In this document: piece by piece, positions 1 through 44,118 of the stretch
How the letters are laid out: every line of letters begins with the position of its first letter
Position numbering within the stretch: position 1 is the first letter of the stretch
NCBI GenBank assembly: GCA_016191385.1
Contig: JACPOT010000012.1
Span: 1-44,118 of the forward strand
Reading direction: 5' to 3'
From: Chloroflexota bacterium
GTDB lineage: Bacteria; Chloroflexota; Limnocylindria; P2-11E
DNA: 44,118 nt
Position numbers and translations under genes: made by a program
The notes under the pieces: generated by a model
The model's input: the letters and a program-made list of their open reading frames with translations, nothing else
Database searches by the model: none
What the model was told of the DNA's origin: nothing

Positions 1-329
1 CCGGGCCGCTCGCGGCCTCCGGAGCCCTCTTCGCCGCGACCGAGGCGGACGCGCTCGTGCAGTCCCATCCGCTGGGCCACCGCCGCGAGCGCATCCCCCG
101 AGACGACGCCGGAGCGCAGCGTCGTGAGCACGCCCTCGCTCGCGTCGGGGAAGCGCTCGAAGAGGTCCTCGCCGACGACGAGGCTCACGACGGCGTCGCC
201 CAGGAACTCGAGGCGCTCGAAGTCGCCGGCGCGCTCGTCGGGGTGCTCGTGGATGTACGAGCCATGCGTGAGCGCGGTCTCGAGCAGCCGCTCGTCCTTG
301 AATCGGTACCCGGCGATCCCGTCCCTCAT
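1..329 (-). CDS. rnc: Ribonuclease III, N-terminal part (cut by window edge)
   Basis: Double-strand-specific endoribonuclease that processes rRNA precursors and structured mRNAs in the cytoplasm. The 109 visible codons form the start of the RNase III catalytic domain: the signature ERLEFLGDAVV lies at about residues 38-48, with the metal-binding Glu41 and Asp45 in place; the usual Asn before it is Phe here. The ATG at 329-327 follows an AAGGGGG Shine-Dalgarno, which fixes the start. It lies downstream of acpP on the same strand, the common acpP-rnc order, but a hairpin separates the two. The C-terminal half and the dsRNA-binding domain lie outside the window. Confidence 0.93.
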   Translation of the reverse strand, partial: MRDGIAGYRFKDERLLETALTHGSYIHEHPDERAGDFERLEFLGDAVVSLVVGEDLFERFPDASEGVLTTLRSGVVSGDALAAVAQRMGLHERVRLGRGEEGSGGRERP

Positions 330-349
330 GGCCCCCTTCTCATAGAAAG

Positions 350-377
350 AGGCAGCGGGCCTCACGGCTCGCTGCCT
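350..377 (-). terminator. Hairpin between acpP and rnc
   Basis: A 12-bp stem (one G-T pair) closes a 4-base TCAC loop: AGGCAGCG at 350-357 pairs with CGCTGCCT at 370-377. On the minus strand it is followed by CTTTCTATG, a short T-rich tract. It probably works as a weak intrinsic terminator or attenuator after acpP, lowering rnc expression relative to the abundant carrier protein. The T tract is imperfect, so full termination is uncertain. Confidence 0.6.
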
Positions 378-423
378 CCCCATATCTCGCGTGTGTCGGT
401 GTCAGAAGGATCTTACGCGATGA

Positions 424-669
424 TCAGCCCCCGGTCTTGTCGGTGATGTACTCCATCGCGTCTGAGACGGTCTTGATCTTCTCGGCTTCCTCGTCGGAGA
501 TCTCCATCCCGAACTCTTCCTCGAGGCTCATGATCAGCTCCACCAGGTCGAGCGAATCGGCGTTCAGGTCGTCGACGAAGGACGCCTCGGGCTTCACTTC
601 GGCCTCGTCCACGCCGAGCTGTTCGACGATGATCTTCTTGAGCCGGTCGTACGACGGACCCTCGGCCAA
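424..669 (-). CDS. acpP: Acyl carrier protein
   Basis: Carries growing acyl chains on a phosphopantetheine arm during type II fatty acid synthesis. The DSL motif holding the attachment serine is at about Ser39 of an 81-residue product, followed by the acidic helix [14 protein letters not shown] chose the TTG at 669-667 because it gives the normal length of about 80 residues and sits five bases after an excellent GGAGGAGGT ribosome site. An in-frame ATG at 750 and GTG at 780 would add 27-37 residues of Ala/Glu-rich leader with no ribosome site, so a longer form is possible. Its fabD-fabF-fabG partners are 21 kb away. A -10-like TAACGT (789-784) would give a leader of about 110 bases. Confidence 0.9.
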
Positions 670-783
670 CGGGACCTCCTCCGCACCCACGTCAGCCGCG
701 GATGCCGCGGCAAGTGTCTCCGGCCCCGAGAAAGGCGTCAATTCAGCCATTTCCGTGGCCGGCGGAACCGTGCACAGCACCGA

Positions 784-793
784 ACGTTAGTCA
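784..793. promoter_or_regulatory. Divergent -10 pair between acpP and GerMN gene
   Basis: ACGTTAGTCA reads as TAACGT on the minus strand (toward acpP) and TAGTCA on the plus strand (toward the GerMN gene); the two hexamers overlap at TA. TAACGT fits the TANNNT form seen at other starts in the window; the plus-strand box lacks the final T and is only four bases from the GTG. No clear -35 was found. Confidence 0.4.
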
Positions 794-797
794 GCGC

Positions 798-2162
798 GTG
801 AGGTCCATCGCTCTCGCGGCGGCTCTGGTCCTGGTCGGCGTCGCCGCCGTCGCGGTCATCCTCGTCGGTCGGCCGGCCGGGCCCGCGGAGCCTGCGGCGA
901 GCGCCCACCCGACCGGGACGGCGGCGACCGAGACGGCGGTCCCCGTACAAGCCGTGCCGGTGCCGAAGCGTGTCTGGTTCGCGCGCGATCAGCTGCCGCC
1001 GATCGCGGCGATGGTCCTCGGGGCCGGTGGTCCGAATGACAGCCTTGGACGGATCTCGTCCAGGATCGGCGCCCTCCGCGACGCGCAGTCGAAAGATGTC
1101 CCGCCAGGGGCGATCAATGTCGTCGCGCTCATTGGCACGTTCAAGCAGGACTCCGTTGGTGTCACATCGCAATTTGAGACGGGAGGTCGGGTCGATGGCG
1201 ACCTCCTCACTCTTGAGCTCGGCCGCGGCCAGTTCGACCGGATCCGGGGCGCGCTTCAGACGCAGGCCGTCGTGCAGCAGCTCGTCTACACGGCGACGGA
1301 AGAGCCCGGGATCAGCCGCGTCCTCCTGACCGAGCGCGGCGGGGCGAGGCTCACGATCGACCAGCTCGAGATCGACAAGCCGCTCACGCGCGAGGACGTG
1401 ATGGGGTACCCGTTCAGCGGCGCCGAAGCGCCGTCGATCGCGGGCCAGGGCGTCCCGGTGCAGACGGAGGTCCCGCGATGGAGCTTTTCGAACGACGCGG
1501 GACCGGGCCTAGGCCGTTTCTCGCTCGAGCTGCGGGCCAAGTCCGTGGTGACGGGCGGCCGCCTCGACCCGACCGTACGGGTTTCGCTCTCACGCTGCGA
1601 CGCATGTGGATCGAGGTGGCAGTTGCGAGTCGATCTGCCGGATGCAGAGGCCCCGAGCCCGGCGCCTCCCTTCCAGGAGTTCGTCGCCGGGCCTATCAGG
1701 TCGTTCGACGTGCCGCACACTCGCGGGCCGGCCGACCTCGGAACGATCTTCCTCCTCGGGCTCGATGACGCCAGGCCGTGGCGCGTCACGACCGAGCCGA
1801 CGGGCGCCGGCACGGCGCGCATCAACGTGGACATCGGCGGCCGGCCCCAACTCCTCACTAGGAACATCGCGGTCTACGTCCCGGACCCGGACGCGACCAT
1901 GACACGGTCCTTCACGCTCAGCGGTGCCGCGCGTGTCTTCGAGGCGAACGTCATCTGGCGCATCCGCGACGCGAGCGGACGCGCCGTCGCTCAGGACCAC
2001 ACCACCGCGACCATCGGAACGAGCCCGGTGTGGGGCACGTTCGCTACGACTGCAACGGTACCGGCGAGCGTCAGCGGCCAGGTCACCCTCGAGGTCTTCT
2101 GGGCGAGCCCGAAGGACGGCGCAGAGATGGATCTCATATCCATCGCGCTGACGGTGCGCTAG
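798..2162 (+). CDS. GerMN / Gmad2 domain membrane-anchored protein
   Basis: A predicted extracytoplasmic protein of 454 residues, function unknown. An N-terminal membrane anchor spans about residues 4-24, followed by a Pro/Ala/Thr-rich linker. The middle (around residues 60-200, with GTFKQDSVGV near 112) resembles the GerMN domain known from spore germination and LpqB-type lipoproteins. The C-terminus (about 380-454, beginning near ANVIWRIRD) matches the Gmad2 immunoglobulin-like domain that often accompanies GerMN. The GTG at 798 is the only start next to the anchor. It diverges from acpP and is convergent with nusB, with which it shares the stop sequence CTAG. Sporulation is not implied, as these domains occur in non-sporeformers. 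Confidence 0.75.
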   Translation: MRSIALAAALVLVGVAAVAVILVGRPAGPAEPAASAHPTGTAATETAVPVQAVPVPKRVWFARDQLPPIAAMVLGAGGPNDSLGRISSRIGALRDAQSKDVPPGAINVVALIGTFKQDSVGVTSQFETGGRVDGDLLTLELGRGQFDRIRGALQTQAVVQQLVYTATEEPGISRVLLTERGGARLTIDQLEIDKPLTREDVMGYPFSGAEAPSIAGQGVPVQTEVPRWSFSNDAGPGLGRFSLELRAKSVVTGGRLDPTVRVSLSRCDACGSRWQLRVDLPDAEAPSPAPPFQEFVAGPIRSFDVPHTRGPADLGTIFLLGLDDARPWRVTTEPTGAGTARINVDIGGRPQLLTRNIAVYVPDPDATMTRSFTLSGAARVFEANVIWRIRDASGRAVAQDHTTATIGTSPVWGTFATTATVPASVSGQVTLEVFWASPKDGAEMDLISIALTVR

Positions 2163-2611
2163 GCGGGGTCGTCCTTCCCGCCGACCGCCGTCGCGAGGAC
2201 GCCATTCACGAACTTCGGCGACGCCTCGGAGCCGAACATCTTCGCCAGCTCGACCGCCTCGTCGATGATCACGCTCGCCGGGGCATCGCCGCTGTAGCGG
2301 AGCTCGTAGAGCGCGATACGCAGGACGTTCTTGTCGATCTTGGGCATCTGCTCGAGCGGGAACTCATGGGCCAGCGCTGCGATCTCTTCGTCGAGATCGC
2401 GGCGATGCTCGATCACACCCTCGACGATGCTGAGCGCGAAGTCGCCGGCCGTCGCGTCCAGCCCGGCGCGGAAGACGCCCCGCTCCCATGTCGCCTTCGC
2501 GTCCGCGCCGCGGTTCACGTCGGTCTCGAAGAGGGTCTGCAGCGCCAGGCGCCGCGCCGCGTGACGGCCGCCGCGCTGCTCGCGCGGCCGGCGGGGGAGC
2601 TCCGCGCTCAC
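2159..2611 (-). CDS. nusB: Transcription antitermination factor NusB
   Basis: All-alpha RNA-binding protein that, with NusE/S10, binds boxA and keeps RNA polymerase processive on rRNA operons. The 150-residue length fits the family; the run RRLALQTLFETDV near the N-terminus and the C-terminal VIIDEAVELAKMFGSEASPKF segment are typical. The GTG at 2611 overlaps the plsX stop by four bases (GTGA) and has no good ribosome site of its own, so translation is probably coupled to plsX. It is the last gene of the fakA-to-nusB operon. Its TAG stop is the minus-strand reading of CTAG at 2159-2162, the plus-strand reading being the GerMN gene stop. Confidence 0.93.
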   Translation of the reverse strand: MSAELPRRPREQRGGRHAARRLALQTLFETDVNRGADAKATWERGVFRAGLDATAGDFALSIVEGVIEHRRDLDEEIAALAHEFPLEQMPKIDKNVLRIALYELRYSGDAPASVIIDEAVELAKMFGSEASPKFVNGVLATAVGGKDDPA

Positions 2612-3585
2612 GGCGCTGACACACCCGCGCCGATGGCCTCGATGAGGCCGGACGCGACAGAGCGCTCGGCGACGTCGATGGCCAGCTTGAGCATCCGCGC
2701 CTTGGCGCGGCCGTGGGTCACGACCGACACGCCGTTGACCCCGAGGAGCGGCGCGCTGACATAAGGCTCGTAGTCCATCGCCCGGCGGAAGCGGCGGATG
2801 CCCGGCAGGGCGAGGAGCGCCGCAGCCTTGCCGAGCGGCCCGCCGAAGATGTCCCGGCGGATCCCGTCGGTCATCACGTCGAGCACGCCCTCCATCGCCT
2901 TGGCGACGGTGTTGCCGGTGAAGCCGTCGGTGACGACGACGTCGGTCGTGCCGCGCAGGATGTCGCGTCCCTCGACGTTGCCGAAGAACTCGATGTCCGC
3001 GGCTTCGCGCAGCAGGCCGTGCGCCTCGAGCTGCATGCGCCCGCCCTTCTCGGGCTCCTCGCCCACGTTGAGCAGCCCCACCGTCGGACGCTCCCGGCCG
3101 TGTACGCGCTCCATGAAGCGCGACGCCATGCGCGCGAACTGGAGCAGGTTCTGCGCGGTCGCATCCATCGTGGCCCCGGCGTCGAGGAGACACGCCGCGC
3201 GGCTGCGCGTCGTCGGGAGCATGCCGCAGAGCGCGGGGCGGTCGATGCCGCGCACGCGTCCCAGGATGAGCAGGCCCGCGGCCATCGTGGCACCGGTGTT
3301 CCCGGCCGACACGACCGCATCGGCCTTGCCGTCCTTCACCAGCTGGGTGGCCACGGCGATGGACGTATCGCTCCGCCGCCGGAGCGCGGTGGAGGGATGC
3401 TCCCCCATGCCGACGACCTCGCGCGCATCGACGATCGGGATCCCGCCGGCACGGGGGCGCAGTGCCTCCTCGTTCCCGACGAGGAGGATCTCGGCCTGAC
3501 CTCCCGATGCCCGGTACAGCAATGCGCCCCGGACGATCTCGTCCGGGGCGTTGTCGCCGCCCATCGCGTCGACCGCGATGCGCAT
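2608..3585 (-). CDS. plsX: Phosphate acyltransferase PlsX
   Basis: Converts acyl-ACP and phosphate to acyl-phosphate, the donor that PlsY uses for the first acylation of glycerol-3-phosphate; acts as a peripheral membrane enzyme. The 325-residue protein opens with the family signature MRIAVDAMGGDNAP and carries VVSAGNTGATMA near residue 93 and VVTDGFTGNTVAKA near 217. The ATG at 3585 lies twelve bases after the rpmF stop. The order rpmF-plsX is widespread in bacteria. In this operon FakA, further upstream, also makes acyl-phosphate from free fatty acids, so the operon feeds the same intermediate from two sources. Confidence 0.96.
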   Translation of the reverse strand: MRIAVDAMGGDNAPDEIVRGALLYRASGGQAEILLVGNEEALRPRAGGIPIVDAREVVGMGEHPSTALRRRSDTSIAVATQLVKDGKADAVVSAGNTGATMAAGLLILGRVRGIDRPALCGMLPTTRSRAACLLDAGATMDATAQNLLQFARMASRFMERVHGRERPTVGLLNVGEEPEKGGRMQLEAHGLLREAADIEFFGNVEGRDILRGTTDVVVTDGFTGNTVAKAMEGVLDVMTDGIRRDIFGGPLGKAAALLALPGIRRFRRAMDYEPYVSAPLLGVNGVSVVTHGRAKARMLKLAIDVAERSVASGLIEAIGAGVSAP

Positions 3586-3597
3586 CAGATCAGGGCA

Positions 3598-3804
3598 CTA
3601 GGCGGCGCCTGGCGCTGCCCTCTTCGTCTTGATCGCGACGACCTGGCGCCCGCGATACATCCCGCACCGGGGACAGACCTCGTGTGGGCGCTTGGGCGCG
3701 CGGCATTGGGGGCACGCGACCAGCGTCGCCGCGGTCAAAGCCAGGTGGCTGCGTCGCATGCCCTGGTTCGCGTGGGAGTACTTCTTCTTGGGATGAGCGG
3801 CCAT
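3598..3804 (-). CDS. rpmF: Large ribosomal subunit protein bL32
   Basis: Small zinc-ribbon protein of the large ribosomal subunit, 68 residues. It starts [15 protein letters not shown] and has four cysteines in two pairs (CPQC and CPRC, around residues 32-47) that should bind zinc, as in the C+ form of L32. The ATG at 3804 is preceded by a clear AAGGAG. It lies between the DUF177 gene and plsX, the classical arrangement. The stop is TAG within CTAG. Confidence 0.96.
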
Positions 3805-3827
3805 GGGACTCCTTAGGGGATGTCCCT

Positions 3828-4385
3828 CTAGTCTTTCACATCCCCGCGCCGCTCGTCCGCCACCTTGAGGGCCTGGAGCGCGCTCCAGCGATCGTCGACC
3901 GGGACCTCGTGCTCGTGTGGCGCGACGTTGAGATCGCGGCCGCACTCGGGGCAGAGGCCCTTGCAGTCGGGCCGGCACAGCGGCGCCAGCGGCATCGCGA
4001 GGATCACCTCTTCGCGCAGAAGGGGCGCGATGTCGATCCGGAAGTCGGACCCGATCTCCTTCGCGTCGAGCGGCGGCGCGGGCATCGCCGCGCCGGTCTC
4101 CACGTGAAGCTTCGCGTAGTACTGCTCCGCGAACGTGGTCCGCACGCTGGAGGAGACCGCGGTGAGGCAGCGGGCGCATTCCTGGGCGATGGTCGCGGCG
4201 ATGTCGCCCTCCAGCAGGGCCCCCGGATCCGTGTGGGTGGCGACGATGTGGGCGTCGATCGCGGCGATGCCGTCCTCGAGAAGCTCCTTGTTCTCGCCGA
4301 GCGGGTCGACGGGCGACTCGGCGACGTGAAGCTGGATCTCCTCGCCGACGTCGGCCTTGAGCAAATGGGCGACGCTGATCTTCAC
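3828..4385 (-). CDS. DUF177 (YceD-type) metal-binding protein
   Basis: A 185-residue member of the DUF177/YceD family, regularly encoded next to rpmF and linked in other bacteria to 23S rRNA accumulation. The C-terminal half has a CX3CX3CX2C cluster ([13 protein letters not shown], about residues 138-150), a probable zinc site, and a further CARC at about residues 70-73. The GTG at 4385 directly follows the stop of the upstream coiled-coil gene with no gap. The role in ribosome assembly is inferred from the family and the neighbour; nothing here shows the reaction. Confidence 0.85.
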
Positions 4386-4850
4386 TCACGCCTCCGCGGT
4401 GCTGGTCTTGCGCTCCTCCAGGACCTCGAGGCTCTTCTTCACGATGGACAGGGTCTTGTCGAGATCGCCCTCCAGGCGCAGGAGCACGTCGGCCGCGTAC
4501 TGGTCCGCGCCGCGCATGGTCTCCTCGGCCCGCATGTGGGCACGCCCGGCGATGTCGTCCGCGCGCGACTCGGCCTCCCGGAGGATCGCCTGGTCCTGGA
4601 GGAGCAACGCCGCCTGCTCCTGTGCGGCGGCGATGATGCGCTCGGCCTCCTCGCGCGCGTTCGCGATCACGCGGTCGCCCTCCCCCGTGATGCGGCGCGC
4701 TTGCTTGACGTCCTCGGGGATGGCCAGACGCAGCTGGTCGATGAGATCCAGGACGGCGGCTTGATCGAGCATCACCTTGTTCGTCATCGGGACCTTGCCG
4801 GCCGCGACGATGAGGTTCTCGAGCCGGTCCACCAGGAACTGCATGTCCAT
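4386..4850 (-). CDS. Coiled-coil protein of unknown function
   Basis: A 154-residue soluble protein dominated by helices rich in Ala, Glu, Arg and Gln. From about residue 50 to 145 there is a nearly continuous heptad pattern resembling ATP synthase b-subunit or DivIVA-like helices, but no membrane segment and no N-terminal DivIVA motif. I do not recognise a defined family. The ATG at 4850 is followed by a second at 4844; neither has a clear ribosome site. It is followed without a gap by the DUF177 gene and preceded by the intercistronic repeat after rsmD, so it probably belongs to the ribosome/lipid operon. Confidence 0.7.
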
Positions 4851-4927
4851 GGTCTATGCGCCGTCGGCGGGGCCCTCGGCGTCCGCCTTCGGGCTCCGCT
4901 TCGCGGCACGCGCTCCGCTGCTTGCGG

Positions 4928-4963
4928 ACTCGCTCGGACCGGCGAAGCCGGATCCTCGCTCGC
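4928..4963 (-). repeat. Intercistronic hairpin repeat, copy 1
   Basis: A 36-base element lying two bases beyond the rsmD stop and upstream of the coiled-coil gene. It matches the element at 22579-22614 at 32 of 36 positions. The centre folds as GGACCGGC / GCCGGATCC with a 3-base loop (GAA) and one bulged A. Weaker similarity to the second copy continues for about 40 bases on the low-coordinate side. It probably acts on the mRNA between two cistrons. Confidence 0.65.
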
Positions 4964-4965
4964 TT

Positions 4966-5532
4966 TTAAGTCCGGTCACGTGGCGGATCGTAACGCAGGA
5001 ACATCACCGTCTCTTCGCCGATCTCCTTGATCCGCTCGGCGCGAGCTCCTTCCGGGAGGACCGGACGGTGCTTGCGGAGCGAGCGCGCCACGACGATGCC
5101 GTCGGGCGACAGAGAGGAGCGCAGGCCGGTGTGCCCGAGCGTCCGGGTCATCGCCGCCTCGTCGGGAAAGGGCGGGTCGCAGAAGACGATGTCGTAAGGC
5201 CCGCTCTGGTCGTCGCGGCCCAGGAACGTAAGGACGCTCGCCCTCACCACTCGCGCCCGATCCGCGTACCCCGTCGCCCGCAGATTTGTGCGGATGGCCG
5301 CGAGCGCGGGCCCGCTGCGCTCCACGAAGGTGGCTCGCGCGGCGCCGCGGGAGAGCGCCTCGATGCCGAGGGTCCCGGCGCCGGCGAAGAGGTCGAGGAC
5401 GGCGGCGCCCTCGAGGCGGGGCTCCAGGATGGCGAAAACGCTCTCGCGGATCCGTTCTGTCGCCGAGCGGGTGATCGACGCGGGCGGCGACACCAGGCGC
5501 CGTCCCTTCGCCTCGCCCGCGACGACGCGCAT
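4966..5532 (-). CDS. rsmD: 16S rRNA (guanine966-N2)-methyltransferase RsmD
   Basis: Class I SAM-dependent methyltransferase that modifies G966 of 16S rRNA in the assembling small subunit. The 188-residue product has the opening MRVVAGEAKGRRL, the SAM-binding loop DLFAGAGTLGIEAL at 47-60 and the catalytic motif DPPF at 119-122, all family hallmarks. The ATG at 5532 overlaps the recG stop by one base (TGATG). It ends with TAA, one of only three in the window. Confidence 0.94.
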   Translation of the reverse strand: MRVVAGEAKGRRLVSPPASITRSATERIRESVFAILEPRLEGAAVLDLFAGAGTLGIEALSRGAARATFVERSGPALAAIRTNLRATGYADRARVVRASVLTFLGRDDQSGPYDIVFCDPPFPDEAAMTRTLGHTGLRSSLSPDGIVVARSLRKHRPVLPEGARAERIKEIGEETVMFLRYDPPRDRT

Positions 5533-7561
5533 CAGGCCAGCCCATAGCGTCGCCAGAGCTCGTCGACCGCGCGGCGGAGCTCCGCATGCTCGGGACGCCG
5601 GAGCTCGGGATCCTCGCGGATGATGACGTCGGCCTCGCGCGAGGCATCCTCGAGGAGCCGCGGGTCGATGTCGGTGAGCGTCACGACGCGCAGCTGATCG
5701 GCGAAGCCGCTCTGCTCGCGGCCGAGGAACTGCCCGGGCCCGCGGATCTCGAGATCCTTCTGCGCGAGCTCGAAGCCGTTCAGCTGCCGTTCGCGCCCGT
5801 CGCGCACGACCTTCTCGGACATGGCCACGAGGCGATCGGAGCCTTTCGCAGGGCTCACGAGCACGCAGTAGGACCGCGTGTCCGAGCGGCCGACGCGCCC
5901 GCGCAGCTGGTGGAGCTGGGCGAGGCCGAACCGGTCGGCGCCGAGCACGACCATGATCGTCGCGTCCGGGATGTCGATGCCGACCTCGATGACCGTCGTG
6001 GCCACGAGCACGTCGATCTCGCGGTCCCGGAAGCGCGTCATGACCTCGTCCCGCTCGCGCTGCGGCATGCGGCCGTGCACGAGCCCGACACGGATCCCCG
6101 CGAGGCCGCCGCGCCGGAGCTCCTCTTCGGTCGCGACCGCGCTCGGCGTCCAGCCGCCCTCTTCTCCGAAGAGCGTGCCGCTCCGCTCGCTCTCCTCGGT
6201 GTCGGCGGGGTCGATGCGCGGACACACGACGAACGCCTGCTCCCCCAGCGCCACGTGCTCCTTCACCCACGGCCACACCTTCGCGAGGGCATCCGGCGTG
6301 CGGACCTCGGTGCGGATCTCCTGCCGGCCAACGGGAAGCTCGTTCAGGACCGAGACGTCGAGGTCGCGGTTCAGTGTCTGCCACAGCGTTTGCGGGATCG
6401 GCGTCGCGGTGGTCAAGAGGACGTGCGGGTAGTCGCCCTTGGAGCGGAGGCTCGCGCGTTGATCGACGCCGAAGCGCTGCTGCTCGTCGACCACGACCAG
6501 GGCGAGCTTCCGGAACGTGACGGTCTCCTCGATCAGGGCGTGCGTCCCCACGACCACATCCAGCGCGCCCGTCCTCAGCGCTTCGAGGATGTGTGCGCGC
6601 TTCTCGCCCGTGACGCTCGAGGTGAGGAGGTCGATATGCGGGCCGCCCTCGAAGGACCGCGACAGCGTCGCGTCTGCTGCGCGTCCGTCAATGTGAACGG
6701 CAGGTCGCGGATCCACCCCGCGAGCTCCTCATCGCTCGCCCGAAGCGCCGGAGCGCTGGCTTCGGCCACCCACTTCGCGCGCCGCTGGGCCGTCGCGAGC
6801 TGGAGCGTCAGCAGCTCGTCGAATGCCAGGCGGCGCCGCGCGTGTGACAGCGCGATCGGGTCGGCGGGGAAGTGGACCTGCTGAAGGGCCAGGGCGATCT
6901 CCGGGAGGTCGTTGCGGCTCCGCATCGAAGCCGGCAGCGGGTCCGGGATGTGCGTCACGAGCGGCGAGGCGACCAGCGTGCCGCCGCGGTCGCGCGCGCC
7001 CTCCACCGCGGTGTGCAGCCACCGCCGCAGCTGGCCGTCCTTGATCCCCTCGGTCAGGCGATATACGGGGACGATCCGCCCGGTGTGGACTGCCTCGCGA
7101 TCGGCGGGCTCGAGGCGCGGCTGCGAGAACTGGAGACCGCGGCCGAACCACTTCACATCGCCGGAGATCCGCACCAGCTGACCTTCGGGAAAGCTCTGCT
7201 TCACGAAGGACCGTCCGAACCACGTGGCCTTGACCGTCGACGGAGTGCCATCCTCCTCGAGAAGCTCCGCCTCGGTGAGCGTCTGACCCCGCGCGGTGCG
7301 CCGCTGCGTGATGCGACCGAGGCGCGCGAGCGCCGTCTGTTTCTCGTCGGCCCGCAGCATGCGCAGACGCTTGATCTCGGAAAGGTCCTCGTAGCGATGA
7401 GGCAGGTGCCACAGCAGGTCCGCGACGGTGCGGATGCGCGATCGCTCCAGCAGCTTCGCCGAGTCGGGTCCGACGCCGCGCAGCGTCCCGACCAGCGCGG
7501 CGAGGATCCCGCCCTGGCTACTCGAGCTGGACGATGAAGGGGTAGTGCGGCTGGCCGCCAC
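5532..7561 (-). pseudogene. recG: ATP-dependent DNA helicase RecG, internally deleted and frameshifted
   Basis: RecG remodels stalled forks and Holliday junctions. The N-terminal wedge domain is intact from a GTG at 7561 (preceded by GGAGGT at ideal spacing, overlapping fakA by 44 bases) to LPFTLTDAQQ near 6680. The helicase core then resumes in another frame at ADATLSRSFEGG and continues to the end through DEQQRFG, TTATPIPQTL and QLHQLRGRVGRS. Compared with normal RecG, some 60-65 residues are absent between the two halves, including the Walker A motif GDVGSGKT and motif Ia. Such a protein could not bind ATP even if the frame were restored. Either a genuine pseudogene or an assembly/sequencing deletion of roughly 190 bases; short CAGCA repeats at the joint would fit a slip. 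Confidence 0.85.
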
Positions 7562-9020
7562 GGCGGACCTCCACCTCCGCGTCCGCGAGGGTCACGGCGA
7601 GGAGCTCAGCTGCGCGCGTGGACTCCGCGTCGTCGACACCCGCTCCGCTATAGACCGTGACGATGCTCGCGTCCGGGACCTTGCGCGCCGCCGCCGCGAG
7701 GACCTCGAGCGCATCGGTGCCGCGCGCGACGAGTTTGCCGTCGAGCAGGGCGATGAGGTCCCCCGCCGCGACGGCGACGCCGTCCAGCGCGGTGGCCCGC
7801 GTCGCGGTGGTGATCTCGATGCCATGCGCGTCGCCGGCGGCCTCGCGCATGCGAGCCACGTTGTCGTCAGCCGCGCGCATCGGGTCGAACGCGGCGACAG
7901 CCGCCATCCCGGCGGCCACATTCGTCGTGGCGATGATCTCGACCGCTGTTCCCTCCGCCAGCTTCGCGGCTTCGCGAGCGGCCAGGACCACGTTCTTGTC
8001 GTTCGGCAGCATCACCACGGTCCGCGCATTGGCTTGCGCGATCGACGCTACGAGCTCCCCGACCGAGGGGTTCATCGTGGCGCCGCCCGAGAGCGGACGC
8101 ACATAGAAGGAGCGGGCGATCTCCGCGAATCCCTCGCCCGGGACGACCGCGACGACGGCGACCGCGCGCGGCGGCGACCGAAGGACGATCCCCGTGGCGC
8201 GCTCGTGCTCCGCGACCATCGCGTCGAAGTCCTCGACGACGAGGTCCTCGACCGTTCCGCTGGCCTCGCCCACGGCCACGATGGCCTCCGGCCGAGCCGC
8301 GTGCGCATGCACCTTGACGAGCGTGTCGTCACCGACGACGAGCACGCTGTCGGCGCCGAGGCCGATCATCTCGCGCCGCATGACCTCCGCGGTGCGGCTC
8401 GGCGACTGCACGAGGTATTGCACGCAGTGTCCGCCGGTCCATGACGCGACCTCCTGCGTCCCTGGCTCGACGTGCTGAGCGCCCGGCCGTCGCAGGACGG
8501 GCTGCGGGATCTCCGCGCGGCCATCGATGGCACCGAGCGCGCCCGCGAGGAGGAGCCAGACGCCGTACGCGCCGGCATCGACGACCCCGGCCGCGCGATT
8601 CAACGGGTTGTCCTCCATGGTCCGCTGCAGCGCCGTGGCGCCCACGGTGACGGCGGTCTCGAGGACGTGCGCGATGTCGTCCTCCGCCGGGACACCCTCT
8701 TCTACCGCAGCGCAGAGCGAGAGCATCGTCCCGCCCGCCGGGCGCTCGACGGCGGCGAAGGCGTTCTCGCGCGCCTTGAGGAAGGCGCGACGCACGTCCG
8801 CGGGGCCGGCGGTGTCCTTCCCGGCGAATGCGTCGCTGAACCCGCGAAAGATCTGCGAGAGGATCACGCCGCTGTTGCCACGCGCGCCCATGAGCGCACC
8901 GCGCGCGAGCGCGGCGCTCACATCGGAGACGCTGGTGCCGCTCTCTCGCGCGCGCGCGAGCGCGGCACTGATGGTCTGATGCATGTTGCGCCCGGTGTCG
9001 CCATCTGGCAGCGGATACAC
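7518..9020 (-). CDS. fakA: Fatty acid kinase / DAK2-domain protein (FakA, YloV family)
   Basis: Predicted to phosphorylate FakB-bound fatty acids to acyl-phosphate, using an N-terminal DAK2 kinase-like domain (DGDTG at residues 6-10 of the annotated product, MGARGNSGVILSQ soon after) and a C-terminal DAK1-like domain. The annotated GTG at 9020 lies inside the conserved N-terminus: the reading frame continues upstream to 9104 with the family-typical WDGRGLLHAVEAA and DALNVYPLPDGDTG, but no ATG, GTG or TTG occurs in frame before the TAG at 9128. A GTG at 9105 is one base out of frame; losing one G from the GGTGGGAC run would put it in frame. So either a base error, a rare start codon or a frameshift affects this start. 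It heads the operon that includes plsX. Confidence 0.85.
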   Translation of the reverse strand: MYPLPDGDTGRNMHQTISAALARARESGTSVSDVSAALARGALMGARGNSGVILSQIFRGFSDAFAGKDTAGPADVRRAFLKARENAFAAVERPAGGTMLSLCAAVEEGVPAEDDIAHVLETAVTVGATALQRTMEDNPLNRAAGVVDAGAYGVWLLLAGALGAIDGRAEIPQPVLRRPGAQHVEPGTQEVASWTGGHCVQYLVQSPSRTAEVMRREMIGLGADSVLVVGDDTLVKVHAHAARPEAIVAVGEASGTVEDLVVEDFDAMVAEHERATGIVLRSPPRAVAVVAVVPGEGFAEIARSFYVRPLSGGATMNPSVGELVASIAQANARTVVMLPNDKNVVLAAREAAKLAEGTAVEIIATTNVAAGMAAVAAFDPMRAADDNVARMREAAGDAHGIEITTATRATALDGVAVAAGDLIALLDGKLVARGTDALEVLAAAARKVPDASIVTVYSGAGVDDAESTRAAELLAVTLADAEVEVRRGGQPHYPFIVQLE

Positions 9021-9163
9021 GTTGAGGGCGTCGACCTCGGCGGCCTCACGCTTCAGTCGAGCGGCCGCCGCCTCGACAGCGTGAAGCAGCCCGCGACCGT
9101 CCCACCGTGATACGATCGTCGGACCCTAGCACGGCGGAACCCCCACAAAGGAGCCCACCACTC

Positions 9164-9376
9164 ATGCCACGCGCCTGCGCGATCTGCGGAAAGCACGCGG
9201 CCTTCGGGTCCAACGTCAGTCACTCGAAGGTGCACACGCATCGCCGCTTCGACGTCAATCTTCAGAGCGTTCTCGTCAAGGGCGAGAAGCTCCTCTTGTG
9301 CACGCGCTGCCGCCGCGACCTCACGAAGGACGCGCGCATGGCGCAGAAGAAGGCCCGAGCCGCCCGCGCGCGCTAG
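9164..9376 (+). CDS. rpmB: Large ribosomal subunit protein bL28
   Basis: A 70-residue ribosomal protein, opening MPRACAICGKHAAFGSNVSHSK with two cysteine pairs (CAIC and CTRC) that probably bind zinc. The ATG at 9164 follows AAAGGAG. It stands alone on the plus strand, divergent from fakA; TACGAT at 9111-9116 is a candidate -10, giving a leader of about 40 bases. Its TAG stop shares CTAG (9373-9376) with the convergent rlmN. bL28 beside the FakA-type gene is a frequent arrangement. Confidence 0.95.
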   Translation: MPRACAICGKHAAFGSNVSHSKVHTHRRFDVNLQSVLVKGEKLLLCTRCRRDLTKDARMAQKKARAARAR

Positions 9377-10437
9377 AGCGGCACCGCCGCCCGACCCTCC
9401 GGCACCTTCAGCTGACCGCATCCCGCCGCGATGTCCTGGCCTTTGCTGATCCGCACCGTGGCCGCGATGCGGTGGCTCTCGAGCGTCCTGGCGAACAGCT
9501 CCATGGCCTCCGCTGACGGGCGCTCGAACCCGCCGGGTCCCGCGTTCACGGGGATGAGATTCACGTGGTACATGGACGTGCGCCCGCGCGCGGCGATGCG
9601 CCGGCCCAAGCGCTCCGCGTCCGCGACGGAGTCGTTCACGCCCTTGAGAAGGATGTACTCGAAGGTGAGCCGACGCTTCGTCTTCTCGACGTAGCGCGCG
9701 GACGCGTCGAGCACGTCGTCGACGCCCCACTTCCGGTTGACGGGCATGATCATCGCGCGGGTGCGGTCATTCGCGGCGTGCAGCGACACGGCGAGATCGA
9801 TCGGCAGGCCCTCTTCGGCGAGCGCATCGATCTTCGGGACGATCCCGCATGTGCTGATGGTGATGCGGCGCGGGCTGATCCCGAACAGCTCGGGGTCGGT
9901 GAGCGCCCGCACCGAGCCCATCACTGGCCCGTAGTTGTTGAGCGGCTCACCCATCCCCATGTACACCACGTGCGAGACGCGGTCGTCGCGCGAGCGCAGC
10001 TCGCGCTGCCAGTAGCGCACCTGGTCGACGATCTCGCCCCGCGTCAGGTCGCGGATGAGCCCCATCTCCCCCGTGGCGCAGAACGCGCAGGCCATGGGGC
10101 AGCCCGCCTGCGTCGAGATGCACACCGAGTTCCGCTCGCCGTGGTGCGGCATGAGGACGCTCTCGATGTGGTGGCCGTCGTGGAGACGCAGCAGCACCTT
10201 GCGCGTCTCGCCGTCGGCGCTCGCGACCTCCGTCGCGAGTTCGACCGACGACCAGCGGAACGCCTCCGCGAGGGCGCCACGCAGCCCGAGCGGCAGGTCG
10301 GTGAGACCGCCGAAGTCCGCGGCGGTCGAATGCGCGATGGCGCGACGGATCTGCTTGAGGCGGTAGGCCGGCTCGCCGCGTTGCGCGAGCCAGGCAGCGA
10401 GGGTGGCGGCGTCGACATCGGTGATCGAGGGGTTCAT
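9373..10437 (-). CDS. rlmN: Dual-specificity 23S rRNA/tRNA adenine-C2 methyltransferase RlmN
   Basis: Radical SAM enzyme that methylates C2 of A2503 in 23S rRNA and A37 of some tRNAs. The 4Fe-4S motif CPMACAFC holds Cys113, Cys117 and Cys120; the late GQDIAAGCGQL near residue 345 supplies the second catalytic cysteine. The 354-residue length is typical. I chose the ATG at 10437 since the conserved N-terminal helix LAAWLAQRGEPAYRLKQI follows closely; no Shine-Dalgarno is visible. It is the last gene of the kinase-def-fmt-rlmN group, separated from fmt by a strong hairpin. Confidence 0.95.
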   Translation of the reverse strand: MNPSITDVDAATLAAWLAQRGEPAYRLKQIRRAIAHSTAADFGGLTDLPLGLRGALAEAFRWSSVELATEVASADGETRKVLLRLHDGHHIESVLMPHHGERNSVCISTQAGCPMACAFCATGEMGLIRDLTRGEIVDQVRYWQRELRSRDDRVSHVVYMGMGEPLNNYGPVMGSVRALTDPELFGISPRRITISTCGIVPKIDALAEEGLPIDLAVSLHAANDRTRAMIMPVNRKWGVDDVLDASARYVEKTKRRLTFEYILLKGVNDSVADAERLGRRIAARGRTSMYHVNLIPVNAGPGGFERPSAEAMELFARTLESHRIAATVRISKGQDIAAGCGQLKVPEGRAAVPL

Positions 10438-10467
10438 GTGTTCAGTGTGGGGTCGAGCTTTGCGTGC

Positions 10468-10502
10468 GGGCGAGCGGCGGCGGGTGCCGCCGCCGCTCGC
10501 CC
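10468..10502 (-). terminator. 16-bp perfect hairpin at the end of fmt
   Basis: GGGCGAGCGGCGGCGG and its exact reverse complement flank a 3-base loop GTG. The stem begins at the last base of the fmt stop codon and ends 30 bases before the rlmN start. It is exceptionally stable, but no T tract follows on either strand, so it is not a standard intrinsic terminator. It may protect the fmt mRNA end, act with Rho, or reduce read-through into rlmN. Confidence 0.5.
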
Positions 10503-11419
10503 TAGCTCGGGATCTTTGACCCTTCCAAGTCGCGCACGCCACGGGCCCAATCAGCGCCCGACATCGTGGGCTTGCCGGCAGGTCTCAACTGGTCGAGCCG
10601 AAGCCATCCCGCTCCGACGGCAAGGTGCGGGAGCCCCTCGCGCATGCGCACGGTCCCGTGGTCGGCTGGTGTTCCGCCGGTCACCGAGGCCCTTTCGATG
10701 ATCAGGCGCCTGCCGCGGTGAAACGTGTAGGCAGAAGGCGAGGGCGTGAAGGCGCGAACCACTCGCGCTAGCTCTACAGCGGGTCGCGTCACATCAAGTT
10801 CACCTTGCGCGGGGTCGAGCTTGGGAGCCCACGTGACGTGGGACTCATTTTGCGCGATCCCGTGGATCTCTCCTTTCAAATAGGGCACCAGCGACTCTTC
10901 GAGCATCTTCGCCCCGATCCTGGCGAGTCCCACCTCCAACACGCCGGTGTTCTCGTCGTCGATGGGCACCCGACGTTGGGCGAGGATGGGGCCGGCATCG
11001 AGCGCCGCGGTCCCCTCCATGAGCGTCACGCCCGTCTCGCGGTCGCCGCTGAGGATCGCCCACGCGACAGGCTCGGCGCCACGCCAGCGCGGGAGCAGCG
11101 AGGGGTGGACGTTCACGGCGCGGCCGCGCACGTGGTCGATGAGCGCACGGGGGACGATCCCGCCATACGCGGCCCAGACGAGGGCCTCTGGTCCAAAGGC
11201 CGAGATCACGTCCGCACTCCGGAGCTTCTCGGGCTGCATGACGGGGAGGCCCATCCGCTCCGCCGCGACCTTCACCGGTGGCGGGGTCACCGCGCCGCGA
11301 TGACCCGGGCGGTCCGGACGTGTGACGACGCCGGCGAGATCGATCGCCCCTCGGTCGCGCAGGCGCGCGAGCGCCTCGAGCGACGGCACCGCGAACTCGG
11401 GCGTTCCGAGGAAGATCAC
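10502..11419 (-). CDS. fmt: Methionyl-tRNA formyltransferase
   Basis: Formylates initiator Met-tRNA with 10-formyl-tetrahydrofolate. At 305 residues it has the opening MIFLGTPEFAVPSL, the active-site set Asn103, His105 and Asp141, and the loop SLLPRWRGAEP at 107-117. The C-terminal OB-like tRNA-binding part is present. The GTG at 11419 overlaps the def stop by four bases (GTGA). Coupling with the deformylase gene puts addition and removal of the formyl group under one promoter. Confidence 0.95.
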   Translation of the reverse strand: MIFLGTPEFAVPSLEALARLRDRGAIDLAGVVTRPDRPGHRGAVTPPPVKVAAERMGLPVMQPEKLRSADVISAFGPEALVWAAYGGIVPRALIDHVRGRAVNVHPSLLPRWRGAEPVAWAILSGDRETGVTLMEGTAALDAGPILAQRRVPIDDENTGVLEVGLARIGAKMLEESLVPYLKGEIHGIAQNESHVTWAPKLDPAQGELDVTRPAVELARVVRAFTPSPSAYTFHRGRRLIIERASVTGGTPADHGTVRMREGLPHLAVGAGWLRLDQLRPAGKPTMSGADWARGVRDLEGSKIPS

Positions 11420-12063
11420 TCGGACGCTGAAGCGGTCACCTCCTCCGTCTCGTCCGGCTCGACGACGTGCAGGTCCTCACGCGAGCGCAGGCGATCGATG
11501 TACAGCATGCCGCTCAGGTGGTCCGTCTCATGGAGGAGGCACTGGGCGCCGACGTCGTCCCCTTCGATCACGAACTTCTTCCCGTTGAGGTCCGTCGCCG
11601 AGATGCGCACCCCCAGGGGACGCTCGAGCATCCCGTAGAACCCGCGCACCGAGAGGCAGCCCTCGCTGGTCTCTTCCACCTCCTCCGAGACCTCAGCCAC
11701 CTTCGGGTCGATGCACACGAACCCGGTCTCGTCGACATCCATGATCGCGATCCGCAGAGGCACGCCGATCTGCGGCGCCGCGATCCCGATGCCGCGGGCC
11801 GCGACCATCGACGCGAACATACGCGCGACGAGCTCCTCGAGCTCCTTCTTCGAGAGCGCCGGCTTCTTCGCCGGCGCATGGAGGACCGGGTCACCCACCT
11901 GGCGGATCTCGAGGGCGTGGCGGCGCACGAACTCATCGCTCGACCACTTGGTGCGCCGGGAGGCGTCGATCCTCCAGGGCTTCGCGTTCCTCAGGACCCG
12001 GATCCGCGGCTCCGGTGGTCGCTCGTCCTCGGTCTCGGTCTCGCGCGAGAGGTCCGTCTCCAT
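11416..12063 (-). CDS. def: Peptide deformylase
   Basis: Metalloenzyme that removes the formyl group from nascent proteins. Three family motifs are present in the 215-residue product: GIGIAAPQIG (91-100, usually GVGLAAPQ), EGCLS (134-138, metal Cys136) and HETDH (178-182, two metal His and the catalytic Glu). The first 45 residues before LEIRQVGDPVLH are an extra charged extension not seen in typical enzymes; a later start is possible but no better ribosome site is visible. It lies ten bases after the kinase gene. Confidence 0.93.
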   Translation of the reverse strand: METDLSRETETEDERPPEPRIRVLRNAKPWRIDASRRTKWSSDEFVRRHALEIRQVGDPVLHAPAKKPALSKKELEELVARMFASMVAARGIGIAAPQIGVPLRIAIMDVDETGFVCIDPKVAEVSEEVEETSEGCLSVRGFYGMLERPLGVRISATDLNGKKFVIEGDDVGAQCLLHETDHLSGMLYIDRLRSREDLHVVEPDETEEVTASASE

Positions 12064-12073
12064 CGGGGAGAGG

Positions 12074-13051
12074 TTAGCGGGGGCGCACCTCCGACCCTCG
12101 CGGCCACGCGAGGTAGTCGTCCTCGCCGAAGCCCTCGAGGACGCGATGCAGCATCACGGCGGCGTCGATCGCGGAGCGCGGGCGGCGGCTTGGATCGGGT
12201 TCGAGGCAGGACATGACGAACTGGTGGAGCAGCGCGGGCACTTCCGGCATCACCTCGCGGAGCGGGACGGGACGCTCGACGAGCTGCGGGTAGCGCTCTT
12301 CACGCGCCTGCGCTTTCTGATCCCCGTCGCGGAACGGCGCGACCCCGGTCAGCGCCTCGTAGAGGGTCGCACCGAGTCCGAAGATGTCGGTCGCGGGCAT
12401 GACGTGTTCGTGACGACATTGCTCCGGCGCCATATAGATAGGTGTGCCGATGGCGTGACGAAGAGCGAGCGGGCCGGGCGCAAAGCGCGCGATGCTGAGG
12501 TCCAGGAGCCGCGGTGGGTCGCCGGTCGTGACGTTCGACGGCTTGACGTCGAGGTGCAGCAGCGAGCGCTCGTGCAGGTAGTGGAGCGCCGAGAGCATGC
12601 GGATCGCGAGCAGGAGGATGTCGGGCACGCTGAGGTTGACCTCTTGGTCGAGAAGGTCGTCCAGCGACGGCGCGGAGATGTGCTCGAGGACGATGTACGG
12701 GCGCGGCAGCCGGCCGTTCCATCGCAGCAGTCGCACGAGGTTGGGATGGCGTAGGCCTTCGGCCATCATGGCCTCGCGCTCGAAGCTCGCGAGGGAACGC
12801 TCGCTGTCGAGCCGATCCGGTCGCAGCACCTTGACGGCCACCTTGCAGAAGAGGTCGCGGTCCCAGGCGGCGAAGACCTCGTAGCGCGAGCCGCCACCGA
12901 GATCGCTCATCACGACGAGCGAGGGGTCGATCTCCTGACCGACGTCGAGGCCCCACGAGGACTCCGCTTCCGGCGCGACGGGAGGCGCGTTCTCCTCGGC
13001 CTGGTCCTCTTCCTGAGCGTGCGCGCGCACGCTCGCTCGTACTGCAATCAC
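12074..13051 (-). CDS. Eukaryotic-like Ser/Thr protein kinase, cytosolic
   Basis: A 325-residue Hanks-type kinase. The glycine-rich loop DLGGGSRYEVF is at 50-60, the ATP lysine at Lys74 (VAVK), the catalytic loop is HLDVKPSN (166-173, HRD changed to HLD), the metal loop reads DLS instead of DFG (184-186), and GTPIYMAPEQ (202-211) is the activation-segment end. Catalytic residues are therefore all present, though two usual residues differ. There is no membrane segment or PASTA repeat, unlike PknB. The N-terminal 40 residues are acidic and probably disordered; GTG at 13051 has no ribosome site and a start at codon 8 is possible. It leads the def-fmt-rlmN group, and a kinase in this neighbourhood is common, but its substrates are unknown. 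Confidence 0.85.
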   Translation of the reverse strand: MIAVRASVRAHAQEEDQAEENAPPVAPEAESSWGLDVGQEIDPSLVVMSDLGGGSRYEVFAAWDRDLFCKVAVKVLRPDRLDSERSLASFEREAMMAEGLRHPNLVRLLRWNGRLPRPYIVLEHISAPSLDDLLDQEVNLSVPDILLLAIRMLSALHYLHERSLLHLDVKPSNVTTGDPPRLLDLSIARFAPGPLALRHAIGTPIYMAPEQCRHEHVMPATDIFGLGATLYEALTGVAPFRDGDQKAQAREERYPQLVERPVPLREVMPEVPALLHQFVMSCLEPDPSRRPRSAIDAAVMLHRVLEGFGEDDYLAWPRGSEVRPR

Positions 13052-13214
13052 GGCGCCACGCCGCCATAGGCGGGGGCTCGCTCGCTGTCACGCGACCGTG
13101 CGCCCAGCGACCCCATATCTCGGGGAGTTCGCGGCGGTTCCGTCGCCTGGCGCGAACGCTTGTGCACCGCTCGTGCAGGTCCCTCTGACCAGTACGACCA
13201 CAAAGGAGGACCAC

Positions 13215-14030
13215 ATGCAGAGCATCAGTGGAGCGACCACGATGAGACTGGCGCTGCGCTTCGTCGTGACGAGCGCGGCGGCGGTCGTCCTGCTTGCCGG
13301 CTCGGCGCAGGGCGTGGCCGCTAAGACGATCGCGCCGGCCGACGACGGCCGCTCGGCAGCCCTCGTCGGGACGGGGCCCGTCAGCCCAACAACGCCGGCG
13401 CGGCCCAACGGCGGGCCGCAGAAGCCCGACATGGCATCGGGCGGCGGGACCAAGGGCGGAACGAAGAACGGTTCCAAGTCGGGGACCGGCAGCAAGTCGA
13501 AGGGCAAGTCCGCCTCAGGGACCGGCAGTGTCTCGAAGGCGAAGACCGTCAAGCCGGCGACCGTGAAGCCCGCCTCGAAGAGCGGAACGGGCAGCAAGGC
13601 CCCCTCTGCGTCGAACACGGGAACGAATAGCGCGTCGAAGGCCACGACGGCCGGCACGAACCACCAGACCGGCACCATCACCGGCGACACGGGCGAGCAG
13701 CCGACAACCGCGGCACCGACAACGGCGGCACCCACCGGCGGCAACAATGAGACGCCCGGCACGACCGGGACGACTCCGACGACCGTCCTCGGTGTCGAGC
13801 AGGCGCCGCAGGGTCCGTTCTCGGACCGCTTCGGCAACCCCACCACGTTCGAGGCGATCATGAGCGGCCAGACCGTCGCGGGTTCGCAGCAGAGCCCGCA
13901 GGCCACTCTCGGCCTCGCAGGCCTTCCGTCGACGAGCTCGATCCCACCGACCCTTCCGGCCGGCACGATCGCGCTCCTCTCGATGGGTGGCGCCCTCTAC
14001 GCGATCCATCGCAAGCGACCGCGCCGCTAG
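13215..14030 (+). CDS. Secreted low-complexity surface protein with LPSTS sorting-like tail
   Basis: A 271-residue protein with a signal peptide (hydrophobic MRLALRFVVTSAAAVVLLAG starting near residue 10, cleavage near VAA-KT), then a stalk of Lys/Gly/Ser/Thr repeats (GTKGGTKNGSKSGTGSKSKG type, about 75-150) and a Thr/Pro/Asn-rich segment to about 200. The C-terminus reads LPSTS (237-241), a hydrophobic stretch and RKRPRR, which is the layout of a sortase signal with S in place of G. The ATG at 13215 follows AAAGGAGG at five bases. It interrupts two minus-strand operons and ends at a shared bidirectional terminator. It is probably wall- or membrane-anchored; the function is unknown. Confidence 0.75.
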   Translation: MQSISGATTMRLALRFVVTSAAAVVLLAGSAQGVAAKTIAPADDGRSAALVGTGPVSPTTPARPNGGPQKPDMASGGGTKGGTKNGSKSGTGSKSKGKSASGTGSVSKAKTVKPATVKPASKSGTGSKAPSASNTGTNSASKATTAGTNHQTGTITGDTGEQPTTAAPTTAAPTGGNNETPGTTGTTPTTVLGVEQAPQGPFSDRFGNPTTFEAIMSGQTVAGSQQSPQATLGLAGLPSTSSIPPTLPAGTIALLSMGGALYAIHRKRPRR

Positions 14031-14047
14031 ACCCTTTCCCTCCACGC

Positions 14048-14077
14048 GAAAGAGCGGGGCTTCGGCCCCGCTCTTTC
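14048..14077. terminator. Bidirectional intrinsic terminator
   Basis: GAAAGAGCGGGGC and its exact complement surround a TTCG tetraloop; the stem ends in CTCTTTC followed by ATTTC on the plus strand. It sits between the convergent surface-protein gene (stop 14030) and priA (stop at 14081), so it can end both transcripts. The T-rich outer stem on each strand supports this. Confidence 0.85.
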
Positions 14078-14080
14078 ATT

Positions 14081-16078
14081 TCATCCGAGCAGCGTCACTG
14101 GATCCACATCGATGCTCCACTGCGGGCCGACGGGAACACGGTCCAACAACGCGGCGGGACGCGGGCCGCGGAGGACGGTCTGAGCGCGATGGCTCCCGGC
14201 CTTCTTCGCGGCGAAAGCGGGTGCGGGTCCCAGCACGTCCGCGTCCTGGCCAGCCGCCGCGCGCAGCGCGCGCGACAGCTCCGCGGCGCGCCGCTCGACC
14301 GTCGACTCCTGTTTCGCCGACGTTTGCAGGAGGACGAGCTTCCCGAACGGAGGGAGACCGAACTGCCTGCGCGTCGCGAGCTCCGCCTCCGCGAACGCCG
14401 CATAGTCATGCGCGGCCGCGGCACGGATGGCGTAGTGCTCGGGCAGGTACGTCTGCAGGATCCCGCGGCCGCCACCCGCACCCCGTCCGGATCGCCCGAG
14501 CACCTGAGTGAGCAGCTCGAAGGTGCGCTCCGCGGCCGTGTGGTCGGGCAGGTTGAGGACCGTGTCGGCATTGATGACGCCGACGAGCGTCACTCCGGGG
14601 AGATCGAAGCCCTTCGCGACCATCTGTGTGCCGACGATCACCTGCGCGCGCCCGGAGCGCATGAGCTCGAACGCGGCCGCGTGCGCGCCCTTCTTCCGCA
14701 CCGCGTCGCGGTCGAGCCGCAGCACCCGCGCCTTCGGGACCGCGCTCCGCACGTCATCCTCGACGCGCTGCGTCCCGACGCCGAGCTGCCGGATGCGGAC
14801 GCTGCCGCACTTCGGGCAGTGATCCGCGACGCGCGCCTCGGAGCGCCCGCAGCGATGGCAGACCAGACGGCCGTCGGCGTGGAAGGCGTAGGGGATCTCG
14901 CACGCCGGGCACGGCAGCACGTGCCCGCAGTCGCGGCACAACACGACCGTCGCGTAGCCGCGGCGGTTGAGATAGAGGATGGCCTGCTCCCCCTTCTCGA
15001 TGGTCCGCTCGAGCGCGACGCGCAGGGCCCGCGAGAGCGTCGTGCGGTTACCGGCCTTCAGCTCGAGACGCAGGTCGACGATCGTCGTGGGCGGCAGCGG
15101 GAGGTCGCCGGGCCGCTCGGGGAGGTCCAGAAGACGGATCGCTCCCTCACGCGCCGCGTGATAGGTCGTGACTCGCGGCGTCGCGCTGCCGAGGACGACG
15201 GTCGCGCCGGTGATGCGGCCGAGCTCGATGGCCGCGTCGACGGCGTGATAACGCGGGTCGCTCTCCTGCTTGTACGCCGGCTCCTGCTCCTCGTCGACCA
15301 CGATCAGTCCCGGCCTCGCGAGCGGAGCGAAGAGCGCGGAGCGGGACCCGACGACGACGTCCGCCGTCCCCGCGAGCACGCGCCGCCACTCGTCGGCGCG
15401 CTCCCCCTCCGAGAGCGCGCTGTGGAGAAGCGCGACGCGCTCCCCGAAACGCGCGACGAACCGCGCGACGACCTGGGGGGTGAGGCCGATCTCGGGCACG
15501 AGGACGATGGCGCCGCGGCCGCGCTCGAGGGAAAGCGCGACCGCGCGCATGTAGACCTCGGTCTTGCCGCTACCCGTGATGCCGTGGAGAAGGAAGACGG
15601 ATCCGACCCCCGCGAGCGACGCGCCGATGGCCGCGAGCGCCTCGCCCTGGCCCGCGGTGGCGTCCAGGTCGCGGACCGGGTCGTCGTCGACGACCGTGAG
15701 CTCGCCGGGGATCCGCCGCGCGACGAGCCGGGCCTTCGATCCCGTCCGCGTCCGGCGAGCCAGCCCGGGCGGCACCATCGCGCGCACGGCGTCGGCGAGG
15801 GCGCAGCGGTAGTGGCCCGCGATCCAGCGGGCCAGCTCGATCTGGTACGGGCGCAGGACCGGATCGGCCTCGCCCACGGCGGCGACGTTGCGCAGCTGGC
15901 CGGCCGGCTCTTCGACATCGAGCGCGATGGCCACACCGGCAACGGTCCGCGCCGCGAGCGGAATGCGTACCAGCTGTCCGACCGCCACGTCCATGCCGTC
16001 CGGGATCCCGTAGGTGAACGTGCGCGCGGGACCGCCCGCGCCGCTGAAGACCGCGACCTCCGCCGTTCGCAGGGTCAC
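14081..16078 (-). CDS. priA: Primosomal protein N' (replication restart helicase PriA)
   Basis: Recognises abandoned forks and loads the replicative helicase. The 665-residue protein has the N-terminal 3'-DNA-binding domain, Walker A GITGSGKT (about 166-173), a DEEQ box in place of the usual DEEH, a zinc-binding insertion with four CxxC pairs (CRDC, CPAC, CHRC, CPKC), and the motif GTQMVAKGFD. The GTG at 16078 overlaps the gmk stop by GTGA, so I prefer it to a TTG two codons earlier. It is the last gene of lspA-rluD-gmk-priA. With recG broken in the same window, fork restart may depend more heavily on PriA. Confidence 0.94.
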   Translation of the reverse strand: MTLRTAEVAVFSGAGGPARTFTYGIPDGMDVAVGQLVRIPLAARTVAGVAIALDVEEPAGQLRNVAAVGEADPVLRPYQIELARWIAGHYRCALADAVRAMVPPGLARRTRTGSKARLVARRIPGELTVVDDDPVRDLDATAGQGEALAAIGASLAGVGSVFLLHGITGSGKTEVYMRAVALSLERGRGAIVLVPEIGLTPQVVARFVARFGERVALLHSALSEGERADEWRRVLAGTADVVVGSRSALFAPLARPGLIVVDEEQEPAYKQESDPRYHAVDAAIELGRITGATVVLGSATPRVTTYHAAREGAIRLLDLPERPGDLPLPPTTIVDLRLELKAGNRTTLSRALRVALERTIEKGEQAILYLNRRGYATVVLCRDCGHVLPCPACEIPYAFHADGRLVCHRCGRSEARVADHCPKCGSVRIRQLGVGTQRVEDDVRSAVPKARVLRLDRDAVRKKGAHAAAFELMRSGRAQVIVGTQMVAKGFDLPGVTLVGVINADTVLNLPDHTAAERTFELLTQVLGRSGRGAGGGRGILQTYLPEHYAIRAAAAHDYAAFAEAELATRRQFGLPPFGKLVLLQTSAKQESTVERRAAELSRALRAAAGQDADVLGPAPAFAAKKAGSHRAQTVLRGPRPAALLDRVPVGPQWSIDVDPVTLLG

Positions 16079-16710
16079 AGCCAATAGGTTCGGGGGCGCT
16101 CGGCCTCCTTGGTGATGATCGCGGCGATCTCGCGGGCGGTGTCGTCGAGCTTGCCGTCCCGGTTGATCACGACATGGTCGTACTCAGGCACGGCGGCCAT
16201 CTCGATCTCGGCGTTGCGGAGGCGCAGCTCCAGTGACTCGGCCGACTCCGTCCCGCGCGAGGTGAGCCAGCGGCGAAGGAGCCCCAGCGACTCGGGCTGG
16301 ATGAACACGGTGACCGCCTCGGGAAGCACGGCCTTGAGCTTGCGCATCCCCTGCGGATCCGGCTTCACGATGACGATGCGGTGCTGGCGCAGCGTGTCCG
16401 CCAGAGCGTCGCGGCGGACGCCCTTGAACTCATCGTGCACCACCGACCACTCGAGGAAGTTGCCGGCCTCGATCTCGTCGCGGAACTTCTGCGGCTCGTA
16501 GAAGAAGTAATGCTCGCCGTGGACCTCGCCCTTGCGCGGCGGCCGGCTGGTCGCGGTCACGTAGACCACGGCGTCGTCGAGGCTGCGGACGAGACGCTCG
16601 ATGACGCTGTCCTTACCACCTCCTGACGGCGCGGAGACGATCACGAGGAGGCCGCGGACCGTCTCGCGGTCGCGGGGCGGGTCGTCCCTCTTCGTGACGT
16701 CGGCGGTCAC
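16075..16710 (-). CDS. gmk: Guanylate kinase
   Basis: Phosphorylates GMP/dGMP to GDP/dGDP using ATP. The 211-residue product carries the P-loop SAPSGGGKDSV at 26-36 and the GMP-binding SRPPRKGEVHGEHYFF segment. The GTG at 16710 overlaps the rluD stop (GTGA) and lies four bases after GGAGG, fixing the start. The P-loop has Ala-Pro instead of Gly-Pro at its beginning, a mild variant. The last base triplet TGA overlaps the priA start. Confidence 0.94.
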   Translation of the reverse strand: MTADVTKRDDPPRDRETVRGLLVIVSAPSGGGKDSVIERLVRSLDDAVVYVTATSRPPRKGEVHGEHYFFYEPQKFRDEIEAGNFLEWSVVHDEFKGVRRDALADTLRQHRIVIVKPDPQGMRKLKAVLPEAVTVFIQPESLGLLRRWLTSRGTESAESLELRLRNAEIEMAAVPEYDHVVINRDGKLDDTAREIAAIITKEAERPRTYWL

Positions 16711-17657
16711 GACACCTCCGCGAAGGGCTTGGCCGTCGCGACCGGCGCGCCGAGGGACGAGAGGTACGAGCGCAGGTCGTCGGCCAGCGGCGCGGTGAAG
16801 GTGCGCTCCCCGGCGTGCGGCAGCTTCGCCGTGATGCGCCACGCGTGAAGGAACTGCCTGCCGAGACCGCTGTTGTCGCCGCGACGGCCGTACACGGGGT
16901 CGCCCACGATAGGCGTTCGCGCGAACGCGAGATGCGCGCGGATCTGATGCGTGCGACCTGTGAGCGGCGTGACGTGCAGCAGTGACTGCCGATCCGGCGA
17001 GCCCGCGAAGACAGCGATGCGCGTGAACCGCGTCGTCGAGTCGCGCCCGCTCGCGCGGACCGCCATCCGCCGCCGGTCCCGCGGGTCGCGCACGATCGGC
17101 GCCTCGATCACCACCGGTCCCTCACCGGGGTCGCCCCAGACCAGGGCCAGGTACTCCTTGCGCACGGTGCGCCCCTGCAGCTGTCGCGCGAGCGCCAGGT
17201 GCGCCAGGTCGTTCTTGGCGATGATCATCACGCCGCTGGTGTCCTTGTCGAGGCGGTGCACGATGCCGGGACGACCGGCTGCGCGCCCCTGGCTCGCGCC
17301 GATGCGCGCGACGAGAGCGTTCACCAAGGTACCCGTGAAGTGCCCGTGGGCCGGATGGACGACGAGATCGGCGGGCTTGTTCACGACGATGACGTCGCGA
17401 TCCTCGTAGAGCGTCTCGATCGGGATGTCCTCGGCGCCGAGCGCGACCGGGCCGGCGTCCTCGGGTACGGTGACGACGATCTCGTCGCCTTTCTTCACTC
17501 GGTGCGCGGCCTCGACCGCGCTGCCGCCGACGGTCACGCGACCGTCGCGGGCCAGGCGCGTGATGGCGCTGCGCGAGAGCTGGCTGTGCTCCGCGACGTA
17601 GCGGTCGATGCGGATGCCCGCGGCGGCGACGTGCAGGACGAGGCGCAGCGTGCTCAC
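16707..17657 (-). CDS. rluD: RluD/RluA-family 23S rRNA pseudouridine synthase
   Basis: Isomerises uridines in 23S rRNA (family sites 1911/1915/1917). Residues 1-60 form an S4 RNA-binding domain (IRIDRYVAEHSQLSRS), and the catalytic aspartate is Asp137 in HRLDKDTSG. The length is 316 residues from the GTG at 17657, which overlaps the lspA stop (GTGA). A longer start at GTG 17696 would overlap lspA by 43 bases and adds a basic segment, so I reject it. Next to lspA is the usual position for this family; RluD versus another RluA member cannot be told from sequence alone. Confidence 0.92.
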   Translation of the reverse strand: MSTLRLVLHVAAAGIRIDRYVAEHSQLSRSAITRLARDGRVTVGGSAVEAAHRVKKGDEIVVTVPEDAGPVALGAEDIPIETLYEDRDVIVVNKPADLVVHPAHGHFTGTLVNALVARIGASQGRAAGRPGIVHRLDKDTSGVMIIAKNDLAHLALARQLQGRTVRKEYLALVWGDPGEGPVVIEAPIVRDPRDRRRMAVRASGRDSTTRFTRIAVFAGSPDRQSLLHVTPLTGRTHQIRAHLAFARTPIVGDPVYGRRGDNSGLGRQFLHAWRITAKLPHAGERTFTAPLADDLRSYLSSLGAPVATAKPFAEVS

Positions 17658-18148
17658 CGGGCGCTTGCGCGTGGTGGCCGTCTCTCCTCGAGCCACAGTA
17701 GGAACGTGACGAGGAAGATGGCGACGACGATCGACGAGTCCGCGACGTTGAAGGCCCAGAAGCGCCAGCCGTCGGGGAACCCGACGTCGACGAAGTCCAC
17801 GACGTAGCCCTGTCCGATCCGGTCGACCAGGTTCCCCGTCGCGCCGCCGAGCTGCATCCCGAGCGTGGCCGCGATGGGAGCCGAGCGCGCGGCGATGTCG
17901 CGGTAGTAGTACAGGATCAGCAGCACGGCCACGATCGAGAGGATCGAGAGGATCGAGGTGCGCTCCGGCAGCAGGCCGAACGCGGCGCCCGTGTTGCGCA
18001 CGTGCGCGATGCGGATCCAGCCGTCGACGACGTCACGCGCTTCGTTGAGGGGAACGTTCGCGACGACCCACGATTTGGTGAGCCGGTCGAGCGCGTACAC
18101 AGCGACTGCGACGGCGCCGATGAGGATCACGCGCGACAGCGGGAGCAC
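17654..18148 (-). CDS. lspA: Lipoprotein signal peptidase (SPase II)
   Basis: Membrane aspartyl protease that cleaves signal peptides of prolipoproteins ahead of the lipid-modified cysteine; its clients here would include the TupA-like, TctC and BMP lipoproteins. Four hydrophobic segments and the two catalytic aspartates (GYVVDF, Asp118; FNVADS, Asp137) are visible. The GTG at 18148 gives 164 residues. If transcription starts from the minus-strand box TACCCT (18156-18151), the first usable start would be the GTG at 18130, giving 158 residues. Divergent from the response regulator with only 19 bases between. Confidence 0.92.
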   Translation of the reverse strand: MLPLSRVILIGAVAVAVYALDRLTKSWVVANVPLNEARDVVDGWIRIAHVRNTGAAFGLLPERTSILSILSIVAVLLILYYYRDIAARSAPIAATLGMQLGGATGNLVDRIGQGYVVDFVDVGFPDGWRFWAFNVADSSIVVAIFLVTFLLWLEERRPPRASAR

Positions 18149-18150
18149 CG

Positions 18151-18160
18151 AGGGTAGTCT
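18151..18160. promoter_or_regulatory. Back-to-back -10 boxes, lspA and response regulator
   Basis: AGGGTAGTCT reads TAGTCT on the plus strand, exactly seven bases before the regulator GTG, and TACCCT on the minus strand toward lspA; they overlap at TA. The plus-strand spacing implies a leaderless mRNA beginning at or next to the GTG. No -35 was evident on either side. Confidence 0.55.
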
Positions 18161-18167
18161 CGCATCC

Positions 18168-18854
18168 GTGCCGGCCCCGCCCGCGCGGATCCTCGTCATC
18201 GACGACGATCCCATCCTCCGCCGTTCGCTCGAGCGCGTGCTGCGCCTGGGGAGCTACGACGTGGACCTTGCGGAGAACGGTCAGGTCGCCCTCTCCCTCC
18301 TCGACCGTCAGCGCTACGCGGCGATCGTCCTCGACGTCGGCATGCCCGGTCCCAGTGGTCTCGAGGTCGCGCGCAGGATCCGCGAGGGCCGGGATCGCAC
18401 GCCGGTGATCATCCTCACGGCGCGCGACGCGGTCGCTGACCGCGTCGATGGCCTCGAGGCTGGCGCCGACGACTACCTGACGAAGCCGTTCGCGATCGAG
18501 GAGCTGCTGGCGCGGATCCGCGCCCTTCTTCGCCGCAGCGGCGGCGCCGCCCGGCGGCCGCTCACGTTCGGGGATCTATCCCTCGACCCGGCGACGCGAG
18601 AAGTACGCCGAGGCGAACGGCAGATCGACCTGCGACCCACCGAATTCGCGCTGCTGGAGGCGCTGCTGTCCGACCCCGGACGGGTCATGACCCGCCGCAA
18701 CCTCTATGAGACCGTCTGGGGGTACGACTTCGGCCGCGACTCCAAGACCCTCGACGTGTACATCGGCTACCTGCGCCGGAAGCTCGAGGTCGACGGCGCA
18801 GCGCGTCTCATTCACACGGTGCGGGACGTCGGCTACGTGCTGCGCGCCACATGA
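18168..18854 (+). CDS. OmpR/PhoB-family response regulator
   Basis: A 228-residue two-component regulator. The receiver domain has the acidic pocket DDD (12-14), phosphoacceptor Asp56 (IVLDVGMPG) and the conserved Lys in DDYLTKPF near 106. The C-terminal winged helix (about 130-228) includes LRPTEFALLEALLSDPGRVMTR and ends with HTVRDVGYVLR. It resembles MprA/TcrX-type regulators. The GTG at 18168 lies seven bases from a -10 box. The stop overlaps the kinase ATG (ATGA). A likely binding site, an 11-bp tandem repeat, lies 1.2 kb downstream, before the binding-protein gene. Confidence 0.93.
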   Translation: MPAPPARILVIDDDPILRRSLERVLRLGSYDVDLAENGQVALSLLDRQRYAAIVLDVGMPGPSGLEVARRIREGRDRTPVIILTARDAVADRVDGLEAGADDYLTKPFAIEELLARIRALLRRSGGAARRPLTFGDLSLDPATREVRRGERQIDLRPTEFALLEALLSDPGRVMTRRNLYETVWGYDFGRDSKTLDVYIGYLRRKLEVDGAARLIHTVRDVGYVLRAT

Positions 18855-20059
18855 GCCTGCGGCTGCGCGTCGCGCTGCTGACGGCCGCCGCTGTGGCGGT
18901 CCTGGAGATCGTGCTCGTCGGCTCCATCTACGTGTTCATGTCGCAGCGCCTCTACGCGCAGGTGGAGGACGAGCTGCGCAGCACCGCTGCCGTCCTGCTC
19001 CCCATCGTGACATCGACCGGTGACCTTCCGCGGCCAGGACAGGACCCCGGGAACGTCCCGAACCCGCGGCGTGTCCTCACCGCCGAGGGGCGGATCGTGA
19101 GCACCCGCTCCAACGTGGACCTCCCGGTCACTCCGGCCGCTCTCAGCGTCGCCGCGGGAGCTCAGGCCTCAGCCGTCGAGATCGTGCGCTCCGCCGGCGA
19201 GCCGTATTCGGTGCTCAGCGTGAGTGCGGGAGGTGGTCGTGCCGTTCAGGTCGCCCGATCGGTCGCGGCGATCGACGCCGTCCTTCAGCAGATGCTTATC
19301 GCGGGCGTCGTCCTCGGCGCCGTCGGCATCATTGCGGCTCTGGCCGCTGGCGCCGCCGTCGCTACCGGCGCGCGCCTGGAGCGCGTGGTCCAGCAGCTCG
19401 AGCGATCGCGGCACGCGCAGCGACAGCTCGTGGCCGACGCGTCGCACGAGCTTCGCGCTCCCCTCGCCACGCTCCGCGCGAACGTCGAGCTCCTCAGCCT
19501 CGGTAGGGAGGCGCCGGTCGACGACCCGGATCAGCTCCTCGCGGACACGCGCGCAGGCATCGAGGACCTCACCATGGTCGTCGGTCAGCTGATCGATCTC
19601 GCCAGGGAGGACCAACGGGTACACGCGCGCGTGCCGATCCGTCTCGACGAGGTCGTGAGCGACGAGATCGAGCGCACGCAGCGTCGCTACCCAGACGTTG
19701 AGTTCCGCGCCGATCTCGAGCCCACGACCATGACCGGCGACGCCGAGGCGCTGGCGCGCGCGGTCGCGAACTTGATCGACAACGCCGGAAAGTGGACGCC
19801 AGCCGGGCGCGCCGTAGAAGTGACCCTGCGCTCCAAGGTCCTGGAGGTGCGCGACCAGGGGCCGGGGATCGAGCCGTCCGACCTGCCGCATATCTTCGAG
19901 CGGTTCTATCGCGGCTCGCACGGCGCGGGCGTGCCGGGATCCGGCCTCGGACTCGCGATCGTGGAGCAGGTCATGACGTCGCACGGGGGAACGGTCGTCG
20001 CGAGCTCGCGGCCTGGCGGCGGATCCGTTTTCACGGCGCGGTTCGCGTCCTCTTCTTGA
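18851..20059 (+). CDS. Sensor histidine kinase, MprB-like
   Basis: A 402-residue membrane kinase paired with the preceding regulator. Membrane helices at about 7-30 and 148-172 enclose an extracytoplasmic sensor of some 115 residues. The phosphoacceptor is His199 in DASHELRAPL, and the ATPase domain shows LIDNAGKWT, DQGPGIEPSDLPHIFERFYRG and GSGLGLAIV. The stretch between the second helix and His199 is only 27 residues, shorter than a complete HAMP linker. The signal sensed is unknown. The next gene encodes a binding lipoprotein that might present the ligand or be the target. Confidence 0.92.
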   Translation: MSLRLRVALLTAAAVAVLEIVLVGSIYVFMSQRLYAQVEDELRSTAAVLLPIVTSTGDLPRPGQDPGNVPNPRRVLTAEGRIVSTRSNVDLPVTPAALSVAAGAQASAVEIVRSAGEPYSVLSVSAGGGRAVQVARSVAAIDAVLQQMLIAGVVLGAVGIIAALAAGAAVATGARLERVVQQLERSRHAQRQLVADASHELRAPLATLRANVELLSLGREAPVDDPDQLLADTRAGIEDLTMVVGQLIDLAREDQRVHARVPIRLDEVVSDEIERTQRRYPDVEFRADLEPTTMTGDAEALARAVANLIDNAGKWTPAGRAVEVTLRSKVLEVRDQGPGIEPSDLPHIFERFYRGSHGAGVPGSGLGLAIVEQVMTSHGGTVVASSRPGGGSVFTARFASSS

Positions 20060-20073
20060 TCAGGCCTTCGCGG

Positions 20074-20095
20074 CGTCTTACCCACGTCTTACCTG
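20074..20095 (+). promoter_or_regulatory. Tandem 11-bp direct repeat, probable response-regulator box
   Basis: CGTCTTACCCA is followed immediately by CGTCTTACCTG: two units sharing 9 of 11 bases at an exact 11-bp period, which is the site geometry of PhoB/OmpR winged-helix dimers. TCTGAT at 20108-20113, twelve bases downstream, is a possible -10, so the box would replace a -35 element before the TupA-like gene. Confidence 0.6.
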
Positions 20096-20117
20096 CGGGC
20101 GCGACGCTCTGATCGTT

Positions 20118-20133
20118 CCCCGGATGGCCGGGG
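20118..20133 (+). repeat. Small hairpin upstream of the TupA-like gene
   Basis: CCCCGG, a four-base loop ATGG, then CCGGGG. It lies between the presumed promoter and the ribosome site GGAGGT at 20140-20145, so it would be in the 5' leader. A role in mRNA stability is possible; nothing more can be said. Confidence 0.4.
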
Positions 20134-20150
20134 GACGTTGGAGGTGTCTG

Positions 20151-21086
20151 GTGGACAGTGCGATGGGCCGGCGCGGCTTCCTGAAGGCAGTTGGCGCGGG
20201 CGGCGCCGCGATGGCCGCGCTCGCGGCGTGCAGCGCCGCAGCGTCCCCCGCGGCCTCATCCGCCCCGACGTCGGCAACGGGTGTCGGCGGCACGGCGGCG
20301 ACAGGACCCGCGGATCCGAAGCTGATCCGTCTGAGCAGCGTTGTGATCCCGCTGGACAGCGGGCTCTATGCGTACCTGCTTCCGGAGTTCGAGAAGCGCG
20401 CCGGCTATCGGGTCGAGATCTCCACGGCCCAGGACGTCTATGGGCCCGCGCGCACTGGCACCTTCGACCTCGTCCTCTCGCACTACCAGCACGAGGGCGT
20501 CTTGCCGTTCATGAACGAAGGCTTCGGCGAATTCCCCCGCCTGGTGTTCTCGAGCCCGGGCGCGCTGCTCGGGCCGGCGGCCGACCCCGCGGGGATCCGT
20601 GGCGCGACGGATGTCGTGGACGCCTTCGCGCGGATCGCGCGGTCCGGTGCGACCTTCGTCGTCAACGACCAGGACGGGCTGCGCTACGTCGCCGACGTCG
20701 CGCGCCGCGCGGCGGACCTGCCGCCGAGCGATCGCTTCGTCGACAAAGCGACGCGAGGGCCCGACGCCCTCCGGGCCGCGGTGCAGGCCGGTGGCTACAC
20801 GGTATGGGGACTGATGCCCTTCCTCCGCATGAAGCGGCAGCAGCCGCAGCTCGCGCTCGAAGCGCTGTTCACGCGGGATCAACTGCTCAAAAGCACCATG
20901 GTCACGGTCGTGGTCAAGGCCGAGAAAGTGCCGGGCGTGAACACGACCGCGGCGCGGGCGCTCCAACAGTTCCTGGCCGAGCCGGCCACGCAGGCGAAGA
21001 TCCGCACGTTCCGGATGGAGGGCTTTCCCGATCAGGTCTGGTGGCCCGCCGCGCACGACAACGACAGCACATTCGCGCATCCCTAG
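20151..21086 (+). CDS. TupA-like anion-binding lipoprotein (tungstate/molybdate type), orphan
   Basis: A 311-residue extracytoplasmic binding protein. The start has a twin-arginine motif RRGFLK (7-12) and a lipobox ending at Cys27 (LAAC), so it is probably exported folded and lipid-anchored. The body resembles TupA/ModA-type substrate-binding proteins (DSGLYAYLLPEFEKRAGYRV; DLVLSHYQHEG where TupA has a DVLLVHDP-like segment). No permease or ATPase gene is nearby. The GTG at 20151 lies five bases after GGAGGT; an ATG four codons later is also possible. Substrate is a guess from the family; a sensory role with the adjacent two-component system is equally plausible. Confidence 0.75.
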   Translation: MDSAMGRRGFLKAVGAGGAAMAALAACSAAASPAASSAPTSATGVGGTAATGPADPKLIRLSSVVIPLDSGLYAYLLPEFEKRAGYRVEISTAQDVYGPARTGTFDLVLSHYQHEGVLPFMNEGFGEFPRLVFSSPGALLGPAADPAGIRGATDVVDAFARIARSGATFVVNDQDGLRYVADVARRAADLPPSDRFVDKATRGPDALRAAVQAGGYTVWGLMPFLRMKRQQPQLALEALFTRDQLLKSTMVTVVVKAEKVPGVNTTAARALQQFLAEPATQAKIRTFRMEGFPDQVWWPAAHDNDSTFAHP

Positions 21087-21102
21087 GGCGCGATCGCGTC
21101 AG

Positions 21103-21495
21103 CTACCAGACCGTCGGAACGTCGTAGGAGCGGATCCGCTCGTCCTTCGTCACGATCTTCGCGCTCCGCGATCGAGCGGTCGCGATGATGATCCGGTCGG
21201 CCGGGTCCGATGGAGGGCGACCCGGCAGGGTCGTGGACGCCAGCGCGATGGCGTTGTCCACCGGAATGAATGTCAGGAAGGGAAGGGACTCGCACCGCGC
21301 GATCCACTCCTCCGCCGGGATGGTGAGCTCGAGGCGTCCCTTCGCCACGAGCATGCCGATCTCCCAGCAGCTGATCGAGGAGACGCTGATCCCGCCGGGA
21401 TCCATCAGGGAGTCAATGTGGCGCCGCGCGCGCCGCGAAAGCTCTCGGGAGCCATCCACCCACCACAGCAGAGCGTGCGTATCCAGAACGATCAC
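21103..21495 (-). CDS. vapC: PIN-domain toxin (VapC family)
   Basis: A 130-residue PIN ribonuclease, toxin of a type II module. Acidic metal ligands are visible: Asp5 (MIVLDTHALLWW), Glu45 (SCWEIGML), Asp100 (DPADRIIIATA) and Asp118 (TKDERI). The GTG at 21495 overlaps the antitoxin stop by four bases. The target RNA cannot be read from sequence. Its TAG stop lies 16 bases from the convergent TupA-like gene. Confidence 0.9.
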   Translation of the reverse strand: MIVLDTHALLWWVDGSRELSRRARRHIDSLMDPGGISVSSISCWEIGMLVAKGRLELTIPAEEWIARCESLPFLTFIPVDNAIALASTTLPGRPPSDPADRIIIATARSRSAKIVTKDERIRSYDVPTVW

Positions 21496-21728
21496 CTCGA
21501 TGCGTCCCAGTCCCTTTCCGCGACCGGCTTGGTCGGGTCCGCGTAACGCCGGATCGATCCGCGTAGAGCCCCCAGACGTGCCGCGGGGTCCCGCTCATAC
21601 GGGACCACCTTCACGACCGGAGTCCCGCGATCCGTGATGACCAGCTCCTTGCCGGTCTCCTGGACATGCCGGAGGTGTTCGAGCGCCCGCGCCTTGAATC
21701 GTGATTTCGAGACCGCACCTTCTGCCAC
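21492..21728 (-). CDS. vapB: Phd/YefM-type antitoxin
   Basis: A 78-residue antitoxin paired with the PIN toxin. The N-terminal part (SKSRFKARALEHLRHVQETG, then ELVITDRGTPVVKVVPY) is typical of Phd/YefM DNA-binding domains; the C-terminal YADPTKPVAERDWDASR would wrap the toxin. I chose the GTG at 21728 because AGAGG lies eight bases before it; a GTG at 21737 is inside that ribosome site. Two palindromes around the presumed -10 box upstream should bind the complex for autoregulation. Confidence 0.85.
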   Translation of the reverse strand: MAEGAVSKSRFKARALEHLRHVQETGKELVITDRGTPVVKVVPYERDPAARLGALRGSIRRYADPTKPVAERDWDASR

Positions 21729-21752
21729 GTGGTCCACCTCTGAATTCTGACG

Positions 21753-21774
21753 ACCATGGTCACGATACCATGGT
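21753..21774 (-). promoter_or_regulatory. Paired ACCATGGT palindromes, antitoxin operator
   Basis: The 8-bp palindrome ACCATGGT occurs at 21753-21760 and 21767-21774, 14 bp apart; together with flanking bases the direct repeat is CCATGGTCAC. TATCGT on the minus strand (21767-21762), between them, is a candidate -10, so occupancy would block transcription. Spacing near 1.4 helical turns fits two antitoxin dimers on adjacent faces. Confidence 0.6.
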
Positions 21775-21779
21775 CACCT

Positions 21780-22535
21780 CTAGGCGGTGACCATGCCTCC
21801 GTCGATCACCAGCACCTGGCCGGTGATGTAAGCGGCGTCGTCCGAGAGAAGGAACGCGATCGCGCCGGCGACGTCCTCGACCGTCCCGAAGCGCCCGAGC
21901 GGGATCTGGGGGAGGATCGTGTCCTTCATCTTCTCCAGCAGGTCATTGGTGAGGTCGGTCGGGACGAACCCCGGCGCGACGGCGTTGCAGGTGATGTTGC
22001 GCGTCGCCATCTCGCGAGCGACGGTCTTGGTGAACCCGATGAGCCCTGCCTTCGCCGCGCTGTAGTTGGCCTGCCCGGCGTTGCCCACGACGCCCGCGAC
22101 CGAGGACACGTTCACGATCCGGCCGTAGCGCTGCTTCATCATCGGCCGCATCACCGCGCGCGTGACCAGGAACGCGCCGCGGAGGTTGAGGTCGATCACC
22201 TCGTCCCAGGCCTGCGGCGTCATGCGCATCAGCAGGTCGTCGCGAGTGATCCCGGCGTTGTTGACGACGATGTCGATGCGGCCATCCCCGAACGCGAGCG
22301 CCTCCTTGACGAGGCGATCCACATCGGCCTCGAGGGAGACGTCGCCCTGGATGGTCCTCGCGGTGCCGCCGGCCTCTTCGACGAGCTTCTGCGCTTCAGC
22401 GGCCGCGGCGGCGTTGCCCTTGTAGTTGATGGCGAGCTTGGCGCCACCCTTCGCGAGGCGGATCGCCGTCGCGCGGCCGATGCCGCGCGCGCCGCCCGTG
22501 ATGAGCGCGACCTTGCCCTGGAAGTCCCTGCTCAT
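21780..22535 (-). CDS. fabG: 3-oxoacyl-ACP reductase
   Basis: NADPH-dependent short-chain dehydrogenase that reduces 3-oxoacyl-ACP in fatty acid elongation. The 251 residues include the cofactor loop TGGARGIG (13-20), NNAG (92-95) and the catalytic set Ser145, Tyr158, Lys162 (YSAAK). Last gene of fabD-fabF-fabG, separated from fabF by 97 bases containing a structured repeat. Start ATG at 22535 has no clear ribosome site, which leaves translation control to the intercistronic region. Its last codons MVTA carry ATGGTCACC, the same word as the antitoxin operator just downstream. Confidence 0.95.
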   Translation of the reverse strand: MSRDFQGKVALITGGARGIGRATAIRLAKGGAKLAINYKGNAAAAAEAQKLVEEAGGTARTIQGDVSLEADVDRLVKEALAFGDGRIDIVVNNAGITRDDLLMRMTPQAWDEVIDLNLRGAFLVTRAVMRPMMKQRYGRIVNVSSVAGVVGNAGQANYSAAKAGLIGFTKTVAREMATRNITCNAVAPGFVPTDLTNDLLEKMKDTILPQIPLGRFGTVEDVAGAIAFLLSDDAAYITGQVLVIDGGMVTA

Positions 22536-22578
22536 CGCGCTCGGCCTACGGCCTCGCCGCCTCGACGCCGCTCGTGGA

Positions 22579-22614
22579 ACTCGCTCGGGCCGGCGGAGCT
22601 GGACCCTCGCTCGC
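22579..22614 (-). repeat. Intercistronic hairpin repeat, copy 2
   Basis: Lies between the fabF stop (22633) and the fabG start (22535). Identical to copy 1 at 32 of 36 positions, all four changes being transitions. The A-T pair near the stem base of copy 1 is G-C here, a compensatory change, and the loop GAA is GGA. The bulged A is kept. Confidence 0.65.
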
Positions 22615-22632
22615 GCTCTCTCACTCTCTCCA

Positions 22633-23865
22633 TCAGGCCGCCGTGAGGATCAGCGACGCGTTGTGACCGCCGAAGCCCATCGAGTTCGACAGCGCCGTCT
22701 TGATCTTCGCGGCGCGCGCGGTGTTCGGGACGTAGTCGAGGTCGAGCGCGGGATCCGGCGTCGTGTAGTTGATGGTCGGCGGCACGCACCCGTTCTGGAT
22801 GGCCAGGATGCAGGCGATGGCCTCGAGCGCGCCGGCGGCGCCAAGCAGGTGCCCGGTCATCGACTTCGTGGACGAGACCATCAGCTTGTGCGCGTGGTCG
22901 CCGAAGACCTGCTTGATCGCCGTCGTCTCCTCGCGGTCGTTCGGCTGCGTCGAGGTCCCGTGGGCGTTGATGTAGTCGATGTCGGCCGGTCGCAGGCCGG
23001 CTTCCGTGAGGGCCATCTTCATCGCCCGTGCGTTCCCTTCGCCCTCGGGTGAGGGCGAGGTGATGTGGTACGCGTCCGCGGTCGCGCCGTACCCGATGAG
23101 CTCGCCGTAGATCCGCGCCCCGCGCGCGAGCGCGTGCTCGCGCTCCTCGAGGATCACGGCCGCGGAGCCCTCCGAGAGGATGAAGCCGTCGCGGTCCTTG
23201 TCGAACGGACGCGACGCATGCTCGGGGTCGTCGTTGCGCCGGCTCATCGCGTGCATATTCGAGAACGCGCCGATGGCCAGCGGGATGACCGCCGCCTCAG
23301 CGCCGCCCGCGACCATGACCTCGGCCATCCCGCGGCGGATCATCTCCGCGCTCTCGCCGAGGGCGTGCGCGCTCGACGCGCACGCGGAGACGTGGGTCAG
23401 ATTCGGGCCGCGCAGGCCGAACTGCATCGACACCTGGGCCGACGCGGCGTTGGCCATCAGCATCGGCACGAGGAACGGTGACAGGCGGCTCGGGCCGCGC
23501 TTCTCCATCACCAGCACCTGCTCGATGAGCGTCTCGAGGCCGCCGACACCCGTGGCGATGGCCACGCCGATGCGGTCGTTGTCCTTGGCCGTGTCGAGCT
23601 TGCCGTCCTGGATGGCCTGGGCTGCCGCGCCGACACCGAGCTGGGTGAAGCGGTCGGTCCGCCGCGCGTCCTTGCGGTCCATCCACGTGAGCGGGTCGTA
23701 GTCCTTGATCTCGCCGGCGATCTGCGACTCGTACGGCGCGGGGTCGAACCGCGTGATGCGGCCGATGCCGCTCCGGCCGGCGATGAGGCCATCCCACGTG
23801 GTGCGGATGTCGTTGCCCAGAGGCGTGACCGCCCCGATGCCGGTGATGACGACGCGACGTGTCAT
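22633..23865 (-). CDS. fabF: 3-oxoacyl-ACP synthase II
   Basis: Condensing enzyme that elongates acyl-ACP with malonyl-ACP. The 410-residue thiolase-fold protein has the active-site Cys162 (VSACASSAHA) and two catalytic histidines in NAHGTSTQPND and KSMTGHLLGAAG; the end motif NSMGFGGHNASL is typical. The ATG at 23865 overlaps the fabD stop (ATGA), and GAAGGGAG lies upstream. Confidence 0.96.
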   Translation of the reverse strand: MTRRVVITGIGAVTPLGNDIRTTWDGLIAGRSGIGRITRFDPAPYESQIAGEIKDYDPLTWMDRKDARRTDRFTQLGVGAAAQAIQDGKLDTAKDNDRIGVAIATGVGGLETLIEQVLVMEKRGPSRLSPFLVPMLMANAASAQVSMQFGLRGPNLTHVSACASSAHALGESAEMIRRGMAEVMVAGGAEAAVIPLAIGAFSNMHAMSRRNDDPEHASRPFDKDRDGFILSEGSAAVILEEREHALARGARIYGELIGYGATADAYHITSPSPEGEGNARAMKMALTEAGLRPADIDYINAHGTSTQPNDREETTAIKQVFGDHAHKLMVSSTKSMTGHLLGAAGALEAIACILAIQNGCVPPTINYTTPDPALDLDYVPNTARAAKIKTALSNSMGFGGHNASLILTAA

Positions 23866-24866
23866 GCCGGTGCTCCCTTCAGCTTCGCGACGAGGTCGGC
23901 GATCGACGGCGGATCCGAGATGGCCATGGTCTTCGCGTGGACGATCCGCTTCACGAGCCCGCTCACGACCTGGCCCGAGCCGATCTCGACGAACGTCGTG
24001 ACGCCGCCCTCGGCCATGGAACGGACGGAGCGCAGCCACTCGACACGCTGCGCGAGATGACGCACGAGCGCGTCCGGGATCGCGGCCGCGCTGGGATGCG
24101 GACGGCCGCTGACGTTGGCGACGACCGGGACCACCGGCTCCCGCCACACGAGGTGGTCCATGAACTGGCGCATCTCTCCGCCGATGCGGCCCATCGGCGG
24201 GAAGTGGAACGGACCAGAGATCCGCAAGTGGATGATCTTCTTCGCACCCGCGCGCATCAGCGCGTCGCTCGCGGTGGCGAGGCTGTCCGCGTCGCCGGCG
24301 ATGGTGACCTGCGACGGTCCGTTGTCATTGGCGACGACCGTGCGCCCGTCGGGAGTGGCGTCGCGCAGCACGGCGTCCACCTGCTCCGCGGAGAGGCCGA
24401 TCGTCGCGGCCATGGCGCCCTTCGCGCCCTTCGTCGATGCCAGACGGCCGCGCTCGGCCACGAGCCGCAGCGCGTCGGCGAAAGTCAGAACGCCCGCCGC
24501 GACGAGGGCGCTGAACTCGCCCAGTGAGTGGCCCGCGACATAGCGTGGGCGCAGCTCCGCGGGCAGCGCCGCGACACCGCGCGGCTCGCGCCCTTCGCTG
24601 ATGCGCTTGCCGATCGAGGTCGCGCGCTCTGCCAGCGCCTCGAGAATCGCGATGCTCGTCGTGAGGATGGCCGGCTGTGCCGTCACGGTGTCGTCGAGCC
24701 GCTCGGCGGGACCCTCGAAGCACAGCTTCGTGATCGAGTAGCCCAGGACGTCGTCGGCCTCCTGGAAGGTCAGACGCGCGTTGGCCGAGGTCTCCTGCAC
24801 CGCTCGACCCATGCCGACGGACTGCGAGCCCTGCCCGGGAAAGATGAACGCGAGGGGCTGCGTCAC
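23862..24866 (-). CDS. fabD: Malonyl-CoA:ACP transacylase
   Basis: Loads malonyl groups on ACP. Ser114 in GHSLGEFSALVA is the nucleophile and His221 in SGPFHFPPM its partner; the N-terminal FPGQGSQ is at 9-15. The 334 residues include an insertion of some 20 residues (about 83-104) ahead of the active site. First gene of fabD-fabF-fabG. The GTG at 24866 has no ribosome site but lies six bases after a TAATCT box, so the mRNA is probably leaderless. Confidence 0.94.
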   Translation of the reverse strand: MTQPLAFIFPGQGSQSVGMGRAVQETSANARLTFQEADDVLGYSITKLCFEGPAERLDDTVTAQPAILTTSIAILEALAERATSIGKRISEGREPRGVAALPAELRPRYVAGHSLGEFSALVAAGVLTFADALRLVAERGRLASTKGAKGAMAATIGLSAEQVDAVLRDATPDGRTVVANDNGPSQVTIAGDADSLATASDALMRAGAKKIIHLRISGPFHFPPMGRIGGEMRQFMDHLVWREPVVPVVANVSGRPHPSAAAIPDALVRHLAQRVEWLRSVRSMAEGGVTTFVEIGSGQVVSGLVKRIVHAKTMAISDPPSIADLVAKLKGAPA

Positions 24867-24872
24867 GCGCTC

Positions 24873-24878
24873 AGATTA
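24873..24878 (-). promoter_or_regulatory. -10 box of the fabD operon
   Basis: TAATCT on the minus strand (plus-strand AGATTA), followed by six bases and the fabD GTG. A TANNNT hexamer at this distance would start the mRNA at the first codon. I see no -35 at the standard distance. Confidence 0.5.
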
Positions 24879-24929
24879 CCACCGGTCGGGACCATTGCGT
24901 TGCACGTCGCATGCATCCAATATCGTGAC

Positions 24930-25514
24930 GTGCGGACATACGTTCTGCGCGGTCGGGCCGAGGCGCGAGACCGCGTCAGCGCCACGATCGATCGCGCCAC
25001 GTTGCGCGAGCTGCGTGTGCGCGGGTATGACGAGCTGCGCCTGACGGACGTCGCGTCGCGGGCGGGCGTGGCACTCCGGACGTTGTACCTCCGGGCGCCG
25101 ACCAAGCGCGTGCTCGTGCTCGGCGCTTTGCGGCGTCGCGCGGCAGCCCTCGCGCGGCGCGTGGAGCGCTGGCAGCCGCCTGCTCAGTCGGCCGCGATCC
25201 TCGACGACCTCGTGGTCCTCCATGAGCGGACGTATCGGACGGACCGTCAGCTCCTGGAGATCCTCGTCGGATCCGGGACACCTGGAGCCGAGGAGGTCTT
25301 GCGCTCCTTGGATCGCGTCCGGCTGGTCCTGATCCGGCGTGCCGTCGACGCTCTCGCGAGCGCGGGGTCACTGCGCGCGCGTTCGGAGGATGCGACGGCC
25401 CTGGCTCACGCGATGCTCGCCTACCCCACGTGGCGCGCCGCGCTCACCGGACCGGCGCGGCGCCGCGCTCCGCGGCTTATCGGATCCGCGCTGCGCGCGG
25501 CGCTCCTGCTCTAG
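24930..25514 (+). CDS. TetR-family transcriptional regulator
   Basis: A 194-residue repressor-type protein. The N-terminal helix-turn-helix is in the run DELRLTDVASRAGVALRTLY (about residues 32-51), as in TetR; the rest is a divergent all-helical ligand domain. The GTG at 24930 is chosen as the first start before the conserved fold; a TATCGT box three bases upstream makes the exact start uncertain. It diverges from fabD, with 63 bases between, so control of the fatty acid operon is the obvious possibility but no palindrome was found there. Its stop shares CTAG with ileS. Confidence 0.8.
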   Translation: MRTYVLRGRAEARDRVSATIDRATLRELRVRGYDELRLTDVASRAGVALRTLYLRAPTKRVLVLGALRRRAAALARRVERWQPPAQSAAILDDLVVLHERTYRTDRQLLEILVGSGTPGAEEVLRSLDRVRLVLIRRAVDALASAGSLRARSEDATALAHAMLAYPTWRAALTGPARRRAPRLIGSALRAALLL

Positions 25515-28500
25515 GACTTTTCCAGCTCGAGCTCCGCGGCGACCCCGTTCAGATCCCCTGCCCAGCGGTGACCGCCGCCCGTGAGTCCCGCGCGCATCGA
25601 CGTCGCGAGGGTCTCGCTTGCCACGAGCTCGCGATGTGCCTCGATCGCGCTCGCGAGGCCGCTGCCGTACCGCAGCGCGATGCGGTCGCTGATGGCCAGT
25701 CCCGCCTCCTTGCGCATCTCGTTCACGCGGCGGATCAGCTCGCGCACGAGGCCTTCCCTCTCGAGCTCGGGCGTGCTGCGCGTGTCCAGGGCGACGACGA
25801 GGCCGGCGTCGCGGCCGACCGCGTGACCGGCGGCACCTTCGTGTGACACCAGCACCTCGCTCGGGCCCAGCGTCTGCCCCTCGACGACATATCCGCCGTC
25901 GCGGCGCTCGTACCGGCCTTCCGCGAGCGCCGTCCGCACCCGAGGGAGGTCCTTCCCGAGCCGCGGGCCGAGCACCTTGAGATCCGGCTTCACGATCTCG
26001 CGCACCAGGCCCTCGGCCCGGTCGCGCACCTCGAAGGCCTTCACGTTGAGCTCCTCGCGGACGATCTCCGCCAGATCGCCGGTCCCGTCGAGGAGTCCGC
26101 GGTCGTGATCACCGGCGTCAAAGACCGCCACGAGCAGCGACAGCGGCATGCGGGTCTTCGCGCTGGCGCTCTGCCGCGCCGAGTGGCCGAGCGTGACGAT
26201 GCGGCGAACGGCGTCCATGCGCCGCTCGAGCTCGTCGTCGATCAGCGAAACATCGGCCTCCGGGTAGGACGTGTGATGCACCGACGGCGCGGCTTCCGCG
26301 GCGACACGACGCACGAGCCGCTGGTAGAGCGCCTCGCTGAAGAACGGCATGGCCGGCGCCATGAGCCGCACGAGGGTCGTCAGCGCTTCGTACAGCGTCT
26401 GCTGCGCGGCGAGCGTGCTGCGGGTGTCGCGCGTGCCCCAGAACCGCGGGCGGCTGCGGCGCACGAACCACTGCGAGAGGTCCTCGACGAACGCCTCGAC
26501 GCGCAGCGTGAGCGTCCGCACGTCCCACTCCTCGAGGGCTCTCCGTCCGTCGCGGGCGAGACGGTGCAGCGACGAGAGCAGCCAGCGGTCCATGACCGGC
26601 CGCTCGCGCACTGGTACCGCGGGCGCGGCCGGGTCGAATCCATTGAGCTCCGCGTAGGTCACGAAGAAGGAGTACGTGTTCCACAGGACGAGCAGCCGGC
26701 GCTTGATCTCGTCGAGCGCCTTGAGGCTGAACAGCATCGTCTCGTCCGCGCGCTGGCGGCTCACCGTCCAGCGGATCGCGTCGGCGCCCACCTTCTCCAT
26801 CACCTCTGAGAGGAGGACGACGTTCTCGCCGGTCTTGTGGAACTCGCCGCCGCTCTCATCGAGCATCGGCTCGAAGGTCTGCACCACGCGGTACGGCGGC
26901 TCGTCGCGGAGGGCGACCGCGAAGAACAGCAGTGAGTAGAACCAGAGCCGCACCTGCTCGACCATCTCGACGACGTAGTCGGCCGGGAACCACTTCTCCC
27001 ACTGCTCGCGGTCGGTCTGCCATCCCAGGGTCGAGAACGGCACCACGCCGGCGTCGAGCCACGCGTCGCCGACCTCCTTCACGCGCGTCGCACCAGCGCC
27101 GCACTCAGGGCAGCCCACCGCGACCTGGTCGATCCATGGCCGGTGCAGCTCGGTCAGCTGGTCGAGGCCGCCCTTGGCGCGCGCGCGGAGCTCCTTCTCA
27201 CTGCCGATCACGAAGAAGTGGCCGTTCTCGCACGTGTAGAAGGGGAGCGGCAGGCCCCAGTAGCGCTTGCGGCTGATGTTCCAGTCGCCCATGTTCCGCA
27301 GCCAGTTCTCCATACGCCGCCCGGCGTGCTCGGGGACCCAGCGCACCTTGCGTGCGGCCTCGATCATCTTCGGCCGCAGGTCGGCCATGGAGATGAACCA
27401 CTCGTCGTCGACGCGGAAGACGAGCTCCTCGTGGCAGCGCCAGCACTCCGGATAGCGGTGGGTGTATGGCGCGGAGCGCAACAGCAGGCCGCGCTTCTTG
27501 AGGTCGGCGGCGATCTCGTCCGCAACGTCGCGCGCATCCTTGCCCTCGAGCCAGCCGTACCCGGAGCGGAAGCGGCCCATGTCGTCGATCGGGACGAGCA
27601 CGGGCAGGTCGTTGGTCCGTGAGAGGGCGAAGTCCTCTTCACCGCAGCCGGGGGCGATGTGGACGATGCCGGTCCCTTCGGCCTCGCTGACCTCGCTCCA
27701 GGGGATCACCCGATGGGCTCCCGCGGCATCGGCCGTCGCCGGGAGCTCGCCGTCGAACGGTCCGCGGAACCGCAGGCCGACGAGATCCCTGCCCTTGATC
27801 GTCTCGATGACGCTCGTGCTCTGCCACTTCGCTGTCGCGTAGACCGTTTTGCCGACTACGAGCACCTCGTCGCCGATCTTCGCCCGGACGTAGTCGAGCT
27901 CCGGGTGCACCGCCAGCGCGACGTTCGCGGGCAGGGTCCACGGCGTCGTCGTCCACACCAGGAAGGACTCGCGGTCGCGTCCTTCGATGGGAAAGCGCAC
28001 GTACACGCTCGTGTGGGTCATGTCGCGATAGCCGAGGGCGAGCTCGTGCTGCGACAGCGCCGTCCCGCAGCGCGCGCACCACGGCATCGAGCGGTGACCC
28101 TTGTACAGCCAGCCGCGCTCGTGGCAGAGCTTCAGGGTCTCCCAGATCGCCGAGATGTTGTCGTCGGTGTACGTGAAGTACGAGTGGTCCCAGTCCATCC
28201 ACTGACCGAGGCGGGCGGACTGCCGGGTGAACGCGGCCGCGGAGCGATCCACACGCTCGCGGCACGCGCGGCTGAACTTGTCGACACCGTAGCGCTCGAT
28301 GTCGCGCTTGTTCGTGAGCTGGAGGTCGCGCTCCACTCCGACCTCGACCCACAACCCGTGGCAGTCGAAGCCGTTCTGGTAGCGCTGGTCGAAGCCCTCC
28401 ATGGCCTTGAACCGCTGGAAGACGTCCTTGTACGTGCGCGCCCAGGCGTGGTGGATGCCCATCGCCTCGGCATTCGCGGTGATGGGGCCATCCACGAACG

Positions 28501-28648
28501 AGAAGACCGGGTGGCCCGCGTTCTTCGCGCGCAGCGCGTCGAAGCTCTTCTCGCGCTCCCAGAGATCCATGACCTCGTGCTCGAGCTCGGGCAGGTCGAA
28601 CGTGGACCCCGCCGGCTCGAAGCGCGTCTTCCTTTGGGCGACCGTCAT
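25511..28648 (-). CDS. ileS: Isoleucyl-tRNA synthetase, variant lineage
   Basis: Class Ia aminoacyl-tRNA synthetase of 1045 residues. The catalytic core, the CP1 editing domain (LVWTTTPWTLPAN), NISRKRYWGLPLPF, and an anticodon-binding C-terminus are all recognisable. Both class I signatures are altered: where HIGH is expected the protein reads GIHH (64-67, within AMGIHHAWARTYKDVFQRF) and where KMSKS is expected it reads EFHKTGEN (about 601-608). I know of a lineage annotated as IleRS or class I tRNA ligase that has this GVHHAW form, so activity is likely, but it could be a paralogue. ATG 28648 is seven bases from a TACAGT box, implying a leaderless mRNA. TAG stop in CTAG shared with the TetR gene. 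Confidence 0.88.
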   Translation of the reverse strand: MTVAQRKTRFEPAGSTFDLPELEHEVMDLWEREKSFDALRAKNAGHPVFSFVDGPITANAEAMGIHHAWARTYKDVFQRFKAMEGFDQRYQNGFDCHGLWVEVGVERDLQLTNKRDIERYGVDKFSRACRERVDRSAAAFTRQSARLGQWMDWDHSYFTYTDDNISAIWETLKLCHERGWLYKGHRSMPWCARCGTALSQHELALGYRDMTHTSVYVRFPIEGRDRESFLVWTTTPWTLPANVALAVHPELDYVRAKIGDEVLVVGKTVYATAKWQSTSVIETIKGRDLVGLRFRGPFDGELPATADAAGAHRVIPWSEVSEAEGTGIVHIAPGCGEEDFALSRTNDLPVLVPIDDMGRFRSGYGWLEGKDARDVADEIAADLKKRGLLLRSAPYTHRYPECWRCHEELVFRVDDEWFISMADLRPKMIEAARKVRWVPEHAGRRMENWLRNMGDWNISRKRYWGLPLPFYTCENGHFFVIGSEKELRARAKGGLDQLTELHRPWIDQVAVGCPECGAGATRVKEVGDAWLDAGVVPFSTLGWQTDREQWEKWFPADYVVEMVEQVRLWFYSLLFFAVALRDEPPYRVVQTFEPMLDESGGEFHKTGENVVLLSEVMEKVGADAIRWTVSRQRADETMLFSLKALDEIKRRLLVLWNTYSFFVTYAELNGFDPAAPAVPVRERPVMDRWLLSSLHRLARDGRRALEEWDVRTLTLRVEAFVEDLSQWFVRRSRPRFWGTRDTRSTLAAQQTLYEALTTLVRLMAPAMPFFSEALYQRLVRRVAAEAAPSVHHTSYPEADVSLIDDELERRMDAVRRIVTLGHSARQSASAKTRMPLSLLVAVFDAGDHDRGLLDGTGDLAEIVREELNVKAFEVRDRAEGLVREIVKPDLKVLGPRLGKDLPRVRTALAEGRYERRDGGYVVEGQTLGPSEVLVSHEGAAGHAVGRDAGLVVALDTRSTPELEREGLVRELIRRVNEMRKEAGLAISDRIALRYGSGLASAIEAHRELVASETLATSMRAGLTGGGHRWAGDLNGVAAELELEKS

Positions 28649-28655
28649 CGCGAAA

Positions 28656-28665
28656 ACTGTAGCGT
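28656..28665. promoter_or_regulatory. Symmetric divergent promoter, ileS and NUDIX gene
   Basis: ACTGTAGCGT holds TAGCGT on the plus strand, seven bases before the NUDIX GTG, and TACAGT on the minus strand, seven bases before the ileS ATG. The hexamers share TA. Only 24 bases separate the two start codons, so both transcripts must be practically leaderless. Confidence 0.65.
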
Positions 28666-28672
28666 CGGGATC

Positions 28673-29269
28673 GTGTCCGATCGCCTGACCCGCGCGACGC
28701 GCGTGGAGCTGAGCGCTCTCGCGAAGCGCTACGGCGATCCGATCGTCGCGCGGGCGCGGATCACCGTCGGCTTCGCCGACCCCATCAAGCGGGCGGACCG
28801 CTTCGGGGAGGTCTGCATGGTCGTGCGCGGCCCGACGGGGCGGATCCTGCTGATCACGAAGGACATCTATCCGCGCGGCGCGTTCCGCCTGCCGACGGGC
28901 GGGATCGCGCACGGCGAGAGCGTCGAGGCCGCGCTGCGGCGCGAGACGCGGGAGGAGACCGGGCTCGAGGTCGAGGTGCGCCGGTTCCTCGGCTGGGTCG
29001 ACTATCTGCCGCTCGAGGGCGACAAGGCCATCTTCCACACGTTCGCGTTCCTGCTGGAGGAGACCGGCGGGACGCTCGGCTCCCTGGACCCGGACGAGCG
29101 GATCCTCGCGTATCGAGAGGTGGAGCCCGGCGAGCTAGACGCGGTTGCCGACCGCCTCGACGCCGTTACGTCGCAGCCGAGCGAGGAGATCGGCGGCGAC
29201 TGGGCGGACTGGGGCCGCTTCCGCTCGGTCGTGCATCGCGTGGTGAGCAAGGGGCTCCGCGTTCCCTAG
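28673..29269 (+). CDS. NUDIX hydrolase
   Basis: A 198-residue hydrolase acting on nucleoside-diphosphate-linked substrates; the substrate is not predictable. The complete NUDIX box GX5EX7REUXEEXGU is present (from GGIAHGESVEAALRRE through TREETGLE, about residues 79-101). The first 40 residues precede the fold. GTG at 28673 was chosen because of the -10 box seven bases upstream; it has no ribosome site. The TAG stop is directly adjacent to the stop of the convergent ABC permease gene. Confidence 0.88.
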   Translation: MSDRLTRATRVELSALAKRYGDPIVARARITVGFADPIKRADRFGEVCMVVRGPTGRILLITKDIYPRGAFRLPTGGIAHGESVEAALRRETREETGLEVEVRRFLGWVDYLPLEGDKAIFHTFAFLLEETGGTLGSLDPDERILAYREVEPGELDAVADRLDAVTSQPSEEIGGDWADWGRFRSVVHRVVSKGLRVP

Positions 29270-30328
29270 TCAGGGCGTCTCGAAGCGCAGCAGGCGCACC
29301 GCGACCGCGAAGCTGACGACCGCCCACACGACCAGACCGAGAAGCTGCGAGCGGACGTCCCACAGCGTCGCGCCCTGCGTGGAGATCTCGCGCAGCGCGT
29401 CGTTGAGAAGGGTGAGCGGCAGCAGGTCCGAGATGGGCCGGATGAGCGCGGGCGCGGCCTCCTTGGAGAAGAACACACCCGAGAGGAAGAACTGCGGCAG
29501 CGTGAGGAGGTTCGCGACCGGGGGCACCTGGTTCTCGGTCTCCGCCCAGCCCGCGAGCGCGAAGCCCTGCATGAGGAACGGCACGGCGCCGATAAGCGCC
29601 ACCGCGAAGAGGGCGAAGATGTTCCCCACCACCTGGACCTGGAACAGCAGGAACGCGACGACGAGAAGGATCCCGACCTGGACCATCGAGAGGATGAGGC
29701 GCATGAGGCCGTGCGCGGCGACGAAGCGCCGTGGGTCAAGTGGCGTCGCGAAGATCCGCCGCAGCACCCCGCGCTGCTTCTGCGCCACGAGCGCGAAGGC
29801 GATCGAGAAGATGTTCAGCTGCATCACGTTGAGGCCGAGGATCCCCGGGACGAGGAAGTCGACGTATCGCAGCCGGACGCCGCTCACCTCCTGCCGCGAG
29901 ACGGTGATCACCGGCGCGCTCCCCGCGGCGGCGAAGGAGATCCGGTCGATGACGTCGCCGATGATCGCGCGCCCGACCGCCACCTCCTGAGTGGTCGCCT
30001 GGTTCTCGTACAGCTGGATGGCCGCGGGCGCGGCGAGGGGCCGGATGCGGAAGTCCGCCGGGATGACGATGGCGAGGTCGAGCTCGCTGCGTTGGAGCTT
30101 GCGCGCCATGGCGTCGCGCGCGACACGCTCGATGCGGAGGCTGGGGATCTGCGCCAGCGACTGCACGAATCTCTCGCTGTCGGGGTTGCCGGCCTCGTCC
30201 ACGATCCCGACGTCCACGCGGCCGAGCGAGCCGAAGTTGAGGAAGCCGAAGATGATCATGAAGAGGAACGGCAGGAAGAAGGTGAAGAACAGGGCGCTGC
30301 GGTCGCGCACGTAGGCGCGCAGGAGCAT
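29270..30328 (-). CDS. ABC-2 type transporter permease
   Basis: Membrane subunit of an ABC exporter with the preceding ATPase. Of 352 residues, an N-terminal helix (about 13-32) is followed by an extracytoplasmic domain of some 140 residues and five further helices with the ABC-2 pattern (VPGILGLNVMQLNIFS; GVLRRIFATPLDPRRFVAAHGLMR). The ATG at 30328 lacks a ribosome site. The frame is open back to a CTG at 30355, immediately after the ATPase stop and five bases from GGAGG; that adds LAQTLRFTA, a segment resembling the start of related permeases, so a CTG start is possible. Substrate unknown (drug, lipid or polymer). Confidence 0.88.
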   Translation of the reverse strand: MLLRAYVRDRSALFFTFFLPFLFMIIFGFLNFGSLGRVDVGIVDEAGNPDSERFVQSLAQIPSLRIERVARDAMARKLQRSELDLAIVIPADFRIRPLAAPAAIQLYENQATTQEVAVGRAIIGDVIDRISFAAAGSAPVITVSRQEVSGVRLRYVDFLVPGILGLNVMQLNIFSIAFALVAQKQRGVLRRIFATPLDPRRFVAAHGLMRLILSMVQVGILLVVAFLLFQVQVVGNIFALFAVALIGAVPFLMQGFALAGWAETENQVPPVANLLTLPQFFLSGVFFSKEAAPALIRPISDLLPLTLLNDALREISTQGATLWDVRSQLLGLVVWAVVSFAVAVRLLRFETP

Positions 30329-30355
30329 CGCGGTGAAACGGAGGGTCTGGGCCAG

Positions 30356-31114
30356 CTAGTCCTCCCGCATCTCGTGGCCGGTGAGGTCGAGGAACACGTC
30401 CTCGAGGCTGGCGCTCTGGTGGATGACGGGCTTCGAGAAGCCGCGCCTCAGGAGCGCTTCGATGAGAGCCCGCGGCGAGTCGAGCGAGAGGATGCGGCCC
30501 GCGTCCATGATCGCGACGCGGTCGCAGAGCACTTCGGCCTCGTCCATGTAGTGCGTCGTCAGGAGGACGGTCGTCCCGCCCTCGCGGATCCGCCGGACGA
30601 GATCCCACAGATTGCGCCGCGCCTGCGGGTCGAGGCCCGTCGTGGGTTCATCGAGGAAGAGGACGCGAGGCTCGTTCACGAGCGCCGTCGCGATCGACAG
30701 CCGCTGGCGCTGGCCGCCCGAGAGCTTCTCGTTCCACTGGCCGGTGCGATCCGCGAGGTCGACGGTCGCGAGCAGCGCCTGCGCATCGACACGACGCTCG
30801 TAGCAGATGGCGAAGAGCTCGACGACCTCGCGCGACGTGAGATGCAGCGGGAACGCGCTCGCCTGGAGCTGCACGCCGATGCGGTCCTTGACCCCGCGCG
30901 GATCGCGCGTCACATCGATCCCCGCGACCGTCACCGTCCCGGAGTCGGCGCGGCGCAGGCCCTCGAGGATCTCCACGGTGGTCGTCTTCCCCGCCCCGTT
31001 CGGGCCGAGAAGCCCGAAGACCTCGCCCGCTTCCACGTCGAACGAGATCCCGCGGACCGCCTCGATCGCGCCGTACGACTTGCGGAGGTCGCGGACGGAG
31101 ACGATCGCGCTCAT
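30356..31114 (-). CDS. ABC exporter ATP-binding protein
   Basis: A 252-residue nucleotide-binding subunit for the ABC-2 permease. Walker A GPNGAGKTTT (about 37-46), signature LSGGQRQRLSIA, Walker B VLFLDEPTTGLDP and the switch histidine in LLTTHYMDEAE are all intact. It overlaps the small membrane protein gene by ATGA and is followed directly by the permease. The family (CcmA/NatA-like) commonly exports drugs or sodium; the substrate here is not evident. Confidence 0.93.
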   Translation of the reverse strand: MSAIVSVRDLRKSYGAIEAVRGISFDVEAGEVFGLLGPNGAGKTTTVEILEGLRRADSGTVTVAGIDVTRDPRGVKDRIGVQLQASAFPLHLTSREVVELFAICYERRVDAQALLATVDLADRTGQWNEKLSGGQRQRLSIATALVNEPRVLFLDEPTTGLDPQARRNLWDLVRRIREGGTTVLLTTHYMDEAEVLCDRVAIMDAGRILSLDSPRALIEALLRRGFSKPVIHQSASLEDVFLDLTGHEMRED

Positions 31115-31599
31115 CGGCGGACGAACGCGCGATAGGCCGCGTCATAGAGGTATAGCCCGAGCGGCAGGAGCAGGACGGCCGCCGTCACGATCCGCACGAC
31201 GATCGGGTGCGGCCGGCGCAGGCGCGTGTACGTGACCACGAGGGTCACCGAGACCGCGGCGAGGATGGGGACCTGGACGAACCAGTGCAGCGGGTCGGCC
31301 CCTTCGACGACGAGCGCGTAGACGATCGCCGCCGTCAGCGACCCGGTCGCGAGCCCGATGACCGCGTACACGCCCGCGTTGCGCGCCGGATCGCGCATGG
31401 AGAGAAGGAGGCCGAGCCCGAACGCGAGGAGCAGGGCTCCGAGCATGCGCTCGTACACCACGTTGAACGGCGGATAGAAGAACGCGGCCGGGAACGCGAT
31501 CGAGAGGACGATGGGGGCGAAGAACATGGCCGCGCAAACGATCGCGACGGCGCGCGCGCCGCGCAGGGTGGCCGTGTCGAGAGGGCGTCCGTCGTTCAC
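31111..31599 (-). CDS. Small multi-span membrane protein, unknown
   Basis: A 162-residue hydrophobic protein with about five membrane helices (near 17-38, 49-68, 74-95, 104-122, 133-151). I recognise no family. Its position as the first gene of an ABC exporter operon (ATGA overlap with the ATPase gene) suggests an accessory role in that transporter. The GTG at 31599 is seven bases from a TAACGT box with no ribosome site, so the operon mRNA is probably leaderless. Confidence 0.7.
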   Translation of the reverse strand: MNDGRPLDTATLRGARAVAIVCAAMFFAPIVLSIAFPAAFFYPPFNVVYERMLGALLLAFGLGLLLSMRDPARNAGVYAVIGLATGSLTAAIVYALVVEGADPLHWFVQVPILAAVSVTLVVTYTRLRRPHPIVVRIVTAAVLLLPLGLYLYDAAYRAFVRR

Positions 31600-31606
31600 C
31601 GTCCGG

Positions 31607-31624
31607 ACGTTAGCGCCGTAGGCT
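31607..31624. promoter_or_regulatory. Divergent -10 boxes, ABC exporter operon and LCP gene
   Basis: TAACGT on the minus strand (31612-31607) lies seven bases before the GTG of the small membrane protein. TAGGCT on the plus strand (31619-31624) lies nine bases before the preferred LCP GTG at 31634 and directly before an ATG at 31625. The octamer-like word ACGTTAG also occurs at the acpP promoter. Confidence 0.55.
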
Positions 31625-31633
31625 ATGGGTCGC

Positions 31634-32914
31634 GTGACCTATTCCCCCCGCTCCGCCGGACTCGCCGCGCTGCTGTCCGCCTTGCTCCCCGGCCTCGGCC
31701 AGGCCTACGCGGGCGGCTGGCGTCGCGCGCTGGTCTTCGTGGCCGCCCCCGCCGCGGGCCTCGCGATCTTCGCCGCGGCCTTCCTGCTGATCGAACCCGT
31801 CGCGGCCGCGATGGTCCGGCGCGCCGCCCTCGTCGCTCTCCTCGTCGTCGGCGGCCTCTTCGCGTACCACGTCATGTCGGTCATGGATGCATTCGCCTCC
31901 CGGACGATGGCCCGCCGAAGCACCCGCGACGCGGCCATCCTCGTCGTCGCGCTGCTTGGCCTCGCGCTGCTCTACGCGGGCCTGCAGCGGCAGTCGAACG
32001 CGTGGGCGGGCGTGGTCGCCGGCGTGTTCGAGCAGACCACGGGCCGTACCGTGGGAGCGGGCACGTCAGCGGTGGGCACGACCGCGCCGGGATGGTCGGG
32101 TCGCGACCGGCTCAACGTCCTGCTCCTCGGGCTCGACAGCCGCGACGACCAGATCACCCAGAACACGGACACCGTCATTCTCCTGAGCCTCGACCCCGTC
32201 GACCAGACCGGCTCGATGCTGTCGATCCCCCGCGACACGCTGGTGGAGATCCCCACGGTCGGAAGTGACAAGGTCAACGCCGCGTACGCCTACGGCGGCG
32301 GTGGGGAGAAGGGCGGCGAGTTCGCGCGCCGGACCGTGGAACGGTTCCTGGGCGTGCCCATCCACGCGTACGCCCTGATCGACTTCGCCGCCTTCCGCGA
32401 GACGATCGACAGCGTCGGCGGCATCCTCGTCGACGTTCGCCGGGCGCTCCGGGACGAGGCGTACCCGACCTCCGACTACGGGATCGAGCGCATCTCGCTC
32501 CTCGCGGGGCCGCAGGTCATGGACGGCGACGAAGCGCTGCGTTACGCGCGGTCGCGCCACGACAGCAACGACTTCAGCCGGGCGCGGCGGCAGCAGGCCG
32601 TCATCCTGGCCCTGCGCACGCGTCTCGGCCTGGGCGGCGTGTTCCGCCTGCCCGGGATCGTCCAGCGCGTCGGCCCGCTGGTGCGCACGAGCTTCGACCC
32701 TGGGAACGTGCTGCCGCTCGCCCGCACCGCGCTCTCCATCGACGTCTCGGCCATCCGCAGCGAGCAGCTCCTGCCGTGCAACATCGACGTCCCCCACTGC
32801 GAGCTCGAGGAGCAGAACGCCGCCGATGGCTACTACCTGATCCCGGACCTGGCGAAGGTCCGGTCGCTGGTGACGGACCTCTTCGCGGGCCGGCTGCCCG
32901 CGTCGTCGCGCTAG
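31634..32914 (+). CDS. LytR-CpsA-Psr (LCP) family protein with membrane N-terminus
   Basis: LCP proteins transfer lipid-linked glycopolymers to the cell wall from the outer face of the membrane. The catalytic domain starts near residue 155 (RLNVLLLGLDSR) and contains the conserved arginine/aspartate elements SIPRDTLVEIP, DKVNAAYAYGG and LRYARSRHDSNDF. Ahead of it are about three or four membrane spans with an ALLPGLGQAYAGG motif known from small membrane proteins; most LCP proteins have one span. I prefer the GTG at 31634 (426 residues) on promoter spacing; ATG 31625 is the alternative. The stop shares CTAG with ilvE. Confidence 0.88.
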   Translation: MTYSPRSAGLAALLSALLPGLGQAYAGGWRRALVFVAAPAAGLAIFAAAFLLIEPVAAAMVRRAALVALLVVGGLFAYHVMSVMDAFASRTMARRSTRDAAILVVALLGLALLYAGLQRQSNAWAGVVAGVFEQTTGRTVGAGTSAVGTTAPGWSGRDRLNVLLLGLDSRDDQITQNTDTVILLSLDPVDQTGSMLSIPRDTLVEIPTVGSDKVNAAYAYGGGGEKGGEFARRTVERFLGVPIHAYALIDFAAFRETIDSVGGILVDVRRALRDEAYPTSDYGIERISLLAGPQVMDGDEALRYARSRHDSNDFSRARRQQAVILALRTRLGLGGVFRLPGIVQRVGPLVRTSFDPGNVLPLARTALSIDVSAIRSEQLLPCNIDVPHCELEEQNAADGYYLIPDLAKVRSLVTDLFAGRLPASSR

Positions 32915-33888
32915 GGCTTGGCGCTGCCCGTGTACACGGGCGTCACCCACGAGGCGTAGCGCTCGTTGTCGCCGCGCACGCTCTCGAAGTAGACGGCCTT
33001 GAGGCGCTTGGTGATCGGGCCGACCTCGCCGTCGCCGACGGTGCGATGATCGATGGTCGCGACGGGCGAGATCTGCGCGCCCGTCCCGCAGAGGAAGACC
33101 TCGTCGGCGATGTAGAGCTCGGTGCGGTCGATCTGACGGATGGAGACCGGGATCCTTTCGTCCTCCGCGATCTTCAGGATCCCGCTGCGCACGATGCCCT
33201 CGAGGATATTGTCGGTGCCGGGAGGCGTGAGCAGGACCCCGTCACGCACGAGGAAGATGTTCTCCGCGCTGCCCTCCGACACGTGACCGTCCTGGGTCAG
33301 GACGATGGCCTCGTCGAACCCGGCCTCCTGCGCTTCGGTCTTCGCCAGGGCGGCGTTCACGTACGAGCCGGTGATCTTGCTGCGCGCCGGGATGGCGTTG
33401 TCGTCGGTCCGGCGCCACGACGAGACCGCGCACGAAACGCCGCGGTCGATGTCGATGTAGGTGCCGAAGGGGACGGCGAACACGGTGAACGCGTCTTCGA
33501 GGTCGTGCAGACGCACGCCGATGAGCTCGCTGCTCTTGTAGGCGAGGGGACGGATGTAGGTGTCCTCGCGGTAGCCGCAGCGCCGGAGCACCTCGAGCGT
33601 GATGTCGCTCAGCTCCGCCACGCTGTAGGGGATGCGGATGCGCATGACCTTGCACGAGCGGTGGAGCCGCTCGAAGTGCTCGGTCAGATGCAGGACATAG
33701 AGCTGCTCGTGGGCCGGGTTCCAATACGCGCGGATGCCCTCGAAGACGCCCGTGCCGTAGTTGAAGGCGTGCGTAAGCACGGAGATCTTCGCGTCGGCGA
33801 CCGGGAGGTACTTGCCATCGAGGAAGGCCCACGCGGTCTTGGGGGCCGCTCCGCGACGGAGCGTGGAGGACGTGCGGGCGAGTGCCAT
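32911..33888 (-). CDS. ilvE: Branched-chain amino acid aminotransferase
   Basis: PLP enzyme of fold type IV that interconverts Leu/Ile/Val and their keto acids. The Schiff-base lysine is Lys171 (ARSKITGSYVN), the cofactor-binding glutamate Glu205 (EGSAENIF), and LTHAFNYGTGVFEGIRAY (38-55) is a family signature. Length 325 residues. The ATG at 33888 is nine bases from a CACAAT box and has no ribosome site. It stands alone between the LCP and tctC genes. Confidence 0.93.
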   Translation of the reverse strand: MALARTSSTLRRGAAPKTAWAFLDGKYLPVADAKISVLTHAFNYGTGVFEGIRAYWNPAHEQLYVLHLTEHFERLHRSCKVMRIRIPYSVAELSDITLEVLRRCGYREDTYIRPLAYKSSELIGVRLHDLEDAFTVFAVPFGTYIDIDRGVSCAVSSWRRTDDNAIPARSKITGSYVNAALAKTEAQEAGFDEAIVLTQDGHVSEGSAENIFLVRDGVLLTPPGTDNILEGIVRSGILKIAEDERIPVSIRQIDRTELYIADEVFLCGTGAQISPVATIDHRTVGDGEVGPITKRLKAVYFESVRGDNERYASWVTPVYTGSAKP

Positions 33889-33897
33889 CCATCTCGC

Positions 33898-33903
33898 ATT
33901 GTG
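33898..33903 (-). promoter_or_regulatory. Probable -10 box of ilvE
   Basis: CACAAT on the minus strand, nine bases before the ilvE ATG. It matches TATAAT at four positions. Spacing gives an mRNA leader of about two bases. Confidence 0.4.
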
Positions 33904-33965
33904 GCACGGCATCACGCCGCGAAAAGTTGCGGGATGGTGTTCCTCATCCGCTCGGTCGCTTCCCG

Positions 33966-34009
33966 GGTACTGAGGAGTACCATCCAGCGCGGTCTGACCA
34001 GAGCGCTGG
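33966..34009 (+). promoter_or_regulatory. tctC promoter region with GntR-type operator
   Basis: Three nested elements: an inverted repeat GGTACT-GAGG-AGTACC (33966-33981); TACCAT (33978-33983), a candidate -10; and GGTCTGACCA (33991-34000) exactly where transcription should begin. The last is enclosed by CCAGCGC (33984-33990) and GCGCTGG (34003-34009), a perfect inverted repeat. GGTCTGACCA is identical to the core of the operator in front of the gntR gene at 43847-43856. Confidence 0.55.
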
Positions 34010-34044
34010 CCAGAAGATCGTTTTCGGAAGGTGGAGGACACGGG

Positions 34045-35103
34045 ATGGCTCATCGATCGTTCGCACGCGTGCTCACCGCGCTCGCAACGACGGCGCTCAT
34101 CGCCGCCGCGTGTGGCGGGACCGCCCAGCCCAGTCCCACGGCCGCTCTGACCGCCGCGGGCGGCACGGCCGCACCCACGACCGCGCCGACCGCGGCGCCG
34201 GTGCTCAGCCGCCCCGTCGAGTTCGTGATCAGCACGGCTCCGGGCGGCGGATCGGACATCTACGCGCGCATCTGGATCGCCGCGATGGAGAAGGAGAAGG
34301 CGCTCAGCACGTCCGTGCTTCCCGTCAACAAGGAAGGCGGGGCCGGCGCGGTCGCGTTCACGTACGTCTTCGAGAAGAAGGGCGACCCGCACTACATCAT
34401 GGTCACCCTCAACAGCTTCTTCACGACGGTCATCACGCAGAAGCTCCCGTACAAGGCGACCGACTTCACGCCTCTCGCGAACATGGCGCTTGACCCGTTC
34501 TTCCTCTGGGTCAACGCCGATAGCACGTGGAAGAACGCCGGCGACTTCGTCAAGGCCGCGCAGGACAACGCGCTGACGGTGTCGGGCACCGGGTCCAAGC
34601 AGGAGGACGAGGTCCTCTTCCGGCGGATCCAGGACCTCGCCAAGACGAAGCCCTTCAACTACGTCCCGCAGTCCGGCGGGGGCGCCGTCGCGACCGCCCT
34701 CGCCGGCAAGCAGGGCGGCGTCGTCGTCACGGTCAACAACCCGAGCGAAGGCCTCGGCCTGTACCAGGCGAGCCCGCCGAAGATCAAGCCCCTGTGCGCC
34801 TTCACCGCGGACCCCATCAAGGAAGGCGCGTACAAGGACCTCGCGACCTGCAAGTCGCAGGGTCTCGACATCACCGACTACTTCATCGTCCGCGCCATCG
34901 TCGGGCCCCCCGGCCTGACCGCGGCGCAGACGACGTTCTGGGCCGACACCTTCAAGAAGGTGGCCGACTCCGCTGACTGGAAGAAGTTCATGACCGACAA
35001 CGCCCTTCAGCCCAACTACCTCGCAGGCGACGCGCTCAAGAAGCTCTTCGACGACTACAACAAGCTGCACCAGGACATCGCGCAGAAGAACGGCTGGCTC
35101 TAG
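34045..35103 (+). CDS. tctC: Tripartite tricarboxylate transporter binding lipoprotein (TctC)
   Basis: Extracytoplasmic solute-binding subunit of a TTT-type transporter, 352 residues. A lipobox ends at Cys23 (LIAAAC), followed by a Pro/Thr/Ala linker and the Bug-receptor fold with TAPGGGSDIYARI (about 65-77) and the typical VNKEGGAGAVAF stretch. The ATG at 34045 lies seven bases after GGAGG. TctC family ligands are carboxylates such as citrate; the exact ligand is not predictable. It is followed by tctB after seven bases. Confidence 0.92.
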   Translation: MAHRSFARVLTALATTALIAAACGGTAQPSPTAALTAAGGTAAPTTAPTAAPVLSRPVEFVISTAPGGGSDIYARIWIAAMEKEKALSTSVLPVNKEGGAGAVAFTYVFEKKGDPHYIMVTLNSFFTTVITQKLPYKATDFTPLANMALDPFFLWVNADSTWKNAGDFVKAAQDNALTVSGTGSKQEDEVLFRRIQDLAKTKPFNYVPQSGGGAVATALAGKQGGVVVTVNNPSEGLGLYQASPPKIKPLCAFTADPIKEGAYKDLATCKSQGLDITDYFIVRAIVGPPGLTAAQTTFWADTFKKVADSADWKKFMTDNALQPNYLAGDALKKLFDDYNKLHQDIAQKNGWL

Positions 35104-35110
35104 GGCCGGT

Positions 35111-35596
35111 TTGCGTCCGTACCAGGTCGCGACGGCGGCGATCTTCCTTCTGATCGCCGCCGTCGCCATGTTCGACACCCGATCAGGAGCGCTCCCGACG
35201 TCGGCCGCCGGCGTGCCGGGAGGGCTGCGCGGCGGGTGGTATCCCTTCTGGTCGGGGGCGGTCGTGGCGGTCGCCGCGATCGTCGTCGGAGCGCAGACGC
35301 TTCGCCGGCCTGACACCGAGCCCGGCGTGTTCAAGGACCGCGGCGCGGTCCTCTACCTCGCGAAGTTCATCCTCCCGATGATCGTCACGACCTATCTCAT
35401 GTCGGACAAGCTGCTCGGGTTCTACGTGGCGACGGCCGCGTACGTCGCCTACTACGCGGGTCTCGTCGCTCGCTATCGCTGGTACTGGGCGGTCCTGGCC
35501 GGCATCGCGATCCCGCTGGTGATCTACCTGGTTTTCGAGGTCGCGTTCAAGGCGCTGCTCCCGAAGAGCGTCTTCTACCCGACGACGCCCTTCTAA
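35111..35596 (+). CDS. tctB: TTT small membrane subunit (TctB)
   Basis: A 161-residue four-helix membrane protein, poorly conserved as usual for TctB. Helices lie at about 5-22, 45-62, 82-100 and 118-150 (the last probably two). The start is a TTG at 35111, the only candidate before the first helix, with a weak GGGCCGG upstream; low initiation may set the ratio to TctC. It ends in TAA and the tctA GTG follows with no gap. Confidence 0.85.
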   Translation: MRPYQVATAAIFLLIAAVAMFDTRSGALPTSAAGVPGGLRGGWYPFWSGAVVAVAAIVVGAQTLRRPDTEPGVFKDRGAVLYLAKFILPMIVTTYLMSDKLLGFYVATAAYVAYYAGLVARYRWYWAVLAGIAIPLVIYLVFEVAFKALLPKSVFYPTTPF

Positions 35597-37117
35597 GTGG
35601 ACGTCCTCGGGTCCCTAGCCGGCGGCTTCGCCACCGCGCTCCAGGCCAACAACGTGCTGTTCCTCCTCGCCGGCTGCATCCTCGGGCTGATCATCGGGGT
35701 GCTGCCGGGGCTCGGCGGCACGAGCGGCGTCGCGATCCTCCTGCCCATCAGCGTCTACATCGCGCGCGACAACTCGGCGACGACCGCGATCATCTTCCTG
35801 GCGGGCATCTACTGGGGCGCCCTCTTCGGCGGAGTGGTCACGTCGATCCTCTTCAACATCCCCGGGGAGCCCTGGGCGGTCGCGCTCCTCTTTGACGGCT
35901 ATCCACTGGCGAAGCGGAAGGGCAAACCCGGGGTCGCGCTGGCGAGCTCGTTCATGGCCTCGTGGGTCGGCGCTCTCTTCGCCACGATCCTCCTGACGTT
36001 CCTCGCGAAGGAGCTCGCCGACGTCGCCCTCCGCTTCGGTCCGGCCGAGCTCTTCGCCGTCTTTGTCCTCTCGTTCGCGACGCTCATCGGACTGGGGGCG
36101 GAGTCGCCGATGAAGGCCGTGATGATGGTGGCCTTCGGTCTCCTGCTCGCGGCGATCGGCTTCGACACCATCACCGGGGAGCCGCGCCTCGCGTTCGGGC
36201 AGATCAGCCTGCTGTCCGGGATCGGCTTCGTGCCCGTGACCATCGGCCTCTTCGGGATCGGCGAGATCATCGCCTCTGCCGACGAGGCCGGCATCGGGTA
36301 CGTCGAGAAGATCGCCGCGCGCGTCGGCCTCAAGGACATCCTCGAGACGTTCGCGGCGCTCCGGAAGCGGATCTGGCTGGTCATCGCGAACGGCGTGATC
36401 GGGTTCTTCTTCGGCAGCCTGCCGGGCCACGGCGCGACCGCCGGCTCCTTCCTCGGCTATGGCCTCGCGCGGCAGTGGGCGAGGAACAAGGAGGACTTCG
36501 GCAAGGGCGAGATCTCGGGGATCATGGCGCCGCAGGCCGCCGCCGACGCGTCGGCCGTCGGATCCCTCGTGCCGATGCTGGCCCTCGGCGTCCCGGGGTC
36601 ACCGACGTCGGCCGTGATGATGGCCGGTCTCTTCATCTGGGGGCTGCAGCCGGGCCCGCTCCTCTTCATCGACCATCCCGACTTCGTCTGGGGCCTGATG
36701 GCGAGCATCTACCTGGGACACCTGCTGACGTTCCTCATCTGCCTGACCGCGGTGCCGCTGCTCGCGATGATCATGCGCGCTCCGCACGGGATCCTCACGC
36801 CGTTCATCGTCATCATCTCGGTGATCGGCGCCTACTCGCTCAACAACGACATGAAGGACGTCGCCATCACGATCGTGTTCGGGATCATCGGGTACTGGCT
36901 GCGCAAGATGAAGTACCCGCTGGCTCCGCTCGTCGTCGCCCTCGTGCTCGGCGACTCGACCGAGCGCGAGCTGCGCAAGGCGCTCATCGGCAGTCAGGGT
37001 GAATGGAGCGTCTTCTTCGTCAGTCCGATCTCGGCCATCCTCATCGCCCTGGCCGTCGTCCTCCTCGCCCTTCCGCTCATCGGGCAGCTGCGGCGGCGCG
37101 GGACGGCCCAAGCCTGA
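35597..37117 (+). CDS. tctA: TTT large permease subunit (TctA)
   Basis: The 506-residue channel-forming subunit, about 12 membrane helices. The two family repeats are clear: GVLPGLGGTSGVAILLP near residue 34 and GSLPGHGATAGSFLGYG near 273. It would import a carboxylate delivered by TctC, driven by an ion gradient. The GTG at 35597 directly follows the tctB stop. The TGA stop overlaps the ATG of the exchanger gene by one base (TGATG), so the two are translationally linked. Confidence 0.95.
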   Translation: MDVLGSLAGGFATALQANNVLFLLAGCILGLIIGVLPGLGGTSGVAILLPISVYIARDNSATTAIIFLAGIYWGALFGGVVTSILFNIPGEPWAVALLFDGYPLAKRKGKPGVALASSFMASWVGALFATILLTFLAKELADVALRFGPAELFAVFVLSFATLIGLGAESPMKAVMMVAFGLLLAAIGFDTITGEPRLAFGQISLLSGIGFVPVTIGLFGIGEIIASADEAGIGYVEKIAARVGLKDILETFAALRKRIWLVIANGVIGFFFGSLPGHGATAGSFLGYGLARQWARNKEDFGKGEISGIMAPQAAADASAVGSLVPMLALGVPGSPTSAVMMAGLFIWGLQPGPLLFIDHPDFVWGLMASIYLGHLLTFLICLTAVPLLAMIMRAPHGILTPFIVIISVIGAYSLNNDMKDVAITIVFGIIGYWLRKMKYPLAPLVVALVLGDSTERELRKALIGSQGEWSVFFVSPISAILIALAVVLLALPLIGQLRRRGTAQA

Positions 37118-38196
37118 TGGGACTCATCGGCGACCTCGCGCTGCTCGCGGTGGCGTTCGCGATCATCCTCGCCGGGGCCGAGCTCTTCACGAACGGCATC
37201 GAGTGGCTAGGCGACCGCCTCGGACTGAGCGAGGGGATGGTGGGCAGCGTCCTCGCCGCGGTCGGCACGGCCATGCCCGAGACCATGATCCCGATCATCG
37301 CGATCCTGTTCGTGGGCACCCAGGCGGCCGAGGAAGTCGGCATCGGCGCCATCCTGGGCGCGCCGTTCCTCCTCTCCACGGCCGCGATGTTCGTCACCGG
37401 CGTGGCCGTCCTCATCTACCACCGCCGCGGCCGCCGCAAGTCGCACCTCGTCATCAACCAGGTCGTCGTCGGGCGCGACCTGCGCTTCTTCCTCGGTATG
37501 TACACCGTGGCGATCGGGATGGGCCTGCCCTTCTTCGATAAGCCTGTCGCACTACGCATCGCGGTCGGGATCGCGCTCATCCTCGCATACGTCTGGTACG
37601 TCCGGCGCACGGCGAGCGACCCGAAGAGCGAGAGCTCCGAGCAGCTCGGCCTCCTCCACCTGACCAAGTGGGGGCTTCAGCCAAAGGCCGTGGCGCTTCT
37701 CGAGGAGCACGGCGTCGCGGCGCCCGACACGCGGAGCATCGTCATCCAGGTCTTCATCTCGCTCGTCGCGATCGTCGTCGGGGCACAGATCTTCGTGGAC
37801 AAGATCCAGTCGATCGCGAGCACGATCGGTGTCGCGCCATTGATCCTCTCGCTCATCATCGCGCCGCTGGCCACGGAGCTGCCCGAGAAGTTCAACAGCG
37901 TCATCTGGATCCGGCAGCGCAAGGACACCCTGGCCATGGGGAACATCAGCGGCGCGATGGTCTTCCAGTCATGCATCCCTGCGGCCATCGGGATCGTCTT
38001 CACACCGTGGGTGCTCAACGAGTTCGCCCTAGCGTCGGCGGTGATCGCCATCGGCGCGGGCATCCTCATGCAGATCTACCTGCGGACCGGCAACGTCATC
38101 ACGGGGCGGGAGCTGGTCTCGGTGGGCGTCTTCTACTTCGCGTTCATCCTGTGGGTCGTGGCCTTCCCGCACACGGCCCCGCCCCCGCTCCCCTAG
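37117..38196 (+). CDS. CaCA-superfamily sodium/calcium exchanger
   Basis: A 359-residue cation/Ca2+ antiporter with about ten helices. Both alpha repeats are present: AGAELFTNGIEWLG with GTAMPETMIP (near residues 20-55) and GAQIFVDKIQSIAS with APLATELPEKFNS (near 225-265). The acidic residues in GTAMPE and ATELPE are the usual ion ligands. It is in the tctCBA operon, joined to tctA by a TGATG overlap, which is unusual: extrusion of cation co-imported with citrate-like chelates, or use of the gradient, is a possible reason. A terminator is not obvious after it. Confidence 0.9.
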   Translation: MGLIGDLALLAVAFAIILAGAELFTNGIEWLGDRLGLSEGMVGSVLAAVGTAMPETMIPIIAILFVGTQAAEEVGIGAILGAPFLLSTAAMFVTGVAVLIYHRRGRRKSHLVINQVVVGRDLRFFLGMYTVAIGMGLPFFDKPVALRIAVGIALILAYVWYVRRTASDPKSESSEQLGLLHLTKWGLQPKAVALLEEHGVAAPDTRSIVIQVFISLVAIVVGAQIFVDKIQSIASTIGVAPLILSLIIAPLATELPEKFNSVIWIRQRKDTLAMGNISGAMVFQSCIPAAIGIVFTPWVLNEFALASAVIAIGAGILMQIYLRTGNVITGRELVSVGVFYFAFILWVVAFPHTAPPPLP

Positions 38197-38223
38197 CGGC
38201 GGGCGCCTCCTCGGGGGCCGCCG

Positions 38224-38251
38224 TACCATCCTCACGCCGCGTCACGCGGCG
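38224..38251 (+). promoter_or_regulatory. Promoter and hairpin before the BMP lipoprotein gene
   Basis: TACCAT (38224-38229) within GTACCATCC is the same word as the putative tctC -10. Five bases on, CGCCGCG-TCA-CGCGGCG (38235-38251) forms a perfect 7-bp hairpin over the expected start of transcription. The ribosome site GGGAGGG follows. Confidence 0.45.
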
Positions 38252-38272
38252 ATGAGGGAGGGAACACTTCTC

Positions 38273-39262
38273 ATGAAGCGATCCGTAGTACTTCTCGCGC
38301 TGCTCGCGCTCGTGGTCACGGCCTGCGGCAGCCTGCCGGGCCTCGGCAGCGGCCTCAAGATCGGGATGGTCACGGACATCGGCCAGCTTGAGGACAAGTC
38401 GTTCAACGAGTTCTCGTGGAAGGGCGTCCAGGACGGCGCCAGGGCCGTCGGCGGCACCGCGACCAACATCGTCACCAAGGACACCGCGGACTACAAGCAG
38501 AACATCCAGCAGTTCATCGACCAGAAGTACGACGTGATCGTCACGGTCGGGTTCCTGATCGGAACGGACACACTGAACGCGGCGAAGGCCAACCCGACCG
38601 TCCAGTTCTTCGGGGTGGACCAGTTCGTCGCGGACCCAGCACCGGCCAACTACCAGGGTCTCCTGTTCGCGGAGAACCAGGCCGGCTACCTCGCGGGCAT
38701 CGTCGCCGCGAACATCACGAAGTCGAACAAGATCGGCGCCGTCGGCGGCCGCTCTGACGTGCCACCGGTCGTCGCGTACATCGCCGGCTACACGGCAGCG
38801 GCGAAGGCCGAGAAGCCGAACATCCAGGTCCTCGTGAACTACACCGAGGACTTCAACGCGCCCGACAAGGGCGAGGCGTCGGCCAAGACCATGATCGGCC
38901 AGGGCGCCGACGTGATCTTCCAGGTCGCGGGCCTCACCGGCGCGGGCGCGCTCCGCGCCGCGTGCAACGCGAAGGTCTATGGCATCGGCGTCGACGTGGA
39001 CCAGTACCTCAGCCTTCCGGACGCCAAGGCCTGCATCATCACAAGCGCCGAGAAGAAGCTGCAGATCGCCACGGCCGAGGCCATCAAGCGCTTCAAGGAC
39101 AAGGGCAAGCAGGGCGGCAACTTCTTCAACGACGCGAAGAACGGCGGGGTCGCCGCGTCGGAGATCCGCAACCTCACGCCCGTTCCCGCCGGGCTCCAGG
39201 ACAAGCTGAACAAGGCCCTCGAGGACATGAAGAGCGGGAAGCTCAACCCGCCGACCAAGTAG
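38273..39262 (+). CDS. BMP-family nucleoside-binding lipoprotein
   Basis: A 329-residue PnrA/BmpA-type binding lipoprotein for purine or other nucleosides. Lipobox Cys18 (LVVTAC) follows a basic start; the ligand domain begins KIGMVTDIGQLEDKSFNEFSW, the BMP signature, with an Asp at the ribose-binding position of VTDIG and GIGVDVDQYL near residue 245. The ATG at 38273 is ten bases after GGGAGGG. It heads an importer operon with the fused ATPase and two permeases, like nupNOPQ of Bacillus. Confidence 0.93.
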   Translation: MKRSVVLLALLALVVTACGSLPGLGSGLKIGMVTDIGQLEDKSFNEFSWKGVQDGARAVGGTATNIVTKDTADYKQNIQQFIDQKYDVIVTVGFLIGTDTLNAAKANPTVQFFGVDQFVADPAPANYQGLLFAENQAGYLAGIVAANITKSNKIGAVGGRSDVPPVVAYIAGYTAAAKAEKPNIQVLVNYTEDFNAPDKGEASAKTMIGQGADVIFQVAGLTGAGALRAACNAKVYGIGVDVDQYLSLPDAKACIITSAEKKLQIATAEAIKRFKDKGKQGGNFFNDAKNGGVAASEIRNLTPVPAGLQDKLNKALEDMKSGKLNPPTK

Positions 39263-39279
39263 CGGCAGTACCCCAGCGC

Positions 39280-40836
39280 ATGACCGGGCAGGAGCGGGTC
39301 GCCGAGAAGGCGGCCCGCTCCTCCACTTCCCCCGCGCTGGAGATGCGCGGGATCACGAAGCGTTTCCCGGGAACGCTCGCTAACGACGGGATCGACCTAG
39401 AGATCCGCCCCGGCGAGATCCACGCCCTCCTCGGCGAGAACGGCGCCGGCAAGTCGACCCTCATGAACATCCTCTACGGGCTGCTCACGCCAGACAGCGG
39501 CGAGATCCTCATGGACGGCGCCACGGTGACGATCCGCGATCCCGCCGACGCCATCGCGCGCGGCATCGGCATGGTCCATCAGCACTTCATGCTCGTTCCG
39601 GTCCTGAGCGTCGCCGAGAACGTGATGCTGGGATCCGAGGTCATGCGCGGCCCGGTGCTCCTCGACGTGGGCGAAGCCGCGAAGCGCATCCGCGCCCTCG
39701 CCGAGCAGGTCGGCTTCACGATCGACCCGGGGGCGCGCGTCGAGCAGCTCAGCGTGGGCCAGCAGCAGCGCGTCGAGATCGTGAAGGCGCTCTACCGCCG
39801 CGCCCGGATCCTCGTCCTCGACGAGCCGACCGCCGTGCTGACCCCGCAGGAGACGGACGAGATCTTCACCGTTCTCCGCCGCCTGCGGACCGAAGGCACG
39901 AGCATCGTGTTCATCAGCCACAAGCTCGACGAGGTCCTGCGGATCGCGGACCGCATCACCGTGATCCGGCGCGGCAAGGTCGTGGGCGAGCTGGACCCGG
40001 GCGCAACGACCGAGCAGGAGTGCGCGGACCTCATGGTCGGGCGGTCGGTGTCGCTGAAGGTGGACCGCGGCGTGGCCCATCCGGGTGAGCCCGTTCTCTC
40101 CGTGCGCGGCCTCGTGGTCCGGGACGACCGCGGCCACGAGACGGTCCGCGGCGTGGACCTCGAGATCCGCAGCGGCGAGATCGTCGGCATCGCCGGGGTC
40201 GCCGGCAACGGCCAGGAGGAGCTCGTCGAGGCCATCACGGGCCTGCGCAAGCCCTCGGCCGGCCACGTCTCTCTGACGGGCCGCGACGTGACGGGCGCCG
40301 CGCCGCGGGCGGTCCGTGACCGCGGGGTCGGGTACGTCCCCGCGGACCGGCAGCGCTACGGACTCGTGCTGGGCTTCCCCGTCGACGACAACACCGTGCT
40401 CACCGAGTACCTGAACGAGCCCTACGCGCACGGCGTCGTGCGCGACGACCGCGCCATACGCAAGCGCGCCGAAACGCTCATCGTCGAGTTCGACATCCGA
40501 GCGCCGGGTCCCGACGTGCGGGTCTCGACGCTGTCCGGTGGCAACCAGCAGAAGGTCGTGGTGGCGCGCGAGTTCGGCGGGGACAAGCTGCTGATCCTCG
40601 ACCAGCCCACGCGCGGCATCGACGTCGGCAGCACGGAGTTCATCCACAAACGCACCGTCGAGCAGCGCGACGCGGGGTCTGCGGTCCTGCTCGTGTCGGC
40701 TGACCTTGACGAGGTCCTCGAGCTTTCGGACCGCGTCCTCGTCATCCACCGCGGCCGGATCGTCGGCGAATTCGACGCCGCGTCCGCCGAGCGGGACAAG
40801 ATCGGCCTGCTCATGGCGCGCGGGCAGGCGGCATGA
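39280..40836 (+). CDS. Nucleoside ABC importer ATPase, two fused domains
   Basis: A 518-residue ATPase with tandem nucleotide-binding domains. The first has Walker A GENGAGKST (52-60), LSVGQQQRVEI and VLDEPTAVLTPQE; the second has the degenerate Walker A GVAGNGQEEL, LSGGNQQK and LDQPTRGIDVGS, the asymmetry usual in this family. I annotate the ATG at 39280, but no ribosome site is visible and a strong hairpin covers codons 4-14; the family normally begins near LEMRGITKRFPG, so the ATG at 39343 is an alternative. The stop overlaps the first permease gene (ATGA). Confidence 0.92.
   Translation: MTGQERVAEKAARSSTSPALEMRGITKRFPGTLANDGIDLEIRPGEIHALLGENGAGKSTLMNILYGLLTPDSGEILMDGATVTIRDPADAIARGIGMVHQHFMLVPVLSVAENVMLGSEVMRGPVLLDVGEAAKRIRALAEQVGFTIDPGARVEQLSVGQQQRVEIVKALYRRARILVLDEPTAVLTPQETDEIFTVLRRLRTEGTSIVFISHKLDEVLRIADRITVIRRGKVVGELDPGATTEQECADLMVGRSVSLKVDRGVAHPGEPVLSVRGLVVRDDRGHETVRGVDLEIRSGEIVGIAGVAGNGQEELVEAITGLRKPSAGHVSLTGRDVTGAAPRAVRDRGVGYVPADRQRYGLVLGFPVDDNTVLTEYLNEPYAHGVVRDDRAIRKRAETLIVEFDIRAPGPDVRVSTLSGGNQQKVVVAREFGGDKLLILDQPTRGIDVGSTEFIHKRTVEQRDAGSAVLLVSADLDEVLELSDRVLVIHRGRIVGEFDAASAERDKIGLLMARGQAA
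39291..39321 (+). terminator. Attenuator-like hairpin between lipoprotein and ATPase genes
   Basis: GGAGCGGGTCGCC pairs with GGCGGCCCGCTCC (one G-T pair) around the loop GAGAA. It begins 29 bases after the BMP gene stop. TCC-rich rather than T-rich bases follow, so termination would be partial; a stem in this place is a usual means to make more binding protein than ATPase. It overlaps the annotated beginning of the ATPase gene. Confidence 0.5.
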
Positions 40837-41963
40837 GCGGGGCGCGCGCGCGCCTCGGGTCGTGGTGGCGGCTGGCGCAGCTGCCGGTGCTCGCGATCGT
40901 GCTTGCCCTCGTCATCGCGGCCGCCATCATCATCGTTTCGAGCGCGTTCACCGGGACCGGGTTCTTCCCGCTCCTCCCCCTCTTTGCCTACGGCGCTCTC
41001 TTCGCCGGCGCCTTCGCGAGCGACATCGCTCTCAACAACACGCTGGTCGCCGCGGCCCCGCTCATGCTCGGCGGCCTCGCCATCGGCCTCGGCTTCAAGG
41101 CCGGCCTCTTCAACATCGGCGTCGCCGGGCAGTTCCTCGCGGGCGCGTTCGCGTCGGCGGTCGTCGGCGCGGCGCTCGCGCAGCAGCCCGTCGCCCTCGC
41201 GGTGACCGCGTCACTTCTCGCCGCCGGCGCGGCCGGCGCCGCCCTCGCGTTCATCCCGGGCTGGCTCAAGGCGCACACCGGCGCTCACGAGGTCGTCACG
41301 ACGATCATGCTCAACAACGCGACCGCGCTCCTCCTGGCGTGGGCCGTGACGGATCTCGTGCGCGCTCCGGTCTTCACCTTCCCCCGCACGGGCGAGATCG
41401 GGAACTCCGCGCTGCCGGTCCTGCTCGGACGCAACCTGCACCTCGGCGTTCCCCTCGCGCTGATCACGATCTTCGCCGTCCGCTGGCTCCTCGAGCGCAC
41501 GACGTTGGGCTTCGAGATCCGCACCGTGGGCGCGAACCCGAACGCCGCGCGCTACGCCGGGATGCCGCCGCTGGTCATCGTCCCGCTGACGATGGCGCTG
41601 AGCGGGCTGCTCGGCGGCCTCGCGGGCGGGATCCAGATGCTCGGGGTGATCGGCTTCTACGCCTCGGGCATCAGCGCGTCGGTCGGGTTCGATTCGATCG
41701 CCGTCGCGCTCCTCGGCCGGTCCGACCCCATCGGCATCCTCTTCGCGGCCATCCTCTTCGGGGCGTTCCGCGCCGGCGCCCCGCTCATGCAGATCACGAC
41801 GTCGGTGCCCATCGAGATCATCGACATCATCCAGGCGCTCATCATCCTGTTCCTCGCCGCGAACCTGATCGTGCGACGGGTCTTCCGCCTTCGCGCGCCG
41901 GGCCTCGGCATCGAGGGCGCGACGACCGTCACCCGGACCTGGGGCGAGCAGGTGCGGGGCTGA
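40833..41963 (+). CDS. Nucleoside ABC importer permease 1
   Basis: A 376-residue inner-membrane permease of the branched-chain/BMP type, with about nine helices. GLGFKAGLFNIGVAGQFLAGAF (near 85-106) and the EVVTTIMLNN segment near 150 match NupP-type permeases. The ATG overlaps the ATPase stop (ATGA), and its own TGA overlaps the next permease ATG (TGATG). With permease 2 it forms the translocation channel for the nucleoside delivered by the BMP lipoprotein. Confidence 0.92.
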   Translation: MSGARARLGSWWRLAQLPVLAIVLALVIAAAIIIVSSAFTGTGFFPLLPLFAYGALFAGAFASDIALNNTLVAAAPLMLGGLAIGLGFKAGLFNIGVAGQFLAGAFASAVVGAALAQQPVALAVTASLLAAGAAGAALAFIPGWLKAHTGAHEVVTTIMLNNATALLLAWAVTDLVRAPVFTFPRTGEIGNSALPVLLGRNLHLGVPLALITIFAVRWLLERTTLGFEIRTVGANPNAARYAGMPPLVIVPLTMALSGLLGGLAGGIQMLGVIGFYASGISASVGFDSIAVALLGRSDPIGILFAAILFGAFRAGAPLMQITTSVPIEIIDIIQALIILFLAANLIVRRVFRLRAPGLGIEGATTVTRTWGEQVRG

Positions 41964-42943
41964 TGAACCTCCTGTTCATCCCCCGCCTCATCGCGGAGCT
42001 GGCTGTCTATCTCGCGACGGTCGTCCCCGACCTCCTGCCCATCGTCCTCACACTCGCGACCCCTCTCGCACTCGGCGCGCTGTGCGGCGTCCTCTGCGAG
42101 CGCTCCGGCGTCGTCAACATCGGGATCGAGGGAACGATGCTGACCGCGGCCTTCATGGGCTACCTCACCGGATTCGCGCTGCACGGATCGATCGGCGCCG
42201 CGGCCGCGATCGCGGCCGGCGTGGTCGTCGCGATGCTCACCGGTGCGCTCCTCGGTCTCCTCCACGCGTGGCTCTGCGTGACGGTGCGGGCGGACCAGAT
42301 CATCGCCGGCACGATCCTCAACGTCGGCGCTCTGGGCCTCACTGCGTACTTCAACCGCCTGATCATCACGCCGTCGGGCCTCGGCGGCGCCGGCGTGATC
42401 CCGCCGATCGTCTTCGGCCTCGGGCCCATCGCCCTCGCGACGCTCGCGCTCGTCGGGCTCATCCACTTCCTGCTGTTCAACTCGCGCTGGGGCCTGCGCA
42501 CCCGCGCCGTGGGTGAGCATCCCAAGGCCGCCGACACGGTGGGCATCGACGTCTTCCGCCAGCGCTACCAGAACGTCATCGCCGGGTGCGCGCTCGCCGG
42601 GCTCGCGGGCGCGTACTTGACCCTCGAGTCGACGGGCTCGTTCCAGAACGGCATGACCGGCGGCCGCGGGTTCATCGCTCTCGCGGCCATGATCTTCGGG
42701 CGCTGGACGCCCATCGGGGCGTTCGGCGGCGCGCTGCTCTTCGGCTTCTTCACCGCGCTCGGAGTGATCGTGCGCGTGCGTCCCGCCGGCGGCGAGCTCG
42801 GCGACATCCTCGCGGCGATCCCGTCATTCTGGTACGCGGCGCTCCCCTATCTCGTGACGGTGGTGATCCTCGCCGGAGTCGTGGGCCGCGCGATCCCACC
42901 GGCCGCCGACGGCGTGCCGTACGAAAAGGAAGCTCGCGCCTGA
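41963..42943 (+). CDS. Nucleoside ABC importer permease 2
   Basis: A 326-residue partner permease (NupQ type) with about eight helices; CERSGVVNIGIEGTMLTAAFMGY (near 45-67) is the family signature, with RADQIIAGTILNVGA near 112 and FNSRWGLRTRAVGEHPKAADT near 171. It ends the importer operon. The TGA stop is two bases from the stop of the convergent GNAT gene. Confidence 0.93.
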   Translation: MNLLFIPRLIAELAVYLATVVPDLLPIVLTLATPLALGALCGVLCERSGVVNIGIEGTMLTAAFMGYLTGFALHGSIGAAAAIAAGVVVAMLTGALLGLLHAWLCVTVRADQIIAGTILNVGALGLTAYFNRLIITPSGLGGAGVIPPIVFGLGPIALATLALVGLIHFLLFNSRWGLRTRAVGEHPKAADTVGIDVFRQRYQNVIAGCALAGLAGAYLTLESTGSFQNGMTGGRGFIALAAMIFGRWTPIGAFGGALLFGFFTALGVIVRVRPAGGELGDILAAIPSFWYAALPYLVTVVILAGVVGRAIPPAADGVPYEKEARA

Positions 42944-42945
42944 CC

Positions 42946-43467
42946 TCAGCGACCCTGCGCCTTGAGGTAGCGACGGACATCTTTCATCAGCAGCATCAGA
43001 TGGAGCGGGTCTGTCGGCGAGTCCTCGAAGCCATACCGCTGATAGAACGCGCGTGCGCGCTCGTGCTTCGCGTGGACGAGAAGGACCCGCGCACCGATCG
43101 CGTCCGCAGCTTGTGAAGCGCGAAGCAGCCCGTCCTGCAAAAGCGAGGCACCGAGACCGGCAGCGCGATGGCGGTCGTCCCGCGCGAGCCTCGCGAGCAA
43201 GATCGCAGGGACCGGCCGCTCGCGAGGTTGGCCTCGGAGCGCCCGTTCAGTGGCGTCTTCGGACGCGACGGACGCCGCGGCCAGTGCGTAGGACCCGACC
43301 ACCGTGGTCGGTGCGGTCTCGGTCGTCACCACATAGACACGAGCCGACCCGGACGCTTGGGCGACGAGCGCATGGCGCTTCAGCCACTCGGTCAGCGCTG
43401 GCTCTTCGCATTGGAAGCCTGCGGCCTGATGGTCGGGCCGAAGGAGCTCGGCTTGCCGGTACGCCAC
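42946..43467 (-). CDS. GNAT-family toxin (TacT-like acetyltransferase)
   Basis: A 173-residue acetyltransferase, probably the toxin that acetylates aminoacyl-tRNA. The acetyl-CoA loop RAAGLGASLL (about 102-111) and the catalytic tyrosine in AFYQRYGF (near 143-150) are present. Size, and the DUF1778 gene three bases upstream, fit the TacAT arrangement. The start is GTG 43467; the end is two bases from the convergent permease gene. Confidence 0.88.
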   Translation of the reverse strand: MAYRQAELLRPDHQAAGFQCEEPALTEWLKRHALVAQASGSARVYVVTTETAPTTVVGSYALAAASVASEDATERALRGQPRERPVPAILLARLARDDRHRAAGLGASLLQDGLLRASQAADAIGARVLLVHAKHERARAFYQRYGFEDSPTDPLHLMLLMKDVRRYLKAQGR

Positions 43468-43470
43468 CGG

Positions 43471-43743
43471 CTACTTCGCGCTGAGCACGCTCGATCGCGC
43501 AAAGAGTCGCTTTAGCCCCGCGTTCTCCCGGGGTGGGCGGTCCAGGAGAGCCTTGAAGCTGGCCCACTGCCGCGGGGACAGTGAGAACTGCGTGCGGTCT
43601 GCCAGAACGCGTTCCGCCTCGAGGCGCGCGGCGTCAACGACGAACTCGGTCAGCGAGCGATCGGTGGTCTCGGCGGCGCGACGAACCAGGCTGTCGACGC
43701 CTTCGGCTACACGAAAGTCCCAGCGGTCCTTGACCTGCTTCAT
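43471..43743 (-). CDS. DUF1778 (TacA-like) antitoxin
   Basis: A 90-residue antitoxin of the ribbon-helix-helix DUF1778 family: MKQVKDRWDFRVAEGVDSLV leads to AAETTDRSLTEFVVDAARLEAERVL, and the C-terminal part (SPRQWASFKALLDRPP to the end) should bind the GNAT toxin. I chose the ATG at 43743 since a TACAAT box lies nine bases upstream; an earlier GTG at 43761 would lie before the transcript start. Confidence 0.87.
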   Translation of the reverse strand: MKQVKDRWDFRVAEGVDSLVRRAAETTDRSLTEFVVDAARLEAERVLADRTQFSLSPRQWASFKALLDRPPRENAGLKRLFARSSVLSAK

Positions 43744-43752
43744 GGCTGCACC

Positions 43753-43758
43753 ATTGTA
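43753..43758 (-). promoter_or_regulatory. -10 box of the GNAT/DUF1778 operon
   Basis: TACAAT on the minus strand (plus-strand ATTGTA), nine bases before the antitoxin ATG: a leader of two or three bases at most. Five of six positions match TATAAT. Confidence 0.55.
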
Positions 43759-43805
43759 CACACGAGTGCCGTACATGGAGCAGGAGTTACGCCATCCCCG
43801 ACCGC

Positions 43806-43863
43806 TTGACGACCCCGGGCCCTCTGCCTACGCTGTGCGGTCTACTGGTCTGACCATCAGACC
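43806..43863 (+). promoter_or_regulatory. gntR promoter and FadR-type operator
   Basis: TTGACG (43806-43811), a 17-bp spacer, and TACGCT (43829-43834) form the best sigma-70 type promoter in the window. TGGTCTGACCA (43846-43856) fits the TNGTNNNACNA form bound by FadR-subfamily GntR regulators and the ACTGGTC core of FadR sites; it lies about five bases after the expected start of transcription. A second inverted repeat, GGTCTGA-CCA-TCAGACC (43847-43863), overlaps it. Position implies autorepression. Confidence 0.7.
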
Positions 43864-43885
43864 GAAACGCGGGAGGTAGCGGGAA

Positions 43886-44118
43886 ACGGCCGTTCTGCAG
43901 CCCATCCGGCGCGACCGTCTTTACCAGGGCATCGTCTCGCAGCTCGGTGCGCTCATCGAGCGCGGAGAGCTCAAGCCCGGCGACCAGCTCCCCGCGGAGC
44001 GCCAGCTCGCCGAGCAGTTCGAGGTCTCGCGCGCGTCCGTGCGCGAAGCGCTCCGATCGCTCGAACTCATCGGGGTCGTCGAGACGCGCGCCGGCGGCGG
44101 CACGTTCGTGCGCCAGGC
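43886..44118 (+). CDS. FadR-subfamily GntR regulator, N-terminal part (cut by window edge)
   Basis: The visible 77 codons are a complete GntR winged-helix domain: RRDRLYQGIVSQLGALIERG, LKPGDQLPAERQLAEQF, VSRASVREALRSLELIG and VVETRAGGGTFV. The PAERQLAE form and its operator place it in the FadR group, whose effector domain lies outside the window. No ATG, GTG or TTG occurs in frame between the TAG at 43877 and the domain. The ACG at 43886 is eight bases after GGAGGT and gives TAVLQPIRRDRL, resembling normal starts; CTG at 43895 is an alternative. Either a non-standard start is used or a base error is present. Confidence 0.82.

Follow-up and report, generated by a model that had tools for sequence, protein, structure and literature searches.

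A recG gene without its Walker A region in a draft Chloroflexota genome: a probable local misassembly

Has this bacterium lost RecG, or has its draft genome lost a piece of an intact recG gene? The window, by which we mean the whole stretch of 44,118 nucleotides that was analysed, carries recG in two parts that do not join. A first-pass annotation had described the gene at 6660–6700 as out of frame and lacking its Walker A region, and had attributed this to a recent event or to an assembly or sequencing error. The features that bear on the question are the following.

4966..5535, minus strand: rsmD-like 16S rRNA methyltransferase gene, the next gene, intact (Pfam Cons_hypoth95, 1.2e-41)
5532..6674, minus strand: recG 3′ portion, comprising the rest of helicase domain 1, Helicase_C and RecG_dom3_C (Pfam)
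6575..6674, minus strand: out-of-frame tail of the N-terminal open reading frame past the junction, TRRCRGPSRAARIS... (list of open reading frames, three-frame translation)
6674/6675, minus strand: recG junction (alignment with G001–G005)
6675..7561, minus strand: recG 5′ portion with the RecG wedge domain, ending ...LPFTLTDAQQ (Pfam RecG_wedge PF17191, 1.9e-21; 295 codons open)
7518..9125, minus strand: FakA/DAK2-like gene upstream of recG, intact (Pfam FakA-like_C, 3.8e-55)
14081..16183, minus strand: priA, intact (PriA_3primeBD, DEAD, PriA_C)

The break at 6674/6675 lies inside the interval first described, and the two halves are indeed in different frames. The reading frame is −3 before the junction and −2 after it, so that there is no one continuous frame; the tail at 6575..6674 is meaningless read-through until a stop codon is met, and the helicase half resumes in another frame at ADATLSRSFEGG and ends at 5532. 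Comparison with three to five intact or near-intact recG genes of congeners (G001–G005) showed that both flanks of the break are colinear with them at 68–80% DNA identity (blastn, tblastn), and that the encoded 5′ and 3′ portions have 57–72% and 70–73% amino acid identity, respectively, to congener RecG. The net loss at the junction is 178 nt by tblastn against G003 and 181 nt by MAFFT, an ambiguity that arises because of a one-codon length difference just past the junction. This amounts to 59–60 codons plus 1 nt (60–65 residues had been estimated at first), and the lost segment covers motif I/Walker A (GDVGSGKT) and motif Ia (TPTELLAxQH). The profile searches located the same gap: NCBIfam RecG matches end at model position 371 and restart at 442 of 795, and the Pfam DEAD alignment begins only at profile position 77 of 167. 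Judged by these alignments, the gap is far beyond chance. Of the features expected in a functional RecG, the wedge domain, Helicase_C (PF00271, 3.4e-25) and RecG domain 3 (PF19833, 6.7e-11) are present, and the Walker A/motif I sequence GDVGSGKT is absent. As written, the predicted gene cannot encode a working RecG.

One could envision that the gene is split but functional, as two cooperating polypeptides or through a frameshift or bypass product, given that each half forms an open reading frame and has candidate GTG start codons. However, neither Walker A nor motif Ia is present in either half or in the remaining assembly, and the absent residues cannot be restored by any frameshift or bypass, as the first-pass annotation had recognised. 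Nor is any relative split at this position. With the ATP-binding motif missing entirely, a functional split recG is practically excluded.

A second recG was also searched for, as had been proposed, and none was found in this draft assembly; a search of the same assembly for a displaced copy of the missing segment was likewise negative. Apart from recG itself, RecG models matched one helicase of the window, PriA, and that match is weak (5.2e-9); it was also the sole further match in the assembly. RecG is present in 27 of the 28 family genomes, and an interruption at Walker A was seen only in the present one: recG is intact across Walker A in G001, G002 and G003, as in most further family genomes, and the same junction was looked for in congeners and found in none. 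The FakA/DAK2-like gene is the usual neighbour of recG in congeners, and the gene order is the same in G001, G003 and G004.

One possible hypothesis is that recG has been inactivated in the population that was sampled, by a deletion that is both real and recent. A deletion at micro-homology would have taken out motif I together with motif Ia and changed the reading frame; the product would then be a truncated wedge protein, and there would be no RecG ATPase. The contiguous sequence, intact on both sides, is what one would expect of a recent event: the contig contains no N, it is colinear with congeners on either side of the break, and neither half has stop codons (codon-position GC 72/52/88 and 75/45/93). 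Since the halves are undecayed, any real event would have to be recent, and to that extent the recency first suggested fits. The failure to find a second recG or a displaced segment is also in keeping with a real loss, and natural loss of recG is on record: a survey of 117 genomes found no recG in mollicutes, Chlamydiaceae or Desulfovibrio vulgaris (PMC1193525). Natural absence of recG is thus known but uncommon. Against this hypothesis, three other congeners and most further family genomes keep recG uninterrupted across Walker A. In addition, ruvB was not found in the draft either, and both of the RecA-positive genomes without RuvAB in that survey (n=2) kept RecG (PMC1193525). We regard a real deletion as possible but doubtful, above all for the reasons that emerge from the rest of the draft, described below.

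The suggestion that a strain without RecG would rely on PriA and on RuvAB- or RadA-type routes is unsupported. The priA gene is present at 14081–16183, but neither ruvB nor radA/sms, nor mfd, gave a match above the cut-off in the draft, which at 70% completeness may only reflect missing contigs; for that reason, the absence of ruvB and radA is uninformative, as is the claim that their products compensate.

A CAGCA-like repeat at both edges had been put forward as the mediator of the deletion. The repeat is only partly supported: in relatives the left edge reads CAGCG and the right edge CAGCAC. Moreover, the two CAG codons at the edges of the gap share one phase, and therefore a clean slip from repeat to repeat would keep the frame; one further base must also have gone. 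A clean CAGCA-to-CAGCA slip predicts an in-frame deletion, which is not seen, and is insufficient as a mechanism.

The base rate of such lesions was determined in the same draft, which is 70% complete and consists of 121 contigs. We sampled 784 kb of its 1.42 Mb, and about 166 kb of coding sequence with a homologue in sampled congener DNA was compared with congener proteins for frame changes and clean gaps. Besides that in recG, two clean internal deletions of similar size were observed. The first is an in-frame deletion of about 189 nt at 11853/11860 in a polyprenyl (heptaprenyl-type) diphosphate synthase gene (L141, G000:C10, 11683–12459, minus strand), which removes ...QITDDVLD..., the second Asp-rich motif (DDVLD). 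The second is an in-frame deletion of 228 nt at 4645/4646 in the gene for the deoxyribose-phosphate aldolase DeoC (L246, G000:C99, 4550–5044, minus strand), which removes the Schiff-base-lysine region VKTSTGFGPEGAT, with the catalytic lysine motif VKTSTGF, together with KAAGGIRT. All three genes are otherwise intact and well conserved. The damaged polyprenyl diphosphate synthase is the sole such synthase found in the draft. Polyprenyl synthase is required for respiratory quinones and is normally indispensable. A real loss of its catalytic core is hard to accept, and this is the strongest single argument for misassembly; that this enzyme and DeoC have both lost their active sites to lesions of the same type weighs against a real deletion in recG.

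Other sources of damage were considered. No single-base frameshift was detected in the approximately 166 kb of compared coding sequence, which leaves no sign there of pervasive single-base indel errors. In-frame nonsense decay was rejected, as the stops fall in shadow frames rich in Arg and Ser, and G003 has them at a similar rate. With no single-base frameshifts and with stops confined to shadow frames, the lesions are therefore not ordinary pseudogene decay. Confusion of the assembler by k-mers shared across species at the most conserved DNA was also rejected: the identity of the deleted segments exceeds the gene mean only slightly, and 15–78% of windows of the same size are as conserved as they are.

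In the same draft, the gene for an adenosylcobalamin-dependent ribonucleotide reductase (L182, 16484–19999, G000:C69, minus strand) has an intein-like insertion, in frame and about 1.2 kb long, that matches an intein N-terminal splicing region. G003 has no intein-like insertion at that site, and its own reductase open reading frame has an intein match elsewhere.

The three lesions in about 166 kb here compare with two in about 91 kb of G004 and with none found by the same procedure in about 164 kb of G003 and about 38 kb of G001; the numbers are small, and the difference between three here and none in G003 is not significant alone, as it would arise by chance about once in eight times at equal rates. 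In G004, recG has a 119-nt out-of-frame deletion near the end of the gene (L109, about 13145–13150), which removes the conserved NGFELAxRDLxxRGPGQFLG stretch and differs from the lesion in the present genome. The other G004 lesion is a 60-nt in-frame deletion in mfd (L229, 848–4378) that removes the Walker B aspartate and sits between near-identical TCGTCATCGRC repeats. A small hairpin-like element (GGGGGCAGAGCCCCCTGCGA) was also noted in frame inside G004 rlmN (L125, 18245–19411); its core occurs in 8–9 copies in 242 kb of G004 and in none in the sampled parts of G003 and of the present genome, and it may be a species-specific REP-like element.

The G004 lesions can be read in two ways. A second out-of-frame recG deletion in the genus could mean that selection on recG is relaxed there, as a real deletion would have it. 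An extension of this idea is that recG is being lost in parallel in the genus, through independent out-of-frame deletions in two of the five species, in organisms in which RuvAB is also missing or dispensed with; we think this improbable. Alternatively, G004 is also a fragmented draft and shows the same class of lesion, and its deletions may be further instances of misassembly.

Our preferred interpretation, to which we would give a probability of roughly 0.6, is that recG was broken by a local error of assembly (or of the library) in this metagenome-type draft. The organism would have a contiguous, intact recG that was joined across a stretch of about 180 nt during assembly, with no more than a few homologous bases at the junction; the join would have removed the Walker A region and shifted the frame, and the same kind of collapse would have struck at least two other genes of the draft. 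We infer that the organism's own DNA contains the missing recG segment. Misassembly is favoured because the draft, which is 70% complete in 121 contigs, shows repeated loss of catalytic cores from genes that are intact in all other respects. Of the two origins named in the first-pass annotation, the companion deletions thus favour error over a recent event.

A real loss would provide an example of a free-living organism that has no RecG and may have no RuvAB either, which would be relevant to the redundancy of branch-migration enzymes. The more useful lesson is one of method: clean deletions of about 60–230 nt, unmarked by Ns, can deprive several genes of one draft of their catalytic motifs in contigs that still look sound, and can be read in error as gene loss. 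The companion lesions thus matter to users of this draft who would claim gene loss.

Compared with the RecG helicase (NCBIfam PRK10917/TIGR00643), the gene described here has the wedge domain, the helicase motifs beginning with motif II, Helicase_C and RecG domain 3, and its neighbourhood, FakA-like–recG–rsmD, is the usual one. It differs in lacking motifs I and Ia (about 60 residues) and in having its two halves out of frame with each other. Many of the seeming pseudogenes in bacteria are products of faulty assembly and vary with the assembler and the coverage (PMC11017572). The present case resembles these in that a gene is apparently broken in one assembly and intact in relatives, with no decay near the break; that paper treats frameshifts and internal stops, whereas the lesions seen in the present assembly are clean internal deletions of 180–230 nt. 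Some lineages tolerate the natural loss of one of their branch-migration enzymes (PMC1193525, PMC4224334), as in Wolbachia, where ruvA was neutralised and recG kept (PMC4224334). Those losses, however, are lineage-wide or occur in endosymbionts and are seen in several genomes, whereas the break in recG described here is found in one draft that has companion lesions in unrelated genes.
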